Shown: positions 1 through 64,000 of the stretch, piece after piece
Layout: the number at the start of each line of letters is the position of its first letter
Numbering within the stretch: position 1 is the stretch's first letter
The notes under the pieces: generated by a model
Told to the model about the DNA's origin: nothing
Database searches by the model: none
The model's input: only the letters and a program-made list of their open reading frames with translations
Assembly: GCA_002698785.1 (NCBI GenBank)
Contig: PAAG01000060.1
Span: 186,001-250,000 of the forward strand
Length of the DNA stretch: 64,000 nucleotides
Direction: 5' to 3'
Source: Verrucomicrobiales bacterium
GTDB taxonomy: Bacteria > Verrucomicrobiota > Verrucomicrobiia > Verrucomicrobiales > DEV007
Position numbers and translations under genes: made by a program

Positions 1-493
1 GACTTGCCCGGTGTTCGAGGAACTTGGGAAACAGTCCTGTCAGAACAAGAAAGTGATTTCCGCATTCCACTTCGAGGAAAAAGCGGTCGTAATCGCTCAG
101 CCCTTCCAGCGCATAGAGAAAGTCGACATGATAGGAGAAATCTACCCCAGGACTCTCCAAATCAGCAAGGCCTCCGGAGCCGCCCATGGCATGAGAGGCT
201 AGGACAGCCGAGACATAGTCTGCGACCTCCACATCATCAATGCCGCCATTCTTCAAGCCCCTGCGGACCATGACAAAGAAATAAAGCTCGGGACTGACGC
301 CGAGCGGATACGGCAGCTCGATGAGTGCTTGAAAGAGCTTGTCGTGTTCGAGTATCGCGAGCAACGAATCCCTTTCTTCAAACAGTGACTGCAGGCCATT
401 TCCTGGCGGGGGACTACCCAGTATAAGCTCTTCGATAAAAAGAAAGTCGCGCTGGTTCAGGCGATCGAGACAACTGGTAGGTACCCTGTTCAT
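1..493 (-). CDS. Hypothetical protein, C-terminus beyond window edge
   Basis: A minus-strand frame is open from the ATG at 493 to the first base of the window, about 164 codons, so the gene is cut by the edge. The frame is closed upstream by a TAG twelve codons before the GTG-ATG pair, which supports a start at 493. The protein begins MNRVPTSCLDRLNQRDFLF and has no signal peptide or membrane segment in the visible part. It is mixed acidic and hydrophobic, consistent with a soluble cytoplasmic protein. I do not recognise the family. It is divergent from the hypothetical gene starting near 610, with about 115 bases between them. Confidence 0.6.
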   Translation of the reverse strand, partial: MNRVPTSCLDRLNQRDFLFIEELILGSPPPGNGLQSLFEERDSLLAILEHDKLFQALIELPYPLGVSPELYFFVMVRRGLKNGGIDDVEVADYVSAVLASHAMGGSGGLADLESPGVDFSYHVDFLYALEGLSDYDRFFLEVECGNHFLVLTGLFPKFLEHRAS

Positions 494-609
494 CACATAA
501 GGAAGACGTTCGATTCCGAATGCCTATGAAAGCATAAGGCGGGCCAACTTTACTGAAGCTTTGGATGTGTTGACAAGTTAGAAATCCAAAGTGTTACGAA
601 TAGGCTACC

Positions 610-1605
610 GTGATCGCGAGAAGCAGGGCGATGGGAACTGCATTACACTTACAGGAAATGATCGACTTTTCTTATCTGGAGCGAGGCGCGGTTGGACTCG
701 CGAATGCACACCTTGCGGGTAGCATGTCAGGGCACCTCGGGGCTGCTGTCATGGCAGGATACTACCTGGGAGAAGTTCGCGCAGATCTCGATCCGGGAGT
801 GTATCTCGGGGTCGAGCGCGACCTCGAACGAATCATGGCAGGGGAAGAATCGATTTGGTTTAGCCCCTCGAAGGCCGGCGTCACAGTAGACGATCTCTTT
901 TCAAAACCGAAAGGAGACAAACCCCTCAAGGGTGACGGTTTGGAGTTGCTCGCAAAGGCTGTCGCAAAGAACATCGACCTCACGCGCCAGAGCGGGCACA
1001 ATGTCATCTTTGCCTCGATTGCGATGCGGGCATTGCATTCACATCCCGAGATGGTTGAGCCGGGGTTCGTGAGAGGCTGGGTGAAACTCCTCGATCAGTT
1101 TGATGGTGCCATTCCGGGGCGTGGATTTTACGGTTCTGATAAAGGATGGAAGACCGGCGATAAGGTGGCCGTGTCAGGGGAGGTTGATGAGTCCCTCGGC
1201 TATGACGACCTTGAAGGCATGGCTAATGCGACTATTGATGAATTGATCGCTACAGCCTCGAAAAATACGAAGGGCTTTGGCGGTCTATTCCATCTCATTG
1301 ACCATGCGGCGGCACTGATCGAGATCGAGAATTGTGGTTTTAGCGACCTCGCCCAATCCGGTATTCCTGCCCACCGCCAACACGTGCGACTGCTGCGCTC
1401 GCTGCCCGTGTTGGAAGGCGATCTGATAAAAGCGGAAAAGGATCCTTTCACCGACGAGTATTGGTCGGTGAGGGAATCAGTCCAGTTTTCTGCCTGGCTG
1501 ACACACCGGATAAAGGTCCTCTACGGTGTTAGCGTTCTCCTCAACGAAGCCGATGAGGAAAAGAGGGGTCCGGCGCTCGCAGCGCTTCGCTATTTGATGG
1601 CCTGA
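610..1605 (+). CDS. Hypothetical protein, 331 aa
   Basis: A single clean frame of 331 codons with good coding character. The listed start is GTG at 610; ATG codons at 631 and 658 are alternatives, and none has a convincing Shine-Dalgarno sequence, so the N-terminus is uncertain by up to 16 residues. No signal peptide or strongly hydrophobic segment is visible, which suggests a cytoplasmic, largely helical protein. Several histidines sit in the first two thirds (for example around QSGHNVIFASIAMRALHSHP, residues 125-145) and again in GGLFHLIDHAAA (about 225-236). This could indicate a metal or cofactor site, but that is speculation. I do not recognise the family. It is convergent with the carbonic anhydrase gene, only 10 bases away. 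Confidence 0.7.
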   Translation: MIARSRAMGTALHLQEMIDFSYLERGAVGLANAHLAGSMSGHLGAAVMAGYYLGEVRADLDPGVYLGVERDLERIMAGEESIWFSPSKAGVTVDDLFSKPKGDKPLKGDGLELLAKAVAKNIDLTRQSGHNVIFASIAMRALHSHPEMVEPGFVRGWVKLLDQFDGAIPGRGFYGSDKGWKTGDKVAVSGEVDESLGYDDLEGMANATIDELIATASKNTKGFGGLFHLIDHAAALIEIENCGFSDLAQSGIPAHRQHVRLLRSLPVLEGDLIKAEKDPFTDEYWSVRESVQFSAWLTHRIKVLYGVSVLLNEADEEKRGPALAALRYLMA

Positions 1606-1615
1606 GTGGCTTCGA

Positions 1616-2245
1616 TCACGTTTCAGGAACGTGATCGAAAAACTCAACGACTCCCGTTTCGAGGGAATACTCAGCACCAACGATGGTGAGACCGTCGTTT
1701 TCGATGAGGTCCTCGATCACCTGCGAGCCGTGGCGAAGATGATCTACCGAAGCCCGGACATTCGCGCGGATGGCTGCCTTGACGAGAGCATCCTTGTCAT
1801 CCGATCCAATGCCGCTTTCGATCAGAGTATCGATCGATGGGCGGATGCGGTCGACAATGGAACTCAGGTTCGGAGAGCGATTTTCTACGGGTGTAGTCAA
1901 TTGATCGACTGTGCCTGTCACCGCTCCACAACTGGAGTGCCCAAGTACGACAACAAGACGTGTGCCGATGTTCTCCGTAGCAAATTCCACGCTTCCGATC
2001 TGGGAAGGTGCGACGATGTTTCCTGCCACGCGGATTACGAAGAGGTCGCCAAGACCTTGATCGAAGATAAGCTCAGCGGGAGCGCGTGAGTCCGAGCAGC
2101 CGAGAATGACAGCCTTCGGTGCCTGTCCGCTGACGAGTGAAGCCCGCTTTGCCTGGGTGGTCAGGGCATTGGGCGAAAAGTCGTCGGAGGTGAAGCGCTG
2201 GTTCCCTTCGATGAGTTGCTGGAGAGCTTTCTTGGCACGAATCAT
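1616..2245 (-). CDS. Beta-class carbonic anhydrase
   Basis: Interconverts CO2 and bicarbonate with a zinc ion in the cytoplasm. Counting from the ATG at 2245 the protein has 209 residues, normal for the family. The zinc ligands and catalytic pair are visible: C50-S-D52-S-R54 and H103-S-S-C106-G-A. D52 and R54 form the typical dyad. The frame stays open upstream to 2284, but those residues are unlike the family N-terminus, and the MIRAKKALQQLIEGN start at 2245 matches usual members. The gene is convergent with the hypothetical gene ending at 1605 and lies in the same direction as the sulfatase gene upstream, with 51 bases between. No signal peptide is seen. Confidence 0.93.
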   Translation of the reverse strand: MIRAKKALQQLIEGNQRFTSDDFSPNALTTQAKRASLVSGQAPKAVILGCSDSRAPAELIFDQGLGDLFVIRVAGNIVAPSQIGSVEFATENIGTRLVVVLGHSSCGAVTGTVDQLTTPVENRSPNLSSIVDRIRPSIDTLIESGIGSDDKDALVKAAIRANVRASVDHLRHGSQVIEDLIENDGLTIVGAEYSLETGVVEFFDHVPET

Positions 2246-2296
2246 AGATACGGAATGGTTAGTCCAAAGTTGCCGGGGTGGCAAGCGGTTGAGATT

Positions 2297-3733
2297 TCAC
2301 TTTTCTTTCTTTTTCTTGAGCTTTGCCAGCGCCTCTCGACCCAATTTCGGACCGTTGTCAGCGGGCATTGCACCGTTCCAGTTTACGAGCCCCGTCACCA
2401 ATCGGTCGACGACTTCCGGGTTTTTCTCGGCCACATTATTTTCTTCAGAAACGTCGGTCGACAGGTCATAGAGCTGCGGGTTCGATCCGTCGTAGTCGCA
2501 GAGGAGTTTCCAGTTCTCGCTACGCACTGCCAGATCGGGCAAACCGACATAGTGACGAAAGACTTTCCTGTCAGGCGGACGGCGAAAGTAGAGCGGCTTT
2601 TCCCGGGATTTCTGCGAGTGTCCGGTGATCGTTTGAGAAAGGTCTTCACCGTCAAAAGAGACTCCTTCGGGAACGGCAGTGTTCGTGAGAGACAGCAGCG
2701 AGGGAACGAGGTCGATGGCGGAAAAGACGGACTCTTGGTTGCGGGTTCCTACCGCTTCTTTGGCCATGAAGCCGGGGGCCCAGACGACGAGCGACGAGCG
2801 CACTCCTGCCTCGAAAAGGGTGGCCTTGTTTCCGCGAAGCGGACCGGCAGAGCCAAAGCCGACCTCGGGGCCGTTGTCCGAGCAAGCAAGGATAATCGTG
2901 TTGTCCCGCAGCTTCGGATCGTTGTGCACGAGGTCGAACAGCGGAGCGAGCTGCCGATCCATTTCCTTAAGGACCTCGAGATACAAATGGCGATCGCTTC
3001 CGTCCCCCCATTTTTTGACCGGAGGATGCATGGGGGTGTGCACGTCGTCGGGCCAGAGGTTGAGGTAAAACGGAGTGTCGTTCTTTGCCGCGTAGCGGGC
3101 GAAAGTGGTAGCGGACTGCACGAATTTCTCAGTCACGAAGGCTCGGTTGTGCCAGATCACAGGGCCGTGGCCTAGGGTGTCCGAACCGAGGTTGTGCTCC
3201 GCTGGCTTTTTCTTTCCGGGAGAAAACTTCAGGGGAAGGACACGCGCACCGAGCCCCTCGAAGTTCGTGATCGATTCGTCGAAGCCATATTCCGTGATCA
3301 ATGGTGCCTCGTCGATGTCGCGCTGCCCACCCATGTGCCACTTGCCAAAATGTCCCGTCGCATAGCCCGACTCCTGGAGGATACGGGCGAGCATGGGAGC
3401 TTCCAGATCGAGCCAGTCGGCGACACCGCGATAGGCATTGGACTCACGATTGTTGAGATACGAGGTGATCTTCCACCGCTGCGGATATTGTCCCGTCGAG
3501 ATCGCAACACGTGAGGGCGAACAGATAGGCGAGTTCACATAGAACTGCTCGAAAGCGATACCTTCCTTTGCGAGACGATCAATGTTCGGCGTTTCCGCCT
3601 CCGTATTTCCAAAGCAGGAAAAATCTGCCCAGCCCATGTCATCGATAAAAACGAGGATGACGTTCGGGCGTGGAGCTGCGCTGGAGAAAAGGGGAAGAAA
3701 GAGAAATGTCAGGAGAAGAAAGCGGGGGATCAT
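2297..3733 (-). CDS. Exported sulfatase (S1 family)
   Basis: Formylglycine-dependent sulfatase that hydrolyses sulfate esters, probably on a polysaccharide. The ATG at 3733 gives 478 residues starting with a signal peptide (MIPRFLLLTFLFLPLFSSAA). A longer frame to 3772 would place charged residues before it. The metal-binding aspartates are at D31-D32 (FIDDMGW), and the maturation motif is C71-S-P-S-R, where the cysteine becomes formylglycine. GKWHMGG and later DNGPEVGFG motifs complete the S1 signature. The C-terminus is lysine rich (KKKKEK). No formylglycine-generating enzyme or anaerobic maturase lies in the window. It is divergent from the SDR gene, with 163 bases between. The substrate is unknown. 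Confidence 0.93.
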   Translation of the reverse strand: MIPRFLLLTFLFLPLFSSAAPRPNVILVFIDDMGWADFSCFGNTEAETPNIDRLAKEGIAFEQFYVNSPICSPSRVAISTGQYPQRWKITSYLNNRESNAYRGVADWLDLEAPMLARILQESGYATGHFGKWHMGGQRDIDEAPLITEYGFDESITNFEGLGARVLPLKFSPGKKKPAEHNLGSDTLGHGPVIWHNRAFVTEKFVQSATTFARYAAKNDTPFYLNLWPDDVHTPMHPPVKKWGDGSDRHLYLEVLKEMDRQLAPLFDLVHNDPKLRDNTIILACSDNGPEVGFGSAGPLRGNKATLFEAGVRSSLVVWAPGFMAKEAVGTRNQESVFSAIDLVPSLLSLTNTAVPEGVSFDGEDLSQTITGHSQKSREKPLYFRRPPDRKVFRHYVGLPDLAVRSENWKLLCDYDGSNPQLYDLSTDVSEENNVAEKNPEVVDRLVTGLVNWNGAMPADNGPKLGREALAKLKKKKEK

Positions 3734-3896
3734 CGGGGGATTGATTGAAGTGCGGCGATTATCCATGGCCAATACGGGGGTGGCAAGGGTTTTGAGAAGA
3801 CGGGTATCCGCTCGGCAGGATTCGAGTCGAATGTAAGGCGCGGCGGTGCTGTCTCGTCGGTTCAGTGTAAGAAGAAATTACAACCAAACTCACAAT

Positions 3897-4685
3897 ATGG
3901 ACCTACAACTCAACGACAAGACTGCCCTCGTAACCGGAAGCACCGGCGGGATCGGATTCGCGGTCGCACAGGCTCTACTGGGCGAAGGGGCTCGCGTCAT
4001 CGTGAACGGAAGATCGCAAGAGACGGTCGATGCGGCAGTTGAAAAACTGTCCGGAGCGGGCGGCGAGGCTGTCGGTTTTGCCGGAGACCTATCCAAGGCG
4101 GATGTGGCAGAAGAGCTTGCCGAAAAATACCCTGACGTTGACATATTGGTGAACAATCTCGGAATCTTCGAAGCGGTGTCTTTTGATGAAATTACCGATG
4201 ATGACTGGGAACGTTTCTTCCGAACGAATGTCCTGAGCGGCGTGCGGCTGAGCCGACTTTATCTTCCACGTATGCAGAAAGAGAACTGGGGGCGCATCAT
4301 CTTCATCTCCAGCGAAAGCGCGATTCAGATCCCGAAAGAGATGATTCACTATGGTATGACCAAGTCGGCTCAAATCTCCGTGGCTCGCGGTCTGGCCGAG
4401 CATCTCGCCGGCACTGGTATCACCGTGAACAGTGTGCTACCCGGCCCTACGAAGACTCCGGGCGTGGTGGATTTCGTCACCGATCTCGCCAAGCGTGAAG
4501 GCAAGACCTTTGAAGAATACGAACCCGATTTCATCGCATCGGAGCGCCCTTCCTCATTGATCCAGCGACTTGCCGAACCTGACGAAGTCGCCTCCATGGT
4601 CGCCTATCTTTCCAGCCCGCTCGCTTCTGCTACCAATGGAGCCGCAGTGCGCGTCGATGGAGGAGTGGTAAAGAGCGCGTTTTAA
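3897..4685 (+). CDS. Short-chain dehydrogenase/reductase (SDR)
   Basis: NAD(P)-dependent oxidoreductase of the classical SDR type, 262 residues from the ATG at 3897. The nucleotide-binding motif TGSTGGIG is at residues 13-20, NNLG (the usual NNAG) is near 87, and the catalytic Tyr-Lys pair is Y152-G-M-T-K156 with a serine about 13 residues before. The frame extends upstream to 3846, but that part is basic and lacks family features, so the later ATG is preferred. It resembles 3-oxoacyl-ACP-reductase-like sugar or alcohol dehydrogenases; the substrate cannot be told. Its TAA overlaps the stop codon of the convergent PIG-L gene by 4 bases. Confidence 0.92.
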   Translation: MDLQLNDKTALVTGSTGGIGFAVAQALLGEGARVIVNGRSQETVDAAVEKLSGAGGEAVGFAGDLSKADVAEELAEKYPDVDILVNNLGIFEAVSFDEITDDDWERFFRTNVLSGVRLSRLYLPRMQKENWGRIIFISSESAIQIPKEMIHYGMTKSAQISVARGLAEHLAGTGITVNSVLPGPTKTPGVVDFVTDLAKREGKTFEEYEPDFIASERPSSLIQRLAEPDEVASMVAYLSSPLASATNGAAVRVDGGVVKSAF

Positions 4686-5497
4686 TCAGGCACTGGAAAC
4701 AGCCGACGAATCGCAGCCTCGTCCAGAGGCGATCCGTATTCGCAGGCCTCGAATGATTCGGAGTATTTGACGCTGGCCGCATGGTCGGAGCCATACCATT
4801 TTTCGAGGCACTCACGGGCCTGTGGTGTTGGGATTCCATGTGCACGAGCGAAGTCCTTCATCATTTCAAGGCGCTCGGTCGGATCGTCGGAACTCTCAAG
4901 TCCATGCGCACCGATCCAGGGCAGCCATTCATAGAACTGGGACTCGTGGCAATCTAGCATGCGCACCTTTTCATCAAAGACGGCATCGATGTCGATGCTG
5001 ACGTCAGCATGGAAAGGGGCAGGTTTTTGAAAAGTGTCTTGGAAGTAGGCGATGACGGGGTTTGTCGGTAGGGGCGGAACGTCGGGACACACGTGGGGAA
5101 CGCCTACGAGATACGCGCAATCCTGCACGAGCTGGGATGTGTAGCGGTGGTCGGGATGATAGTCGTTGGGCCGATGGGTGAGAATGAGATCTGGCCGGAA
5201 CTCGCGGATGACGCGCATGAGTTTCCATCGCTCTTCCAGCCCCGGCAAGAGCTGGCCATCGGGATTGTCCATGACGAGATAGTCAATTCCTGCGACTTCC
5301 CCGGCAGCCTTCGCCTCAGCAGCTCTGCGGGCGACGATTTCAGGGCCAGCCTGTTCGTGGTGGCCACTTTCGCCATTCGTGACGGATACAAACTGAACGG
5401 TGCAACCGGCACGGCTCCACAGAATTGCAGTGCCTCCGGCAGAAATATCGCAGTCGTCGGGATGGGCTCCAAGGGCGAGAATACGGGAAGTGGTCAT
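4682..5497 (-). CDS. PIG-L (LmbE-like) N-deacetylase
   Basis: Zinc-dependent deacetylase of the GlcNAc-PI/mycothiol/bacillithiol-deacetylase superfamily, 271 residues. The two metal-binding signatures are clear: A11-H-P-D-D15 near the N-terminus and H114-P-D-H117 in the middle. No signal peptide is present, so it should act in the cytoplasm on an N-acetylated sugar or glycoside. Members of this superfamily include BshB, but no bacillithiol genes lie nearby, so the substrate is left open. Starts at the ATG at 5497. Convergent with the SDR gene, whose stop codon it overlaps (4682-4685). Confidence 0.9.
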   Translation of the reverse strand: MTTSRILALGAHPDDCDISAGGTAILWSRAGCTVQFVSVTNGESGHHEQAGPEIVARRAAEAKAAGEVAGIDYLVMDNPDGQLLPGLEERWKLMRVIREFRPDLILTHRPNDYHPDHRYTSQLVQDCAYLVGVPHVCPDVPPLPTNPVIAYFQDTFQKPAPFHADVSIDIDAVFDEKVRMLDCHESQFYEWLPWIGAHGLESSDDPTERLEMMKDFARAHGIPTPQARECLEKWYGSDHAASVKYSESFEACEYGSPLDEAAIRRLFPVPD

Positions 5498-5691
5498 TGT
5501 TTGGGCGAGTTACGGATCAGTATGGGGCGAACCGTGTGGCCTGTATACCTGCCTAAAGCCGGACCCTGCTGGGTTTTTCTGCAGCCATTTGCATTGCGCT
5601 CCGGATTCTCTACTGTGCGCCCATCAATCTCTGGAGCCCCGATAAACCTTATCTCCCTAAACCCGGTCGTATATTCTATGGCTGGTGGATC

Positions 5692-6954
5692 GTGATCGTG
5701 GGGACGCTGGCGATGCTGTGCAGCATACCGGGGCAGACAATGGGATTCAGCGTGTTCACGGAGATCCTGATGGAGGATCTGGGTTTATCGCGAGTGGCTT
5801 TGAGTGCGGCGTATTTCGTGGGAACGGTATGCAGCGGTCTCACGCTGCCGCACCTCGGGCGGCTCTATGATCACTGGGGAGGAAGGAGGCTCTGTTGTGC
5901 TGCGGTTATCGCCACGGCGTTGGTCTTGTTTTATTTGAGTTTTACGGGCCCGCTGCAGGATGGGCTCGTCGAGCTGCTACCGGGAGAGCCGAGAAAAGTG
6001 GTGGGCTTTGTGGTGATTGTGATAGGCTTTTATTTTATTCGCATGTCGGCGCAGGGTGTGTTGACGATGGCAGGACGTAACTTGATCGGAAAGTGGTTCG
6101 ACCAGAGGAGGGGGCTCGCTCTATCAATCAGTGGGGTGGCGGTGTCGTTCGGGTTTTCCGCCGCACCGAAGGGGCTGGATGTATTGATCGAGGCGTTCGG
6201 GCATGCCGGGGCGTGGCAGAATCTGGCGTGGTTTCTGTTAATCTTTATGCTGCCGCTGGCGTGGATTGTTTTCCGGGATAGCCCGGAGGAATGTGGTATG
6301 ACGATGGATGGCGATGGGCATGTCGCGAGGGAGAATAAAAATCCTGACATGGTCATCTATCGGGAATACACCCGACAGGATGCGCTGAGGACCTTCACCT
6401 TCTGGGCGTTCGCTCTGTCGTTCAGCTTCTTCTCGATGTTCTCGACGGCTTTCACTTTTCACATCGTGTCAATCGGTGAGGAGTTCGGGTTCGAAAAGTC
6501 GGACATCATCGGCCTTTTCATCCCCATGGCGGCGGTGAGCGTGACGGTGAACCTTTTCTACGGCTGGGTGAATGCGCACACTCGACTGAAGTGGCTTCTT
6601 CTCTCGATGAACGTGGGCGCAACTTTCGGTGCCGTCGGGCTGCTTGTCCTGGATCAGCCGTTCGGTGACTGGTTGTATGTCGCGGGGAACGGAGTGTGCG
6701 GTGGTGCCTTTATGTCGTTGTCAGGATTGGTCTGGCCGAGGTTCTACGGTCGGCGCTGGCTGGGTGCAATCTCCGGGGTATATATGGGCCTGATCGTAAT
6801 CGCGAGCGGGATCGGACCGCTGATGTTTGGTTTGGTCAAGCAGGCGACGGGGAGCTACTTCCTGATCTTCGCCATCTGCATCGCCCTGCCTCTCGCTTTG
6901 AGCGTGGCCAGCTTCTGGGCCAACAATCCTCAGCGAGCGCGGAGCGAGCAGTAA
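5692..6954 (+). CDS. Major facilitator superfamily transporter
   Basis: About twelve hydrophobic segments over 420 residues, with an MFS-like loop (GRLYDHWGGRR, residues about 58-68) between segments two and three. It resembles oxalate/formate-antiporter and monocarboxylate-type MFS proteins; the cargo is unknown. The start is a problem. GTG at 5692 is the first canonical start in the frame, but the open frame continues back to 5557 and reads ...PKPGRIFYGWWIV just before it, which looks like a genuine MFS N-terminus. No ATG, GTG or TTG exists in that stretch, so the true start is non-canonical (ATC at 5623 or a CTG near 5566) or a base is wrong. It ends directly against the convergent HAD-like gene. 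Confidence 0.85.
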   Translation: MIVGTLAMLCSIPGQTMGFSVFTEILMEDLGLSRVALSAAYFVGTVCSGLTLPHLGRLYDHWGGRRLCCAAVIATALVLFYLSFTGPLQDGLVELLPGEPRKVVGFVVIVIGFYFIRMSAQGVLTMAGRNLIGKWFDQRRGLALSISGVAVSFGFSAAPKGLDVLIEAFGHAGAWQNLAWFLLIFMLPLAWIVFRDSPEECGMTMDGDGHVARENKNPDMVIYREYTRQDALRTFTFWAFALSFSFFSMFSTAFTFHIVSIGEEFGFEKSDIIGLFIPMAAVSVTVNLFYGWVNAHTRLKWLLLSMNVGATFGAVGLLVLDQPFGDWLYVAGNGVCGGAFMSLSGLVWPRFYGRRWLGAISGVYMGLIVIASGIGPLMFGLVKQATGSYFLIFAICIALPLALSVASFWANNPQRARSEQ

Positions 6955-7482
6955 TTATCGGGAGACAGTCTCGGGTAGGATGGCTGCCAGAGTCTGCTCC
7001 CAGTCTGTGACGGGCCAGACGTAGTCGGGAATCGGAGTGCCGCTTTTCTGTTCTCCAAAGAGAAAGAGATGAGGAACGATTCCCACCATGGGTGTGAGCA
7101 CATCGATTCGGTCGTCAATGAAATGCGTGATGCCTAACTGACGACAAATCTTCGCCTTTTCAGGGCGCTGCCGACAGAAGCGAACCCGCTTTGGATCCAG
7201 ACCGGTTGTTCGGTAGAATTCGTGGTGTTTCAGCCAGCCCTTGGTCTTTTTCTCGACAGAAGGGCCACACTTGGAAACGATCCAGACCTCTCCGTCGAAC
7301 AGGTCAACCAGCTGAGTGACGGCTTCGACAGCCCCCGAAGTGGCGGGAGATGTCATGGCCTGTTCAAAAGTGGTTCCGAGGAACGAGGTGTCTTCTTTCC
7401 CGTTGATGACAGCTCCCATGATGACTTTTCCGAAGTCGATTCCGAGACGGGGAGTTGTTTGTTTTTTCTTCTTTGTTTTCAT
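6955..7482 (-). CDS. HAD-like hydrolase / phosphatase
   Basis: 175 residues. The N-terminal GIDFGKVI resembles the HAD motif I region, though the classical DxD reads D-F-G here. A later THFIDDRIDVL resembles motif IV (acidic pair), and VWIVSKCG resembles motif II (hydrophobic strand followed by Ser). The small size and lack of a large cap suggest a minimal HAD fold similar to 5'-nucleotidase-C or polynucleotide-kinase-phosphatase-like proteins. With the first nucleophilic Asp context altered, activity is uncertain. No signal peptide. It starts at the ATG at 7482, divergent from the LysR gene. The shared 85-base region contains a palindrome that could also control this gene. Confidence 0.65.
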   Translation of the reverse strand: MKTKKKKQTTPRLGIDFGKVIMGAVINGKEDTSFLGTTFEQAMTSPATSGAVEAVTQLVDLFDGEVWIVSKCGPSVEKKTKGWLKHHEFYRTTGLDPKRVRFCRQRPEKAKICRQLGITHFIDDRIDVLTPMVGIVPHLFLFGEQKSGTPIPDYVWPVTDWEQTLAAILPETVSR

Positions 7483-7539
7483 TACGAAAGCAAGATTCCC
7501 GGAAAAGAGAATAATCGGAAGTGATAGATTGGAATATGC

Positions 7540-7556
7540 TATAACGTGGGGTTATA
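7540..7556. promoter_or_regulatory. Palindromic LysR-type operator (T-N11-A)
   Basis: TATAAC-GTGGG-GTTATA is a perfect 6+6 bp dyad with a 5-base spacer. It contains the T-N11-A arrangement typical of LysR-family boxes. It ends 11 bases before the LysR-type gene's ATG, and just before its AGGGAG ribosome-binding site (7560-7565). It also lies between this gene and the divergent HAD-like gene. TATAAC could double as a -10 element. Binding by the adjacent regulator, and hence autoregulation, is inferred from position. Confidence 0.6.
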
Positions 7557-7567
7557 ATTAGGGAGCC

Positions 7568-8446
7568 ATGAATTACGAGTTTCTGGAATCATTCCGGGTG
7601 TTTGCCCGGACATTGAATTTCACGCGGTCTGCGGAAGAGCGCAGCCTGACCCAACCAGCTTTGCACAAGCAGATACGGAATCTCTCAGAGATGCTCGATG
7701 TGACGCTATACCGCAAAGTGGGGCGGGAGCTGCAACTGACCGATGCCGGAGTTCGTCTGGCAGGCTTTGCTAATGACATGGGCGATCGGACGGATGATTT
7801 CTTGCGGGAACTGAAGGGCGAGGAAGATAGCAGTCGCGCGACACTGGCGGCAGGAAAGGGGAGCCTCTTGTATTTGCTGGGAAAACCTCTCAGAGACTAC
7901 GGTCAAAAGGTCGGTGCCAATGTCGACATACGTGTCTCGAATCGAGAGGAGACGGTGTCTTTGGTAAAGAGCGGCGAAGCTCACCTCGGAGTAACTGTTT
8001 TGAGCGATCCTGACTGCGGGGTTCGAGCGAAGTTACTCCACGAGATGACCCCTCGTCTCATCGTTTCGAAAGACCACCCATTGGCCTCAAGGAAGACGAT
8101 CCGGCTTCGCAATCTGGATGGTTTGCCTCTGATCTGCCCGCCGCAACCCAGTATCATGAGAGAGACCATCGCAGGCTTCATGCAGGCAGAAGGAGCTCAA
8201 TTCAATCCGGTGATGGAAGTTCAGGGATGGGAGATGATGATGCATTTCGCCTCGCTGGGCTACGGTGCTGCGGTTGTGAATGGTTGTTGTCGTCCTCCGG
8301 AAGGGAGTGTCGCGATTCGTCTCCCAGATCTACCAAAGACTCGCTATTATCTGCTGTGCGACGAGGCACGGTTCCTCTCTACAAACACGACTCTCCTGCG
8401 TGACCTGATCGTTCGGCATGCGAGGAGCGTGGCGTTTTTTGACTGA
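7568..8446 (+). CDS. LysR-family transcriptional regulator
   Basis: 292 residues with an N-terminal winged helix-turn-helix (residues 1-62, with FARTLNFTRSAEERSLTQPA as recognition region) and a periplasmic-binding-protein-like effector domain from about 90. The start at ATG 7568 has a strong AGGGAG ribosome-binding site 5-7 bases ahead. The DNA-binding helix keeps the usual spacing, but the canonical LNVSQPAVS reads RSLTQPALHKQI. The effector is unknown. A perfect T-N11-A palindrome lies just before the start, so autoregulation is likely. It is divergent from the HAD-like gene, and the DUF1080 gene follows on the same strand after 75 bases. Confidence 0.93.
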   Translation: MNYEFLESFRVFARTLNFTRSAEERSLTQPALHKQIRNLSEMLDVTLYRKVGRELQLTDAGVRLAGFANDMGDRTDDFLRELKGEEDSSRATLAAGKGSLLYLLGKPLRDYGQKVGANVDIRVSNREETVSLVKSGEAHLGVTVLSDPDCGVRAKLLHEMTPRLIVSKDHPLASRKTIRLRNLDGLPLICPPQPSIMRETIAGFMQAEGAQFNPVMEVQGWEMMMHFASLGYGAAVVNGCCRPPEGSVAIRLPDLPKTRYYLLCDEARFLSTNTTLLRDLIVRHARSVAFFD

Positions 8447-8521
8447 TGATCTCCGAGAAACGATAGCTGTTTCCTGCTTGCATTCTATTCGGGGCATCGA
8501 ACAGGATGAAGCGCTTTTCCC

Positions 8522-9508
8522 ATGATCCGATTTCTCTTTTTTCTCGTTCTTCCTTTTTCACTTTTCGCGGACGAATCTCCTTTCTATGGCACGTGGGCCT
8601 TTGAGTTGCCCGACGGAAATCCTGCATGGATGAAAGTCTCTCCCAGCGAAGACGGACCAGAGGCGAGTCTGCTCTGGAGTGTGGGTAGTGCGAGACCGGT
8701 AAAGGATGTGAAAATTGAAGAGGGAGTATTGACGTTTTCACGATCGATAAAATGGAAGCCGTTCGGAAAATCGGATGATGTGAGGAAAACGAGTGGGGAA
8801 TTCCGTGGGGAGTTGGTGAAGAACGGCGCGCTGAGACTGGTGACGACTCAGTTTCCGGAAGGGAGTCCGGAGAAAAGTGAAGAGCTGAAACTTTTCGGAA
8901 AGAAAATGCCACCCATGCCGAGTGCTCCAGATCTATCCCAAGTGGAATTTGGAGAGGCTGTTTCGCTGTTCAATGGAAAGGACCTCAGTGGGTGGAAGCT
9001 CTCGAATCCCGAGAAGACAAATGGCTGGCGAGCGGAAGGTGGTGTGCTCGTAAACGAGACACCGAAAACAGACTTCGGGGCGTACGGTGACTACGGAAAT
9101 CTTGTGACCGATGAACTCTTCGAAGACTTCCGACTTTCTCTGGAATACAACGTCCCGGCGGGAGGGAACTCAGGCGTTTACCTGCGAGGAATGTATGAGG
9201 CACAGGTAGTAGACAAGGACAGTCGTATGCAGGGCATCCAGGGACCGGGTGCGATTTTCGGACGGATCGAGCCGTCGGAGAATGCGGCAAATCCGGGAGG
9301 GGAGTGGAACAATTATGTGCTCACGTTAGTCGCCCGTCACATTACTGTGGAACTCAATGGGAAAGTCGTGATCGACAATCAGCCGTTGGAAGGTTGCACG
9401 GGAGGTGGGATATCAGCAGACGACACGGCTCCTGGGCCGATTTTTTTACAGGGAGATCACACGAGCGTTCGATACCGGAAACTATTCATCGAGCCGGTGG
9501 TGGACTAG
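8522..9508 (+). CDS. Exported DUF1080 (3-keto-disaccharide hydrolase-like) protein
   Basis: 328 residues with a signal peptide (MIRFLFFLVLPFSLFA). Residues about 20-125 form a small N-terminal domain with few recognisable features. From about 140 the DUF1080 concanavalin-like fold begins with the typical SLFNGKDLSGW. Other marks are SGVYLRGMYEAQV in the middle and GPIFLQGDHTSVRYRKL near the end. Some family members hydrolyse 3-keto-glycosides made by secreted sugar dehydrogenases, and the family is abundant in Planctomycetes and Verrucomicrobia. It probably acts on sugars in the periplasm. It follows the LysR gene in the same direction, so control by it is possible but unproven. The thioredoxin-fold gene converges 10 bases away. 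Confidence 0.9.
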   Translation: MIRFLFFLVLPFSLFADESPFYGTWAFELPDGNPAWMKVSPSEDGPEASLLWSVGSARPVKDVKIEEGVLTFSRSIKWKPFGKSDDVRKTSGEFRGELVKNGALRLVTTQFPEGSPEKSEELKLFGKKMPPMPSAPDLSQVEFGEAVSLFNGKDLSGWKLSNPEKTNGWRAEGGVLVNETPKTDFGAYGDYGNLVTDELFEDFRLSLEYNVPAGGNSGVYLRGMYEAQVVDKDSRMQGIQGPGAIFGRIEPSENAANPGGEWNNYVLTLVARHITVELNGKVVIDNQPLEGCTGGGISADDTAPGPIFLQGDHTSVRYRKLFIEPVVD

Positions 9509-9518
9509 CGTCCGCTCT

Positions 9519-9965
9519 TCACATGCTGGCAAATACCCAGTTCCGGTAGGCAGCGACGTGGGCATAGGCACCGACTTTCTGGGAAACTTTGTTACCGTTC
9601 TCGTCGACCAGAACCATGGTAGGGAATGACCGGACGCCATATTTCTGCATCAGCTCTAGCGCCTGACGTGGCGCTGCACCAGAATTCTGCGGAATATCAT
9701 ATTTCGTGAATTGGATTTCGTTCCTTGCGAATTCGTACCATTCCGGAGTTCTCAGCACTTTTCCCTCGAGTGCTTTGCAAGCTCCGCACCAACTTGTGCC
9801 GGTGAAGAGGATCACATGGGGAAGGTTCTGAGGCTTGGCGGGAGCAGCAGCCTGCGTGTTTTCTGGTGCCGGCGCTGCCTCTGGCACGGCTTCGTCCTTG
9901 TCATAGAACATGAAGGTGTAAACCAGCGAACCGGCGATGAGCAGGAGGACGAGTAGGTTTTTCAT
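9519..9965 (-). CDS. Membrane-anchored thioredoxin-fold protein
   Basis: From the ATG at 9965 the protein has 148 residues: an N-terminal membrane anchor or signal (residues 1-20), an Ala/Pro/Glu-rich linker (25-47) and a thioredoxin fold. The redox motif is W59-C60-G-A-C63-K, and a cis-proline loop SFPTMVLVD follows near 118. This points to a periplasmic, inner-membrane-tethered thiol-disulfide oxidoreductase, perhaps needed for the many exported cysteine-containing and haem proteins encoded here. The frame extends upstream to 10064, but those residues precede the signal and are unlikely to be translated. Convergent with the DUF1080 gene. Confidence 0.87.
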   Translation of the reverse strand: MKNLLVLLLIAGSLVYTFMFYDKDEAVPEAAPAPENTQAAAPAKPQNLPHVILFTGTSWCGACKALEGKVLRTPEWYEFARNEIQFTKYDIPQNSGAAPRQALELMQKYGVRSFPTMVLVDENGNKVSQKVGAYAHVAAYRNWVFASM

Positions 9966-10117
9966 GTGAAAGGGGAGCTGATTGAGTTGGGGCTCGCCAT
10001 GGAAAGGGCTCACGTCCCCAACTTGGGATGATTTATAATTTCCATAAATTAATAGGTTTTCCACGTAGGCGCAAACAGGAATCTTCGTGTCTTGCCATTT
10101 TCTGAGGGTTCTCGTAA

Positions 10118-10861
10118 ATGACTCCCATGACGAGTCGCCGAAATTTTCTTGTTACTGGTTCATCCGCTGCCGTGGCAGGCGGATTGCTTGCTGAAGACGC
10201 CCGTGCGGAAGCAAAGATGAAGTTAGAAAAAGGAGATGTGATCCTGTTCCAGGGAGACTCGATCACCGATGCGGGAAGGGACAAGAAGCGCCAACTCCCG
10301 AATGATGGCGGGAGTCTGGGGCGAGGGTATCCGCACCATATCGCAGGAGGCCTTCTGCGCGATTATGCTTCGCTCAGGCTGTTGATTCACAACCGAGGGA
10401 TTTCGGGAAACAAAGTTCCGGATCTGGATTCTCGCTGGGATGTGGATGCTCTTGAGTTGAAGCCCGATATTCTCAGCATCCTGATTGGCGTGAACGACAT
10501 TTGGCATAAGCTGAACGGGCGCTACGACGGCACCCCGGAGGTCTACAAAGAGGGATTCACGGCTCTTCTTGAGCGCACTCGCACGGCGCTACCGGATACG
10601 AAACTTGTGATCTGCGAACCGTTTGCCCTGAAATGCGGAGCGGTGGACGATACGTGGTTTCCTGAGTTCGAAGTACGAAGAAAGTATGCGAAGGAGGTGG
10701 CCGACGCCGCAGGAGCGATCTGGGTGCCTTTCCAGGAGATGTTTGATGAGGCTGTCGCTGCGGGAACGAAACCCGAATACTGGGCACACGATGGCGTTCA
10801 CCCGAGCGTGGCAGGACATGCGCTGATGGCAAAAACGTGGCGCGACGTGGTTGGAGTTTGA
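10118..10861 (+). CDS. Tat-exported SGNH/GDSL hydrolase
   Basis: 247 residues beginning with a twin-arginine signal (SRRNFLVTGS, residues 6-15, then a hydrophobic stretch ending near ARA at 30). The SGNH blocks are present: G46-D-S48 (nucleophile Ser), GISGN in block II, GVND in block III and DGVHPS (Asp and His) near 227. It should cleave an ester such as an acetyl group on polysaccharide, outside the cytoplasm. An ATG three codons downstream (10127) is an equally possible start. It ends one base before the convergent EamA gene. Confidence 0.9.
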   Translation: MTPMTSRRNFLVTGSSAAVAGGLLAEDARAEAKMKLEKGDVILFQGDSITDAGRDKKRQLPNDGGSLGRGYPHHIAGGLLRDYASLRLLIHNRGISGNKVPDLDSRWDVDALELKPDILSILIGVNDIWHKLNGRYDGTPEVYKEGFTALLERTRTALPDTKLVICEPFALKCGAVDDTWFPEFEVRRKYAKEVADAAGAIWVPFQEMFDEAVAAGTKPEYWAHDGVHPSVAGHALMAKTWRDVVGV

Positions 10862-10862
10862 G

Positions 10863-11747
10863 TTATCCCCCGAGTCCCACCAACACGGCTCCGGCGATCG
10901 CGAGGGCTACGCCTAGTGTCTTGCGAAGCGTCATCTTTTCCTTCAGCAGCAACCAGGCGAGAAGGATAATGAAGACGGTCGCCATCTGGTTGTAAATCGC
11001 AGCGCGGCCCGCTGTCTCGTATTTAAACCCGGCAATCCAGAACAGCGTGGCAAGAAAAGGTCCCAGTAGCGCCATGGGAATGGTGATTCTCCAGATGTCA
11101 CGTCGTTCAAAGGCGACGAAGAGGTTTTTGAACTGACCAGTGACAAGTGCGAATACTCCAAGCCCGATCGTTGCCACGGTAAACCGGAATCCCGCAACCC
11201 AGACGAGTGACCCTTCTCGAAAAACGTCGCGAACCATCAGGATTCCCACTGCCATGATGATGTGCGTCCCGGCCGCGAGTAGAGTGCCGATAACGAGATC
11301 GCGTGGCTCCTTTATCTCCTTCGTTCTCACCATTCCGACAAAAACGCCCGAAATGACGATGGCACCACCTATCATCTCCAACCAGGTGAGGCCCTCTCCG
11401 AACATGAAGTATCCGACCAGAGCGATCGCAGGGGCGTAGACACAGTCTGCCAGCGCCTGGAGGCTGGCCCCGAGGCGGTTGAGAGCGGCAGCGAACATGG
11501 TGTCAGCAATCGAGATTCCCAAAATGGCGCTGACGACGAGACGCACCCAGATCATCGGCTCATAGGTGGGGAAAAGTGGCTCCCGCATCACGAGAAGCAC
11601 CGTGAGGAAGCCAAGGATGGCGATGAAGCTCTTGAAAAACGTCAAGGGAAGTGGGCGGATGGAGAATCCGCTCACACGCATCAAAATCACGGAAAAGGAC
11701 CAGAAAAAACCGGTCGCTATCGCGCAAATATCTCCCAGTGAAAGCAT
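10863..11747 (-). CDS. EamA/DMT-family transporter
   Basis: 294 residues with ten predicted hydrophobic segments and the internal duplication of two EamA domains (about 5-135 and 150-290). The second repeat ends with the typical LLLKEKMTLRKTLGVALAIAGAVLVG. These carriers move metabolites across the inner membrane; the cargo cannot be read from sequence. The start is the ATG at 11747. Convergent with the SGNH hydrolase gene. Confidence 0.9.
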   Translation of the reverse strand: MLSLGDICAIATGFFWSFSVILMRVSGFSIRPLPLTFFKSFIAILGFLTVLLVMREPLFPTYEPMIWVRLVVSAILGISIADTMFAAALNRLGASLQALADCVYAPAIALVGYFMFGEGLTWLEMIGGAIVISGVFVGMVRTKEIKEPRDLVIGTLLAAGTHIIMAVGILMVRDVFREGSLVWVAGFRFTVATIGLGVFALVTGQFKNLFVAFERRDIWRITIPMALLGPFLATLFWIAGFKYETAGRAAIYNQMATVFIILLAWLLLKEKMTLRKTLGVALAIAGAVLVGLGG

Positions 11748-11856
11748 GATGGGATGTAGTCGCTCCGCCCCGGCTCTGCATTCAATTTTACCAGCCTGGA
11801 GGAGTTAATTGACTAATCTTCTTTGGAAATTCATCCGATCCGGGTAGGATCCGTTC

Positions 11857-12486
11857 ATGAGTTTTGTCCGCAAAAGCTGTCACGAAAAGAAAGCAGGATT
11901 CTGTCTCTCTGTATTTTGCGTTTTTCTTGTTTCGCTTTCGGCAGCAGACGATCCGAAGACCTTGAAGTTTACGGATGATCAGATCGGATGGACGGTTTCA
12001 TACCCTGCCTATATGAGCCGCCTTAGTGATGAAGAGATCGCTGAAATCGAAAATACTGGCGAAGAATTGATGGAGGATGCAGCTGGTGGAGAGATAGAAA
12101 AGAACCACAGAAATCTCCTGTATCTCAAGAAGGGCGAAACCAGCTCGTTTACTTCTGCTTCAGAGCCATTCGACGAAGAAATCGATGGACCTTACTCTGA
12201 GACGCAGGAAGCGCTCTATGATCTAATTGTCCAAGCGTATGAGGGAACTGGATTACCTGTGGAGCACGAAAGAGGAGAAGCGATGATCGACGGGCTCACT
12301 TTTCAGACACTTACTGTGCGCCTGTTTGCTCCGGAAAAAAAGCAGGTACTTGTGACACAGATTGCCTACGATCGACTGATGGGAGGTAAGGAATCGGTGA
12401 TGATTTCTATCAACTGGCATGATGAAGAAGATCGCGAGCTTCTGGAAAAAATCGTTCAGTCGTCGAAGTTTTCAATTCGAGACTGA
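11857..12486 (+). CDS. Exported hypothetical protein
   Basis: 209 residues. The N-terminus has a basic part (MSFVRKSCHEKKAG) and a hydrophobic core (FCLSVFCVFLVSLSAAD), a plausible signal peptide cleaved near residue 31. The mature part is acidic, with a segment FTDDQIGWTVSYPAYM and later a sheet-rich region (LTFQTLTVRLFAPEKKQVLVTQIAYD) that resembles small PsbP/DUF1795-type exported proteins. I do not recognise a family with confidence. It stands alone between the EamA gene (divergent) and the Uup gene. Confidence 0.7.
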   Translation: MSFVRKSCHEKKAGFCLSVFCVFLVSLSAADDPKTLKFTDDQIGWTVSYPAYMSRLSDEEIAEIENTGEELMEDAAGGEIEKNHRNLLYLKKGETSSFTSASEPFDEEIDGPYSETQEALYDLIVQAYEGTGLPVEHERGEAMIDGLTFQTLTVRLFAPEKKQVLVTQIAYDRLMGGKESVMISINWHDEEDRELLEKIVQSSKFSIRD

Positions 12487-12520
12487 TTGTGGCGATATTT
12501 AGGTTCGATAGTGAGGGGGG

Positions 12521-12562
12521 CGGAGACGTAAGGCCGTGTAGGGAAGACGCTACGGTCCTCCG
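12521..12562. repeat. Imperfect inverted repeat between genes
   Basis: The arms CGGAGACGTA (12521-12530) and TACGGTCCTCCG (12551-12562) pair with two bulged bases around an inner GC-rich loop. It lies in the 133-base gap after the exported hypothetical gene. It could be a weak terminator or a dispersed intergenic repeat; there is no T-run after it. Only one copy is in the window. Confidence 0.35.
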
Positions 12563-12619
12563 TCGATGGTGGATATGATTCTTTGACCTTTTCCGCTTTT
12601 CCCTTTTACTCCACCGTTT

Positions 12620-14536
12620 ATGCCTCCTGCCATTCAAAACGATGCGATCCTATCCGCTACTGAATTGACTCTTTCCTTTGGGAATCAGCCAATTCTGGAT
12701 GGGGCGACACTGGCTATCTACTCGGGTGAAAAAGTTGGTCTGGTTGGCAGGAATGGATGTGGAAAGTCTACTTTTTTACGCATCGTAGCAGAGGAGGAGC
12801 ATGCTGACGCAGGATCAATCTCGCGAAAACAGGGCCTCGTCGTGGGATATTTACCTCAGGAATTTCAACTGGATGAAGAGGCGACTGTAGAGGAAAACAT
12901 CCGCGCTGGCGCCGCAGAACTCACCGCGATGATCGAGCGGTATGAGACGGCAGAGAATTTGAGCCCTTCTGAAGTGGATCGGCTCCATACCGCGATCGAG
13001 CACGCTGACGGATGGAACTTGGAGTCGAGAATCGAAATTCTTATGCGGGAGCTTTCCGCCCCGCCCGCAGATCGCGTAGTAGGGTATCTGTCAGGAGGAG
13101 AAAAAAGGCGTGTCGGATTGTGCCGCGCCTTGTTGCCTCAGCCAGATCTGCTAATCCTTGACGAGCCGACAAACCATCTCGATGCATCGGCGATTGCATG
13201 GTTGGAAGGCTATCTCGCGAACTCAGGGGGAGCCTGTCTTTTTGTCACACACGATCGATATTTCCTCGATCGAATCGCAACGCGTATCGTGGAGCTTTCC
13301 GATGGTAGGTTCTTCTCTCACGAAGGAAACTACAGCGACTACTTGATCGCCAAGGATGAGCGTGTCGAGCGAGAGCAGGCCGCGGAACACAAGCGGCAGC
13401 GGTTTCTTTCCAGAGAAATTGACTGGGTCCGAGCGGGAGTAAAGGCGCGAGGGACAAAGCAGAGAAATCGACTGGAGAACTACTACGCCGTAAAAGCCCA
13501 GAAAGCCCCCGAGCGTGAACTCGACATGGAACTTGTCATTCCCACTCCGCCAAAGTTGGCGAACGTAGTCGTGAATCTGGAAGAAGTCGGCCATTACTAC
13601 GATCGGGATCCGTTGTTTCTCGGGATCGACATCGAGTTTAAAGCGGGTGAATGTGTGGGTGTGGTAGGACCAAATGGCGTGGGTAAGACAACGATGCTGC
13701 GGATCATTATGGGTGAGCTTGAGCCGTCGACAGGGAGAGTCACGGTCGGCAAAAGGACGGAGTTCAACTATGTGGATCAGACACGTCTCGAACTCGATGA
13801 AGATAAGAGTGTGCTCGATGAAGTTTCGCAGGGGATCGATTCAGTTCGATTTGGAAATGAAACCCTTTCTGTCCGTGCTTACCTGAGACGTTTTCTCTTT
13901 ACCGACGACCGGATCAACGACCGAATCGGGAATTTGTCAGGAGGAGAAAAGAACCGAGTATTGCTCGCGAAGATCCTGAAACGTGGTGGAAACTTTCTCG
14001 TGTTGGACGAACCCACGAACGACCTCGATTTGCAGACGCTCCGAGTGCTGGAGGAAGCGTTGATCAATTTCGACGGCACTTCCCTGGTGGTCAGTCACGA
14101 TCGTTGGTTCCTCGACAGGGTCTGTGATCGAGTGATCGTTTTTGATCGTGGGGAAGGCGTCTCGATCAACGAAGGCAACTACTCCTATTACCTGGAGAAG
14201 AAGAAGGCTCGCGATGCCGTCGCTCAGGCAGCGAAAGCAAAGCCTGTGAAAAAGAAACGGGAACGGAGCGAGCAAGACGATGACAAACCTCGTAAGCTGA
14301 AGTGGAAAGAGGAACGCGAACTGGAAAGTATGGAGGAGACCATTCTCGAAGCGGAAGAAGAAGTGGCAGAGATCGAGACCCAGTTAAACGATCCCGAGTT
14401 CTACATTGAGAATTCTGAGAAGGCCGTAGGTATGGCCGAAGAATTGGAAGTAAAGAAATCCAGAATCCAGGAGCTGTACGAGCGATGGGAGGAACTGGAA
14501 GCAATTCGTGTAGCCTGGGAAGCGAGAGGGAAGTGA
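12620..14536 (+). CDS. uup: ABC-F family ATPase, Uup type
   Basis: 638 residues without membrane segments: two ABC domains in one chain. The first Walker A is GRNGCGKST (43-51), with LSGGEKRR near 158 and LLILDEPTNHLDA near 178. The second is GPNGVGKTT near 350, with LSGGEKNR near 438 and LVLDEPTNDLD after it. A lysine/glutamate-rich coiled-coil C-terminal domain (about 530-638) is the mark of Uup, which binds DNA or ribosomes. ABC-F proteins act on the translating ribosome; Uup also affects precise excision of transposons in Escherichia coli. It is a housekeeping gene. Start at ATG 12620. Confidence 0.92.
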   Translation: MPPAIQNDAILSATELTLSFGNQPILDGATLAIYSGEKVGLVGRNGCGKSTFLRIVAEEEHADAGSISRKQGLVVGYLPQEFQLDEEATVEENIRAGAAELTAMIERYETAENLSPSEVDRLHTAIEHADGWNLESRIEILMRELSAPPADRVVGYLSGGEKRRVGLCRALLPQPDLLILDEPTNHLDASAIAWLEGYLANSGGACLFVTHDRYFLDRIATRIVELSDGRFFSHEGNYSDYLIAKDERVEREQAAEHKRQRFLSREIDWVRAGVKARGTKQRNRLENYYAVKAQKAPERELDMELVIPTPPKLANVVVNLEEVGHYYDRDPLFLGIDIEFKAGECVGVVGPNGVGKTTMLRIIMGELEPSTGRVTVGKRTEFNYVDQTRLELDEDKSVLDEVSQGIDSVRFGNETLSVRAYLRRFLFTDDRINDRIGNLSGGEKNRVLLAKILKRGGNFLVLDEPTNDLDLQTLRVLEEALINFDGTSLVVSHDRWFLDRVCDRVIVFDRGEGVSINEGNYSYYLEKKKARDAVAQAAKAKPVKKKRERSEQDDDKPRKLKWKEERELESMEETILEAEEEVAEIETQLNDPEFYIENSEKAVGMAEELEVKKSRIQELYERWEELEAIRVAWEARGK

Positions 14537-14589
14537 GGGCAGCTCTGTGCAATTAATTGACGAAGTCAAGAATTGAGCGCATTTTCTAG

Positions 14590-14814
14590 GGTGAACAAAG
14601 ATCAAAAAGCGATATCGAAAGAGGAAACGGTCAGCAAGAAACCTATTCGATTGATTCGTTCTACAACGAATTACGCGACCTTTGTGAAGCGCACGACTCA
14701 GGCGATGAAGCTGACAGGGAAAGCTGCTTCAAAATCGAAGCCGAACAAGCAGTTGCTCTCGCTCGCAAGAATCAAATCCTGATAGAGTCTCCTTTACGTT
14801 GGAGCGAGGTCGAA
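14590..14814 (+). other. Coding-like extension without start codon (frameshift candidate)
   Basis: The frame of the next gene is open for 75 further codons back to a TAG at 14587. It reads like protein (YSIDSFYNELRDLCE, then FKIEAEQAVALARKNQ) and continues smoothly into it. There is no ATG, GTG, TTG or CTG before the conserved part. A GTG at 14591 lies one frame away; adding a single A to the AAAAA run near 14604-14608 would join it. So this is either a frameshift mutation or a sequence error. Confidence 0.6.
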
Positions 14815-15369
14815 TTGGAATTCGGTGGTGAACTGCGTGGCACTGAGCATGTCGTCGAGTTTGATGAATCGTCGGGAGACGTAGTAAAACTGACTATCCC
14901 ACCAGGATTCGGATTAACTCCAGAGTTGGTTTCGCATCCGGTTGTTACTGCGGCGGAGGGAACTTCCGATGCAGCAGTACGACATGCCATCGAATTTAGA
15001 AAGGGAAGTCCGCTGGAATATTTGGAACGGTGGCTTTGCTCTAATGAAGTATTTGAAGACGATGTACGGCTCGCTTCGGTTGTTTCGTGGGCCGACGGGA
15101 GTGTATCCTTTTCCATTCGTCAACCTCAGTATGATGGCGAAGTTACTTCCCAGGTTGAGATCGAAGACTTCTTTGTTGCGGCGGGTTGGATAAAGCTAGA
15201 CCGAGAAAAGGAGCACGCGATTTTTTTCAATTATGCATTTCAAGTAATGGCAATCGACGCACTACCTCGGAACTGCTACAAGCGTGATGGAAGAATATTG
15301 CCGTTTGATGTAATTCTATGCCGTCCATCACAGGCAATCGAATCCTATTTGGAGATATATCCTTCTTAG
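14815..15369 (+). CDS. Kinase-PolyVal-like protein, 5' end disrupted
   Basis: The TTG at 14815 is only the first usable start in this sequence; the protein very likely begins about 75 codons upstream. The visible 184 residues match what I know of the putative polyvalent-protein kinase domain (atypical Ser/Thr/Tyr kinase): EHVVEFDE with KLTIPPGFG, then PLEYLERWLCSNEVFEDD, QPQYDG, and a late AIDALPRNCYKRDGRILPFDV resembling the catalytic and metal-binding end. Such domains are common in phage-borne polyvalent proteins and in free-standing chromosomal genes of unknown role. The family call is from memory of the motif order and is moderately sure. It is convergent with the exosortase gene, 4 bases away. 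Confidence 0.55.
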   Translation: MEFGGELRGTEHVVEFDESSGDVVKLTIPPGFGLTPELVSHPVVTAAEGTSDAAVRHAIEFRKGSPLEYLERWLCSNEVFEDDVRLASVVSWADGSVSFSIRQPQYDGEVTSQVEIEDFFVAAGWIKLDREKEHAIFFNYAFQVMAIDALPRNCYKRDGRILPFDVILCRPSQAIESYLEIYPS

Positions 15370-15373
15370 ATTT

Positions 15374-16660
15374 TCAGTCGCGACAGAGCAACTGCATCCT
15401 GGTGACCGCCCACCAGGGTCCTTCTGTCTTCTGAAACGTTGCTGCCCAGAACCATCGTGAGACGTTGTCCCATTTCTTGTGCTCGTTGTAGATCGATTCT
15501 TCGACGAGGTAGGTGCCTTGTTCACTGGTTGCGATGAAGGTGCCGTCCCGTTCGTTCGCGATTTCGAATCCCACGGCGCGTAGGCAGTCGGACGCCGAGT
15601 GCAGTTTTCTGGTGGGGCGTGTGACCCAGCGCATAATGATTTTGTCCGGGCCGGTGGTGAACGCACTAATTTGGCCTGGAAAGTTTTCTGCAAAGCGATT
15701 TTCGGAATCCGTGAGAGGGAGTGTCTCCAGGTAGCGGTCATCCCATTTCTCGGGCCAGCCGGGAAATGGGATATTGCTATCGACAGCTGAAGGCTCGGCT
15801 TGAACAAGTAAAGGCCCGAGCGCGATGGCTAGGCAGGCTGCCGCATTGGCGAGTAGATAGCGGGGCGTTTGCGAAACGAGAGGCGGGCATTTTGCTTCCG
15901 ACTCTGGTCTGCCTTTTTCCATCCCACGCGAAAGAAACCAGACCAGAATTCCAAAGAGGGCGATCCCGATTCCTTCGTGCGTCCACTCGGGAAGCGATAC
16001 GATCCCGGCCTCTTTGAGAAAAAGGAGAGTAACTCGGGCGCAGTTGGAGACGACTACTGATACACTCCCTACCGCTAGCGCGACGATTGTACGAATCATG
16101 GAGTATCGGCGGAAGGCACAAAGTAGGCTGACGATGAAGAGACCAGCCCACAGCATTTCCACACCACTGCACGGTGGGTCGACGCCAACACGATTGCCCT
16201 GCCAGAAGAGTTCAGTCCCAGACCGAGTGACTTCGAGTAGAGTAAGAGTGAGGATGGACTCTGCAGATACTGCCGCAGCCATACGGAGAGGATATCCAAT
16301 GTAGAACTGAAGACTCGCGATGAGGGGAAGGGAGAGTGCGAATGTCGCCCAGATTCCCGGCTTTGTTCGAATAGTGCCCGTAGCTACCGCGATGATCCCG
16401 ATAGCCAGTATGGCGGAAATCATTGCGGGAACCCATGGCCTTGAGATTGCATGGATTGCGACGAGTGAGACCGCGAGAAGGACGTTTCGGTTTTCGATTC
16501 TTACATCTCGACGATCTCGCCAGAGTAGCCCAAATCCTGCCAGAAGTGCGATGATGCCATAGGGTTCATCCGATCCGTCCGTCATCCGCTGCGCATACCA
16601 AAGCCATTCCGGCCATAGCGCAATGAGAAGACAGATGATGGGAAGGAAACGACGTTTCAT
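15374..16660 (-). CDS. Exosortase with EpsI-like C-terminal domain
   Basis: Integral membrane transpeptidase-like enzyme that cleaves C-terminal sorting signals of exported proteins. With the ATG at 16660 it has 428 residues: about eight membrane segments and the exosortase triad C164 (DPPCSGVEMLW), R209 (NCARVTLLF) and H228 (EWTHEGIGI). Residues about 280-428 form an EpsI-like exosortase-associated domain facing the periplasm. An upstream GTG at 16684 would overlap the preceding gene's TGA as GTGA, so either start gives tight coupling. It is directly downstream of the VIT/vWA gene, which ends in a sorting-signal-like tail. This is therefore a dedicated enzyme-substrate pair. Confidence 0.88.
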   Translation of the reverse strand: MKRRFLPIICLLIALWPEWLWYAQRMTDGSDEPYGIIALLAGFGLLWRDRRDVRIENRNVLLAVSLVAIHAISRPWVPAMISAILAIGIIAVATGTIRTKPGIWATFALSLPLIASLQFYIGYPLRMAAAVSAESILTLTLLEVTRSGTELFWQGNRVGVDPPCSGVEMLWAGLFIVSLLCAFRRYSMIRTIVALAVGSVSVVVSNCARVTLLFLKEAGIVSLPEWTHEGIGIALFGILVWFLSRGMEKGRPESEAKCPPLVSQTPRYLLANAAACLAIALGPLLVQAEPSAVDSNIPFPGWPEKWDDRYLETLPLTDSENRFAENFPGQISAFTTGPDKIIMRWVTRPTRKLHSASDCLRAVGFEIANERDGTFIATSEQGTYLVEESIYNEHKKWDNVSRWFWAATFQKTEGPWWAVTRMQLLCRD

Positions 16661-16680
16661 CACGTGTGGAGGGCCGACGT

Positions 16681-18675
16681 TCACGCTTCCTGCTTGCGAA
16701 GGAAGCGCCGTCCGAAAAGGGCAGAGAAAGCAATGATCAGTAAGGGGATGATACCCGGCCCGGGAGTGCCTCCACCACCCACTGCTGAGGCAGGAACACC
16801 TTTGGGAAGAGGAAGCGGTTGCTTGACTGTTTTGGCAGGACCTTCGCCTGCGTGGCGGACTTTGCTGTCGACGGCAACAAAAGACGTATATTCTGTGAGT
16901 AGACCGTACGTAAGTCCAAGATTGGTGATCTGCTGTTTCAGGTCTGGATCGTCATTTTGAGGCCCTTTGTAATCAGAAAGGTGGGCGATGCGATCTCGCG
17001 CCCATAGATAGGGGAGGGCAGGTTGATCGGTCGAGTCCGATTGTACGGCAACGTTCTGCCCGAACTCTCCATCGCCTCCCGTTCCCGAAATGCGGATGGT
17101 GCCTTTCACTTCTCCCTGCCATTTTCCGAATAACGTAAGTGGCCGATCGGCGAGGATGTCGGGTGCGTTTGCGGGTTCCACGTCGTAGGCGTCGAAACCT
17201 TCGAAATCGACTTTTACGTTTGTGAGGACTGGAGAGGCAATATAGTCCCGGAGTTGAATGGCCTTCTCTCTGGCAAATGCATGGTCAGTGACAATGAACG
17301 GTTCCCCTCGACCCACTCGAGCCATGCCTTCTATGAGGTAGCGGTTTACTGACGATCCGATTCCGAAAGCAAAGAGGTTGGCATTTCCAAGGTTCTTCTT
17401 CACAAGGTCGAAGGCATCGCGCTCGAAACTGACGTAGCCGTCGGTGACCACCACCACCGACCTCGACATGTTTTCGTCTCCAGGAAGTGAGATAGCCTGC
17501 TCCAGGGCGCTCACGAGTTCAGTTCCTCCGTTTCCGCGAAGGCTGTTCATCCAACTGATGGCGTCCTTTCGATTTTTTGAGGTAGCAGATACCATCCCCT
17601 TCGAAAAGACGTCGGATCCTCCGGCGAAGGCGAGAATGTTAAACCGGTCCGTGTCCTGCAAGGTGGAAAAGATCTCCTGCATTAGAGTTTTGGCAGTGTC
17701 GAGAGGAAACCCATTCATCGATCCTGACACGTCGACAACGAAAATATACTCCCGGCCAGGAATCTGGTCGGGCGTGACTCGTTCCGGGGGCTGGACCGTC
17801 AGGAGAAAGAAGTTTTCATCTTCTCCTTCGTGAAGGATCAAGCCACTCTGGATTTCACGGTCGGCGAGTCGATAGCGAAGAATGAAATCTCTGTTACCAG
17901 CGTTCGCCTTCTTACCTGTGAGGCTGATGTTGGCACGGGAATCCTTTTCGAATTTGATATCGGTGGGGTGGGTGTCGCAAGCCAGGTCTTGAATCGGCAT
18001 CCCAGCATCCAAAGTGACCGAGATATCGAACGTCGTAGGATCGACAACTCCTTCCTTGAGATACGGATTCGATACCCACTGGCTGCCCTGGGTATTTTGT
18101 GTGCCAGCGTAGCGAGGGCCGACGACTGTCGGAAAGGAAAACTCATAGACCTTATCAGTGGGGGCGATGTATTCGGTGTACCGTAGAACGACTTCGACTG
18201 TGTCTCCGGGAAGAATGTTCGCTACGTTCATCTGGAAGACATTGGGTCGGTGCTGTTCGAGTAAAGAAGCTGTCTTTCCTTCGCTCTTTGCCTCCTCGTA
18301 AATCTTCTTTGCTTTCTCTCTCTCCTGAATCTCTGCCTCGATAACGCGATCCTCGACCTTCAACGTGAGCCCGTGGACGGCTGCTCTGGTGCTGCCGGGA
18401 AACACATAAATGGCTTCGATGGTTTCATTGCCCCGATTCTGGTATACTTGGCGGACTTCAACATTGGCGATGATGCCGCTGATTTTGACCTCCGCATTTG
18501 TGGATTGGAGAGGAAGTTCTTCAGTGCCTCCCGATTCGGCACCGTTCTCGTTGATGACCTTGAAGTAAGGAGCGAGTGTCTTGTCTTCGCCCAGCGCATC
18601 TTCGGGAAGGCCTGCGTAGAGTCGAGGTAGTCCGAGTAGGACCGCGAGCAAAAGGTAGTTTGCGATTCGGTTCAT
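16681..18675 (-). CDS. VIT/vWA protein with C-terminal exosortase sorting signal
   Basis: 664 residues: signal peptide (1-22), a VIT domain (about 45-170, with FPGSTRAAVHGLTLKVEDR), and a von Willebrand A domain whose metal site DVSGSMNG begins near residue 314. A beta-rich region follows. The C-terminus is tripartite: GTPGPG, a short hydrophobic stretch IIPLLIIAFSALF, then basic GRRFLRKQEA. This resembles PEP-CTERM-type sorting tails. VIT/vWA proteins are known single targets of dedicated sortases or exosortases in other phyla. It probably ends up attached at the cell surface or outer envelope and binds proteins or matrix through the vWA metal site. It is upstream of and coupled to the exosortase gene. 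Confidence 0.9.
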   Translation of the reverse strand: MNRIANYLLLAVLLGLPRLYAGLPEDALGEDKTLAPYFKVINENGAESGGTEELPLQSTNAEVKISGIIANVEVRQVYQNRGNETIEAIYVFPGSTRAAVHGLTLKVEDRVIEAEIQEREKAKKIYEEAKSEGKTASLLEQHRPNVFQMNVANILPGDTVEVVLRYTEYIAPTDKVYEFSFPTVVGPRYAGTQNTQGSQWVSNPYLKEGVVDPTTFDISVTLDAGMPIQDLACDTHPTDIKFEKDSRANISLTGKKANAGNRDFILRYRLADREIQSGLILHEGEDENFFLLTVQPPERVTPDQIPGREYIFVVDVSGSMNGFPLDTAKTLMQEIFSTLQDTDRFNILAFAGGSDVFSKGMVSATSKNRKDAISWMNSLRGNGGTELVSALEQAISLPGDENMSRSVVVVTDGYVSFERDAFDLVKKNLGNANLFAFGIGSSVNRYLIEGMARVGRGEPFIVTDHAFAREKAIQLRDYIASPVLTNVKVDFEGFDAYDVEPANAPDILADRPLTLFGKWQGEVKGTIRISGTGGDGEFGQNVAVQSDSTDQPALPYLWARDRIAHLSDYKGPQNDDPDLKQQITNLGLTYGLLTEYTSFVAVDSKVRHAGEGPAKTVKQPLPLPKGVPASAVGGGGTPGPGIIPLLIIAFSALFGRRFLRKQEA

Positions 18676-18825
18676 AGTTCTTTCGATTTGTTGCGCCTCA
18701 ACGATTTACAATTTTTGTGAAGGCAAGATGAACCGTGCGTGAAACTTCTATGAAAATTCGGGGTTAATTTTGAATGGAGTCTTTGATCTAATCGTAAGGT
18801 TAGCCTGATTCCAATTTTCCTCCTT

Positions 18826-19773
18826 ATGACCGATCGAAAGAGCCTCCCTCAGCAGAATGGAAAACTGTGCCTGACCGATGGCGGTGTTGAGACTGTCCTA
18901 TTATTCCAGAAAGGTATCGACCTGCCCGGATTTGCGACCTTTCCCATTCTGGATCGCGATGGGGGAGAGGATTTGTTCGAAGATTACCTGATGGACTACG
19001 TGGACATAGCACATCGCCACAAACACGGATTGATTCTCGACACGCATACCTGGCGTGCGAATCCCGATTGGGGTGGAAAGCTTGGGTATGATCGGAAGGA
19101 ACTCACCAGTGCACATCGACGCTCTACGGAATTTCTGGAGCGTCTGCGGAAAGGAAATGAACGGGAAGAGACTCCGATTTTGATTAGTGGTTCGATAGGT
19201 CCACGTGGAGACGGCTACCAAGCTTCTGAGGTGATGACACCAGAAGAAGCGGCCTCTTACCATCGTTTCCAGACACAGTTGTTTGCAGATTCGGCGGTCG
19301 ATTTTGTTTCCGCGATGACCATTACGAATGTCGACGAAGCTGCCGGTATTGTTCGGGCAGCAGCGGAGTTTGATTTGCCTGTCGTGATTTCCTTCACGGT
19401 AGAAACCGACGGGTGTCTGCCGAGCGGGCAACCACTGCACCAGGCGATTCGAGAGTGCGATGCGCTGTCAGACTCGTATGCTTCGTATTATATGATCAAT
19501 TGTGCTCACCCGAGTCATTTCTCCGAGACACTTGAGGTAGGAAGTGAATGGCTGGAACGACTAGGAGGGGTGCGAGTGAATGCCTCCCGATTGAGTCACG
19601 AGGAATTGGACAATGCCGAGGTATTGGATGATGGAGATCCTGCAGAATTGGGCAAAGAGGTAAGTGAACTTTTTGGTCGCATACCTTCCCTCAATGTGTT
19701 GGGTGGTTGTTGTGGTACCGACAGTCGCCATGTTGCTGAAATCGCCTGCGCAATAGGTGAACAGAGTCGGTAG
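18826..19773 (+). CDS. Homocysteine S-methyltransferase family protein
   Basis: 315 residues, the size of the single-domain zinc methyltransferases that methylate homocysteine to methionine using S-methylmethionine or betaine-type donors. The N-terminal LTDGGVETVLLF is the family's GG(x)ET signature. The zinc cysteines are in NCAHP (near residue 226) and GGCCGTD (near 293-296). No cobalamin or folate domain is present, so it is not MetH. The donor is not predictable. Starts at the ATG at 18826 in a 150-base divergent region shared with the VIT gene. The gene that follows begins 53 bases after its stop. Confidence 0.9.
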   Translation: MTDRKSLPQQNGKLCLTDGGVETVLLFQKGIDLPGFATFPILDRDGGEDLFEDYLMDYVDIAHRHKHGLILDTHTWRANPDWGGKLGYDRKELTSAHRRSTEFLERLRKGNEREETPILISGSIGPRGDGYQASEVMTPEEAASYHRFQTQLFADSAVDFVSAMTITNVDEAAGIVRAAAEFDLPVVISFTVETDGCLPSGQPLHQAIRECDALSDSYASYYMINCAHPSHFSETLEVGSEWLERLGGVRVNASRLSHEELDNAEVLDDGDPAELGKEVSELFGRIPSLNVLGGCCGTDSRHVAEIACAIGEQSR

Positions 19774-19826
19774 TCTTGACATAGATAACACTATGACTCA
19801 GTTTGCGGCCCCGACAGTTGGGCACA

Positions 19827-21047
19827 ATGGAGTTGCTAGCAAATTCAGCCACGGGAGGCCTCGCCCTGGGGTACTCTCTATTTTCCTTCGGATTCTCTGC
19901 AATTACGATTCTAATTCTCTTGTTCGTGATCGCGAGGCACGAGGCGGAGTTCAGTGGGCGTGTGTTGCTGATTACCCCAGTCGTTCTCTGCGTGGTGGAG
20001 TTGGCAGGAAATGTATTCTGGACCGTGGTGTGGGAAGGGGTCCCGGGACGGCTGGTGACGCTAGGAAGTGTAATGGCTGGCGCATTCGTCGTCGGATGCA
20101 TTCTGGTATACAAGGTTCACATCGTGGGCGCTGTTAAGAGCGCTCTGGTAATGGCGCTCTACACAATTGCTAAGGCGATCTTCGTAGTCACGATGACGTA
20201 CACGTATCTGTATCCTTTGGGTGCATACACACCCTCGCCGTTGTCGTCATGGTATATCGCAGAGTCGTGGCGAGGGCGAGAGGTCGCCGGAGTCCAAGCC
20301 GATTTCCCGGGGGAGTTCCTGCCGGTGAGTTACAATCAGCAGGCCACTGAGAAGCAATCTAACAGCCGTTACTCGATTACGAATGTAGTGGAAGCTGATT
20401 TCGGGACGTTCCGCGTGAATGTCGCCCAAGTGAAAGGAATTAAGAATGAGGTGAATCCTAAAGTCGACATGCTGAGTATTGTTGGTTTTCTCCTTCAACA
20501 AGACGGCCTCGACAAAGGAAAGGTATTGCGGAGTGCGTCTGCGATTCGTGCGGAATATGAGAAATCTGGATTGAAAGGTCATCGTTTGCAGGCTGAGTAT
20601 CTTTACAAGGGTAAAGAGCAAGAGGTTGATGCCGTTTTCGTTGCTGAGGGTTTTTCGGGCTGGGTAATCCTGGTAGACGGCAACAAGGGAGAAGTTCAGC
20701 GTGTTTCTACTCGCATTTTCAGCTCATTCGAAATTTCGGAAGAGAGTAAGAGGAAAGCGAAGGCCGATTCCGACGAATCAAAGAGAGCAGACATTGAAAC
20801 AGACGCCGATGTGGCGTCGAAAGGCGGGGGTGAAGTGCCAGACAAAGAAACGCCAACATCTGTCTATCCGATAGATCGTGTAATCACGAATCATGAGGGC
20901 ACGAAGATCGTAGTGAAGATCCTTGGAAGAACAGAGAGCCGGCTGATCTTCGAAATGAATGATGGGCGAACCTTCAAGTATTTGATCAGGCACTTGTCGC
21001 CTGAAGATCAATTGTTTGTGAAGGATTTGCCGGTTTCGGAGAATTGA
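19827..21047 (+). CDS. Membrane protein with C-terminal SHD1-like domain
   Basis: 406 residues from ATG 19827 (MELLANSATGG); a TTG-initiated longer form from 19803 is less likely. Four hydrophobic segments occupy about residues 12-135. They are followed by a soluble beta-rich domain (about 150-290, with GFSGWVILVDGNKGEV), a charged linker rich in Lys, Glu and Asp (300-345), and a final domain of about 55 residues. The last domain (KIVVKILGRTESRLIFEMNDGR and LSPEDQLFV) follows the pattern of SHD1 (SLA1 homology) domains that are common in Planctomycetes-Verrucomicrobia exported proteins. Function unknown. It may be co-transcribed with the methyltransferase gene. Confidence 0.72.
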   Translation: MELLANSATGGLALGYSLFSFGFSAITILILLFVIARHEAEFSGRVLLITPVVLCVVELAGNVFWTVVWEGVPGRLVTLGSVMAGAFVVGCILVYKVHIVGAVKSALVMALYTIAKAIFVVTMTYTYLYPLGAYTPSPLSSWYIAESWRGREVAGVQADFPGEFLPVSYNQQATEKQSNSRYSITNVVEADFGTFRVNVAQVKGIKNEVNPKVDMLSIVGFLLQQDGLDKGKVLRSASAIRAEYEKSGLKGHRLQAEYLYKGKEQEVDAVFVAEGFSGWVILVDGNKGEVQRVSTRIFSSFEISEESKRKAKADSDESKRADIETDADVASKGGGEVPDKETPTSVYPIDRVITNHEGTKIVVKILGRTESRLIFEMNDGRTFKYLIRHLSPEDQLFVKDLPVSEN

Positions 21048-21096
21048 CACTCTTCTCTAAAATTGGCTAGGCTCGTGGGAATCCAAATCCCCGACC

Positions 21097-23523
21097 ATGA
21101 GACGTTCTCTCACGCCATTGCTGGCCATTCCTTATTTTCTTTGTCTTCTTTCGGTCAGTATCGTCGCGCGGGCTGAGTTTCCGAAGGTCAAGCTCGTCCC
21201 GATTTCAGAAGGCGAGCTGGTTGCTCCAGTTGGCATTCGAAATGCCGGGGATGGGAGCGATCGTCTGTTCACTGTCGATCAGAGGGGAAAGGTTCAAATC
21301 ATTGAAGATGGGGTGGTGTTGGCTGCTCCCTTTCTGGATATCGAAAGTAAGCTCGTCGCGCAACGGGCAAACTTCGATGAACGAGGCCTGCTGGGACTTG
21401 CCTTTCATCCCAACTACGGAAATGTCGGCCAACCTGGATACGGGAAATTTTACGTCTACTACAGTGCGGACAGCATGGTCATGGGGTCGAACCACAAGAG
21501 TGTCGTAGCTGAATATACCGTGTCCGGTGATCCGGATGTCGCAGACGAGATGTCGGAGCGTATCCTGCTGACGATTGAGCAGCCCCAGTTCAACCACAAT
21601 GGAGGTGATTTGGCATTCGGGCCCACTGATGGATTTCTTTACATTTCAACCGGAGACGGAGGGAGCTCGAACGATAACAACGACGGGCATACAGGTGGAA
21701 ATTCCTCTCAGCCGAATGGAGTGTTGGGAAATGCCCAGGACAAGACGAAGCTCCTGGGAAAGATATTAAGAATCGATCCGTTGGGGGACGACGGACCGGG
21801 AGGAGAATACGGTATTCCTTCGACAAACCCCTTCGTCGGTGATGGAGGCGGAGTAAGGGAGGAGATCTTTGCCTATGGATTACGAAATCCCTGGCGAATG
21901 TGTTTTGACGTAGGTCCTGGCGGATCGAACGAGCTTTACGTCGCTGATGTCGGCCAGGGAAGTGTCGAAGAGGTGAATGTCGTCGGCATTGGGGACAATA
22001 TGGGATGGCGTAATAGAGAGGGATCGTTCGTGTTTGATGGCACTGCTCCTGGTACTGGTCCCTTTGTCGATCCTCTGGTCGAGTACGCGCATCCCGGCGT
22101 TGCCATTGGAGGGCTGCCGCAGATAGGTGTCTCGGTTACTGGTGGTTGTTTCTATCGGGGAAGTCGTTTCATGACCATGCAGGGTAGGTATTTCTTCGGA
22201 GACTGGAGTGTTTCTGGAGGTGTGCCGAATGGGACGCTGCTGTGTATGGAGGAAAATTCATCGGGTGGCTATTCGCTTCTGATCCTGGATGTTGAAGGAG
22301 GAAATCCGATCGGAAAATACATCACTGCTTTTGGAACAGACGAGAACGGAGAAATCTACGTGGCGACTCGTGAAGTTCTGCCTCCGGAAACGCATCCTAC
22401 AACTTCTCTTCCCACCGGCGCTATTTACAGGATCGAAGCGCAGTCGGTTGAGATGTCCATCGAATTGGAGCCGACTCAAGACAACACGATCTTTTCAGAG
22501 AATCAGAACAGCAACGGAGTGGGCGATTGGATATTTGCCGGATTTACCGCTGCTGATGACGAGCGCAGGGCTTTGCTCAGGTTCGATGTCGCATCTCAAC
22601 TGCCGAGCGGTGCCCTGATTACGGACGCTGTGCTTGAATTGGACATGGACAAGACTATCTCGGGCTCCGTGATGTACGATCTTCATCGCATCACCTCTGA
22701 CTGGGGCGAGGGGACTTCAGATGCAGCAGCAGAGGAAGGAAAAGGGGCTGCTCCCACGACCGGAGATGCCACATGGGAGAATGCGTTTCACGATACTGTC
22801 GCCTGGTCGAGCCAGGGAGGTGATTTCCTGGGGGCGATCAGTGCTTCGGCTTCGGTGAATGGAAATGGGACGTATCAGTGGAGCTCGGCCCAGTTGGCCA
22901 TGGATGTTCAGGAATGGATCGATGGCGAGGCGAGCAATTTTGGATGGCTTTTGTCTGCAGCAGATACCTCAACGGGAAACGCCAAGCGCTTCAAGAGCCG
23001 GGAGAATCCGACTGCATCAGGGCGTCCAAAGCTCACTATCACCTATTCTACGGAGGTCCTCCCTACCTACCAGCCGGACAGCACAATCAAAGCAAAACGA
23101 AAGCCCACGTTGGGGAACAATGTCTACAATCTTTCCAGTGCCGGGCAGTCGATTCGCTTAAAGGGCTTTTCCAACCAGCGGTTCAAGTATGATGTCGGAG
23201 TGCAGAATGATGCTGACGATACTGATTCCATTCAACTGATCGGAAGCCGCAAAAACAAACTTTTCAAAACCAAATACCTGCTGCAACAAGCGGGCCGGGT
23301 ATCAAATATCACTGCTGGATTGAGCCGGGGAGGGGTCATCATCAGCGATATTGTTCCAGGTGGAAACGCAACAATTCGGGTACTGGTGAAAGCAAAGGGA
23401 GCTGCCCGGAAACGAAACGCCGTTTTTAAAGGGTTTGTTCTTTCCCAATCCCGCACCGATACCTCGAAACAGGATCGAGTTTTCGCCAAGGTTCTCTCCA
23501 AGAAGAAAAAGAAGCGGAGATAG
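21097..23523 (+). CDS. Exported sorbosone dehydrogenase-like propeller with DNRLRE domain
   Basis: 808 residues with a signal peptide (1-26). Residues about 30-450 form a six-bladed PQQ-dependent glucose/sorbosone-dehydrogenase propeller (APVGIRNAGDGSDRLFTVD, ERGLLGLAFHPNY, HNGGDLAFGPTDGFLYIS, GLRNPWRMCFD). Residues about 455-650 form a DNRLRE-type beta-sandwich carbohydrate-associated domain (ALLRFDVASQLPSGA, VQEWIDGEASNFGWLL). The last 150 residues are a beta-rich tail ending in a lysine/arginine cluster (KKKKKRR). It probably oxidises an aldose or similar sugar outside the cytoplasm, or is a non-catalytic relative. Start at ATG 21097, 49 bases after the upstream gene. Confidence 0.88.
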   Translation: MRRSLTPLLAIPYFLCLLSVSIVARAEFPKVKLVPISEGELVAPVGIRNAGDGSDRLFTVDQRGKVQIIEDGVVLAAPFLDIESKLVAQRANFDERGLLGLAFHPNYGNVGQPGYGKFYVYYSADSMVMGSNHKSVVAEYTVSGDPDVADEMSERILLTIEQPQFNHNGGDLAFGPTDGFLYISTGDGGSSNDNNDGHTGGNSSQPNGVLGNAQDKTKLLGKILRIDPLGDDGPGGEYGIPSTNPFVGDGGGVREEIFAYGLRNPWRMCFDVGPGGSNELYVADVGQGSVEEVNVVGIGDNMGWRNREGSFVFDGTAPGTGPFVDPLVEYAHPGVAIGGLPQIGVSVTGGCFYRGSRFMTMQGRYFFGDWSVSGGVPNGTLLCMEENSSGGYSLLILDVEGGNPIGKYITAFGTDENGEIYVATREVLPPETHPTTSLPTGAIYRIEAQSVEMSIELEPTQDNTIFSENQNSNGVGDWIFAGFTAADDERRALLRFDVASQLPSGALITDAVLELDMDKTISGSVMYDLHRITSDWGEGTSDAAAEEGKGAAPTTGDATWENAFHDTVAWSSQGGDFLGAISASASVNGNGTYQWSSAQLAMDVQEWIDGEASNFGWLLSAADTSTGNAKRFKSRENPTASGRPKLTITYSTEVLPTYQPDSTIKAKRKPTLGNNVYNLSSAGQSIRLKGFSNQRFKYDVGVQNDADDTDSIQLIGSRKNKLFKTKYLLQQAGRVSNITAGLSRGGVIISDIVPGGNATIRVLVKAKGAARKRNAVFKGFVLSQSRTDTSKQDRVFAKVLSKKKKKRR

Positions 23524-23590
23524 CCCAGGTGATACAGATTTGGCCACTCGGAACGATTGACAAGCCCGCTGGGTCTTGACTACGCTTCGC

Positions 23591-24049
23591 ATGATGGCGA
23601 ACGCGAAACACTGCCTTATTGTGGAAATTCCAGGGGAAAGTGCTCGGCATTATTTGCTGAGCGCTTCCAAGATCACTATTGGTCGCACGGCAAAAAATGG
23701 AATTGTGCTCGAGGTGGATACCGTTTCGGGTTCGCACCTGGAGATGAAGCGGAAGGGGAGTGGTTATGAAGTGGTCGATTTGGGGTCCACAAATGGGACT
23801 CGAGTGAATGGGAAAGAGGTGCAAAAGGAACCCCGTGAGTTGAGAGATGGGGATGTGATCAAGGTGGGACTGGATGTCCAGGCACGATTTATCGAAATGA
23901 TCGAAGTGAAAGATTTCGAAGATCATGCCGACGCTGCGCCCGGTTCAATTACCCGGAAATTGAAGAAGCCGAGTCAAAAACCTCGGCAAGAGATCAATCC
24001 GGTCGCCGCTGCAGTAGCCCGCGCATCGAAAGCGGAAGCAGCCAAGTAA
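23591..24049 (+). CDS. FHA domain protein
   Basis: 152 residues counted from the ATG at 23591; a TTG at 23576 is an alternative. The forkhead-associated domain spans about residues 5-95 with the phosphothreonine-binding pattern ITIGRTAKNGIVL, SGSHLEM and DLGSTNGTRVNGK. A basic, lysine-rich tail follows. It should bind a phosphorylated partner; no kinase except the damaged kinase-PolyVal-like gene is nearby. No signal peptide. The RND transporter gene follows after 106 bases. Confidence 0.88.
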   Translation: MMANAKHCLIVEIPGESARHYLLSASKITIGRTAKNGIVLEVDTVSGSHLEMKRKGSGYEVVDLGSTNGTRVNGKEVQKEPRELRDGDVIKVGLDVQARFIEMIEVKDFEDHADAAPGSITRKLKKPSQKPRQEINPVAAAVARASKAEAAK

Positions 24050-24155
24050 TAGGCTTCGTGTTCCACCTCAGTAGTGGTTTACTCGATTCCTGGACTACTC
24101 CATTCGAAGTGCGACTTGACCTGCTGCGGGTCTATTCGCATACATTTCGCAAGTT

Positions 24156-26444
24156 ATGCTCGTGACCGCGATTCAGGGGCTGTGGAACCACACATCCTTC
24201 CGCTTGGCTCTCGGTGGACTTCTCGCCGTGATCACTTTGTTGTGCGTTAGCGGTCTGCCGAACCTGGAGTTTAACGATCAATACCGAAAAATCTTTCGCT
24301 CGGAGAAAGAGGATTTTCTGGAATATGAAAAACTGACTCAAGAATTTGGTTCCGACGAAAATCACTGGTTCATTCTCGTCGAGTCCACCACTGGAGTGAT
24401 GATCACGCCGGAGAGGTTGGATATACTGCGAGATCTCGATTTCGATCTGAGAGACCTGGATTTTGTGGATTCGGTTTTTTCGATTTTTAACGTTCGCGAG
24501 ACAGAGGCAAGGGAAGGCTTGTTTCCTGTTTTGATTCCCTGGGATGTTGCTGACGAACAGTCCGGTAGCGAGGTGACCAAAAGATTGGCAGAACACCCCC
24601 TTGCCGGTGGTACGATCGTTTCAAAAGACGGAACGAAAGCCATCTGGATTGTATCGCAAGGGGATAAGGATCTGCTGGTGAGCGAACTCGATTCCAGCTA
24701 TGAGATTCTGCTCGATCTTGCAAATCGGTATAATGAACTGGAATCGATCGATGTCAGCATCACTGGGCTACCCGCGATGCGATGCGAAGTGATTCGCCAG
24801 TTGGACAACGAGACGAAAATCTTCTATCCCCTGGTCGCACTGGCAGGAATTGTAGTGACGTGGGCTTTGTTCCGATCACTTCCTGCGGTTCTGATTGTGG
24901 TGGTGGGGCCGTTGGTCGGCATCTCCTGGACGTTGGGAGGCATGGCATGGACCGGCACGCCCATGAATGTGATCAACAATGTCCTTTCTCCGCTGGTCAT
25001 GGTAATCGGCTTTGCTGATGGGGTGCATTTGCTCTTTCACTTCCGGAGGATTCGGGAAAGTGGGCAGAATAGAGTTCAAGCATCGTGGCTTGCACTGGCC
25101 GAGGTTGGGCCTGCTTGTTTAATGACGTCCGTCACGACAGCGGCCGCCATGCTGTCTCTTGCTTTTACGGAGACCGAGATGATTCGAGGGTTTGGTATAG
25201 TGGCAGCAATCGCAACTATGCTGATGTTCGTGGTTATGGTTGTTATCGTCCCATTGCTCGCATCGACCCGGTTGGGTGATATGATAGTGAGAAGAGACGG
25301 CAAGAGGCATTCTCGAGCGTTGGGAGCCGGGATATGGGAGCGGATCGGTGGTTTTGTCGTAAGGCACGCGAAGGCAATATCTTTCGCATCACTGTTTTTT
25401 CTCGGGATCTGCCTGTTTTTGGCGTCACGCTTGGAGACCAACTACTACTACGGTGAGTATCTTTCTGGAGATGGGAAAACCGAAAAGGCAGCAGAAACAA
25501 TCGACCGGGAATTGGCAGGCACAGCGAATCTGGTTGTAATCCTTGAGTGGGCGAACTTGCCGGATGAAGGCGAAGTCGCAGTGCAGGTTCTTCCTGCGTT
25601 AAAGAGCGTTGGCGAAGCAGTAAGCAAAGAGCCAATCCTCGGATCACCGGTCTCTGTCTTCAGTATCCTCAAATCCCATAGTGCTGATGGATCGATCGAA
25701 GAAAGGTTCAGCGCTATTCGCTCGGATGAGTCAGTTTCCGTCAATGGTCTGGCCAAGCTTATCAGTGAAGATCAGAGGCGGTATCTTGTGCGCGTTTCTT
25801 TGCCGGAGTTAGGCTCTTACGAAACCAATCAAATTCTGGAACGACTCCGAACGAGCCTGACGGATGTTGAAGGGAAATTTGACGGGCTGAAAATAACGGT
25901 CTCCGGGCTTTCTGCTATGACTGCGGGGATTAGTCGGGTCATGATTCGCGATTTGACGGAAAGTCTGTTCATCGCCGGGGCATTTATTTTTGTGTTGTTA
26001 GGGGTGTTTCTGAGGTCTACGCCGTTGGGCTTGTCTACCATTTTGCCCAACTTGATCCCCCTTGCAGCCACGGTGGCCTATTTGGAACTCACTGGACGTC
26101 CGTTGCAATATAGCAGTGTCCTCATCTTTACAGTTTGTTTGGGGATCGCAGTTGACGACACCGTGCACCTACTCTCCAGCTATCGGAGAAAACGGAGCGA
26201 AGAATTGACCGTCGAAGATGCCGTTTCGTCTGCACTTGCGGAGGTGGGCCCAGCCTTGTTGACGACTTCCATTATCCTCATTTCGGGCCTTCTCGTTTTG
26301 CTGGGGAGCGGGGTCCCCACGACGAGGCTATTTGGGGAACTTTCGTGTTTTGCAATCCTTTGCGCGCTAGTGGGCGATCTGTTCGTATTACCGGCCTTGA
26401 TTGTCTTGTTTCGGAAGAAGCGAAGAGCGAAGGGGGCGACGTGA
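24156..26444 (+). CDS. RND/MMPL-family exporter
   Basis: 762 residues with the duplicated plan of MMPL-type RND proteins: a first membrane segment (about 14-32), a large periplasmic loop (35-225), a cluster of five segments (about 230-375), a second single segment (about 410), another periplasmic loop and a last cluster. The paired signatures GFADGVHLLFHFRR (near 286) and GIAVDDTVHLLSSYRRKR (near 662) carry the usual acidic and histidine residues of proton-coupled transport. It resembles exporters of hydrophobic molecules or lipids such as hopanoids or mycolate-type lipids, but no lipid gene is adjacent. Start at ATG 24156. Confidence 0.92.
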   Translation: MLVTAIQGLWNHTSFRLALGGLLAVITLLCVSGLPNLEFNDQYRKIFRSEKEDFLEYEKLTQEFGSDENHWFILVESTTGVMITPERLDILRDLDFDLRDLDFVDSVFSIFNVRETEAREGLFPVLIPWDVADEQSGSEVTKRLAEHPLAGGTIVSKDGTKAIWIVSQGDKDLLVSELDSSYEILLDLANRYNELESIDVSITGLPAMRCEVIRQLDNETKIFYPLVALAGIVVTWALFRSLPAVLIVVVGPLVGISWTLGGMAWTGTPMNVINNVLSPLVMVIGFADGVHLLFHFRRIRESGQNRVQASWLALAEVGPACLMTSVTTAAAMLSLAFTETEMIRGFGIVAAIATMLMFVVMVVIVPLLASTRLGDMIVRRDGKRHSRALGAGIWERIGGFVVRHAKAISFASLFFLGICLFLASRLETNYYYGEYLSGDGKTEKAAETIDRELAGTANLVVILEWANLPDEGEVAVQVLPALKSVGEAVSKEPILGSPVSVFSILKSHSADGSIEERFSAIRSDESVSVNGLAKLISEDQRRYLVRVSLPELGSYETNQILERLRTSLTDVEGKFDGLKITVSGLSAMTAGISRVMIRDLTESLFIAGAFIFVLLGVFLRSTPLGLSTILPNLIPLAATVAYLELTGRPLQYSSVLIFTVCLGIAVDDTVHLLSSYRRKRSEELTVEDAVSSALAEVGPALLTTSIILISGLLVLLGSGVPTTRLFGELSCFAILCALVGDLFVLPALIVLFRKKRRAKGAT

Positions 26445-26530
26445 TTGGTCTGGCTTCTTTTCTGGAACTACGCACAGTCGGTCCACGTTTTTACTTGTGG
26501 ATGTCGGGGTGATTTCAATAGTTTGTCCCG

Positions 26531-27265
26531 ATGAATGGTTTGATATGGAGGTCTCGGCTATTGGCAATACTTGCTTTTTTTCTGATAGTGAGTGGAATAT
26601 CCCGCGCCGAACTCCCGCGACAAACACAAGAGCTGATCGAAAAGCTTGAGAAATACGAATTGAAAGAAAGGGAAAAACTGGAGGAGCAGATCCGGGAAAA
26701 GAGGGATGCTGTTATTGCTCTTCTGATTACGCAGGCGCAAGAGGAGTCCGACAAAGGAAACGCAGACGGGGTGGTATCTATTCGCGCAAAGATCCTGGAG
26801 TTGGGAGGGGAGCCAGGGGAAATGGAAATGCCCGAAAGCAATGCTTCCAAGGCTGCGAGTTGGGAGATTCCGGAGGATGCGACTCTGTATCGTGGCGACT
26901 ACTATAAGGTATATCCACTGGCGAGACCAGTAAGCTGGGACGAGGCGAGGGCGCTCTGTAAAGCTGTCGGTGGGGAGATTGGTTGGATCGATCGGAACGA
27001 AGACATCGCTGAGCTTCGGAAGTGGATGCAGCCGGTGGTGGACGCAAAAGGGCATGCTCCTATCTGGGTAGGAGGAAGAAAGAACGCGGATGGTGAATGG
27101 ATCTGGCCGGATGGAGACGAAGTTGCCGACAATTTCTGGAACAATCCGTCTGATGCCGTCTCTGGTCCCACCGAAGATGCTATGATCCGGTGGATCGGGA
27201 GTTTCAAAGCGGCTGGTCCGGAAAGTGCACGAGTGATCGGGTATCTGTGTCGCTGGAAGAGGTAA
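26531..27265 (+). CDS. Exported C-type lectin-like protein with coiled coil
   Basis: 244 residues: signal peptide (about 1-26), then a highly charged helical stretch (30-80, heptad-like KLEKYELKEREKLEEQI), then a C-type lectin-like domain from about 115. The lectin pattern is YYKVYPLARPVSWDEARALC near the start, IWVGGRKNADGEWIWPDG in the middle, and a C-terminal GYLCRWKR with the closing cysteine. This fold in bacteria binds sugars or proteins outside the cell. Start at ATG 26531, in the same direction as the exporter gene and 86 bases after it. Convergent with the four-haem protein gene, 9 bases away. Confidence 0.85.
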   Translation: MNGLIWRSRLLAILAFFLIVSGISRAELPRQTQELIEKLEKYELKEREKLEEQIREKRDAVIALLITQAQEESDKGNADGVVSIRAKILELGGEPGEMEMPESNASKAASWEIPEDATLYRGDYYKVYPLARPVSWDEARALCKAVGGEIGWIDRNEDIAELRKWMQPVVDAKGHAPIWVGGRKNADGEWIWPDGDEVADNFWNNPSDAVSGPTEDAMIRWIGSFKAAGPESARVIGYLCRWKR

Positions 27266-27274
27266 GCAAGCGCT

Positions 27275-30200
27275 CTAGTGCATCTCTCCCACCGGTGCTT
27301 CCTCAGCACCTTCGAGGGTCTGCATCCACTGCCAAAGGGCTTCGAACTGTTTATTGGCGTTGCCTTCAAAGAAAGCGGGATTCAAAGCTGTTTCCTTATC
27401 CGCCGTGTACTTCGGCATAATGGTAGTCGGAACAAAACGCTGAGGCCAGTGCATCCATGCCATGTAGTAGTCTTCGCGAAGACGTTCGCCCGCTAGCTGG
27501 AGATTAGGTCCCTGACCTTCAAACGCCTGCATGGCGCCTTTTTCACCGGCCGCGTGGCATGTGATACAGGCATAACCGGTGAGGCCGCTGACTTTTTCCC
27601 CGGCTTCTGCGAGCGGAGGATCGGGGGCGGTGAGTTTCTCTCCAGTAGTGACGCCGGCACCGTGTGCGATACCCTTCGCCAGTGTCTCCGCGCGACTTGG
27701 GAACCCGGGCATGCGAGCATGCTGATAGGGGCGAATCCGGAGAACGTCACCGTGGAACAAACCAGTTAGCCACTCATCACGGAGCTTTTCCCCGGCAAGG
27801 TTGATGTGAGGCAACTCGTTTTCGCCAGAGTGACACTCGGCACAACCGATTCGTTCCATCGTGCGAGTCGCATACTCGTGAGGGACAAAACGATTCAAGG
27901 AACGCAAGCCGCCATTGCTATCGACGTTTTTAAATGCGAGCAAAGCCTGCTTTTCGTCCAGTGTCAGGCCCAGTTCGGGAGCGTTTCCTTCTTCTTCGGA
28001 AAGACAGCCGTGGACGAGCCACTCTTGTTCCCACATTTCGGAAAGTGGTTTAGCGGCGAACTCGTAGCTGGGCTTCTCTTCACCGCCGTGACAGACGAGA
28101 CATCGCTTGGATATCATTTCTTTACCCTTGGCCGGGTCGCCCTCATGTGGCTTCAACGGCTCCGGCTGATTCGAAATGATCCATGCGGCAAGATCTCCTG
28201 CTTCCTCATCGCTCAAGCGAAGGTGGGGGAATGTAGTGTCAGCGTAATGTGTTGTTGGGTCTTTGAGGAAGGCGACGAGCCCTGCGGGAGTGTGCTTTGC
28301 TTCCGCAGCGAGTTCTTCCGCCCACTTGGTGAAGTGTAGAGACTCGGCGAGTGCTTTGCCTTTTTCCGCATCACCTTTTTGTTCTGGAAGATCGCTGTCT
28401 TTCAGCGTGTCCAGATAAGCTGCGATGTGTTGAGCGTCGTCAGGTGCAACACTCGGGCAGCGATCTTCTGGTTTCCTGACCCACTCTTCGACCCAGCCGC
28501 GATGCCAGCGGTTCCCGGCGTTCACAAAATCAGGAAGTGTTTCGAGAAGTTCGGGCATGGCCTTCTTGGGATCGACGCTTTTCCCCGGATCGTGACAGCG
28601 GATACAGCCGACGGATGCAAAGAGGTCGCGACCGTGGCGGGTCTTGTCTTTGGCTTCGACCACTGCGTTCGAGAGGTGACGGTAGGCGGAAGGAGGAATC
28701 GGTTCCCAGACAAAATCAGTGCCGCTCCAGAGGAGGCGCAGGCGGCCTTCACCCCCGGTAGTGCGTTTGCCGACTTTGCCGTCGGTGCGCTGGAAGTTGC
28801 AGAAAATGTTGTGCGGGCCCGCTTCCAGTTCGATCGGGTCGGATGTGACTGGGAGGTCACCTTCGGCAACGGTCACGCCATTAATCTTGAGGCTGGCCCA
28901 GCCGACACCGTCCATTTTAAACGAAAGACTGTCGCGGGAAGGAACGACAAGGCTTCCTTCGAAAACCATCTCCCGGCCACGGCGGGGATCGATGAATGGA
29001 GTGGCTGCCTGGTCGACATCCAGTGTGATTGCAAGGCGGTCTACCACCAACGCATCATCAGTCGAACCGTGTGCCATGCTGAGAATCACTCCTGGCTCGC
29101 CGATCGGTTCCGTGTTGATCTCCGGGAGGTTGGTCAGGTCGAGGCCGTGCTCGCCGAAGTCGGGACGAAGGTTGTGAATCGTGTTCCAGATCGTTTCACG
29201 AAAGGCTTCCTTGTCGGCTGCTACGAGATCCATCTTGATCTCCATCTGCATCGCAGGGGTCATGTCAGGAATGTAGAGAAAGACGGTCTTTCCATCGTCG
29301 AGCAAGGAGGCTGCGCGAACGGCCACTGTGTCGATCTGGTTTTGAGAACCTTTTGAGGCTTCTGAGAGAGCCTTGGTTCTTGCCTCGTCGTCACGGTTGT
29401 CGATGGAGAAACGACCCGATCCATACTGAGGTCCCCAGACATAGTCCCATTTGCTGACGGCATAACGTCGAGGATCAGACGCGACCTCCTTGTCGAGTTC
29501 CTTTGAGAACTTCACGATGATGCCGTTCTTGTGTGCTTTGAACTCTGTTGGAACCGGCTTCTCATTCCCTGTATATCGAACGCGTTGGAAGCCCGTGCCT
29601 CCATTGGTCTGCCAGCCCCGGAAACCGATCAGGTACAGATTGCCAGTTTCAGGATGAAATCGGCCGCGCATTGCTGCGGTAGTCAGCTCTATTGGGAGGC
29701 GATACACACCGCCCTGGACCTGTCCGTCGACTTCGTCGATAAGAGTGCGATAGACGGAACTCTTTCCGTAGGACAGGTGCAGCATGTGGCCCGCATGTGT
29801 CTTCCAGGCACTGTCTTCCGGAACCCAGAACTGAGAACCGCTGGAGTTGTCGACGTAATAGGGGAGCCAGCAAAGCGGTCGCTCGTAGTCGGTAGGGGCA
29901 CCGTCGAGAGTCCTGACAAACGCCTTTTCCTCCCACACACTCGGCACGACGCCATGAAACGATCCGCCATCGGGATTGCTCCACGTGATCTTACAGCGCG
30001 GAACATAGGAGCCTTCGTTTTCGCCAGTGGTGAGTTCGCCGTTTGGACCCACGCCGATCCCACCAGGGGCACGAATTCCCCAAGCGACACGCTCAAGCTT
30101 TTCCCCATCGGGACTGATCTTCAGGATGGTTCCATTGTGCGGAGTCCAGGGGGCAAAGCCACGGCCACCAGCAAGAACTGGTTGCGCTTTGGTGAAGTAA

Positions 30201-31465
30201 AAATTGCCTTCCTTGTCGGTCTGCAGATCGAAGGTGAATTCGTGGAATCCCTCGGTGATGCGCACATCGTTGTTGAAGCACTCGTAGAAGTCAGCCTCAC
30301 CATCATCGTTGAGGTCGTGGAGTTTCGTGATCTGGTCTCGTCCCTGTGTGTAAACGACATCGTCGACAATTTTCAGTCCAAGGGTCTGGTAAAGACCGCT
30401 GGCAAACCGGCGCCACGTTACCTTGTCGAGATCTCCACCGATTCCATCGGCGATCCATACGTCGCCATTCCAGGTGGAACAGGCAGCACGCTTTCCATCG
30501 GAGAAAATGTCGAAGCCACCGAACCGAGGCTGTGATTTCCATGGATTCTCGGTAGGGAGTGGAATGGAATCGACTGCATAGGTGCCGTCTTCCTGACCGA
30601 GGCGTCCGGATACCTCGACAGTTTCGGGGAACATGGCAGGACCACCTTCGGTAAAGGTTGTGAGATCAACTGATTCCACTTTGGTTTCTGCAGGCTCGCC
30701 ATTCCAATAGACGATGTGAAACTGACCTTCGATTCCGGCAGGAATGGAAACGACACGGCGACCTGACTCAAGCGTCTTCAGCTCGACACCTTTCGGAGCA
30801 TTGAGAAGAGAAACGTTCTTCTGAGCTTCGGTCGGATCTGAAACGAGGACCTCTGTCGGCTTGGCAGCCTTCTCGAGTTGGATGGTCCGCAAAAGATTGT
30901 CTCCCAGCATTCCGGGCTTCTCGAGGACTTTGCTTCCGCCAACCGTGTAACTCAGCACGATTCCCTCAGTATTGCGATAAAGGCCAAGGTATTCTGCACG
31001 CTCGTCGGGAAGGGGGCCATTCGGGCGGTCATTGTCTTTCTCACGAGGATCGCTCCAATCACCATCGATCGCCCAGCCGGGACCCATCTCAGTCTGAAAA
31101 AAGTAGGCTGAGGCCTCTTCCGGGAAATACGAATTTCCTCCGTGCTTACCATCCCACGGCGTTCCCGCCAAAGTGACGTTTCCTTTGAATCCGGCGACCA
31201 TTCGCATGGTTTCGGAGTCAAAGACGAGCGTGTTATCTTCGTTTGGTCCGACTTTGATCGCGATTCCCTTTAATACGGCAACTTCGCCAGTTGGACCGTT
31301 CTTTAGGAACGTGTCGGAAATAAACAGTCCCGTGTCGACTACCTCATGCCATTTCGCGTTTGGGTTCGCCTTCAATTGCTCCTGAACCTTTTCGGCTCGG
31401 GTTTGGGCAATGGCCTGAAAACCAAGGAGGAACGTTGAAAAGGCGAGGATAGCAAAAAATCTCAT
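27275..31465 (-). CDS. Exported propeller protein with four c-type haem motifs (DUF6797-like)
   Basis: With the ATG at 31465 it has 1396 residues and a signal peptide (MRFFAILAFSTFLLGFQAIA). The region 30-150 (TGLFISDTFLKNGPTGEVAV) matches DUF6797. A beta-propeller dehydrogenase-like region follows at about 290-650, then a PA14-like jelly-roll at about 800-920. Four CxxCH haem sites come next: CIRCH near 955, CLVCH near 1123, CAECH near 1209 and CITCH near 1299. The long upstream extension to 31546 precedes the signal and is excluded. It likely oxidises a carbohydrate derivative in the periplasm and relays electrons through its own haems. Convergent with the lectin gene. Confidence 0.9.
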   Translation of the reverse strand: MRFFAILAFSTFLLGFQAIAQTRAEKVQEQLKANPNAKWHEVVDTGLFISDTFLKNGPTGEVAVLKGIAIKVGPNEDNTLVFDSETMRMVAGFKGNVTLAGTPWDGKHGGNSYFPEEASAYFFQTEMGPGWAIDGDWSDPREKDNDRPNGPLPDERAEYLGLYRNTEGIVLSYTVGGSKVLEKPGMLGDNLLRTIQLEKAAKPTEVLVSDPTEAQKNVSLLNAPKGVELKTLESGRRVVSIPAGIEGQFHIVYWNGEPAETKVESVDLTTFTEGGPAMFPETVEVSGRLGQEDGTYAVDSIPLPTENPWKSQPRFGGFDIFSDGKRAACSTWNGDVWIADGIGGDLDKVTWRRFASGLYQTLGLKIVDDVVYTQGRDQITKLHDLNDDGEADFYECFNNDVRITEGFHEFTFDLQTDKEGNFYFTKAQPVLAGGRGFAPWTPHNGTILKISPDGEKLERVAWGIRAPGGIGVGPNGELTTGENEGSYVPRCKITWSNPDGGSFHGVVPSVWEEKAFVRTLDGAPTDYERPLCWLPYYVDNSSGSQFWVPEDSAWKTHAGHMLHLSYGKSSVYRTLIDEVDGQVQGGVYRLPIELTTAAMRGRFHPETGNLYLIGFRGWQTNGGTGFQRVRYTGNEKPVPTEFKAHKNGIIVKFSKELDKEVASDPRRYAVSKWDYVWGPQYGSGRFSIDNRDDEARTKALSEASKGSQNQIDTVAVRAASLLDDGKTVFLYIPDMTPAMQMEIKMDLVAADKEAFRETIWNTIHNLRPDFGEHGLDLTNLPEINTEPIGEPGVILSMAHGSTDDALVVDRLAITLDVDQAATPFIDPRRGREMVFEGSLVVPSRDSLSFKMDGVGWASLKINGVTVAEGDLPVTSDPIELEAGPHNIFCNFQRTDGKVGKRTTGGEGRLRLLWSGTDFVWEPIPPSAYRHLSNAVVEAKDKTRHGRDLFASVGCIRCHDPGKSVDPKKAMPELLETLPDFVNAGNRWHRGWVEEWVRKPEDRCPSVAPDDAQHIAAYLDTLKDSDLPEQKGDAEKGKALAESLHFTKWAEELAAEAKHTPAGLVAFLKDPTTHYADTTFPHLRLSDEEAGDLAAWIISNQPEPLKPHEGDPAKGKEMISKRCLVCHGGEEKPSYEFAAKPLSEMWEQEWLVHGCLSEEEGNAPELGLTLDEKQALLAFKNVDSNGGLRSLNRFVPHEYATRTMERIGCAECHSGENELPHINLAGEKLRDEWLTGLFHGDVLRIRPYQHARMPGFPSRAETLAKGIAHGAGVTTGEKLTAPDPPLAEAGEKVSGLTGYACITCHAAGEKGAMQAFEGQGPNLQLAGERLREDYYMAWMHWPQRFVPTTIMPKYTADKETALNPAFFEGNANKQFEALWQWMQTLEGAEEAPVGEMH

Positions 31466-31642
31466 GGACAGCAGAGTTGATCGATGGAAGAAGCAGGTCT
31501 GTTTTCTTGGGAGCCGGACTCTTGTACGGGATTTACGAATATGCAAGAACCAGAAACCCGTGTATCGAATTCGGATGCTTCGATTCCGTTCCGTGGGTTA
31601 CGTGCCCGGAGCTAGTTTCGGAAACAGGAAATAGTATCAATC

Positions 31643-33370
31643 ATGAGTTGCTGCGAAGGTTTTGAGAAAATTGATAATCTGTTGGAAAACAGGTGGTTCA
31701 GATACTTGTCTCTTCTCGCTCTGGCTCTAGTCCTATTGCTCCCTGGAACTTCGACTCTCCCATTGATGGACAGAGACGAGCCACGCTTTGCGCAGGCGAC
31801 TCAGGAAATGATGGACACGGAGCAGTGGATCGTTCCGTATTTCAACGGTGATTATCGCTTCGATAAGCCACCGCTTACCTACTGGTGGATGCGAGTGCAC
31901 TACTGGGTTTTTGGAAAAACCGAGCTGGGTGCGCGCCTGCATTCCGTCTTTGCTGCCGCGCTTGCCGCCATGGTTATCTGTCGGCTGGGGACGTTCTTCT
32001 TTTCGACCCGTGCAGGATGGCTATCCGGAGTTGGGTTCCTCACCTGCCTGCAGGTGGTAATTCACGGACGAATTTGCGTCGCGGACATGCCGATGATCCT
32101 CGCGGTGATCGCTACTATGGACGCCTCCTGTCGACTCCTGCTGCCGCGGGACGGCGTTTCATCACCAAAGAGATTTGGCCCACTATTCTGGTATCTGACG
32201 TCGGCACTGGCGGTTGGCTTTCTGGCAAAAGGACCCATTGCGTGGGCGGTTCCAATTCTGGCGTGGGCCCTGTTTCGTTGGCCGATCGGGAAGCGTCCGC
32301 TTCCATGGAGAAATCTCCAACTCGTGTCCGCGTTTGGGATCGCTCTTCTCGTTGTAGCGGCGTGGGGGATACCGGCCTTGATCTCAACAAAGGGCGAATT
32401 CTGGAGTGTGGGAATTGGTGAGCACGTGGTCGATCGTGGATTGAAGCCGCTGAATAGCCGACCTGTGATCCCCGGTGTCTACTACCTCGGCACCGTGCTT
32501 CTGAGCCTCTTGCCCTGGACGGCTTTTACCTTTGCTCCCGTTTTTGGAGGGGAATCCCCAAGGACCGATCCAAAGCGAGCGATCCTTCTGGCTTGGTACA
32601 TCGCGCCGTTCTTGATTTTCAGTTTTTATGCTACGCAATTGCCTCACTACATTTTGCCCGGATTTGCCGGGTTGTTTCTCCTTCTCTTCAGGAGTGGCGG
32701 TTTGCCCTCGATGGATACTCCCGGTCAGAAGCGCTGGTTCTGGGGTGTCACCGGTTTTTTCGGAGTCGTTTTTGGGATCGCGTTGATTGGCCTATTAGTG
32801 ATGCGTTCTCGGATCCCTGCACCTCTCGATAACATGATACCCGTCTTCGGCTTTGCTCTCGGGGTGATTACTTTGTTTTCGGTTCTGATGCCGCTCGCCA
32901 TCTACCTGCGAAAAGGTTGGATGGCGCTTCCGGTCTTGGCGATTGGCGTATTGATCTGCGGAGTTGGGCTGGCCAGGTCGATTCGGGAGAGGAGTATGGT
33001 GGTTGATATGAAAGAGGCCATTTCAGAAGCAGGAGCGATGGAAGGGGCATCCTACATGTCCTACCGCTTTGGGGAGCCGAGTCAGATCTTCTACCTGGAT
33101 TCGGAAGAGAAATGGAAGTTTGCTGCAGACATTCCTCCCGTGAAGCGCTGGATGGCCAATCACGAGGAAAATGGAATCGCCGTATTCCGGACGAAAGTCT
33201 GGAGAATGGACGGTCTATTGACGGGCGAAAGCAAAGCGGAGTATGACGACACCGCCAAGGTGAAGAGGATCGTGGACCCGGCAAAGTATGAGACAAGGAC
33301 GATCCAGGGATTCAATGCCGCCCGGACGACCTGGGAGGAAGTGATCGTTGCGATTCCAAAGAAGGGCTAA
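31643..33370 (+). CDS. ArnT/PMT-like integral membrane glycosyltransferase (GT39/83 type)
   Basis: 575 residues with about eleven hydrophobic segments. The first periplasmic loop carries the acidic signature MDRDEPRFAQATQEM (42-56), typical of undecaprenyl-phosphate-dependent ArnT and PMT enzymes, followed by FDKPPLTYWWM. These enzymes move a sugar from a polyprenyl phosphate to lipid A, protein or glycan on the outer face of the inner membrane. The soluble C-terminal part (about 450-575) faces the periplasm. The acceptor is unknown. A PAP2 phosphatase gene converges on it with a 4-base stop overlap (33367-33370), which could serve the same polyprenyl-phosphate cycle. Confidence 0.9.
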   Translation: MSCCEGFEKIDNLLENRWFRYLSLLALALVLLLPGTSTLPLMDRDEPRFAQATQEMMDTEQWIVPYFNGDYRFDKPPLTYWWMRVHYWVFGKTELGARLHSVFAAALAAMVICRLGTFFFSTRAGWLSGVGFLTCLQVVIHGRICVADMPMILAVIATMDASCRLLLPRDGVSSPKRFGPLFWYLTSALAVGFLAKGPIAWAVPILAWALFRWPIGKRPLPWRNLQLVSAFGIALLVVAAWGIPALISTKGEFWSVGIGEHVVDRGLKPLNSRPVIPGVYYLGTVLLSLLPWTAFTFAPVFGGESPRTDPKRAILLAWYIAPFLIFSFYATQLPHYILPGFAGLFLLLFRSGGLPSMDTPGQKRWFWGVTGFFGVVFGIALIGLLVMRSRIPAPLDNMIPVFGFALGVITLFSVLMPLAIYLRKGWMALPVLAIGVLICGVGLARSIRERSMVVDMKEAISEAGAMEGASYMSYRFGEPSQIFYLDSEEKWKFAADIPPVKRWMANHEENGIAVFRTKVWRMDGLLTGESKAEYDDTAKVKRIVDPAKYETRTIQGFNAARTTWEEVIVAIPKKG

Positions 33371-34185
33371 CTCTGTTTAGCGACCACCTGCCGGGCTGCG
33401 GGCGACTCTTCCGAGCCGGAATCATTTCGGGAAAGCCGGTATTTCTTCCTCCGGCGAATTCGGAGTCGAAGCCTCCGCAGTTGCCAACTGGAAGCGAGTC
33501 CGAAGACTGTTCCGAGATAGGCACCAATCAGAACGTCAGTCGGATAATGCTTGTTCTTATACATTCTCGCCCATGCGACACTACCGCTCATCAGAAGTGC
33601 GGGTGTGCCCCAGGGGCTGGCTACCGCGACAGGGACTCCTGAGCCAAACGCAGTCGAGGTATGTCCCGAAGGGAAGCTGTGATAATCCCAACCTTTTATG
33701 GTACCGGCGATTCCGTAGAACCCATCCTCCAGACCGGCATTGGGGCGAGGCCTTCCAACAGTGAGGCGAAATACATTGCAGGTCACGCCTGCCAGGATGG
33801 CAGCGAACAAAGAGGCAAACGCAAGACGCTGAAACCATCGAGCTCTCCGGAGATAGCCAAACAGCCACAACGAAACGAAAAGAACGAGATTAAATTGCGC
33901 GAAATCGCCCCAGTGACTGATGTTCGAGGCAAGGTCGTGCCGATCCTGATTCCAGCGCAGGTGCGTTCCGCGAATCCAGTCCAGCCATTGCCGCTCGGAT
34001 GGCTGAATGACAAAAATAGACACCACGAGTAAAATTAGAAGCGAAATCAGGCACGTCCACTTGTTGCGGTTGAGGAAGTTACATGTCGAGATGTATGTCT
34101 TCCGCCAATCTTTGCGGAGATTGAGAGGCCTCTTCTGGATGAAGCTTTTGATTGCCTCTTTGGCGCTGGCTTTTGATTGGCTCAT
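33367..34185 (-). CDS. PAP2-family membrane phosphatase
   Basis: 272 residues, with a basic cytoplasmic N-terminus (about 1-45) and five or six membrane segments. The three-part phosphatase motif is visible: RLTVGRPRPN (near 154), SFPSGHTS (near 176) and R-M-Y-K-N-K-H-Y-P-T-D (near 216) with the catalytic His. Such proteins remove phosphate from lipid phosphates, for example undecaprenyl diphosphate or lipid A. The basic C-terminus (RRLRLRIRRRKKYRLS) is unusual and may bind acidic lipid. Convergent with the glycosyltransferase gene; their stop codons overlap. Confidence 0.88.
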   Translation of the reverse strand: MSQSKASAKEAIKSFIQKRPLNLRKDWRKTYISTCNFLNRNKWTCLISLLILLVVSIFVIQPSERQWLDWIRGTHLRWNQDRHDLASNISHWGDFAQFNLVLFVSLWLFGYLRRARWFQRLAFASLFAAILAGVTCNVFRLTVGRPRPNAGLEDGFYGIAGTIKGWDYHSFPSGHTSTAFGSGVPVAVASPWGTPALLMSGSVAWARMYKNKHYPTDVLIGAYLGTVFGLASSWQLRRLRLRIRRRKKYRLSRNDSGSEESPAARQVVAKQS

Positions 34186-34313
34186 GCGATTTGCTGAATC
34201 TCAAGGAATTGCCCAGAAAGGAACAAAAATCAAGGGGCGTACAATGTCGGTATTGTTGACGAGGTCGTAAGGCAGCCATTGTCAGAGGACAGAGAATCGG
34301 CTAGCGTCGCCCC

Positions 34314-35711
34314 ATGAATTTCCCCCGAGTTCTCTTATCTGCCTTTCTGGTGTGCCTCTTCAGCTCTTTCGTTCGCGCTGCCGATTCAGATATCAAGAAT
34401 GTTCTCTTCCTCGTCTCGGACGACCTCAAAGCGCACGTGTTAGGCTGCTATGGCGATCCGGTGTGCGAAACGCCAAATCTCGATGCCTTGGCTGAGCGGG
34501 GAATGGTCTTCGAGCGCGCTTACTGCCAGGGAACGTGGTGCCTCCCTTCACGACGCTCCTTCATGCACAGTCGATACGAGGGGGAGAGAGGACCAACCCT
34601 CGGAAAACACCTGATCGACAATGGATTCTACAGCGCTCGTGTCGGGAAGATTTTTCACATGCGTGTGCCGGGAGATATTATTGATGGAACTGACGGAGTG
34701 GATATTCCCGAGACGTGGACCGAGAAATTCAATTGCCAGGGGCAGGAGGCACATACTCCGGGATTATACCGTCTTCTGAATAAGAATATTTTCACGACGG
34801 CTCCAGAGGACAGGCAGTCCACAAGGGATCCGCATCGTATGTTTGTTAGTGTGGAGGCGGAAGGCGATGGATCGGATCAGCCGGACTACAAGGCGGCGGA
34901 GAAAACGGTAGAGCTACTTCGGAAACACGGTAAAGCCGAGAAGCCTTTCTTTATCGCCTGTGGGATGGTTCGACCTCACTATCCCAGTGTTGCTCCTGCT
35001 GGAATGTTCGAAGATTACCCCTTCGAAGAAATGACATTACCCGAAGTGCCAGAAGGAGATCTCGATGATATTCCTAAACTCGGAAAGCAGGGGACCACTT
35101 CCCAGAGCACAGGAATTGACCAGTATCCTGACAATATGAAAAGGATGTGGGCTGACTACTACACGACCGTCACTTTCATGGATCAGCAGGTGGGTAAAAT
35201 CTTGGATGAACTTGAGGGGCAGGGACTACAGGAGAACACCGCTGTCGTTTTCACTAGCGATCATGGGTATCACCTTGGTGAGCACCACTTCTGGCAGAAG
35301 TCGAAGTTTCACGAAGATGTGACTCGCGTTCCATTGATTGTCGCGGCTCCTGGATACGAGGCAGGACGTTCGAAGTCGCTATCGGAGTTGGTTGATATTT
35401 ATCCGACGATCTGTGAACTCGTTGGCGTCGAGATTCCGGAAAGTGTTCAAGGGAAGAGCCTCGTTCCCGTTTTGGAAGACCCTTCGGCATCGGTGAGAGA
35501 TGCTGCCTATTCCCTCGACGGGAAAAAGGGCTCAGCGATCCGTACTGCTGATTGGACTTACATGCGATATCGCGATGGCAGCGAAGAGTTGTATGACATG
35601 GTCAACGATCCTGAGCAATTTACGAACCTCGCGGAGGAAGCAGAATTTGCCGAAAAGAAAGCTGAGCTCGCAAATACCCTCGACGATAAGGATGCTTTGG
35701 CGAAGAAGTAG
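34314..35711 (+). CDS. Exported sulfatase, iduronate-2-sulfatase-like
   Basis: 465 residues with a signal peptide (1-22). Metal-binding D36-D37 (FLVSDDLKA) is followed by the maturation motif C76-L-P-S-R80. The residues after it (RSFMHSRYEG) lack the usual TGR that follows in other sulfatases of this window. FFIACGMVRPHYP and DHGYHLGEHHFWQK are typical of the iduronate-2-sulfatase-like S1 subgroup. It should release sulfate from uronic-acid-type residues, but the substrate is not shown. Start at ATG 34314. Downstream are two hairpins before the convergent sulfatase. Confidence 0.9.
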   Translation: MNFPRVLLSAFLVCLFSSFVRAADSDIKNVLFLVSDDLKAHVLGCYGDPVCETPNLDALAERGMVFERAYCQGTWCLPSRRSFMHSRYEGERGPTLGKHLIDNGFYSARVGKIFHMRVPGDIIDGTDGVDIPETWTEKFNCQGQEAHTPGLYRLLNKNIFTTAPEDRQSTRDPHRMFVSVEAEGDGSDQPDYKAAEKTVELLRKHGKAEKPFFIACGMVRPHYPSVAPAGMFEDYPFEEMTLPEVPEGDLDDIPKLGKQGTTSQSTGIDQYPDNMKRMWADYYTTVTFMDQQVGKILDELEGQGLQENTAVVFTSDHGYHLGEHHFWQKSKFHEDVTRVPLIVAAPGYEAGRSKSLSELVDIYPTICELVGVEIPESVQGKSLVPVLEDPSASVRDAAYSLDGKKGSAIRTADWTYMRYRDGSEELYDMVNDPEQFTNLAEEAEFAEKKAELANTLDDKDALAKK

Positions 35712-35721
35712 TTCGCGCTCG

Positions 35722-35771
35722 ACGAAAAACTCACGTTTTTCGTTACTGTAGCGAAGGTCGTGAGACCTTCG
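35722..35771. terminator. Two hairpins between convergent sulfatase genes
   Basis: Hairpin one has arms ACGAAAAAC (35722-35730) and GTTTTTCGT (35735-35743) around TCAC, a perfect 9-bp stem with a T5 run in the 3' arm on either strand. Hairpin two has arms CGAAGGTC (35752-35759) and GACCTTCG (35764-35771) around GTGA, a perfect 8-bp stem. They fill the 69-base gap between the 3' ends of the two sulfatase genes and could act as a bidirectional terminator. Hairpin two could also be a REP-like unit. Confidence 0.55.
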
Positions 35772-35780
35772 ACGAACTGT

Positions 35781-37316
35781 CTACCACTTCTCCATCCACA
35801 CCAGATCATCCCACCATCCTGTATCGTTTTCGACCGCAGGACCTCGGGTAGATCGCCCGCTTTTGATGATGCGATTGAGCTCTTCCACCATATCGGCCTC
35901 CATTTCGGAGTAGTCTGCTTTGCCCCTCGGTTTGAGAAGCTGATTCTCTTCTTCGGGATCGACGTAGAGATCGTACAACTCGCGAGTCTCTCCCTTCTTC
36001 TTCGACTCCATGACAAGCTTCCAATTCCCCTGGCGTATCGCGAAGCGACCGGATACTCCATGGTGAATGATCGCGGGACGTTCTTCTTCTGCGTTACCAG
36101 TTTTCAGCACATCGAAGAAACTCACGCTATCCTCGCCGGCGTTGTCAGGAAGCTTGTAGTCAACAATCTCCGCAACCGTAGCGAAAATGTCAGTCTGACA
36201 AATTGGCCCATCGAAGGTGCTTCCTGCCTTCACACGTGCGGGCCATCGCACGAAGAAGGGAACTCGGTGACCTCCCTCGTAAATGGAGCGCTTTCCTTCC
36301 CGGTAAATACCATTGCTGTCATGTCCGAATTTTTCCTGTCGAATCGGCCAGGTGTTTTCCGGGCCATTGTCACTGGAGAAAACAATCAAGGTATCCTTCG
36401 CAAGGCCGCTTTCGTCCAGGTAATCGAGGATGCGCCCAACGTGCCAGTCGGTTTCCATCATGAAATCGCCGTAGGCACCCGCTTCACTTTTCCCACGGAA
36501 CTGATCGATGGGGATGACGGGCTTGTGAGGCGATGTGTAGGGGAGGTAAACGAAAAACGGTTTCTCTTCAGGCCGTTGCTTCAACCACTCGATGGTCTTG
36601 TCTGTAAAGCGTGTCAGACACTCACTGTCCACGAAGTCGGGTGCCACTTCGATGGGACCTTTGAAATTTCCGTTTTCATCGGGAAGACTGAGGTCGGTCA
36701 GATCTGCATCATACGGAGGCATGATGCGGTAATCTTTAATTGCGATCTCATTTGGCTTCTTCTGCGTGTAGAGCGTCGGAGGGACTTTTGCGTGACGACC
36801 TTCGAACCAGGCAAGGATTCCGAAATTGAGGGAGGCGGGAATGCCATAGAAATAGTCGAATCCCTTGTCGAGCGGCATGTCCGTGACAGGTTGGCTCCAG
36901 TCACGATTATTTCTGTCACCGGGGAACTGCATGCCCAGGTGCCATTTTCCGATCATCGCCGTCGCATAACCATTCTCCTTGAGCATGGAAGCAAGGGACA
37001 TTCTGCCTTCTTCGATGAGGCAGGGAGTTTCCGAACCGAACACTCCCGTCTTAAGGCGTGTTCGCCAGGAATAGCGACCTGTCAGGAGGCCATAGCGACT
37101 CGGGGTGCAAACTGTATCCGAACAATGCGCATCAGTGAAGGTCATGCCTTCCGCCGCGAGACGGTCAAGAGTAGGCGTGGGGAACTTCGATTCTGCATTG
37201 AGGGACGCGGCATCTCCATATCCCTGATCATCGGTATAAATGACGAGAATGTTAGGCTTCTCAGAAGCGTGGCCAAACGTGAGCAACGCTACGCAAAGAA
37301 TGAAAAATCGCTTCAT
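35781..37316 (-). CDS. Exported sulfatase (arylsulfatase-like)
   Basis: 511 residues with a signal peptide (about 1-18). Metal site D29-D30 (IYTDDQGYGD) and maturation motif C70-T-P-S-R74 with LLTGRYSWR following. GKWHLGMQFPG and SSDNGPENTW are present later. The C-terminal region has a tryptophan-rich end (WWDDLVWMEKW). Same direction as the next sulfatase upstream, whose stop lies 18 bases before its start, so the two (37.3-38.9 and 35.8-37.3 kb) probably form an operon. Substrate unknown. Confidence 0.93.
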   Translation of the reverse strand: MKRFFILCVALLTFGHASEKPNILVIYTDDQGYGDAASLNAESKFPTPTLDRLAAEGMTFTDAHCSDTVCTPSRYGLLTGRYSWRTRLKTGVFGSETPCLIEEGRMSLASMLKENGYATAMIGKWHLGMQFPGDRNNRDWSQPVTDMPLDKGFDYFYGIPASLNFGILAWFEGRHAKVPPTLYTQKKPNEIAIKDYRIMPPYDADLTDLSLPDENGNFKGPIEVAPDFVDSECLTRFTDKTIEWLKQRPEEKPFFVYLPYTSPHKPVIPIDQFRGKSEAGAYGDFMMETDWHVGRILDYLDESGLAKDTLIVFSSDNGPENTWPIRQEKFGHDSNGIYREGKRSIYEGGHRVPFFVRWPARVKAGSTFDGPICQTDIFATVAEIVDYKLPDNAGEDSVSFFDVLKTGNAEEERPAIIHHGVSGRFAIRQGNWKLVMESKKKGETRELYDLYVDPEEENQLLKPRGKADYSEMEADMVEELNRIIKSGRSTRGPAVENDTGWWDDLVWMEKW

Positions 37317-37334
37317 TGTATCGGAGGCATTTAA

Positions 37335-38867
37335 TTAATCTCGGAGCGGAGCTTGAGGGCGGAGGTTGTCACCGCGGCGGACGCCAGTTGGCTTCTCTGC
37401 ATTAAAGTCGGGATTAACAGAGGGCATCTGGGCTTTCACCGAGCGAAGGTGATCATACAGCATGCCATGAAGCTCTTTCGCTTTCTCGGCGTGTTGAGAG
37501 ACAAGATTGATATCTTCGTGAATGTCGCTGCTGAGATCGTAAAGCTCGATTCGTCGCATGCCTGTCACTTCGATGAGCTTCCACTTTCCAGCGCGGATTG
37601 CACTGTATGGTTGTGCTCCCATGGAATGGTAGTGTGGGTAGTGCCAATAGATCGCTTCACGTCCCAGTTCTGCACGAGTATCGGATAGAAGAGGGAGCAG
37701 TGACTCCCCGTCGAGAACGGAAGATACTTCTTCCGGGAGATCCTGGCCGATCGCATCGAAGATAGTGGGGAGAAAATCCATCGTGATAACGGGCTCGTGG
37801 CACATCTTCCCATTTTGCGATGCATCAGGAGATCTGATGATCGTGGGCACTCGGATACCGCCCTCGTAGATGCCTCCTTTGCCCTGGCGAATGGGGGCAT
37901 TGTCAGTCGCCTGCGGTTTCAGGCCTCCATTGTCACTGGAGAAAATGATGAGTGTATTGTCGTATTCCTCCGTCTCTTTGAGCTTCGCGATAACTCTTCC
38001 AACTGCTTCATCCACGCTTTCTACCATCGCGGCATACTTCGCGTTTGTATGTTTTCTATTGGGATTCTCCGCCAGTTTCTTCTCGTATTTTTCGACAAGA
38101 TCGGGGCGCCCCTGAAGTGGAGTATGGACGTTGTAGAAACAGAAGTTGATGAAGAAAGGCTTCTCTCCCTCGTGAAACTCCGTGATGAGCTTTTCGGCTT
38201 CGGTCGCAAGGCGGTCGGTTAAATATTCGCCTTCTCGGTCTTCATCGGGAGTATCGTCCTTGGGGAGCGTTCGGTAGATGCTGTTGTCTTTTTTCTTATC
38301 GAGATCTTTGCCCTTTCCGTATGGCCAGAAGTAGCTCGGCGGAGCACCGTGCTCACAGCCTCCGATATTGATGTCGAAGCCGTGAGCTTGAGGGTAATTG
38401 TCAGGATCAGGACTGTCCGCGCCTCCTTTGGTGTAACCGTCTCGATGTGCGAGGTGCCATTTCCCGAGATGCGCGCTGACGTATCCGTGCGGCTTCAGTA
38501 GTTCGGGGATGGTCTGGTGTTCCTTTTCGAGGACTTGTGTCCAGTCCGGAATGGAGAGTGGAGTATTCTCGAAAGGGTGCCCAGGAATAAAATCCGTTAC
38601 GTGGAGACGAGCGGGGGATTGCCCAGTCATCAACGCGGCTCGACTCGGAGAGCAAACGGTGCAGGCCGCATAGGCTGATGTGAACTTTACTCCCTCGGAA
38701 GCAAGGGCATCGATATTTGGCGTTTCATACAGATCGCTGCCGGTGCAGCCGAGATCCGTCCAGCCCATGTCGTCGACAAAAAAGATAACGACGTTCTCAG
38801 GCTTCGAGAGGGCACTTGAAGAAAGGAACAAGGATAATGTGAGAAATAGAAGGGGGATTCGATTCAT
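37335..38867 (-). CDS. Exported sulfatase
   Basis: From the ATG at 38867 the protein has 510 residues and a signal peptide (1-21). A much longer in-frame extension (to 39065) precedes the signal peptide and overlaps a structured intergenic region, so it is excluded. Metal site D32-D33 (FFVDDMGWTD), maturation motif C72-S-P-S-R76, LGKWHLAHRDGY and SSDNGGLKPQ fit the S1 family. The family's usual length is 450-550. It is first in a two-sulfatase run with the gene ending at 35781. Confidence 0.93.
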   Translation of the reverse strand: MNRIPLLFLTLSLFLSSSALSKPENVVIFFVDDMGWTDLGCTGSDLYETPNIDALASEGVKFTSAYAACTVCSPSRAALMTGQSPARLHVTDFIPGHPFENTPLSIPDWTQVLEKEHQTIPELLKPHGYVSAHLGKWHLAHRDGYTKGGADSPDPDNYPQAHGFDINIGGCEHGAPPSYFWPYGKGKDLDKKKDNSIYRTLPKDDTPDEDREGEYLTDRLATEAEKLITEFHEGEKPFFINFCFYNVHTPLQGRPDLVEKYEKKLAENPNRKHTNAKYAAMVESVDEAVGRVIAKLKETEEYDNTLIIFSSDNGGLKPQATDNAPIRQGKGGIYEGGIRVPTIIRSPDASQNGKMCHEPVITMDFLPTIFDAIGQDLPEEVSSVLDGESLLPLLSDTRAELGREAIYWHYPHYHSMGAQPYSAIRAGKWKLIEVTGMRRIELYDLSSDIHEDINLVSQHAEKAKELHGMLYDHLRSVKAQMPSVNPDFNAEKPTGVRRGDNLRPQAPLRD

Positions 38868-39228
38868 AGAGGTCTCGGTAACCCTAAAGTGATCAGGGCC
38901 GCTCGCCAATCCCAATTCCGGCGTAATGAGGTTGTTCCACGAATTAGGGGTGTGTTCGAAAATCAGGGTGAGGCGTGACGATGGTAATTGCCCCGCCTCG
39001 CACGGCGCTTCGAAGGAGCGGGGTTTTCCCCCGCGACTGAGGAGCAACAAAGTGAGGTGGCGCAATTACCGAGCTTCTCCCCACTTCCGCCCCGCTCGCG
39101 GGGCATGATTTCTAAATACATCGTAAAACTTCACGTCCATCCTGATTTTCGAAGACACCCCAATGCGGCTACAAATTCAATCGAGATTTCTACCCGCATT
39201 CTGCGGTGTAGGTGATACTATTCTATTC
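38868..39228. other. 361-base intergenic region, no gene seen
   Basis: Divergent region between the sulfatase and the DUF4870 gene. I see no coding frame with family character. It contains a large inverted repeat with nested hairpins (38983-39104). The remainder presumably holds the two divergent promoters, which I cannot place with confidence. Confidence 0.5.
38983..39104. repeat. Large imperfect inverted repeat with nested hairpins
   Basis: The outer arms GGTAATTGCCCCGCCTC (38983-38999) and GAGGTGGCGCAATTACC (39054-39070) pair over 17 positions with two mismatches. Inside is a perfect stem GCGGGG (39018-39023) with CCCCGC (39029-39034). Just outside is a second hairpin GCCCCG-CTCG-CGGGGC (39089-39104). 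This could be a REP/MITE-like unit or a structured RNA. It is not followed by a T-run. Confidence 0.5.
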
Positions 39229-39657
39229 ATGGACTCCGAGACTCCGCCGCCACAGCCTGAAAATACTGACTCCGTCGAGCAGAATCCACCACCGGTTCCC
39301 CCGCAGTCACCTCCAGCGGATCCTGCAAAAGTAGAAAGAGATTGGGTGATGTATACTCACCTTGCCGGTCTCGCGACACTCGTTTCCATCCCCGCGTTTC
39401 TCGGGCCATTGATCATATGGCTTACGAAGAAAGATGAAATCCCAGCGGTCGATGAAGCGGGGAAAGAAGCGGTCAACTTCCAACTTACCATGCTGCTGGT
39501 TCAGCTGGTTTCGTTTCCGCTGTGCTTTATTTTCATCGGATTTATCACTCTGTTTGGTGCAGTGGTGATGTCAGTGGTATTCGCGATCATCGCAGGAATG
39601 GAAGCGAACAAAGGCAATACTTACCGATATCCGATGACCTGGAGGATGATCAAATAA
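39229..39657 (+). CDS. DUF4870 membrane protein
   Basis: 142 residues from ATG 39229. A proline-rich, acidic N-terminus (1-33) precedes the DUF4870 core: WVMYTHLAGLATLVSIP, LIIWLTKKDEIPAVDEAGKEAVNFQ, and two further hydrophobic segments, ending NTYRYPMTWRMIK. Three to four membrane segments. DUF4870 proteins are small inner-membrane proteins of unknown role. The ORF extends to 39163, but that part lacks family features. Convergent with the sulfatase gene ending at 39668. Confidence 0.87.
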   Translation: MDSETPPPQPENTDSVEQNPPPVPPQSPPADPAKVERDWVMYTHLAGLATLVSIPAFLGPLIIWLTKKDEIPAVDEAGKEAVNFQLTMLLVQLVSFPLCFIFIGFITLFGAVVMSVVFAIIAGMEANKGNTYRYPMTWRMIK

Positions 39658-39667
39658 CTGCGTCTCT

Positions 39668-41023
39668 CTATTGGGCCTTGGCGACAGAGTCCATATCGGC
39701 CTTGGACTCCTTTTCGAGGTCTTGGAGAAGTTCCTTTACCTTATCAGGCATTTCTTTCGACAGGTCATTCGATTCGGAAGGATCGTCAGCAATATTGAAA
39801 AGCTCAGTTTTGTCGGGAACTCCATCTTTGGTGTTCGGGAAGACAACAAGTTTCCAGTCTCCCTTTCTCAACGCCAAAGCACGAAACCGAGGGCCTGCAG
39901 AATAAAGAGGGCGATCCGCGAGCTTCTCATCTCCAATCAGAGCTGGCCAGATATTGGTGCCGTCCCAATTTACAGCCTTCTCATCCATGTTGCTGCCTGC
40001 GAGTGAGCAAAATGTAGGCATCCAGTCCGAGATGTGAACGGGCTGATCAAATTTGGCTCCTGCTCTGAGTTTGCCCGGCCATCTGGCTATCGTGGGAACG
40101 CGAGTCCCTCCTTCGTAAATGTCTCCTTTTTTCCCTCTCAGAGGTTGGTTGTTGCCAGGTAGTGCGCCGTTTGGGCACTGGTCATCCGGGTATTTAGTGT
40201 CGTTATTCTCGGCGGTCGACCCTCCGTTGTCGCTGGTGAAAATGATGAGCGTGTTTTCAGTCTTCCCGGCTTTTTCAACTGCATCCAGGACTTGGCCTAC
40301 AGAATCATCCAGATGCATGGTGCAGGCTGCGTACTGTCGAGGAACTTCGCCTTCGATGGAATCTGGAACTCTGGCGACCCATTCTTCCGGTTCACGGATA
40401 GGGAGATGGACCGCGGTGAAGGGCATGTAGAGAAAGAAAGGGGAATCACCGTTTTGAGAGCCGATCCATTCTACGGCTTCGTCAGTGATCAAGTCAGTTA
40501 CGTGACCTTCCTCCGTGAGAAGCTCTTCGTTTCGGTGCCACGTGGTAGTGTAAGGCCCTTTCTTGTAATGATGGTTGTAGGGCGCGACGCCTCCTGCGAG
40601 AGATCCATAGCTATGGTCGAAGCCAAAATGGTTCGGACCCCACTCCGGCTTGGAGCCGAGGTGCCATTTTCCCGTCAGGCAGGTGTTGTATCCGGCATCG
40701 TTTAAAGCCTTGGCGGTGGTGACGGTGTCAAAAGGAAGAGCAAGCTCGTTCGTAGGAGTGGTAATCCCATAGCGGCTCCAGTAGCGTCCCGTCATAAAGG
40801 CGGCTCGAGTAGGGCTACAAACGGGGGCCACGTAGTGTTGCGTTAGCTCTACGCCTTCCTTGAGCAGGCGATTTAAATTGGGAGTCGGCACGGGGCCACC
40901 GTGAAACTCGACGTCTGCCCAGCCAAGATCGTCCGCTATGATAAAGATGATGTTCGGTTTGTCTGCCGCACGGGCAAAGGCCGATCCGAGGACGAGAAAT
41001 AGGCAGAGGAGCAAGTTTCGCAT
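39668..41023 (-). CDS. Exported sulfatase (arylsulfatase A/B-like)
   Basis: 451 residues with a signal peptide (1-20). Metal site D31-D32 (IIADDLGWADV), maturation motif C69-S-P-T-R73 followed by FMTGRYWSRYG. The fourth position is threonine, a tolerated variant. GKWHLGSKPEWGPNHFGFDHSYG and SDNGGSTAEN support the arylsulfatase subgroup. It is divergent from the exported protein at 41145, with 121 bases between. Substrate unknown. Confidence 0.93.
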   Translation of the reverse strand: MRNLLLCLFLVLGSAFARAADKPNIIFIIADDLGWADVEFHGGPVPTPNLNRLLKEGVELTQHYVAPVCSPTRAAFMTGRYWSRYGITTPTNELALPFDTVTTAKALNDAGYNTCLTGKWHLGSKPEWGPNHFGFDHSYGSLAGGVAPYNHHYKKGPYTTTWHRNEELLTEEGHVTDLITDEAVEWIGSQNGDSPFFLYMPFTAVHLPIREPEEWVARVPDSIEGEVPRQYAACTMHLDDSVGQVLDAVEKAGKTENTLIIFTSDNGGSTAENNDTKYPDDQCPNGALPGNNQPLRGKKGDIYEGGTRVPTIARWPGKLRAGAKFDQPVHISDWMPTFCSLAGSNMDEKAVNWDGTNIWPALIGDEKLADRPLYSAGPRFRALALRKGDWKLVVFPNTKDGVPDKTELFNIADDPSESNDLSKEMPDKVKELLQDLEKESKADMDSVAKAQ

Positions 41024-41144
41024 GGTCTCGTTTTACCCTTTTGTGAAAGCTTCGACAACCGGCGCGATATTGGGCGGAATTTGCGTGAAATGGATGCGCT
41101 AACCTCCTGTTGCAGACCGAGATTGAGAGACGTAATCTGGAGAT

Positions 41145-42038
41145 ATGAAAACAACCCTTTTCATCCTGACTGTGGCGATGTCGATTGGTGTCGCTGGTGC
41201 CCGCGAGTTTCGGACGATTACGAATTCAGCGGGTGTATCGATCGAGGCAGAGATTCTCGACTATAGTGAAGGCACTCTCAAGATTCGATCTCAAAGGAAG
41301 GTGTTTGAAATTCCCGTAGATACTTTGTCTCAGGCCGATCAGGACTGGATTGCAGAGTGGGATGCCAAGCGGCAGGGGAAGGAAGAGGACCTTTACTACA
41401 GCGAGGTAATCTTTGAAGACGACTTTTCCGGAGATGGCTTCGGTGAAAAATGGGGCCACTACAAAAGCGAAAGCGTGATTCAGGATGGTGTCCTGATCGG
41501 CAAGACGATCGACATTAATGACCACGCCGGTGTCGATAACATTCGTTTCGAAGGTCGCAAAGACATGGAGGTCTCGGTGAAATTCAATTTCATGAGTGAA
41601 GAGGCCCAGCGATTCAATGTCTGGTTCGATGACAAGGACTACAAAGGTTCCCACGCGGGGCACGTCGCGAGCATTGCCCTTTGGCCTGGCGGTTTGTCCA
41701 TCACCGATGCCAAGACAGGGAACATGGAAAACTCGATTTACGAGAAGAAGAAGTCCCCAGAAGGTCTCGACGAAGAGACGAAAGAGTTGCTGGAGACAAA
41801 GACCGTAAAGTTCGATGCCGATATCGAGCGCGAAACGTGGCACTCTCTCAAGATTCGCACAAAAGGCGATACGATCACCGTGTTCATCGATGACGATGAG
41901 ATCGGAAGCCTGACATCAGAAGGAAACAGCCACCCAACGAAATCACTCGTGAGCCTCACCACGAACGTCAACGACGTGCACTACGACGACTTCGTCGTGA
42001 AAGCAGCAGAAAATGTCGAAGAGCCTGCTGCGGAGTGA
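41145..42038 (+). CDS. Exported protein with SHD1-like and concanavalin-like domains
   Basis: 297 residues with a signal peptide (1-19). Residues 20-75 form an SHD1-like unit (REFRTITNSAGVSIEAEIL, IPVDTLSQADQDWIAEW). From about 85 a concanavalin-like laminin-G/DUF1080-type fold begins with VIFEDDFSGDGFGEKWG and includes WHSLKIRTKGDTITVFIDDD near 225. The two-domain layout is common in Planctomycetes-Verrucomicrobia exported proteins, and it probably binds carbohydrate. Start at ATG 41145 with a GGAG ribosome-binding site. The stop codon lies in a hairpin (42030-42055). Confidence 0.8.
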   Translation: MKTTLFILTVAMSIGVAGAREFRTITNSAGVSIEAEILDYSEGTLKIRSQRKVFEIPVDTLSQADQDWIAEWDAKRQGKEEDLYYSEVIFEDDFSGDGFGEKWGHYKSESVIQDGVLIGKTIDINDHAGVDNIRFEGRKDMEVSVKFNFMSEEAQRFNVWFDDKDYKGSHAGHVASIALWPGGLSITDAKTGNMENSIYEKKKSPEGLDEETKELLETKTVKFDADIERETWHSLKIRTKGDTITVFIDDDEIGSLTSEGNSHPTKSLVSLTTNVNDVHYDDFVVKAAENVEEPAAE

Positions 42039-42055
42039 TTTGGATTTCACTCCGC
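42030..42055 (+). terminator. Hairpin containing the stop codon of the 41145 gene
   Basis: GCGGAGTGA (42030-42038) pairs perfectly with TCACTCCGC (42047-42055) around an 8-base loop. The TGA in the 5' arm is the gene's stop codon. There is no T-run, so it may be a weak or Rho-assisted terminator, or may protect the mRNA end. Confidence 0.5.
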
Positions 42056-42062
42056 ATTGGTA

Positions 42063-42090
42063 GGGCACCCGATTACTTCATCGGGTGCTC
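42063..42090 (-). terminator. Hairpin containing the stop codon of the ThuA/propeller gene
   Basis: Arms GGGCACCCGAT (42063-42073) and ATCGGGTGCTC (42080-42090) form an 11-bp stem with one G-U pair. The 6-base loop holds most of the minus-strand gene's TAA stop codon. It mirrors the hairpin of the converging gene. Confidence 0.5.
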
Positions 42091-45000
42091 TTTGAGCAGA
42101 TCTTCAGGCTTGTAGAACATTCCTGGTGTCCGGTCGGCAGTTTCGGAGCGGACTTTTTTGACTTGGGCAGGTTTTACCGCGTCAGCCTTGTTGCCCCACG
42201 AGTTCCGGATGTAGGTCAGAACTCCAGCGATCTCATTGTCGTTCAGCATGGGACCGAAAGCGGTCATGGGTGGAATTCCTTTAGCGGGATCATACATCTT
42301 TCCATTCACTTCAATGGGTCCCCAGAGACCATGCAGGACGAGTTTTGTCAGGCGGTCGACATCGCCGGTGACCCATTTGCTCTCCACGAGTGGAGGATAA
42401 ATGTTAGGGATTGTTCCGAGACCATTGCCTCCATGGCAAGTGCCACAAAAGCCGTCACGATGAAAGACTTCCTCCCCGACCTTCCAGAGGTCCTTGTCTG
42501 CCTGTGAGAGGTGGGAAGGAACTTTGGGCAGTTCTTCCTTCTTCGGCTTCAGATCGAGAGTGCCTGCTACGAGTTGCTGGCCTACGGGATTGTCGCTGAG
42601 GTCGATTCCTTCGGAGTGAGGCTTCAAGGTTACATAGGCAGCTTCCACCGTTGGCCCCATCCATTTGTCGAGAGGGAGCTTCAGGGCTTCGAAAAGCACT
42701 TGGGCTCCGTTTTCGTTATCGAGCCAAGTAGCAGCAACGATCGATTCAAGTCGAACTCGCGGATGCGAGTCACGGGCTGCTTCGAATAGGTAAGTGTGTC
42801 CTTCTTCGAGTTTCTCGTTATTGAAGCGAACAACATCGACTGCAGCAGCTCGGACTTGGTGCATGGGATGGCTGAGGGCTTCTTCGAGCAATTCTTTGTC
42901 GACAAAACCTTGCGCCCACGTTGCCCAGAGTCCCTCCAAAAGACTGCGGCCGTATGTCGGATCGCTTTTGTCGAGGCTGGCTACCCACTTTTTCGCAGCA
43001 GGAATGACTTCGTCTGGAGAATGCTCACGAAGTTCACGACGGGTGCGGTAACGCGCGCGGTATTCGTGGAGTTCAAGGTTGCTGAGAAGCTGTTCGACGG
43101 ATGCCCCGTCAATTACTGGTGGCTCGACGAGTTCATTGGCTGGGTAAGTAAGTCGGTAGATTCGGCCGTACTTTGAATTACGCTTGGGATCGCGCGCAGA
43201 GTGCTGCATGTGTCCGATGAGTGCGTTGTGCCAATCGATGATGTAAAGGGAGCCATCAGGAGCAAACTCAAGGTCGCAGGGACGGAAGTTGCCGTCATCC
43301 GAACGAACGAGGTCCTGGTAGTGGCTTCCCGTGAAACCGGATCCATCTTCGATGACTGTGTGTTCTTTTGTTCCAAGAAATCCGATGGTGTTGTTCAGCA
43401 GATAATGACCCTGCGTTTCTGCGGGAAAGTGACGGCTGGAAACAAACTCTCCACCAGATGTCGGACGCACTTTGTGGGTAGTGAACTGATCGACTTGACC
43501 AATCTCGTATCCATGAGGGACTTTTGCGCTGAGTGGGAGAAGCCACCAGTTGGCACCAGGGGAGGCATCGCCAAGGAAGTCTTGGCCATACTCATCAAAA
43601 GCGACCGCCCATGGGTTGGAGTAGTCTGCCTGGGAGTGACGAGTAAGTTTCCATGAGTGCGGATCAAAACGCCAGAGACCTCCGTCAGTCATGCGCTGAG
43701 GGCCGTAAGGTGTTTCCACTTGGCTGTGGAGGAAACGTCCCTCACAAAGATAGAATGCTCCCGACGCGTCGGCGCTGTAAGCGGAAATAGCGTGGTGGGT
43801 GTCGTGAGAATCAAAGCCATCGACAAGGCGAGTCCGGCGGTCTGCCTTATCGTCTCCGTCAGTATCTTCGAGGAGCATGAGATAGGGCTCCTCGCTGATG
43901 TAGACACCTTCGGGCGCGAGTTCGAATCCAATCGGGACGTGAAGGCCGTCGGCGAAAACAGTTTCCTTGTCTGCTTTGCCGTCACCGTCGGTGTCTTCGT
44001 AGATCAGAAGCATATCGTTAGGACGTGGGCCGCCAGGCTTGTAGTGAGGATAACTCTGAACGGTGGAAACCCAGAGGCGTCCCTTCGCGTCGAATGACAT
44101 CTGGACGGGATTGCCAAGATTCGGGAATTCTTCCTCGCTGGCGAAAAGGCTGATCTCGTATCCATCAGGAAGCTGAAAGAGTGGCTTGGCAGCGTTGGGA
44201 TCGAGATAGTTGATCGGGCGATCGTAGTTAGTCTCGACGGGGCTGAGCTTGCGTGTTTTCGAATCGTCGACCGCCACTTTCTCTCCGCGTGCTGCGGCCC
44301 AGATTTCCTCGTCACGAAGCTCGGTCATCTGGCGGATTTTCTCGATCTCTTCAGGGTAGTTGAAATCGCCGTAAGGTGCCCAGCGCTGTCCCCAGACGTG
44401 GACACCATTGAGCATGCGGTAATCATTATGCCAGAGCCAGTTCCGATCGAGAATGGCTTCGATAAGGTCGGTGTTTTCTGCGCCTTTTGCGTCGGACTTT
44501 CCGAAAAGCTGGTCCGCAAGATAGGGGGCGAGTTTGGCATAACCTGTCTCGTTGAGGTGGCATCCGTTCAGGGTCATGTCCGTGTCCGGATCGACCATCC
44601 AGTTGCGGCTGGGAGTGTAGACGTCAATGGAGCCGACGTTCTTTTCGGCAGCTACCTCCTCGACCGCTTTGGCATAAGCTGCGATGCGTTTGTTTTCTTC
44701 GAGTCCTCCAGGAAGATCATATTCGTTGGTGCGATCCTCGAACCCGATCGGAGTCACGAGAACCAGGCGCGGAGCAGTTTTGCCGTTGTAGGCTTGTGAG
44801 AGCGTGTGATCAACGAAGGCGCTGAGCTCGGCCTTGAAGTTGTCCACTTTCTCAAGGCCATCGAAAGATTCATTGAAACCAAAGAAGGCAACAATGGTAT
44901 CTGCGTCGAGCATGGTGAGCCACTCATCGGGGTAGGGGTAGTGTCCGATACCAAAATGAGCCTGCTTGTCAGGATGAAACTTCTCAGCCCCGGGAAATGC

Positions 45001-46320
45001 CCACTGGGTCTTCCGGGCGGGATGAGCACGAAAGCCGGGAGTATCGGCAGGGTGACACATGTTGCGGAAAAAGATCTCTGCGTCCGGGAAACGGGAATAC
45101 ATCTCCGCTTCGAAAAAGCCATTCCAAAGCATACGCTCTCCGAGGCTGTTCCCGATGAAGACGATGCGCTCACCCTTCTTTGGCGTGAAGGGGAGTTCTA
45201 CAGCGGCTGCGGCGGACTCTGGCTTGCCTGGCTGCTCATAGGTCGGGCGGCGGTCTTCGGATTCCTTCTGTGCCTTGCCGTAGTTTACATTGCTCTTCGG
45301 CTTCCTGGTAGAAGCGAGGCCGGTAGAGGTCTTCTTGCCCATGCCGAAGTCTTCAGGCTTCAGCTTGATCTCTTCGTAGTATTCCTTCGGATTACGCGAA
45401 AAGAATGTTGGGCTGAATGGATCGACGAAATCGACATTGGCCTTTTCGGGGACTTCGAGATCGAGGAGGTGAAACACCGCATTGATGATAGTGCGGCGAA
45501 GTCCTTCACTGTTGAAGTCTACCGATGCACCGATCGTGCTGCAGAGCGAAGTGCCTGTAGTTCCGTTGGGCGCGGTGTAGTCATGCAGCCAGATCGCCGC
45601 CTGCATTGGCTTGTTGCGCTCGTCGTCCTCAAGGATCTTCGAATCCTCGGAGAGTGTTTCTGTAACGGCCCCGCGGACAAGAACGGTCGCCTTAGATTCA
45701 TCCAGATTCTTTACGGTGTAGACATCGCTCTGGCCGAAGATGTCTTCGACTCCGTTCAGGACCGGATGATCTTTGTTCTCCTCTACGAAAACTCCACGTG
45801 CGCCTTCTTTTTTGTGCTTCCCGTGGTGGGCGACCCACTTCTCTCCAAGAAAGTTGAGACCGAAATTGTTCCAGTCGATATCGCCAGCTTTGTTCTTGGT
45901 GTTAAAAGCGTGGGTGGCTGTACGAAGTCCGATGAGCGGCTTGCCTGCGTTGACGTAATCAGCAAAGTGCTGGAGTTGCTCTGGGGGAAGATTGCGAAAG
46001 CGTGTGTCGAGGATCACGAGGTCCGCGTCCTTAAGCGCTTCGAGGCCCGGGATATTAGTCTGGAGCTCGGGGTTGATGACTCCGGTCTCGGGATTGATAG
46101 CAAAGAGGACTTCAGTGTCGAAGCCGTGATGAACTGCGAGGATCTTGGCCAGCATCGGGCAGGTTTCCTCCGAGCGGTATTCTTCGTCGCCGGAAACAAG
46201 GACGACTTTCTTTCCTTTGCCTGGACCTTCGTCTCCAGGAATCACGAGGGTCTGGGAGAAAGCCGTTCCAGTCAGGAACGTCAGCAGGACGATCAATAGG
46301 GTTTTCAGTGGGTTGAACAT
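42073..46320 (-). CDS. ThuA-SGNH-propeller-HEAT-cytochrome c fusion protein
   Basis: 1415 residues in one exported chain. A signal peptide (1-22) is followed by a ThuA-like domain (about 35-310, VVLVSGDEEYRSEETCPM). An SGNH-like unit (about 375-655) has IGNSLGERMLWN in place of the usual GDS, FFGFNES and NGCHLN. A beta-propeller membrane-bound-dehydrogenase region (about 735-1110, IYEDTDGDGKADKETVFADG) follows, then HEAT-like helical repeats (1110-1260) and a single c-type haem domain (CGTCHGGNG near 1312). In Planctomycetes-Verrucomicrobia such chains join sugar oxidation to haem electron transfer. It is the last gene of a probable four-gene operon, 36 bases after the esterase gene. Confidence 0.92.
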   Translation of the reverse strand: MFNPLKTLLIVLLTFLTGTAFSQTLVIPGDEGPGKGKKVVLVSGDEEYRSEETCPMLAKILAVHHGFDTEVLFAINPETGVINPELQTNIPGLEALKDADLVILDTRFRNLPPEQLQHFADYVNAGKPLIGLRTATHAFNTKNKAGDIDWNNFGLNFLGEKWVAHHGKHKKEGARGVFVEENKDHPVLNGVEDIFGQSDVYTVKNLDESKATVLVRGAVTETLSEDSKILEDDERNKPMQAAIWLHDYTAPNGTTGTSLCSTIGASVDFNSEGLRRTIINAVFHLLDLEVPEKANVDFVDPFSPTFFSRNPKEYYEEIKLKPEDFGMGKKTSTGLASTRKPKSNVNYGKAQKESEDRRPTYEQPGKPESAAAAVELPFTPKKGERIVFIGNSLGERMLWNGFFEAEMYSRFPDAEIFFRNMCHPADTPGFRAHPARKTQWAFPGAEKFHPDKQAHFGIGHYPYPDEWLTMLDADTIVAFFGFNESFDGLEKVDNFKAELSAFVDHTLSQAYNGKTAPRLVLVTPIGFEDRTNEYDLPGGLEENKRIAAYAKAVEEVAAEKNVGSIDVYTPSRNWMVDPDTDMTLNGCHLNETGYAKLAPYLADQLFGKSDAKGAENTDLIEAILDRNWLWHNDYRMLNGVHVWGQRWAPYGDFNYPEEIEKIRQMTELRDEEIWAAARGEKVAVDDSKTRKLSPVETNYDRPINYLDPNAAKPLFQLPDGYEISLFASEEEFPNLGNPVQMSFDAKGRLWVSTVQSYPHYKPGGPRPNDMLLIYEDTDGDGKADKETVFADGLHVPIGFELAPEGVYISEEPYLMLLEDTDGDDKADRRTRLVDGFDSHDTHHAISAYSADASGAFYLCEGRFLHSQVETPYGPQRMTDGGLWRFDPHSWKLTRHSQADYSNPWAVAFDEYGQDFLGDASPGANWWLLPLSAKVPHGYEIGQVDQFTTHKVRPTSGGEFVSSRHFPAETQGHYLLNNTIGFLGTKEHTVIEDGSGFTGSHYQDLVRSDDGNFRPCDLEFAPDGSLYIIDWHNALIGHMQHSARDPKRNSKYGRIYRLTYPANELVEPPVIDGASVEQLLSNLELHEYRARYRTRRELREHSPDEVIPAAKKWVASLDKSDPTYGRSLLEGLWATWAQGFVDKELLEEALSHPMHQVRAAAVDVVRFNNEKLEEGHTYLFEAARDSHPRVRLESIVAATWLDNENGAQVLFEALKLPLDKWMGPTVEAAYVTLKPHSEGIDLSDNPVGQQLVAGTLDLKPKKEELPKVPSHLSQADKDLWKVGEEVFHRDGFCGTCHGGNGLGTIPNIYPPLVESKWVTGDVDRLTKLVLHGLWGPIEVNGKMYDPAKGIPPMTAFGPMLNDNEIAGVLTYIRNSWGNKADAVKPAQVKKVRSETADRTPGMFYKPEDLLKEHPMK

Positions 46321-46356
46321 GACGTTTGGGTAAAATGTTAGTTTTTTACAAGGTGT

Positions 46357-47562
46357 TTATTCGGACCAGAGCCACTTGAGCATTTCGGGAAGCATGACGG
46401 CGGCGTGGCGGCTACCATGAAAGCCTTCTCCCCACCAGTAGCGGTAGTCGTAGTCCATGAAGGTAAGGGCCGCCTCCATCTGCTTGTTCGCGAGAGGCCA
46501 GCTGCCGAACTGATTGTCGACATCGTTTGCCTCTCCAAGCAGGGCCGCTCGGATCGGCTTACGCTCGGTCTTACGAATCAAAGAAGGATAAGCATTGGCG
46601 CCTCGAATGTCGGTAAAGGTGCCGACCCAGCCGAGGACTTTGCCGAATTTGTCCGGGCGTTCCCAGGCTGCAGTCCAGGCACAGGCGCATCCGCTCGACC
46701 CCCCGGCGATGGCCCAGTCGGAGGGATCGTCGCTAAGATTGAGGTCGTGCTCTTTCACCACGAAAGGAATGATTTCTTCGAGAAGGAAAGTCACGTAGGC
46801 ATCGCCAAGAGAGTCGTATTCCAGGCTGCGGTTGCGTGGTTTTGTTCCTTCCTTCTGATCTTTAAAGCTACCGGGATTGATGAAGATACCGATCGTCACA
46901 GGCATCTCACCACTGGCGATGAGGTTATCAAAAACAACTGGCGCGCGCAGTCCTGTTGTCGCTTTCGTATCGGCATGGCGAAGCCCGTCCTGAAACACCA
47001 TAAGGGACGCCGGCTTGCTCCCATCGTATTGAGAAGGGATATAGACAATGAATTCGCGATTTGTATCGGGGAACACTTTCGAATCTGTCCAATCGTGGGG
47101 GATCAGTTTTCCCTCGGGAACACCATCCTTACGGAAGGAATCAGCAGGATAGGGATAGTATTCGATCTTCACCGCGCCTTCTCCGATTTTCTTGCCGGAG
47201 GAAGTTTTCAGCTCATAGGAGAAGTCGTGGATATTTCCGATGTCCTTGGCAAAGGCGTAAAGGCCCTCGTCATCGAGTTTCGTCAGATCGGCGAGCTTTT
47301 CTCCATTATCTTTGATCGCTTCGACTGGTTCGTCGGATGCTACTGCGATGAGAAGAGTGGTCTCTTCGATGTAGCGTTGTTTCCCCGATTCGAGTCCCGT
47401 TTTTCCCCAGCTATTCCGGATTTTCTTGGCCGCTGCATCATTGTCTTTACCGATGAGGGCAGCGATTTCGATGGCTGGGGGTGGCGTCCACTTCTTTTTC
47501 TCCTGTGCAAAGGAGAATGAGGAAAGGGCGAGAATCGTTATCAGAAAAGATATTCGGGTCAT
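46357..47562 (-). CDS. Exported esterase (Fes/IroE-like alpha/beta hydrolase)
   Basis: 401 residues with a signal peptide (1-19). The N-terminal half is a beta-rich accessory domain; the catalytic fold starts near residue 165 with FIVYIPSQYDGSKPASLMVF. The nucleophile motif is AGGSSGCACAW (near 290), and a catalytic His is likely in GEGFHGSRHAA near 385. It resembles enterochelin-esterase-like and feruloyl- or acetyl-esterase families. In this context it should remove ester groups from an exported polysaccharide. It lies 83 bases downstream of the DUF1501 gene and 36 upstream of the ThuA/propeller gene, same strand, so an operon. Confidence 0.88.
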   Translation of the reverse strand: MTRISFLITILALSSFSFAQEKKKWTPPPAIEIAALIGKDNDAAAKKIRNSWGKTGLESGKQRYIEETTLLIAVASDEPVEAIKDNGEKLADLTKLDDEGLYAFAKDIGNIHDFSYELKTSSGKKIGEGAVKIEYYPYPADSFRKDGVPEGKLIPHDWTDSKVFPDTNREFIVYIPSQYDGSKPASLMVFQDGLRHADTKATTGLRAPVVFDNLIASGEMPVTIGIFINPGSFKDQKEGTKPRNRSLEYDSLGDAYVTFLLEEIIPFVVKEHDLNLSDDPSDWAIAGGSSGCACAWTAAWERPDKFGKVLGWVGTFTDIRGANAYPSLIRKTERKPIRAALLGEANDVDNQFGSWPLANKQMEAALTFMDYDYRYWWGEGFHGSRHAAVMLPEMLKWLWSE

Positions 47563-47645
47563 TTCGGGGGACGAAAGTGTAGCACGGATGGCAAGGGGAG
47601 AAAGGACGGAAAACGGCGGGAATTGTATCTGCAGCGGAGCCCGCG

Positions 47646-49085
47646 TTATGCCAGAATCTCTTTCACCACATGGCCGTGTACGTCGGTAAGCCGGAAATGA
47701 CGGCCCTGATACTGGTAGGTGAGAAGCTCGTGATCAATTCCCATAAGGTGGAGAAGCGTGGCATGGAAATCGTGTACATGGACTCCTCCTTCGACGACAT
47801 TGTATCCATATTCGTCGGTCTGACCGTGGGTGTAGCCACCTTTTACCCCGCCTCCGGCCATCCAGATGGAAAAACACCGAGGGTGGTGATCGCGACCGAA
47901 ACTCGCTTGATTGAACTTGCCCTGGCAATAGTTCGTACGGCCGAACTCTCCGCCCCAGATGACCAGGGTATCATCAAGAAGTCCTCGCTGTTTGAGGTCG
48001 AGAACCAGAGCTGCAGAAGCTTGATCGGTATCCTTCGTCTGGCGCTTGATACCACCGGGAACACCACCGTGGTGGTCCCAACCTTGATGATACAGCTGGA
48101 TGAACTGGACACCCTGCTCGGCGAGTCGACGGGCGAGCAGGCAGTTCGCAGCGAATGTTCCGGGAGTACGGGCGTCTTCGCCGTAGAGTTCGAACGTGGA
48201 ATCTGACTCGGACGAGAGATCCGTCACATCGGGAATCGATGTTTGCATTCGGAATCCCATTTCGTATTGGGCAATGCGGGTCTCCAGCGCGGTATCTCCC
48301 GTTTTCGCGAGCTGGATCTGGTGGAGTTCTTCGAGCCGGTCCAGCATCATACGACGCGACTTTGAATCGACACCGTTCGGATTGTTGAGGTAAAGAACGG
48401 CATCTTTGTCAGGGCGAAAGCGAACGCCGTCATGTTTGCCGGGGAGGAAGCCGCTACCCCAGAGTCGACTCACCAATGGTTGACCTTTTTTGTCTTTCGT
48501 GACGAGCACGACAAAAGAGGGAAGGTTCTCGTTCGTAGAACCGAGGCCATAGGAAAGCCACGAGCCGATGCTTGGCCGCCCTGCGATCTGGGAACCGGAT
48601 TGCATGAAGGTGACGCCGGGACCGTGATTGATCGCCTCGGTGTACATCGAATTGATCACTGTAATGTCATCGACGATTTTGGCATGGTGCGGCAATTGAT
48701 CACAAAGCCAGGTGCCGCTCTGTCCGTGCTGAGCAAACTGGAAAGGGGATCCGACGAGGGGGAGGCTCGCCTGGTTCCCGCTCATGCCGGTGAGGCGCTG
48801 ACCCATCCGAACGGAGGCGGGTAGCTCCTTGCCTTGTTCTTCGTTGAGTTTCGGCTTGTAGTCGAACAGATCCATCTGTGATGGACCTCCGGCCTGGAAT
48901 AGAAAGATGACCCTCTTTGCTTTTGGGGTCCCTGTCAGGTAGCGAGGCGAATAGGTGGATGCATTTGATTCTCCGAAGAGATTAGCCAGTGCTATGCTAC
49001 CGAGGCCTCCACCGAAGCGAGCCAGTGCCGAGCGTCGGCTGACGCCAAAAGGAGATTCAAAACCGGTGCAGAGAGGGGAGTTCAT
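47646..49085 (-). CDS. DUF1501 Tat-exported protein
   Basis: From the ATG at 49085 it has 479 residues and a twin-arginine signal (SRRSALARFGGGLGSIALANL, residues 16-36). The DUF1501 signature is VIFLFQAGGPSQMDLFDYKP near 55 and continues with INSMYTEAINHGPG and GWDHH (putative metal-binding His pair). Its ATG overlaps the stop codon of the PSD1 cytochrome gene (ATGA, 49082-49085), so the two are translationally coupled, the usual pairing in these phyla. A much longer frame upstream overlaps that gene and is excluded. DUF1501 proteins belong to the alkaline-phosphatase/sulfatase-like fold; their substrate is not established. Confidence 0.92.
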   Translation of the reverse strand: MNSPLCTGFESPFGVSRRSALARFGGGLGSIALANLFGESNASTYSPRYLTGTPKAKRVIFLFQAGGPSQMDLFDYKPKLNEEQGKELPASVRMGQRLTGMSGNQASLPLVGSPFQFAQHGQSGTWLCDQLPHHAKIVDDITVINSMYTEAINHGPGVTFMQSGSQIAGRPSIGSWLSYGLGSTNENLPSFVVLVTKDKKGQPLVSRLWGSGFLPGKHDGVRFRPDKDAVLYLNNPNGVDSKSRRMMLDRLEELHQIQLAKTGDTALETRIAQYEMGFRMQTSIPDVTDLSSESDSTFELYGEDARTPGTFAANCLLARRLAEQGVQFIQLYHQGWDHHGGVPGGIKRQTKDTDQASAALVLDLKQRGLLDDTLVIWGGEFGRTNYCQGKFNQASFGRDHHPRCFSIWMAGGGVKGGYTHGQTDEYGYNVVEGGVHVHDFHATLLHLMGIDHELLTYQYQGRHFRLTDVHGHVVKEILA

Positions 49086-52000
49086 CGCTTGGAAATGCAT
49101 TCGTCGAAATTCATAAGGGTCGCCACCACGTTGGTGACGGCTGCGAGGAGTGCCGGAGAGTCCGTTTCTGCGGCGGGAGTGTCGCCAATTTTCGAGAGCT
49201 CTTGGGCAGACCTCTCGTTGTTGGAGAAATGCTGCTCCTGTTCGGCGAGCATTTTTCGGAGAACCGACCATTCTTCCTCATCCGGTTCGCGGCTGGTGAG
49301 GCGGCGGAAAGTATCTTTCAGAATTGCATCGGAGTCGCTTCCATGTGTTTCAACGAGGTGCGCAGCGAGATGGCGAGCGGCTTCTGTGAACTGAGGTGAG
49401 TTTAGCAAAACGAGGCCCTGGAGAGGCGTGTCGGTTTTTTCGAGACGGACTCGACAGACGTCCCGTTTCGATGCATTCAGCGTCGTCATCAAAGGAGCCG
49501 GAGCAGTTTGCTTCCAGTAGGTGTAGAGACTGCGCCGATAAAGACTCTCTCCTTTGTCGGGTTCGGAAGGCTTGAAGGAAACGGCAATGTCGTATGGCTT
49601 CACCGATGGGCCGCCCACTTTCTTTGTCAGCAATCCGCTGACGGAAAGGGCATTGTCGCGTATCATTTCGGCACTCAGGCGAGGAGCAGGATAGCGATAG
49701 AGCAATGTGTTTTCGGGATCTGTGCTCGCAAACTCGCCAGAGGCGATATCAGAACTTTGGCGATAGGTCGCAGAGAGGACCATTTGCTTCAAGAGACGTC
49801 GCAGATCCCAGCCATTGTCCACAAAATCGCGGGCGAGCCAGTCGAGTAGTTCAGGATGAGTAGGCAGGCGCCCCTGGCTACCGAAGTCTTCGGTTGTAGA
49901 GACGAGACCTGTGCCGAATAGCATTTGCCAGTAGCGATTCACCGTGACCCTGGCTGTCAGCGGGTTGTCGGGAGAAGCGGTCCACTTGGCAAGTCCGAGA
50001 CGATTCGTTGGCGTTCCTTCGGGTGGGGAGGGGAGAAAAGCCGGTGTTGCGGGAGAGACCGGTTCACCACGGTTCGCGTAGTGACCTCGGTCGAGAAAAT
50101 ACGTTTGGTGGGGGCTGGGTGTTTCCTTCATCACCATGATCTCCGGGATCTGTTTCACGAGTTCGCTTCGCTTCTTGCGAGCCTTGGTCAGTTTTTTAAG
50201 CCCTTCCTGATAGTCGTTGTGTGATTGTGTTAGGAAAGATTTCAGATCTGACTCTGTGTTTGTCGAATTGCTTGCGATAGCCTTGGCCTGACTCTCGGAA
50301 AGCTCTCGGTCGAAAACGAGAAAATCATCAACGAGACCGTTTTTGAATCCGTTGTCCCGCATGCGCTCTCCGATGACGATAGTATCTACTCCTCCACCCG
50401 TAATTTCTCGGGTGAGTTTGTCGCGAACGACTTCGAGGGGGATCGGTTTTCCGTCGACATAGATCGTTACACCCGCAGCCCTGCTAGACCCATCATAAGT
50501 GATTGTGACGTGTTTCCACTCGCTGATGGGAAGCGCTTCTTTTGCTTTTACCCGGAGAGCGTTACCTGGGTAGAAGTGAATGAGGGCAAAGCTGAGTCTA
50601 CCTTCTTCGAGTAAAAGCTCGTATCCACGACTGGCAGCATCAGTCCATGCTTTAGATCGGCTGAACACTACTGCCCGCTCTTTTACATCCGGGGTATTCA
50701 TCCAGAGGGAGATCGAAAAGGGATCGTCTCTTGTGAAGTTTCCTACGGGCAGAGTAACGGCATCATCACCGGTGAGGTGGATAGCATTACCGCTGTGACC
50801 GGGAACCAGCTTGTTGTTCACTGTGGTTTTGGCAGGTTCTCCAGTTTCGATTTCGTTGGGGATCTGATTGTATTTGATCGTCTCAAAAGTGAATCTTGCG
50901 AGAGGTGCTGGAAGAGGGCTGTTGGAGCTTGGTTGGAAACTACCACTGACTGTCTCTTCGATCGCAGCGAGATTCGCCTCTTCCGTTTTAATTCTCTTTT
51001 CGAGTGCGGCGAGATTTGTTTCCTGTTCTTCTGTCGGTAACCAAAGAGTCGGAGTCGGGACAGCCGGGGTGAAGAAAGAATACAGTCCGGCCTCGTCGAT
51101 GTTGTCGAAGTAGGCAGAGAGTTGAAAGTAATCCTTTTGAGTGACCGGATCGTACTTGTGGTCGTGACAGCGGCAGCATTCCATGGTAAGCCCGAGGAAT
51201 GCGGTGCCGTAAGTGTGGACTCGGTCGGATACATATTCGATGCGAAACTCCTCAGGGACGCTTCCTCCTTCGACCTTCTGAGGATGCAGCCGGTTGAAAG
51301 TCGTGGCGAGAATCTGATCGCGAGTTGGCTCAAGTAGAAGGTCGCCTGCCAGCTGCCAGGTAATGAACTGATCGTAAGGAAGGTTTTCTCGGAAGGAGCG
51401 GATCACCCAGTCTCGCCATTGCCAGACAGTGCGATCACGGTCGACCTGGAAGCCGTAGCTGTCCGAATAGCGGGCAACATTCATCCATTCCATGGCGAGG
51501 CGCTCGGCGGAGGCGTCTGTGTCGAAAAGTCGGTCGACGACTTTCCCGTATGCGTCTGGAGAGGTGTCAGCGAGAAACCGATCCAATTCGGCTACTGTGG
51601 GAGGAAGGCCGGTGAGATCGAAAGTAACTCGCCGCAGCCATTTCTCGCGACTCGTTTCCGTGGAAGGAGAGAAGCCCTTTTTCTCGAGCTTTGCGAAAAC
51701 GAAATGGTCGATCTCGTTTTTCACCCAATCGGATTCGACATCGGGAACGGGAACTTTTTCGGCTAGCGGCACAAACGACCAATGATCGGCGTATGGGGCT
51801 CCCTGCTCAATCCATCGGTCGAGGATAGCAATCTCCTCTTTGGTGAGAGGCATCTTTGCCTCAGGCGGAGGCATAAGGTCGGCGGAGTCATCAGAATGGA
51901 GCCGCCAGTGAACTTCGCTTTTCTCCAGGCTGCCTGGAACCACTCCTGCGTAGTCGCCAAGGTCTTCCGTGGCGTGTTCGAACGTATCGATGCGAAAATC

Positions 52001-52144
52001 AGACTTCTGATTTTTTGCATCAGGTCCGTGGCATTTGAAGCATTTGTCCGAAAGGATTGGGCGAACATCGCGATTGAAGTCCACTTCCTCGGCGACGAGT
52101 GGGGCCGTGATCCAGATTAGGAGGCTGGGGAAAAAATATCGCAT
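49082..52144 (-). CDS. PSD1-type cytochrome protein (DUF1549/DUF1553) with LamG insert
   Basis: From the ATG at 52144, 1020 residues with a signal peptide (1-18). The c-type haem motif C35-F-K-C38-H39 sits in the N-terminal PSD1 cytochrome domain. DUF1549 follows (about 145-370, [20 protein letters not shown]), with a second motif [11 protein letters not shown] near 326. A laminin-G-like insert lies at about 440-620. DUF1553 follows (about 730-1000, [20 protein letters not shown]). These proteins are extremely common in Planctomycetes-Verrucomicrobia and are thought to help degrade complex polysaccharides; their reaction is not established. First gene of the operon; a divergent gene starts 55 bases away. 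Confidence 0.93.
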
Positions 52145-52198
52145 TCGTTGTTTGTAAATGTCGACAGTGGTAAAGATCTCACGGATGTTGGAAGAAGT

Positions 52199-52906
52199 AT
52201 GAGTCACGCAATTGCGGCGTTTCCAAAGACCTACGAGAAGTTTGCGAGGCAATTGAGGGAGATTGAAATCGATATTGAATCCCTTCTGCGCCCGATCACG
52301 AGGTGTGATCTAGACGATTGCCGAGGCACTTGCTGCCATGATGGAGTCTACCTTGGCGGAGAAGAATCCGACGTCATTCGATCACTGGTAAATGAGAATC
52401 GGGATGAGTTTGCAGAAATGGGGTTAGACCTGCCCGCTTCTCCGATAGTCTACGGAAACTGGAGGGGATACACCTCGGGGCCAAAGACTGTGACAAAGCC
52501 GATTCCGATGAAGCGGCTGGCAAAGGATTATCCGGAGCATTTTCCGGAAACGAATTGTGTCTTTCTGTTGTCAGATGCTAGGTGTGGACTGCAGGTTCTG
52601 GCTCACCAGCGTGAAAAGGAGCCTTGGTTTTACAAGCCGATTACCTGCTGGATGCATCCACTTTCGATCGAAGAAAGCGAAGACGGAACTTCCCGGCTGA
52701 CTTTGCACAACGAAGAGAACGATCCGCAGATGTACGACGACTACGATGGGTTTACCTGCCGCACGCACTGCGGTCGAACCTGTCAGGGAGGCGAGCCAGC
52801 CTATCGCGTATTGAGAGAAGAGCTGGAGTTGCTGGGACGTGTTGGAGGACGGGATCTAGTAGGAGAGATTGAAAGCTATCTGGATTCCCGGCGTCCCAAC
52901 GAGTAG
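52199..52906 (+). CDS. Cysteine-cluster (YkgJ/DUF3109-like) protein
   Basis: 235 residues from ATG 52199, preceded by a GGAAGAA ribosome-binding site; a longer frame from 52148 would overlap the divergent promoter region. The N-terminus has C36-DLDD-C41-RGT-C45-C46 in the style of YkgJ/DUF3109 proteins, which bind an iron or zinc ion. Further cysteines occur at NCVF, RCGL, ITCWMHPL and TCRTHCGRTC. Soluble, no signal peptide. Function unknown. Its TAG is followed at once by the ATG of the EamA gene (TAGATG), so the two form a coupled pair. Confidence 0.82.
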   Translation: MSHAIAAFPKTYEKFARQLREIEIDIESLLRPITRCDLDDCRGTCCHDGVYLGGEESDVIRSLVNENRDEFAEMGLDLPASPIVYGNWRGYTSGPKTVTKPIPMKRLAKDYPEHFPETNCVFLLSDARCGLQVLAHQREKEPWFYKPITCWMHPLSIEESEDGTSRLTLHNEENDPQMYDDYDGFTCRTHCGRTCQGGEPAYRVLREELELLGRVGGRDLVGEIESYLDSRRPNE

Positions 52907-53812
52907 ATGTCCTGGATTCTCCTGACTGTTCTGTCGGCGCTTGTCCTGGGCGTCTACGACTTGCTGAAGAAGATGGCGGTGAGAGAGAACGCCGTCCCGC
53001 CGGTGTTGTTCTGGGGTGTGATCACCGGATTGCTGGCGTGGTTGCTTCTACGCTTGGTGACTCCGGTTTTGCCAGAAGCGTGGCAGGCCGCGGTAACCGT
53101 GGATCCAGTTACGCTGCGAGAGCATGGTTTTCTATTCGGGAAAGGAGTGCTGGTTTCGAGCTCGTGGATCTTTGGTTATTTTGCGCTGAAGCATCTGCCG
53201 ATCACACTGGCGGGGCCGATTCGGTCGACTTCACCGCTGTGGACAATTCTGCTCGCAGTGATCTTGCTGGGTGAAATGCCGAGCGCCTGGCAGTGGGGTG
53301 GGGTAGCGATTATTCTTGTGGCGTTCTATCTTTTTTCGCTGCTGGGAAAGGCAGAAGGCTTCTCGTTTCATAAAGACAAGTGGGTGCTCTTTATGATGGT
53401 CGCGACGTTGCTGGGCTCGGTCAGTTCTTTGTATGACAAGATTCTGCTCCACCAGTTGCAGTTCTCCGTGGCGACACTGCAGTTCTGGTTTTCGGTCTAC
53501 CTGGTCGTGGTGATGGTGCCGTTCGTTCTCGTCTGGCGATTTGGAATCAAAAACCGCAGTCGTTTCGAGTGGCGATGGACGATTCCAACGGTAGGGATCG
53601 GGCTGCTGATTGCAGACGCGTTTTACTTTGCCGCAATATCCGATCCGGAAGCGCTGATTTCGGTGATTACACCAGTCCGAAGAACTTCTGTGATCATCGG
53701 GTTCATCGGCGGCGTCTGGTTTCTTCACGAACGAAAGAACGTGAAGTGGAAACTAATCAGCCTGATTCTGATGATTTTCGGCGTTCTGCTCCTCAATTGG
53801 AAGGGTCAGTGA
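52907..53812 (+). CDS. EamA-type transporter
   Basis: 301 residues with about ten hydrophobic segments and two EamA-like repeats. The second repeat ends in GGVWFLHERKNVKWKLISLILMIFGVLLL. It starts at the ATG immediately after the stop of the cysteine-cluster gene, so translation is probably coupled. Its 3' end overlaps the convergent CNNM/CBS gene by 20 bases (53793-53812). The cargo is unknown. Confidence 0.9.
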   Translation: MSWILLTVLSALVLGVYDLLKKMAVRENAVPPVLFWGVITGLLAWLLLRLVTPVLPEAWQAAVTVDPVTLREHGFLFGKGVLVSSSWIFGYFALKHLPITLAGPIRSTSPLWTILLAVILLGEMPSAWQWGGVAIILVAFYLFSLLGKAEGFSFHKDKWVLFMMVATLLGSVSSLYDKILLHQLQFSVATLQFWFSVYLVVVMVPFVLVWRFGIKNRSRFEWRWTIPTVGIGLLIADAFYFAAISDPEALISVITPVRRTSVIIGFIGGVWFLHERKNVKWKLISLILMIFGVLLLNWKGQ

Positions 53813-54938
53813 CTGAGGACTCTTCGACGGGGGCTGGCGCGGTAACTTCGATACCCATCTTGGAAGCACGTGTTTTCCATAGGTTCCGGGCGAACTCCTG
53901 CATGTCTTCGCGGGTGTCAGCCTCGTCGACGATTTCGAGCCCCAGCAGGGTCTCGACAACATCTTCCATGGTGACGAGCCCGCTCATGCCGCCGTATTCG
54001 TCGAGGACGAGGGCGATATGGTGTCGATTCGCCACCAGGTGCTGGAATGCATCGGTGAGTTTGGTGACCTGAGGAATCGCAGCAATTTCGCGCTGAAGGT
54101 CTTTCAGTTCGAGATCGTATTGGTCGCGAGCGGCAGCGAGTAGGATGTCGTGCTTGAGCACGAAGCCGTCGATGTCATCGCGGTTTTCGCTGTAGATGGG
54201 GATCCGGGAAAACGGAGAACTGTTATGGCGATCAAGATATTGCTGAACAGTGGTGTCTTCGGTCAGTGCAAAAACAACAACGCGGGGCGTCATGACTTCG
54301 CGAACAGCGATCTCGCTGAGGCGGAGAAGGTTCTCAATAATGCGGGATTCGTCTTCCTTCAGTTTTCCCTGTCTGGTGCCTAGCTCCGCCATCACCTTGA
54401 GTTCGTCACGGCTGAAAGCGGCTTCTCCATGGTGCCCTTTGCTGAAGAGCTCGATGAACCAGACGATCGGGGTCATGACTTTTGTCAGCACTTGCAGGCA
54501 TAAGCCAACCCAGGGAGCCCACGATCTCCAGTAGCGAGCACCGAGGTTTTTTGGAATGATCTCGGAAGCGATCAGGATTGCCAACGTCATGAGGGCACCG
54601 GCGATAGCATCCCACTTTCCTCCGCCGAGAGCGGAGACCTGGGCAGCTACTCCCATCGCACCTACCGTATGAGAAATGGTATTGAGGGTGAGGATAGACG
54701 TCAGGGGCCGTCCGATCTTATTCTTAAGATCTTCGAGTCTCTCTCCAACTTTAGGTTTCTTGTTCTTGAGGTTGGCGATGTAGGGGTTCGTGATGCTCAG
54801 GATCACGGCCTCCCAGACGGAACAGAAGAAAGACACGCCAATGGCGAGAACGAAGTATGTGATCAGCAGTGACCACGAACCCGTGGCATTTGGATCGACG
54901 CCACCGGAGATTGCCGCTGCGACAAGAGGATGAGGCAT
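53793..54938 (-). CDS. CNNM/CorC-type protein with CBS domains
   Basis: 381 residues: an N-terminal DUF21/CNNM membrane domain (about 20-190, four segments, with EIIPKNLGARY) followed by a pair of CBS domains (about 215-335: VREVMTPRVVVFAL and LVLDEYGGMSGLVTMEDVVETLLG). These proteins transport or sense magnesium or other divalent ions, with the CBS pair binding adenine nucleotides. A transporter-associated third domain is absent, so it is a shorter member. The 3' end overlaps the EamA gene by 20 bases. A perfect hairpin (54975-54995) precedes the start, at the end of the upstream sulfatase gene. Confidence 0.92.
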   Translation of the reverse strand: MPHPLVAAAISGGVDPNATGSWSLLITYFVLAIGVSFFCSVWEAVILSITNPYIANLKNKKPKVGERLEDLKNKIGRPLTSILTLNTISHTVGAMGVAAQVSALGGGKWDAIAGALMTLAILIASEIIPKNLGARYWRSWAPWVGLCLQVLTKVMTPIVWFIELFSKGHHGEAAFSRDELKVMAELGTRQGKLKEDESRIIENLLRLSEIAVREVMTPRVVVFALTEDTTVQQYLDRHNSSPFSRIPIYSENRDDIDGFVLKHDILLAAARDQYDLELKDLQREIAAIPQVTKLTDAFQHLVANRHHIALVLDEYGGMSGLVTMEDVVETLLGLEIVDEADTREDMQEFARNLWKTRASKMGIEVTAPAPVEESSVTDPSN

Positions 54939-54974
54939 GGTTAGCAGATCTTTGCTGCGAATGGTTGTCTATTC

Positions 54975-54995
54975 AAGTCGAAACCGGTTCGACTT
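54975..54995 (-). terminator. Perfect hairpin between sulfatase and CNNM genes
   Basis: AAGTCGAA (54975-54982) pairs with TTCGACTT (54988-54995) around ACCGG. It is 50 bases past the stop of the minus-strand sulfatase gene and upstream of the CNNM gene start, so it can terminate the former. No clear T-run follows. Confidence 0.45.
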
Positions 54996-55044
54996 AAGGA
55001 TGATACGATGAAGCGAAAAGTGTAAAAAGCGAGAGCAGGCACGG

Positions 55045-56853
55045 TCACAGTTTCTTTACATAAGCATAATACGCGCCAGTCAATTCGCTGTTTGGACCAA
55101 CAAAACGAGCGACGAGTTCAGCGGGGCCCTTTTCAAGCGATACCTTCAACGTCACGCTGCTGGCGCCTTCTGGCACTTTGGTTTCGGCTTTTTCTCCCTG
55201 GATTTCAATGTAGGCGGTCGAAGCTGGAACCGATTTTCCTGGTTGTGTGCGGTAGGCTTTGGTTCCGGGGACAGGTTCGCCGGGGGGAATTGAATCGGTT
55301 ATGGCTGCCTTGGCGACATCTCCTTCATTCGGCCAGCGTCGAAGCTCAATTTCGTAGTCTCCGGCTTCAACAACATCGAGATACCAGAAGCCGGTGTCTT
55401 CGGGGTGGTTGCCGCCCTGGCGGACCTGGGACTGATTCCAGGGAACCATGCGTGTGGTGATCCAATCGTGGCTGGTTAGGCGGCTTGGATTCTCTGCTGG
55501 ATGACCGATTTTGATACGAGCCGGGTTTCCAAAGGTGGGTTCTAGCTCTGCCCACCAAGCTTCGTAGAAGGTCTTCATACGATCGGCAACTTCGGGGTGG
55601 TTTTCGATGACGTTGTTCTTCTGACCGGGATCGGAGTGGATGGCGTAGAGTTCGTGATTAACCTCACCCTTTTTATTGTGATTGCTGACAAGTCGCCAGT
55701 CGTTGCTCATGACGGCGGACTTTCTCCATTTGATGGGATCCTTGACTCGCTGGCTGTCCGTGACGAGGAGACGGTCAGGCCAATCTGTAGGAGCATTTTC
55801 GTTTTCGATGAGTGGGCGAATGGATACCCCGTCGAACTTCACGTCGGTTGGAGCGTCAATATCGCAAAGATCGATAAGGGTTGGGACGACATCGACGTGG
55901 GCTGTGATCGTTCCTACTCGCTTCTCTTGCGAGTAACCGCCGTTCGGCCAGTGAAGGAAGAAGGGGACCCGATGGCCGCCGTCGTATTCGCTACCCTTGG
56001 CGCCACGCATCTCGGAGTTGTAGACTTTTGCCCCGGATGAAGTGCCGTTGTCAGTGGTGAAGATGAAGATGGTATTTTCGGCGAGGCCCTTTTCTTCGAG
56101 CCATTTGCGCATCTGACCAACGTTGTCGTCGATGTTAGCAATCATGCCGAAGAAGTTGGCCAGTGCCACGCCCTGATCTTCGTAGGGCTCTGAGTATTCG
56201 ACAGGGGAGTGATAGGGGCCGTGGGGTGCGTTGGTGGCGATGTAAGCGAGGAATGGCTTTCCGGCGTCGGCTTGTTCTTCGATAAAGTCTTTTGCGTAGC
56301 GGAAGAATACATCGGTGCAGAAGCCTTCTACCGCTTCGGGTTCGGAGTTGTGGAAGTAGGAGCCGTCGAAGTAGGCGTTGTCCCAGTAGTCTGGGGTCTG
56401 GCCGACACCACCGCCGCCGTGACGCATCACTTCGGTAAATCCCCGGTCTTCAGGGCGGAAGGGGTAGTTATCACCAAGGTGCCATTTCCCGAACATGCCG
56501 GTAGCGTAGCCGTTGTCTTTGAAGATCTGGCCCATGGTGACCTCATTTTCCCTGAGCATGGAACGCCCCATGATGGTGTGCCAGACGCCGGTGCGGTTCG
56601 TCCAGTGACCAGTGAGGAATGCACAGCGGGTGGGGGAGCAGGTGGGTGCCACGTGGTAGTCGTCGAGACGGACGGACTCTGCTGCGAGTGAGTCAAGATT
56701 CGGTGTCTTGAGGACAGGGTTTCCGTGACAGGAGAGGTCGCCGTATCCCTGGTCATCCGTAATAACAATCACCACATTTGGGGGAGAGGCGGCTAAGACG
56801 GGAATTGAGGTGAGTAGGAGGAACGTTAGACCAACGAAGAATCGTGATATCAT
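55045..56853 (-). CDS. Exported sulfatase with C-terminal beta-domain
   Basis: From the ATG at 56853 it has 602 residues and a signal peptide (1-22); a longer frame to 56928 precedes the signal. Metal site D33-D34 (VITDDQGYGD), maturation motif C72-S-P-T-R76 with FLTGHWTNRTG, and GKWHLGDNYPFRPEDRGF. Beyond the usual sulfatase length (about 470) is an extra beta-rich module of about 120 residues (VEAGDYEIELRRWPNEG) resembling a carbohydrate-associated or DUF-type sandwich. It is divergent from the pseudopilin gene with 203 bases between. Confidence 0.93.
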   Translation of the reverse strand: MISRFFVGLTFLLLTSIPVLAASPPNVVIVITDDQGYGDLSCHGNPVLKTPNLDSLAAESVRLDDYHVAPTCSPTRCAFLTGHWTNRTGVWHTIMGRSMLRENEVTMGQIFKDNGYATGMFGKWHLGDNYPFRPEDRGFTEVMRHGGGGVGQTPDYWDNAYFDGSYFHNSEPEAVEGFCTDVFFRYAKDFIEEQADAGKPFLAYIATNAPHGPYHSPVEYSEPYEDQGVALANFFGMIANIDDNVGQMRKWLEEKGLAENTIFIFTTDNGTSSGAKVYNSEMRGAKGSEYDGGHRVPFFLHWPNGGYSQEKRVGTITAHVDVVPTLIDLCDIDAPTDVKFDGVSIRPLIENENAPTDWPDRLLVTDSQRVKDPIKWRKSAVMSNDWRLVSNHNKKGEVNHELYAIHSDPGQKNNVIENHPEVADRMKTFYEAWWAELEPTFGNPARIKIGHPAENPSRLTSHDWITTRMVPWNQSQVRQGGNHPEDTGFWYLDVVEAGDYEIELRRWPNEGDVAKAAITDSIPPGEPVPGTKAYRTQPGKSVPASTAYIEIQGEKAETKVPEGASSVTLKVSLEKGPAELVARFVGPNSELTGAYYAYVKKL

Positions 56854-56975
56854 CAAGGTGGGGTTTTTACTTCGCGGCGATTGTATGGGAGGAAGCGGAA
56901 TCGGTAAAGTGGCGTCTATCCATTTCATCGTGGGTTTTAGTGGGACTTTTCTGATTTTTGGCTTCGTTTTTGGGG

Positions 56976-57005
56976 TTGACTGAGAAAGTTCAGACTGATT
57001 ACAAT
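56976..57005 (+). promoter_or_regulatory. Near-consensus sigma-70-type promoter of the pseudopilin gene
   Basis: TTGACT (56976-56981) and TACAAT (57000-57005) are separated by 18 bases and lie 51 bases before the pseudopilin ATG. Both hexamers differ from consensus by one base. Confidence 0.6.
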
Positions 57006-57056
57006 GTAAATACGATACTAATTCTTCAGATTTTTCTGGAGATCACTTCGTGAACC

Positions 57057-57866
57057 ATGAATCGAACTATCCCCCACCTTCCTCGGACCAAGGGTTTTAC
57101 CCTGATGGAACTCCTCGTTGTCATTGGCATTCTGGCCATTCTCGCCTCGCTTGTTGTAGCTGGCATGATGAAAGCACGGGTGATTGTTGAGAGAGGGATT
57201 GCCAACACGAACATTCGGGAGCTTGCCATTGCGACTCGTGCCTGGGCTACGGAGAACAACGATAAGGTTTTCTCGCCGGTGTATCCCGGAGGAATGGAAG
57301 TGCCTCCCGGAATGAAACCTGATGATTTTTTCCCAGAGTATTATGATCTCGGTGATTCAGGGTTGTGGCTGGATGGAGTGTTGTTCGCCCGGATTTATAT
57401 GCAGGCCAGTTCGTCCGGAGTGGTTGAGCAGTATCCGGTAAATGATGATGGTGATCATTTGAAGGGAACTCTTTTTGAGTCCAAGCAGTCGGTGAAGGTG
57501 AATCCTTCTGAAGAGGACTGGCACAAGCACAGCTATGCCATGAATGCGAATCTCCAGTATGACAAGATCTATGATTCTGTGCAGAGTTCGTCCGATCCTT
57601 ATCTGACGGAGAAGACTTATTCGAATCTCATTTTTGCTCCTAATGCGATGCTTTTCATTGAGAACGAAGAATCCAATATTGTGATGTATGAGGACAGGGA
57701 TGCTATCCTGGAAACCTTCGAAACTCGATGGGGCGGAACTCGTCCTGTAGGTGTTGCTGCGTTTCTTGATGGTCACGCTGAGACTCTGAACGATACGACT
57801 ATTCCAGATCAGGATCCGGATTCTGATCGCAAGTCGAGCCGTTTCTGGCGCGGTGTTGATCCTTGA
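57057..57866 (+). CDS. Type II secretion/type IV pseudopilin-like protein
   Basis: 269 residues with a prepilin N-terminus: a basic leader (1-13, ending TKG), cleavage after G13, then F14-T-L-M-E18 (the glutamate at mature position 5) and a hydrophobic helix LLVVIGILAILASLVVAGMM. The rest is a large beta-rich head of about 230 residues, longer than classical GspG or pilin, with HAET-like GVAAFLDGHAET near the end as in many planctomycete/verrucomicrobial pseudopilins. No assembly genes are nearby, so it is an orphan substrate of a distant machinery. A near-consensus promoter lies just ahead. Start at ATG 57057. Confidence 0.88.
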   Translation: MNRTIPHLPRTKGFTLMELLVVIGILAILASLVVAGMMKARVIVERGIANTNIRELAIATRAWATENNDKVFSPVYPGGMEVPPGMKPDDFFPEYYDLGDSGLWLDGVLFARIYMQASSSGVVEQYPVNDDGDHLKGTLFESKQSVKVNPSEEDWHKHSYAMNANLQYDKIYDSVQSSSDPYLTEKTYSNLIFAPNAMLFIENEESNIVMYEDRDAILETFETRWGGTRPVGVAAFLDGHAETLNDTTIPDQDPDSDRKSSRFWRGVDP

Positions 57867-57879
57867 TTTGTTGTTTGCC

Positions 57880-58500
57880 TTAAGCGGGCGCGTTTTCCCG
57901 GTCGTAAGCTTCTTTTGCCAACCGGCGCGCTTCGCTGACGGCGAAGGTGCAAGCTTCCGTGCAGATCACAGGAACGGAGCGCTTTCCGCTCTTGAGTCGG
58001 GAGACTGCACATTTGTCATCGATGGGCCATGCGATCTTTCGGATGCAGCCGGGTGAGCAGAGTTCTCGCATGATTCGGTTTGCCATCTGATCGTTGATAG
58101 CGCCTGCGAAGCGATACATCCCGGTCTGCCGTTCGAGGGTGTCGCGAAGGGGCACGGGATCGAGTTCTCCTCTGGAGTAGGCGATCCATGTGGCGAAGAC
58201 GCCGGGATAGATTGCGTCGAGGCGCTTGAGAAATTCTGAGGGGCACTCTGTCCTGGTGATCCACCCGCACCGAAGGGTAGGAGCGGTTTTGAGGGGGCGG
58301 TATTCTCCATCGGGCGTGTATTTTGCGAGCTCGCGAAGGCCTTCGACGGAGTCGATTTGGTCGAGGCCTTCGTCGCTTTCGGTATTTCGAATGTGACGGG
58401 CGGAAAAGCCTGCGGTTTCGCAATGACGGAGAACGAGGTCTCCGTAGCGTTTGTCCATTCCGGGAGGCAATAGGGCCTCTAGTTCTTCAGCCAGCGTCAT
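57880..58500 (-). CDS. DR2241-like Fe-S domain protein
   Basis: 206 residues, soluble. The C-terminal third has cysteines in LCSPGCIRKIAWP, DKCAVS and VICTEACTFAVSEA, a pattern like the iron-sulfur domain of DR2241 of Deinococcus, in which that domain is fused to CbiX. Here it is a separate gene whose start overlaps the end of the CbiX gene by 14 bases (58487-58500). The two are therefore coupled and probably form one complex. Further cysteines occur in TLRCGWITRTEC. It likely binds a 4Fe-4S cluster, perhaps for the chelatase reaction. Recognition is from memory of that arrangement. Confidence 0.75.
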   Translation of the reverse strand: MTLAEELEALLPPGMDKRYGDLVLRHCETAGFSARHIRNTESDEGLDQIDSVEGLRELAKYTPDGEYRPLKTAPTLRCGWITRTECPSEFLKRLDAIYPGVFATWIAYSRGELDPVPLRDTLERQTGMYRFAGAINDQMANRIMRELCSPGCIRKIAWPIDDKCAVSRLKSGKRSVPVICTEACTFAVSEARRLAKEAYDRENAPA

Positions 58501-59311
58501 TGCGATAGTGTTCGTCGAAATACGCTACCTGATCAATGATGACTTCCGCAAGTGATGGATCTGTCCCGATCGCGGAGCTGTAATACAGGGTGCGTCCATT
58601 GACGGTATATGGGTTGTTTCGAAAGACATCGCGCTGGCTGGCGGCTTCGGTAGGCTCGCTCTCGATGCCAAGCATGACGGGGATATCCTGGTAGCTGTGG
58701 AGGCCGTCTGAGATGAAAAACGGGACGACGACGACGTTTGGTGTCGATGTCATTGTCTGCCAGTCGGCAATGAAAGGTGCTTCTTCCATGTAGGCGTCAT
58801 GCACTTCGGCGAATGGGGCACTGGAAGCAATGATGGCATCTACCTGTGTGCGGATGGCCTCGGTGGATTTCTTGTTCAGGTTTGTCCCGTGACCGACAAT
58901 AATGAGCGAGGTTTCTTTCGGATCGATGCCGCTGTCGAGGATCTCCGATGCTCGCTTGGTGAGAAGGTTGGTCATTCTGGAATGAATGCCGACGGGATCG
59001 CAGTAGTGGATGGTTTTCTCTCCGCGCTTGGTGGTGTGGCCGTCGAGTTCGAGCTCTCTTGGGAGGACCTGGCGGGTGAAGTACCCTTCGCTGATGAAGT
59101 TGGGGACGACGTAGATCTCGTCCTGCTCAATCATGGGCCAGATCTGGCGAAAGCTGGGCTCTTCTTTCCAGAAGGAGCAATGGACGGCAGCGAACTTGCC
59201 AGTCTGCTCAATGCTGTCGGCGATTTTCCATGTGGGATCGGAGGAGTCGGGGTTCTCGGTGGAACCGTGTCCTAGAATAAGAAGGGCGGATTCTGGTTTG
59301 GAGAAGTCCAT
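58487..59311 (-). CDS. CbiX-type sirohydrochlorin chelatase
   Basis: From ATG 59311, 274 residues; a TTG at 59317 is less likely. Two CbiX-like repeats are visible, with the metal-binding histidine motifs LILGHGSTENPD (near 15) and IVGHGTNLNKK (near 141), so it is the long, duplicated form. These enzymes insert cobalt, nickel or iron into sirohydrochlorin on the way to cobalamin, coenzyme F430 or sirohaem; which metal is used cannot be told. No other tetrapyrrole gene is in the window. It is followed by a DR2241-like Fe-S gene with a 14-base overlap. Confidence 0.85.
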   Translation of the reverse strand: MDFSKPESALLILGHGSTENPDSSDPTWKIADSIEQTGKFAAVHCSFWKEEPSFRQIWPMIEQDEIYVVPNFISEGYFTRQVLPRELELDGHTTKRGEKTIHYCDPVGIHSRMTNLLTKRASEILDSGIDPKETSLIIVGHGTNLNKKSTEAIRTQVDAIIASSAPFAEVHDAYMEEAPFIADWQTMTSTPNVVVVPFFISDGLHSYQDIPVMLGIESEPTEAASQRDVFRNNPYTVNGRTLYYSSAIGTDPSLAEVIIDQVAYFDEHYRNDAG

Positions 59312-59429
59312 TCGCAATGGGTCTACGGAGTCTGTCGGATGCTGGATGCAAAATGCAAGTGCGGTTCGAATTAATTAAATAAGTTAAAATATCTGGAAAA
59401 GTGAGACAAAATCACTATTCTGATATTAA

Positions 59430-60038
59430 ATGAACGGTGGAACGCATTTTGGCTTAGTGATCGGAGTTTGTCTTTCGACCTGTTTCGCGGGCGTAAGTCA
59501 GGCGGAGCCGGAATCGGGACTCTCTGCAATTCAGTCATTTATCCAGTGGGAAGGGCAGGATGAGGCACCGGAGATTTATGGTGCGGTCGGTTTTTTCGCA
59601 GATCCTACTCCACCGCAGTGGCTGGTTTTGACGCCGGTGGAAGGGGAAGAAGATGTCTTTCGGGAGTGCATTGTGAAGGATGGGGTGGTGACTGCTGAGC
59701 GGATGTTTCGAAAGTTGCCGGGGCAGGACCTGCCTTCGATACCGATCCGGCTTGAGGATGTGAAATACGATTCGGGAGATGCTTTTCTTGCTGCAGAAGA
59801 GGCGGCGGGAAGTCGAAAGATCAAGTTTGAGAGCGCTCATTTTCAGCTCCGTTGTCGGGAAAAGGGACAGGAGCCTGTGTGGATGGTGAGCTTGCTCTCT
59901 GGCTATCACATCAGTATCGGTGTGGTGTATGTCTCGGCTAAATCGGGCGATGTGATTCGGGAAAAGTGGCAGGGTGAACCGTCCGGGAAGATGTATTCTT
60001 CCACGATCGAGCTTTCCAAGCCGGTATCCGGGAACTGA
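59430..60038 (+). CDS. Exported hypothetical protein
   Basis: 202 residues with a signal peptide (MNGGTHFGLVIGVCLSTCFAGVSQA). The mature protein is a compact beta-rich domain with FADPTPPQWLVLTPVEGEED and, near the end, SGYHISIGVVYVSAKSGDVI, which recalls PepSY-like turn-and-strand units. I do not recognise the family. It starts at ATG 59430 after an AT-rich region (59370-59425) likely to hold its promoter. Convergent with the PhoX-like gene, 8 bases away. Confidence 0.7.
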   Translation: MNGGTHFGLVIGVCLSTCFAGVSQAEPESGLSAIQSFIQWEGQDEAPEIYGAVGFFADPTPPQWLVLTPVEGEEDVFRECIVKDGVVTAERMFRKLPGQDLPSIPIRLEDVKYDSGDAFLAAEEAAGSRKIKFESAHFQLRCREKGQEPVWMVSLLSGYHISIGVVYVSAKSGDVIREKWQGEPSGKMYSSTIELSKPVSGN

Positions 60039-60046
60039 GGGTTTTC

Positions 60047-61405
60047 TCAGAATGGCCCTGTGATTGCGAAGGTGAATCCAGGATTCTGGATGTTCACGAA
60101 GAGGGTTTTCCCATCTGGGCTGAAGCAGGCTCCGGCAAATTCTGAGGTGTTCAGGGCGTTGTGGGCGATGGAGAAGATTTCTCCCTCCCTGGTGACTCCT
60201 CGAACCATGGATGGGCCGGAGTTGTCTTCGCAAATGTAGAGGTGGCCGGATGGGGCGATGGTGATGTTGTCGCCGTTCTTGAGCAGGTCTGTGTCGTTGG
60301 GCTCGAGGTAGAGTTCGAGTTCTCCTTCTGCGGAATTCTCGCCGGGGAAGTAACGGAAGATCTGGCCGGACTGGTTTTTGCCGCCGTCGGTGCAGGCCCA
60401 GTAGATGGATGATTCGCCGACGTTGTCTGGGCTGCCGTACCACATGCCTTCGCCTCGGGAGAAGATGACGGCTCCTTTTTCCATGGCTTGGAAGCGGAGG
60501 TCGTCGTCGGGCGATTCAGGATTTTCGAGGTCGACCCACTCGACGGGAACTCGTTCGCGGATGGGGAAGGTGAGTTCGTTGCCGGGCCAGTTGCGGGTGT
60601 CCTGCTCTTTTTCGCCTTTGATCTTGAGCGCCTGGAGTTTGCCACCGGCGGCGAGTTTGCCGGGTTGGTCTGGAATGAATCGGTAGATGACTCCATCGGA
60701 GCGGTCTTCGGTGAGGTAGACGATGCCTGTGTCGGGATCGACGGCGATGGCTTCGTGACGGAAGCGGCCCATGGCTTTGAGAGCGACGGGCTGGGTGAGG
60801 CCTTTTGCGTTTGAAGGAACTTCGAAGCAGTATCCATGGAATTGTCCCCATTTACTGGTCATGTCGGAGGGTTCTTCGCATGTGACCCAGCTGCCCCATG
60901 GAGTCGGGCCGCCAGCACAGTTTCGGTCGGTGCCGACAAGGCTGAGAAACTGGTTTTCAACTTTACCGGATTTTGGATCGTAGATGAGGGTGGTGGTGCC
61001 GCCGACGAAAGGCTGTGCGCCAAAGCGGCCGCCGTCGTAGATGAGGGATTCGTCGAATCCTTTGGGGAGTTTCTTGTTGTCTTTGAAGGGCCCTTCGGAG
61101 CTGCCGGAGTGACCGATCTCGTGATTGCGAACGAGGGCAATTTTGCCATTTCCGGCGTCGAATGCGGCCATTCCGTCGGGTTTGCCGGGAACGGTGTAGC
61201 CGTCATTCATCTTGTCGCCGGTGAAGGAGAGAACTCGGTAGGAGAATCCTTCGGGGAGATCGAGCAGACGGTGAGGGTCCGTTTTGAGTTCGCCGTAGGA
61301 GAAGCCTTCTGCTGCCTGGAGGTTGGAATCGAGGTATTTGCTGAGTCCGAGAAAGCCGGTGGTGACTGCTGCGGACTGGGTGAGGAAGGAGCGACGGGAT
61401 TTCAT
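60047..61405 (-). CDS. Tat-exported PhoX-like (DUF839) protein
   Basis: From the ATG at 61405, 452 residues with a twin-arginine signal (MKSRRSFLTQSAAVTTGFLG). The DUF839/PhoX propeller is recognisable in the mature part: LDLPEGFSYRVLSFTGD, IALVRNHEIGHSG, GGTTTLIYDPKSGKV, NCAGGPTPWGSWVTCEE, HEAIAVDPDTGIVYLTEDR and LYICEDNSGPSM. PhoX proteins are calcium/iron-dependent alkaline phosphatases of the periplasm, and the family contains inactive relatives too. A longer frame to 61423 adds six residues only. Convergent with the exported hypothetical protein. Confidence 0.9.
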   Translation of the reverse strand: MKSRRSFLTQSAAVTTGFLGLSKYLDSNLQAAEGFSYGELKTDPHRLLDLPEGFSYRVLSFTGDKMNDGYTVPGKPDGMAAFDAGNGKIALVRNHEIGHSGSSEGPFKDNKKLPKGFDESLIYDGGRFGAQPFVGGTTTLIYDPKSGKVENQFLSLVGTDRNCAGGPTPWGSWVTCEEPSDMTSKWGQFHGYCFEVPSNAKGLTQPVALKAMGRFRHEAIAVDPDTGIVYLTEDRSDGVIYRFIPDQPGKLAAGGKLQALKIKGEKEQDTRNWPGNELTFPIRERVPVEWVDLENPESPDDDLRFQAMEKGAVIFSRGEGMWYGSPDNVGESSIYWACTDGGKNQSGQIFRYFPGENSAEGELELYLEPNDTDLLKNGDNITIAPSGHLYICEDNSGPSMVRGVTREGEIFSIAHNALNTSEFAGACFSPDGKTLFVNIQNPGFTFAITGPF

Positions 61406-61488
61406 GGGGAGAGATTTCACCATTGATAACGAAATGGGAGCAATTCGTCGTCAATTTTTTGGTGACTGATTTGTGTGAGGGGAGGGGG

Positions 61489-61623
61489 GAAATGCTGAAA
61501 TGCTGAGATTTTGAAATGCTGAGATTTTGAAATGCTGAGATTTTGAAATGCTGAAACCGGTAACCGGCGTAGGCTGAAATGCTGACGCGCAGCCTGCGGC
61601 GCACGATGAATAATGAAATGCTG
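61489..61623. repeat. Tandem 16-nt repeat and scattered GAAATGCTG copies
   Basis: The unit GAAATGCTGAGATTTT occurs three times without a gap (61497-61512, 61513-61528, 61529-61544). Partial units flank it (61489-61496 and 61545-61560). The 9-mer GAAATGCTG recurs at 61576-61584 and 61615-61623, seven copies in all. There are no spacers, so it is not a CRISPR array. Confidence 0.85.
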
Positions 61624-61780
61624 TTTTCGTTCGCGCGTTGGTGGGCGAGAAAAAGATAAGGAGTAAGATAAAGAAAAAGAGTTTTGGAGGCGTGGGGGTG
61701 CTCCCGCTGGTCGGTGGTCTTGGGGGGGAGTAGGATTAGGATTATGAGTATGAGGAGGAGTTGGGGGAGATTCGGAAACG

Positions 61781-61815
61781 TTCAACGTCCAACGCTCAAC
61801 TTTAAACTTTCAAGT
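61781..61815. repeat. Degenerate heptanucleotide array
   Basis: Five back-to-back 7-nt units, TTCAACG, TCCAACG, CTCAACT, TTAAACT and TTCAAGT. A possible sixth, GGAAACG, lies just before at 61774-61780. It ends 42 bases before the terminase-like gene's stop. It recalls the heptameric short tandem repeats of cyanobacteria. Confidence 0.6.
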
Positions 61816-61856
61816 AGTGGAGATAGAAATGAGGGGAAATGAAGGGATTTTTGTTT

Positions 61857-62612
61857 CTACCTCATTCCGGGGCGGATGGTTATGTTTCTTCGGCGTTTGC
61901 GCGTTTGGTAGGCCTGGTTTGTTGGGTCGTAGTAGGGATTGTACTGTGGGTGCCAGTTTGGATCGCGGTTGGGGTCGCGGCGATCAGCGTCCATCTCGGC
62001 TTTTACTCTTTGGTGATAGTGTGGGTGATTTGTCAGGTCCTGGGCTACTGGACTTGGTGCGGAATCTTGCGGTTCTGGGGCGCTTTCTTCTGAAATAGTG
62101 GGTTCCGGTTGTGGCTCGGGTTCTGGTGCTGGCTGGTGTTCTTGTGAGGGAGTTGGGTGCTGGACTGGTGGGGTGTGGTGGGTTTCGAGATCTTCGACGG
62201 GTTCTCCGGCTCGGACTCTTCGGATGAATTCGTGGAGGGTGTCGCGGACGGGTTCTTTTGGCTCTGGTTTGGGGGCGTAGGCACCGATCATGCGTCCGGC
62301 TTCACGGCAGGCCCAGATGACGTCGCGGTTTTTGGCGGTGCGGTCGTCGATGATTTCTTCGAGCCGGTCGAGGATCTTTTCGCGGGTGAGTCCGGTGTGC
62401 TGGCGGTCAAATTCCTGGAGTTCAGCGAGGTATTCCTGTGCGTCTTCGCGCTGGAGGATGCGACCTGCGTTTCCCGAAGCGCTCTCGAAGGAGCAGTTGT
62501 ATCCGGCGTCGAGCCAGGATTGGCCCAAGTTCCCCGTGATGTGGTAGCGGTCGAGAAAGTGTTTCTGGCGGGGGGAGAGGGGGCGAGGAGTGGGTGTGGT
62601 TTGTTTGTGCAT
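61857..62612 (-). CDS. Terminase small subunit-like protein (Terminase_2 family)
   Basis: 251 residues, no signal peptide. Residues about 12-75 (LSPRQKHFLDRYHITGNLGQ, then AGYNCSFESASGNAGRIL) match the N-terminal helix-turn-helix of phage terminase small subunits, which bind viral DNA. A Lys/Glu helical region continues to about 130. Then comes a Pro/Glu/Gln-rich low-complexity linker (about 140-205), and the C-terminus is basic and aromatic (YNPYYDPTNQAYQTRKRRR). No large terminase, portal or other phage gene is nearby, so this is a lone gene or a phage relic. Both flanks carry heptamer arrays. Start at ATG 62612. Confidence 0.72.
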   Translation of the reverse strand: MHKQTTPTPRPLSPRQKHFLDRYHITGNLGQSWLDAGYNCSFESASGNAGRILQREDAQEYLAELQEFDRQHTGLTREKILDRLEEIIDDRTAKNRDVIWACREAGRMIGAYAPKPEPKEPVRDTLHEFIRRVRAGEPVEDLETHHTPPVQHPTPSQEHQPAPEPEPQPEPTISEESAPEPQDSAPSPVAQDLTNHPHYHQRVKAEMDADRRDPNRDPNWHPQYNPYYDPTNQAYQTRKRRRNITIRPGMR

Positions 62613-62989
62613 GGGGTTATTCTAACAAATACACAATGTTTTGTCGAGGCAGAAGGCTGAAGGATACAGGCAGAAGTGGATTTTGAATTTCGGCGGCTGT
62701 GAAGCGAACGGAGAAGATGAAAAGGCACAAAGTGATCCAGGGCCGGACGTATCGTAATGATCGGGGAAGGCACAAGGAGGGGGGCGTTGGTTTCCAGAGT
62801 CGACGGTGAGATGGGAATGGGCTTAATGAAGCAGTTGCACAATTGTAGGTTTGGTAGTGTTTTGGATTGATGCCTGATCCCGCTGTTCAATCTCTCGGGC
62901 CAGTGGGCTATCTGATACCTTCGTCTTCGATCATCGTTCCTCTTCTTTTCGCCCGATCCTCGTGCCTCCGTATCTCCGATGGAGTGATT
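62613..62989. other. 377-base intergenic region, mostly without features
   Basis: Between the terminase-like gene and the Imm11-type gene. Apart from the heptamer array at 62648-62675 I see no gene, hairpin or other feature I can support. The promoter of the terminase-like gene would lie here. Confidence 0.5.
62648..62675. repeat. Degenerate heptanucleotide array
   Basis: Four gapless 7-nt units, GGCAGAA, GGCTGAA, GGATACA and GGCAGAA, 36 bases upstream of the terminase-like gene's ATG. The unit differs from that of the other array but the period is the same. Confidence 0.55.
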
Positions 62990-63541
62990 TCAAAACTCTT
63001 CGGATTTGAACAGGCCGACTCCGCGCCATTGGTTCTTGTCGCAGGCTATTTTGAAGTCGTTGGAAACCACAATGAAGGTCGGGTAGATCTTCTCTCTGAC
63101 GATCATTCTCGGATCGGGACTATTGAGGAACTCCAACTTTGAGAAGCTCATCGGTTGCTCTGTCCCGGGGATGCATGTGTATTGCGATTTCTCTTTATCC
63201 ACACTTTCGCCGATGTTCCTCACGTTCACGATCGAGTAGCCAACCAAGGAGCCGTTTTTCGTTTCGATCTTCGCCGGTACCAATTCAACTAGATCCGGGC
63301 AGGTAGTGAGCAAGTAGTCTGCAAGGCGACTTGATACCAGCGGAACCATTGCGCTGTTGGCTAAGTCATCAAACTTTGCCAGATCTTCACTGGTAGACTG
63401 GAACTCAAATTCAGGGACACCCCACGTGTTCCCCAATGTGGTTCCTTTTTGAAGGTCGAAGTGATCGGGCGATGTTGCCTTTCGATATTCTCCGATCAGT
63501 GCTTCGGGAAAGTCGTTGGGGATTCTCCACAAAAATCTCAT
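62990..63541 (-). CDS. Imm11/DUF1629-like immunity protein
   Basis: 183 residues, no signal peptide. The order SSRLADYLLTTCPDLVELV, GYSIVNVRNIGESVDKEKSQ, then PTFIVVSNDFKIACDKNQWR and GVGLFKSEEF at the C-terminus follows the Imm11 (DUF1629) immunity family. These proteins bind and neutralise polymorphic toxins in the cytoplasm. No cognate toxin gene is visible on either side, so it may be an orphan protecting against toxins of neighbours. Start at ATG 63541. The upstream gene is a helicase that runs off the window. Confidence 0.7.
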   Translation of the reverse strand: MRFLWRIPNDFPEALIGEYRKATSPDHFDLQKGTTLGNTWGVPEFEFQSTSEDLAKFDDLANSAMVPLVSSRLADYLLTTCPDLVELVPAKIETKNGSLVGYSIVNVRNIGESVDKEKSQYTCIPGTEQPMSFSKLEFLNSPDPRMIVREKIYPTFIVVSNDFKIACDKNQWRGVGLFKSEEF

Positions 63542-63612
63542 CTCTGTGCTCCTTGTCTGTGGTGTTTATGGGTGACCTAAATGGGGCCGAGGAATACCAC
63601 TAATTCGCACGA

Positions 63613-64000
63613 TTAGTCAGTAAAGCTCGCTAACAGCGTAGAATCTACTGACAACCTTTCTTTCGCTCTTGTAATTGTCACGTAAAACAGTCTCGCTTCT
63701 TCTTCTGAAATATTTGAATTCTTGTCTATGCTTGCGGAAAAATCATCAGAAATTCGTACGGATCGCCACTCACGTCCTTTGGCCTTGTGGGCGGTCGATA
63801 CAGCTACGTCTGCTTTTGTTTCGTCTTCGGACGATGCGCAGATCGCTGCCCAAAGTCGACCGGGTCCATTTTGCTCCACGAGTGTTACGAAAGGTCGCAA
63901 ATCAGCGCCCTCCTCTTTCTCGGAGAACTCCACAACATCCTTCCAGGTTGAGAACCCAAAAAAATCTGGATGCGATCCGGGAATGCCTTTTTTCAGTTCG
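63613..64000 (-). CDS. UvrD/Rep-like helicase, C-terminal part (truncated by window)
   Basis: A minus-strand frame is open from the window edge to the stop at 63613, giving the last 128 residues of a larger protein. VSTAHKAKGREWRSV matches superfamily-1 motif V (with the threonine-histidine and lysine-glycine), and EEARLFYVTITRAKERL matches motif VI with its arginine. So this is the C-terminal 2A domain of a UvrD/Rep-type helicase. It ends within 17 residues of motif VI and lacks the long UvrD tail. The internal GTG at 63933 is not a real start, since the frame continues upstream in helicase-like sequence. Seventy-one bases separate it from the Imm11-like gene. Confidence 0.75.
   Translation of the reverse strand, partial: ELKKGIPGSHPDFFGFSTWKDVVEFSEKEEGADLRPFVTLVEQNGPGRLWAAICASSEDETKADVAVSTAHKAKGREWRSVRISDDFSASIDKNSNISEEEARLFYVTITRAKERLSVDSTLLASFTD

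Follow-up and report, generated by a model that had tools for sequence, protein, structure and literature searches.

A probably dedicated exosortase and VIT/vWA substrate pair in a Verrucomicrobiales bacterium, with a Pro-Gly-Pro tail of apparent PEP-CTERM ancestry

The stretch of Verrucomicrobiales DNA analysed here (64,000 nucleotides of contig PAAG01000060.1, assembly GCA_002698785.1; hereafter the window) carries a gene for a VIT/vWA protein followed directly by an exosortase gene. We estimate a probability of roughly 80% that the two form a dedicated one-enzyme-one-substrate surface-sorting unit, whose Pro-Gly-Pro motif arose from a PEP-CTERM ancestor and has been maintained. Such pairing is widespread and already known in outline. 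The nearest precedent comes from a 2011 paper, reportedly by Haft and Varghese, which notes in Verrucomicrobium spinosum a VIT/vWA protein bearing a PEP-CTERM tail, together with its cognate exosortase (PMC3237569). New, as far as the literature was searched, are the Glu-to-Gly change of the motif and the Pro-Glu-Ser/Ala tails found in related, mostly cyanobacterial pairs.

Results

Both genes lie on the minus strand, the VIT/vWA gene (16681-18675, 664 aa, from the ORF list and Pfam) first and the XrtQ-like exosortase gene (15374-16684) next. The close spacing claimed in a preliminary description is borne out, with both proposed starts present: a GTG at 16684 (436 aa), which overlaps the VIT stop codon TGA in the letters GTGA, and, 20 bases past that stop, an ATG at 16660 (428 aa) that lines up with the first start codon in the ORF of the closest relative. 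No promoter-like sites were seen at the locus, against 2.3 in shuffles; terminator-like sites numbered 5, against 4.8 in shuffles, and the two flanks hold no inverted repeats.

The putative substrate matches Pfam VIT (E 2e-35) and VWA_3 (E 1.2e-19), its vWA metal-site residues D315, S317 and S319 are unchanged in 34/34 aligned homologues, and by eye its N-terminus contains a signal-peptide-like stretch, MNRIANYLLLAVLLGLPRLYA. The extreme C-terminus, TPGPG-IIPLLIIAFSALF-GRRFLRKQEA, has the tripartite form that had been described for it and that is typical of PEP-CTERM proteins. It comprises the candidate recognition motif TPGP (residues 637-640, 16756-16767, minus strand), which replaces the TPEP of homologous tails, a hydrophobic stretch (residues 642-654, 16714-16752, minus strand) and a basic end, RRFLRKQEA (residues 656-664, 16684-16710, minus strand). 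The second mark of PEP-CTERM proteins, Pro-Glu-Pro together with a match to PF07589 or TIGR02595, is absent, the tail reading Pro-Gly-Pro instead, and across the organism's genome the PEP-CTERM models gave no match at E 0.1 or at E 1. This silence is weak evidence, because the models also miss known Pro-Glu-Pro tails of the VIT family (TIGR02595 that of genome G444, PF07589 that of G442).

The exosortase matches Pfam Exosortase_EpsH (PF09721; E 5e-23, 82.2 bits, cut-off 25.7) and TIGR04178 (41.5 bits, cut-off 23). Exosortases carry the motifs CxG, NxxR and HxxxG with catalytic C, R and H (PMC1569441). Counted from the GTG at 16684, residues C172, G174, N214, R217 and H236 are invariant in 97/97 aligned exosortases, and G240 is unchanged in 30/30. 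The predicted catalytic triad that had been read in this enzyme is thus kept, with the codons of Cys172 at 16169-16171, Arg217 at 16034-16036 and His236 at 15977-15979 (all minus strand). From about residue 300 to the end (15374-15787, minus strand) runs a predicted soluble domain of the XrtT type. It matches the XrtT model over the latter's C-terminal portion, as do the stand-alone versions in the three relatives tested; it is a separate adjoining gene in some relatives, and the predicted structure places strands and helices beyond the last long helix. Calling it EpsI-like, as was done at first, was imprecise: TIGR02914 reached 12.4 bits (E 0.085) with a cut-off of 42.8.

A profile search of exosortase subtypes returned XrtQ (NF012182) as the top model, though at 175.9 bits the window enzyme stays under its cut-off of 270; with XrtT (NF033770) it scored 105.5 bits (cut-off 250). 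The XrtQ model is matched by 30/30 family members and is the top model for all 14 related enzymes tabulated. Three proteobacterial relatives exceed its cut-off (L156 from Pseudomonas mangrovi, 349.8; L170, 343.9; L181, 302.4), each next to a VIT/vWA protein whose tail has Pro-Glu-Pro. By these profile matches the pair is part of a broad XrtQ-like family. We found no solved structure related by sequence to these exosortases (best chance match E 0.27), so tag reading must be learnt by other routes; a fold search of the predicted model (mean pLDDT 87.7) against the PDB returned nothing significant (best E 0.37).

The gene pair is conserved in order and sporadic in occurrence. One search retained the best 80 of 247 relatives. 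Of 114 exosortase loci, 99 were distinct after removal of 15 duplicates and 97 were aligned (2 excluded for length); family-model scans took in 30 exosortases and 34 VIT/vWA proteins. At all 65 distinct loci with a close VIT/vWA homologue, spanning Verrucomicrobia, Proteobacteria and one Riflebacteria, the VIT gene precedes the exosortase gene on one strand, and the same order was seen in 22/22 genomes of the class with an exosortase match at E <= 1e-28 (own genome excluded). The remaining 34 distinct loci have no close VIT/vWA match; their upstream ORF was obtained in 30 and not in 4. Within the family, 12/74 genomes have a close VIT/vWA match, and a search of plasmids for the proteobacterial homologue found none. 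The 10-kb contig of one close homologue with a TPEPG tail (L102) carries no exosortase gene; all genomes compared are drafts, so genes may be missing. Broken or fused frames at two of the 65 loci (L096, which has TPEP in another frame, and L118) leave 63 readable tails. The comparison of exosortase-adjacent VIT proteins that had been proposed could thus be made at these 63 loci, and none has a tail-less VIT/vWA homologue beside the exosortase.

Dedication of the exosortase to the VIT/vWA protein is well supported by sequence in the organism's own genome, a draft of 60 contigs at 95.89% completeness, although that genome also encodes a second exosortase, which might in principle process the VIT protein. 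A tail profile found the VIT gene at E 2.4e-35 and, within a frame of 1322 aa, a sole further match at E 1.46; the genome search suggested earlier therefore yields no convincing second bearer, and a single protein carries the cognate tail in this 60-contig assembly. A rule-based scan of the 334 window ORFs of 60 aa or more picked out the VIT tail and two others, both with PSP motifs, at 16664-16960 (plus strand, overlapping the VIT gene's end in antisense) and 2679-3068 (plus strand). The proposal of a dedicated pair in one operon agrees with the unique tail, the count of zero PEP-CTERM proteins and the gene order kept across phyla, and neither observation named beforehand as contradicting it, other tail-bearing proteins or tail-less homologues beside the exosortase, was made.

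Other genomes fit strict dedication to differing degrees. The VIT-linked enzyme is the sole detected exosortase in 6/40 genomes. PEP-CTERM models have no match in one of these (G414), match the VIT tail alone in two (G440, G442), and add one match at E 0.96 in a fourth (G443). At odds with strict dedication is G336, with 23 PEP-CTERM matches including the VIT tail, where a search with the sister's enzyme as query found no second exosortase. Nor does G439 fit, since apart from the VIT tail it has two matches, of which one is clearly a PEP-CTERM protein.

The tail motif is Pro-Glu-Pro at 61 of the 63 readable loci and Pro-Gly-Pro at 2, the window and one species of the same genus. Sequencing error is ruled out as the source of the Gly, because the two assemblies use different Gly codons (CCC GGG CCG and CCC GGT CCC). 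Between the two species the tails are 75.9% identical (41/54), against 63.2% across the rest of the protein; their tails are as conserved as in other pairs. Given the differing codons and this conservation, Pro-Gly-Pro looks like a real, maintained change. In a quick tree the two exosortases are sisters (SH-aLRT 100) and fall, with support 95, in a group of eight rows from the same family; of the remaining six, five have Pro-Glu-Pro and one has a broken frame. Because the enzyme is nested in a clade where every other readable member goes with a Pro-Glu-Pro tail, Pro-Gly-Pro is, on this phylogeny, a PEP-CTERM tail that changed late from Glu to Gly in a single lineage. The idea of a separate exosortase subtype defined by PGPG is not supported by this nesting. 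The motif is non-classical in its letters, and the tail is homologous to Pro-Glu-Pro tails.

A new specificity, in which the enzyme was altered to read Gly and the pair insulated from ordinary PEP-CTERM systems, is an unlikely but not negligible alternative. The changes in enzyme and motif do fall on one branch: the two enzymes have N and G in column 407 (acidic in 80/81 other rows) and T and V in column 114 (Leu in 93/94). Against this, among positions conserved in at least 80% of Pro-Glu-Pro enzymes no basic residue that could pair with Glu was lost, and some control pairs of similar identity show as many shared changes. Counted by residue class, 26, 11 and 3 of 87 pairs did so when the conservation threshold was 90, 95 and 97%, and counted by identity, 12, 19 and 7 of 88 (a set that includes the Pro-Gly-Pro pair itself) at 80, 90 and 95%. 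Co-change of enzyme and motif is only a lead.

We consider it improbable that Pro-Gly-Pro is a decayed PEP-CTERM signal, its function lost in this lineage and the protein merely staying in the inner membrane. The retention of Glu in nearly all tails, the description of Pro-Glu-Pro as near-invariant (PMC1569441) and the fact that both enzymes have lost the acidic residue at position 407 in their C-terminal domain would fit decay. However, the tail is more alike between the two species than the body, both enzymes keep their catalytic residues and the two genes are still linked. Codon differences also fall mostly at third positions (0.37/0.26/0.66 by codon position for the exosortase, 0.31/0.21/0.65 for the VIT gene); dS is saturated, so no dN/dS is given for this pair. 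Very improbable is that the second exosortase of this genome, an enzyme of another subtype in a polysaccharide locus (contig C2), sorts the VIT protein while the neighbouring one has another job: that enzyme is present and the genome shows no PEP-CTERM protein for it, but G414 has the same tail and no second detected exosortase (600-contig draft), and VIT-exosortase adjacency holds across phyla.

Discussion

The favoured reading, a dedicated pair with a maintained Pro-Gly-Pro tag, suggests the following route. The VIT/vWA protein would leave via the Sec pathway, and its C-terminal hydrophobic stretch with the basic anchor would hold it in the inner membrane. There the adjoining multi-pass exosortase would read the tail at TPGP, cut it by means of Cys172, Arg217 and His236, and transfer the protein to an acceptor, probably a lipid or a glycan, so that it ends at the cell surface. 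At the surface, binding or self-association would probably be the task of the VIT domain and the metal site of the vWA domain. The Glu-to-Gly change would date to the common ancestor of the two species and have been retained since.

The nearest known system, that of V. spinosum, shares the VIT/vWA family, the kind of tail, a cognate exosortase and the phylum, although its tail is PEP-CTERM and recognised by TIGR02595 whereas the window tail is Pro-Gly-Pro and unrecognised (PMC3237569). The two genes are adjacent in Verrucomicrobium strains BvORR034 (L139) and BvORR106 (L133). The marine proteobacterial sortase target TIGR03788 is a homologous VIT/vWA protein and also one substrate beside one enzyme, its dedicated sortase (PMC3237569). 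Unlike those targets, which pair LPXTG with a sortase, the window protein has a Pro-Gly-Pro tail and an exosortase neighbour, and its 452.8 bits fall under the cut-off of 551.65. In the XrtN/TIGR04477 system the substrate of an exosortase is again a VIT-domain protein. Substrates at related non-vWA loci resemble TIGR04477, all below its cut-off (8/8 tested); the model is longer (822 positions), and the window substrate has no match to it at E <= 1. Rhombosortase and GlyGly-CTERM are another enzyme family and another motif, yet a distant VIT/vWA paralogue with a Gly-rich tail adjoins a rhombosortase above the TIGR03902 cut-off in two genomes from the window's genus.

Within one genus, the same protein family goes with an exosortase in some species and a rhombosortase in others, and the survey links XrtQ-like enzymes with VIT-domain substrates in several phyla. 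An enzyme with a single substrate, a natural tag without Glu and close relatives that keep it offers a comparison for which parts of Pro-Glu-Pro are read. We tentatively suggest, at less than even odds, that one-to-one VIT-exosortase systems leave the otherwise near-invariant Pro-Glu-Pro room to drift, since an enzyme and its only substrate are able to co-vary (Glu to Gly here; Ser or Ala in place of the second Pro in the mostly cyanobacterial pairs). If so, such natural variants could reveal which exosortase residues recognise Glu and which the second Pro.

Results

The window carries a unit on the minus strand in which a VIT/vWA protein gene of 664 residues (16681-18675) is followed downstream by an exosortase gene (15374-16684). 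Because the ORFs on both sides (14815-15369 and 18826-19773) lie on the plus strand, the unit is limited to these two genes. The exosortase could start at a GTG overlapping the VIT stop codon or at an ATG 20 bases past that stop; since it is the ATG that lines up with the first start codon in the ORF of the closest relative, the 20-base gap seems the likelier layout. Pfam identifies VIT and vWA domains in the first protein and an EpsH-type exosortase in the second, and the VIT protein ends in TPGPG, then IIPLLIIAFSALF, then GRRFLRKQEA. The pair is a genuine exosortase-substrate unit, and its kind is already known.

The window exosortase, searched against 384 genomes of the class (E <= 1e-8), has matches in 26, own genome counted, and a VIT/vWA gene lies directly upstream in all 22 other genomes with E <= 1e-28. 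The three weakest matches (E 1.6e-9 to 4.8e-11), whose retrieved surroundings contain no VIT homologue, are probably other exosortases. Within the family, a VIT/vWA gene matches closely, at E below 1e-190, in only 12 of 74 genomes, and hence the unit is sporadic. Named genomes were scanned as well, and the best 80 of the 247 relatives found there fall in Verrucomicrobia, Proteobacteria, Cyanobacteria, Acidobacteria, Armatimonadetes and others. Of the 99 exosortase loci left once duplicates were removed, 65 have a close VIT/vWA gene, always on the exosortase's strand (65/65). The other 34 loci have no close VIT/vWA gene. The upstream ORF is readable in 30 of them and encodes a VIT domain in 25, mostly in a longer protein; the eight tested all resemble the XrtN substrate TIGR04477, at scores below its cut-off. 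Two of the 30 are kinase-like and lack a PEP tail (at L128:3459-7311 and L135:1901-5753, where an XrtQ-like exosortase and the gene for a kinase, PEGA and FGE-sulfatase protein overlap), and the last three would, judging by length, be the short ORFs of L164, L168 and L182. Elsewhere, frame changes break both genes at locus L096 (genome G439), through decay of the unit or assembly errors, and a VIT/vWA homologue with a TPEPG tail (L102:4859-6820) lies on a 10-kb contig on which no exosortase was found, the three exosortases of its genome (G447) all being on other contigs.

The readable VIT/vWA tails of the 65 loci carry Pro-Glu-Pro in 61 of 63 cases and Pro-Gly-Pro (PGP) in two, one being that of the window and one that of the congeneric species G414; in two more species of this genus, G394 and G397, the tail still reads Val-Pro-Glu-Pro. 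A quick tree places the two PGP exosortases as sisters (SH-aLRT 100), nested in a set of eight rows from the same family (support 95), and the glycine codons of the two motifs are not the same. Over the last 55 residues the PGP pair is 75.9% identical (41/54) versus 63.2% for the remaining protein. In three other pairs tail and body are similar (70.6 versus 68.6, 90.9 versus 88.9 and 80.0 versus 78.8), which argues that the constraint on the PGP tail is at least equal to that on the PEP tail. The predicted recognition motif has changed at its central residue in the window lineage, and the change has been maintained. The 30 upstream ORFs of loci without a close VIT/vWA gene have Pro-Glu-Pro (17), Pro-Glu-Ser (6), Pro-Glu-Ala (5) or none of these (2). 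The 11 Ser or Ala tails (L121, L122, L124, L127, L130, L134, L138, L153, L164, L171 and L178) come from ten records of Cyanobacteria or Melainabacteria and from an uncultured bacterium that groups with these.

The best subtype model for the window exosortase is XrtQ, followed by XrtT (105.5 bits, cut-off 250). Both models match all 30 scanned family members, and XrtQ is the top model for 14 of 14 related enzymes with a full score table. At 175.9 bits against the XrtQ cut-off of 270, the window enzyme classifies as XrtQ-like, yet outside XrtQ by the curated threshold. Three proteobacterial relatives (Pseudomonas mangrovi, an Azoarcus and Corticibacter populi) exceed this cut-off, each with a VIT/vWA protein bearing a Pro-Glu-Pro tail next to the exosortase; three other proteobacterial relatives (L157, L161 and L169) do not reach it. 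In the predicted structure (mean pLDDT 87.7), a region of several helices precedes a domain that mixes strands and helices. The preliminary description had taken the C-terminal domain to be EpsI-like, an assignment that is not supported: the EpsI model does not identify it, and the stand-alone domain of three relatives has the C-terminal part of XrtT as sole match at E <= 1. The catalytic residues (C172, R217 and H236, counted from GTG 16684) are invariant in all 97 related exosortases aligned. On the PGP-pair branch two conserved positions were altered, the acidic residue 407 of the C-terminal domain and Leu 114; since 26, 11 and 3 of 87 control pairs show as many shared chemical-class changes at thresholds of 90, 95 and 97%, a tie to the PGP motif is a lead only.

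A dedicated exosortase with a single substrate had also been proposed, and this holds up in the own genome, where a profile built from both PGP tails hits the VIT gene and, apart from it, a single stretch within a long frame at E 1.46. As far as that genome shows, the unit appears dedicated. PEP-CTERM models match nothing there or in G414, and no PEP-CTERM protein was found to accompany the own genome's second exosortase, which lies among polysaccharide genes on contig C2 (L060:8968-9852). In six of 40 genomes searched for exosortases, none besides the VIT-linked enzyme was detected; with draft assemblies, a gene may have been missed. The PEP-CTERM model TIGR02595 has no match in one (G414), matches solely the own VIT tail in G440 and G442, adds one match at E 0.96 in G443 and matches two proteins besides the VIT tail in G439. 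The sixth, G336, has twenty-three matches in total and stands as an apparent exception to dedication; its sister's second exosortase, used as query, found no second exosortase there. Where a genome has further exosortases and many PEP-CTERM proteins, the tail says nothing on dedication.

Discussion

PMC3237569 (2011) already defines dedicated systems and describes this VIT/vWA family, which bears GlyGly-CTERM, LPXTG or PEP-CTERM tails as alternatives, the PEP-CTERM form having a cognate exosortase in Verrucomicrobium spinosum. A similar choice of enzyme is seen within the window's own genus. Distant VIT/vWA paralogues with Gly-rich tails (L107:5539-8286 in G412 and L108:5468-8178 in G407) adjoin rhombosortases scoring 94.9 and 87.8 bits with TIGR03902 (cut-off 84).

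Export, membrane parking, Cys/Arg/His chemistry and surface delivery, as outlined in PMC1569441 and PMC3237569, suggest by analogy how the window pair may work: the VIT protein would be exported and then parked in the membrane, the exosortase would act on it by Cys/Arg/His chemistry, and the protein would be delivered to the surface. No publication on the PGP form was found in the literature searched, which mostly excluded subscription journals. An exosortase-substrate unit of this kind is already known; what the window adds is a motif whose central residue has changed and has since been kept that way.
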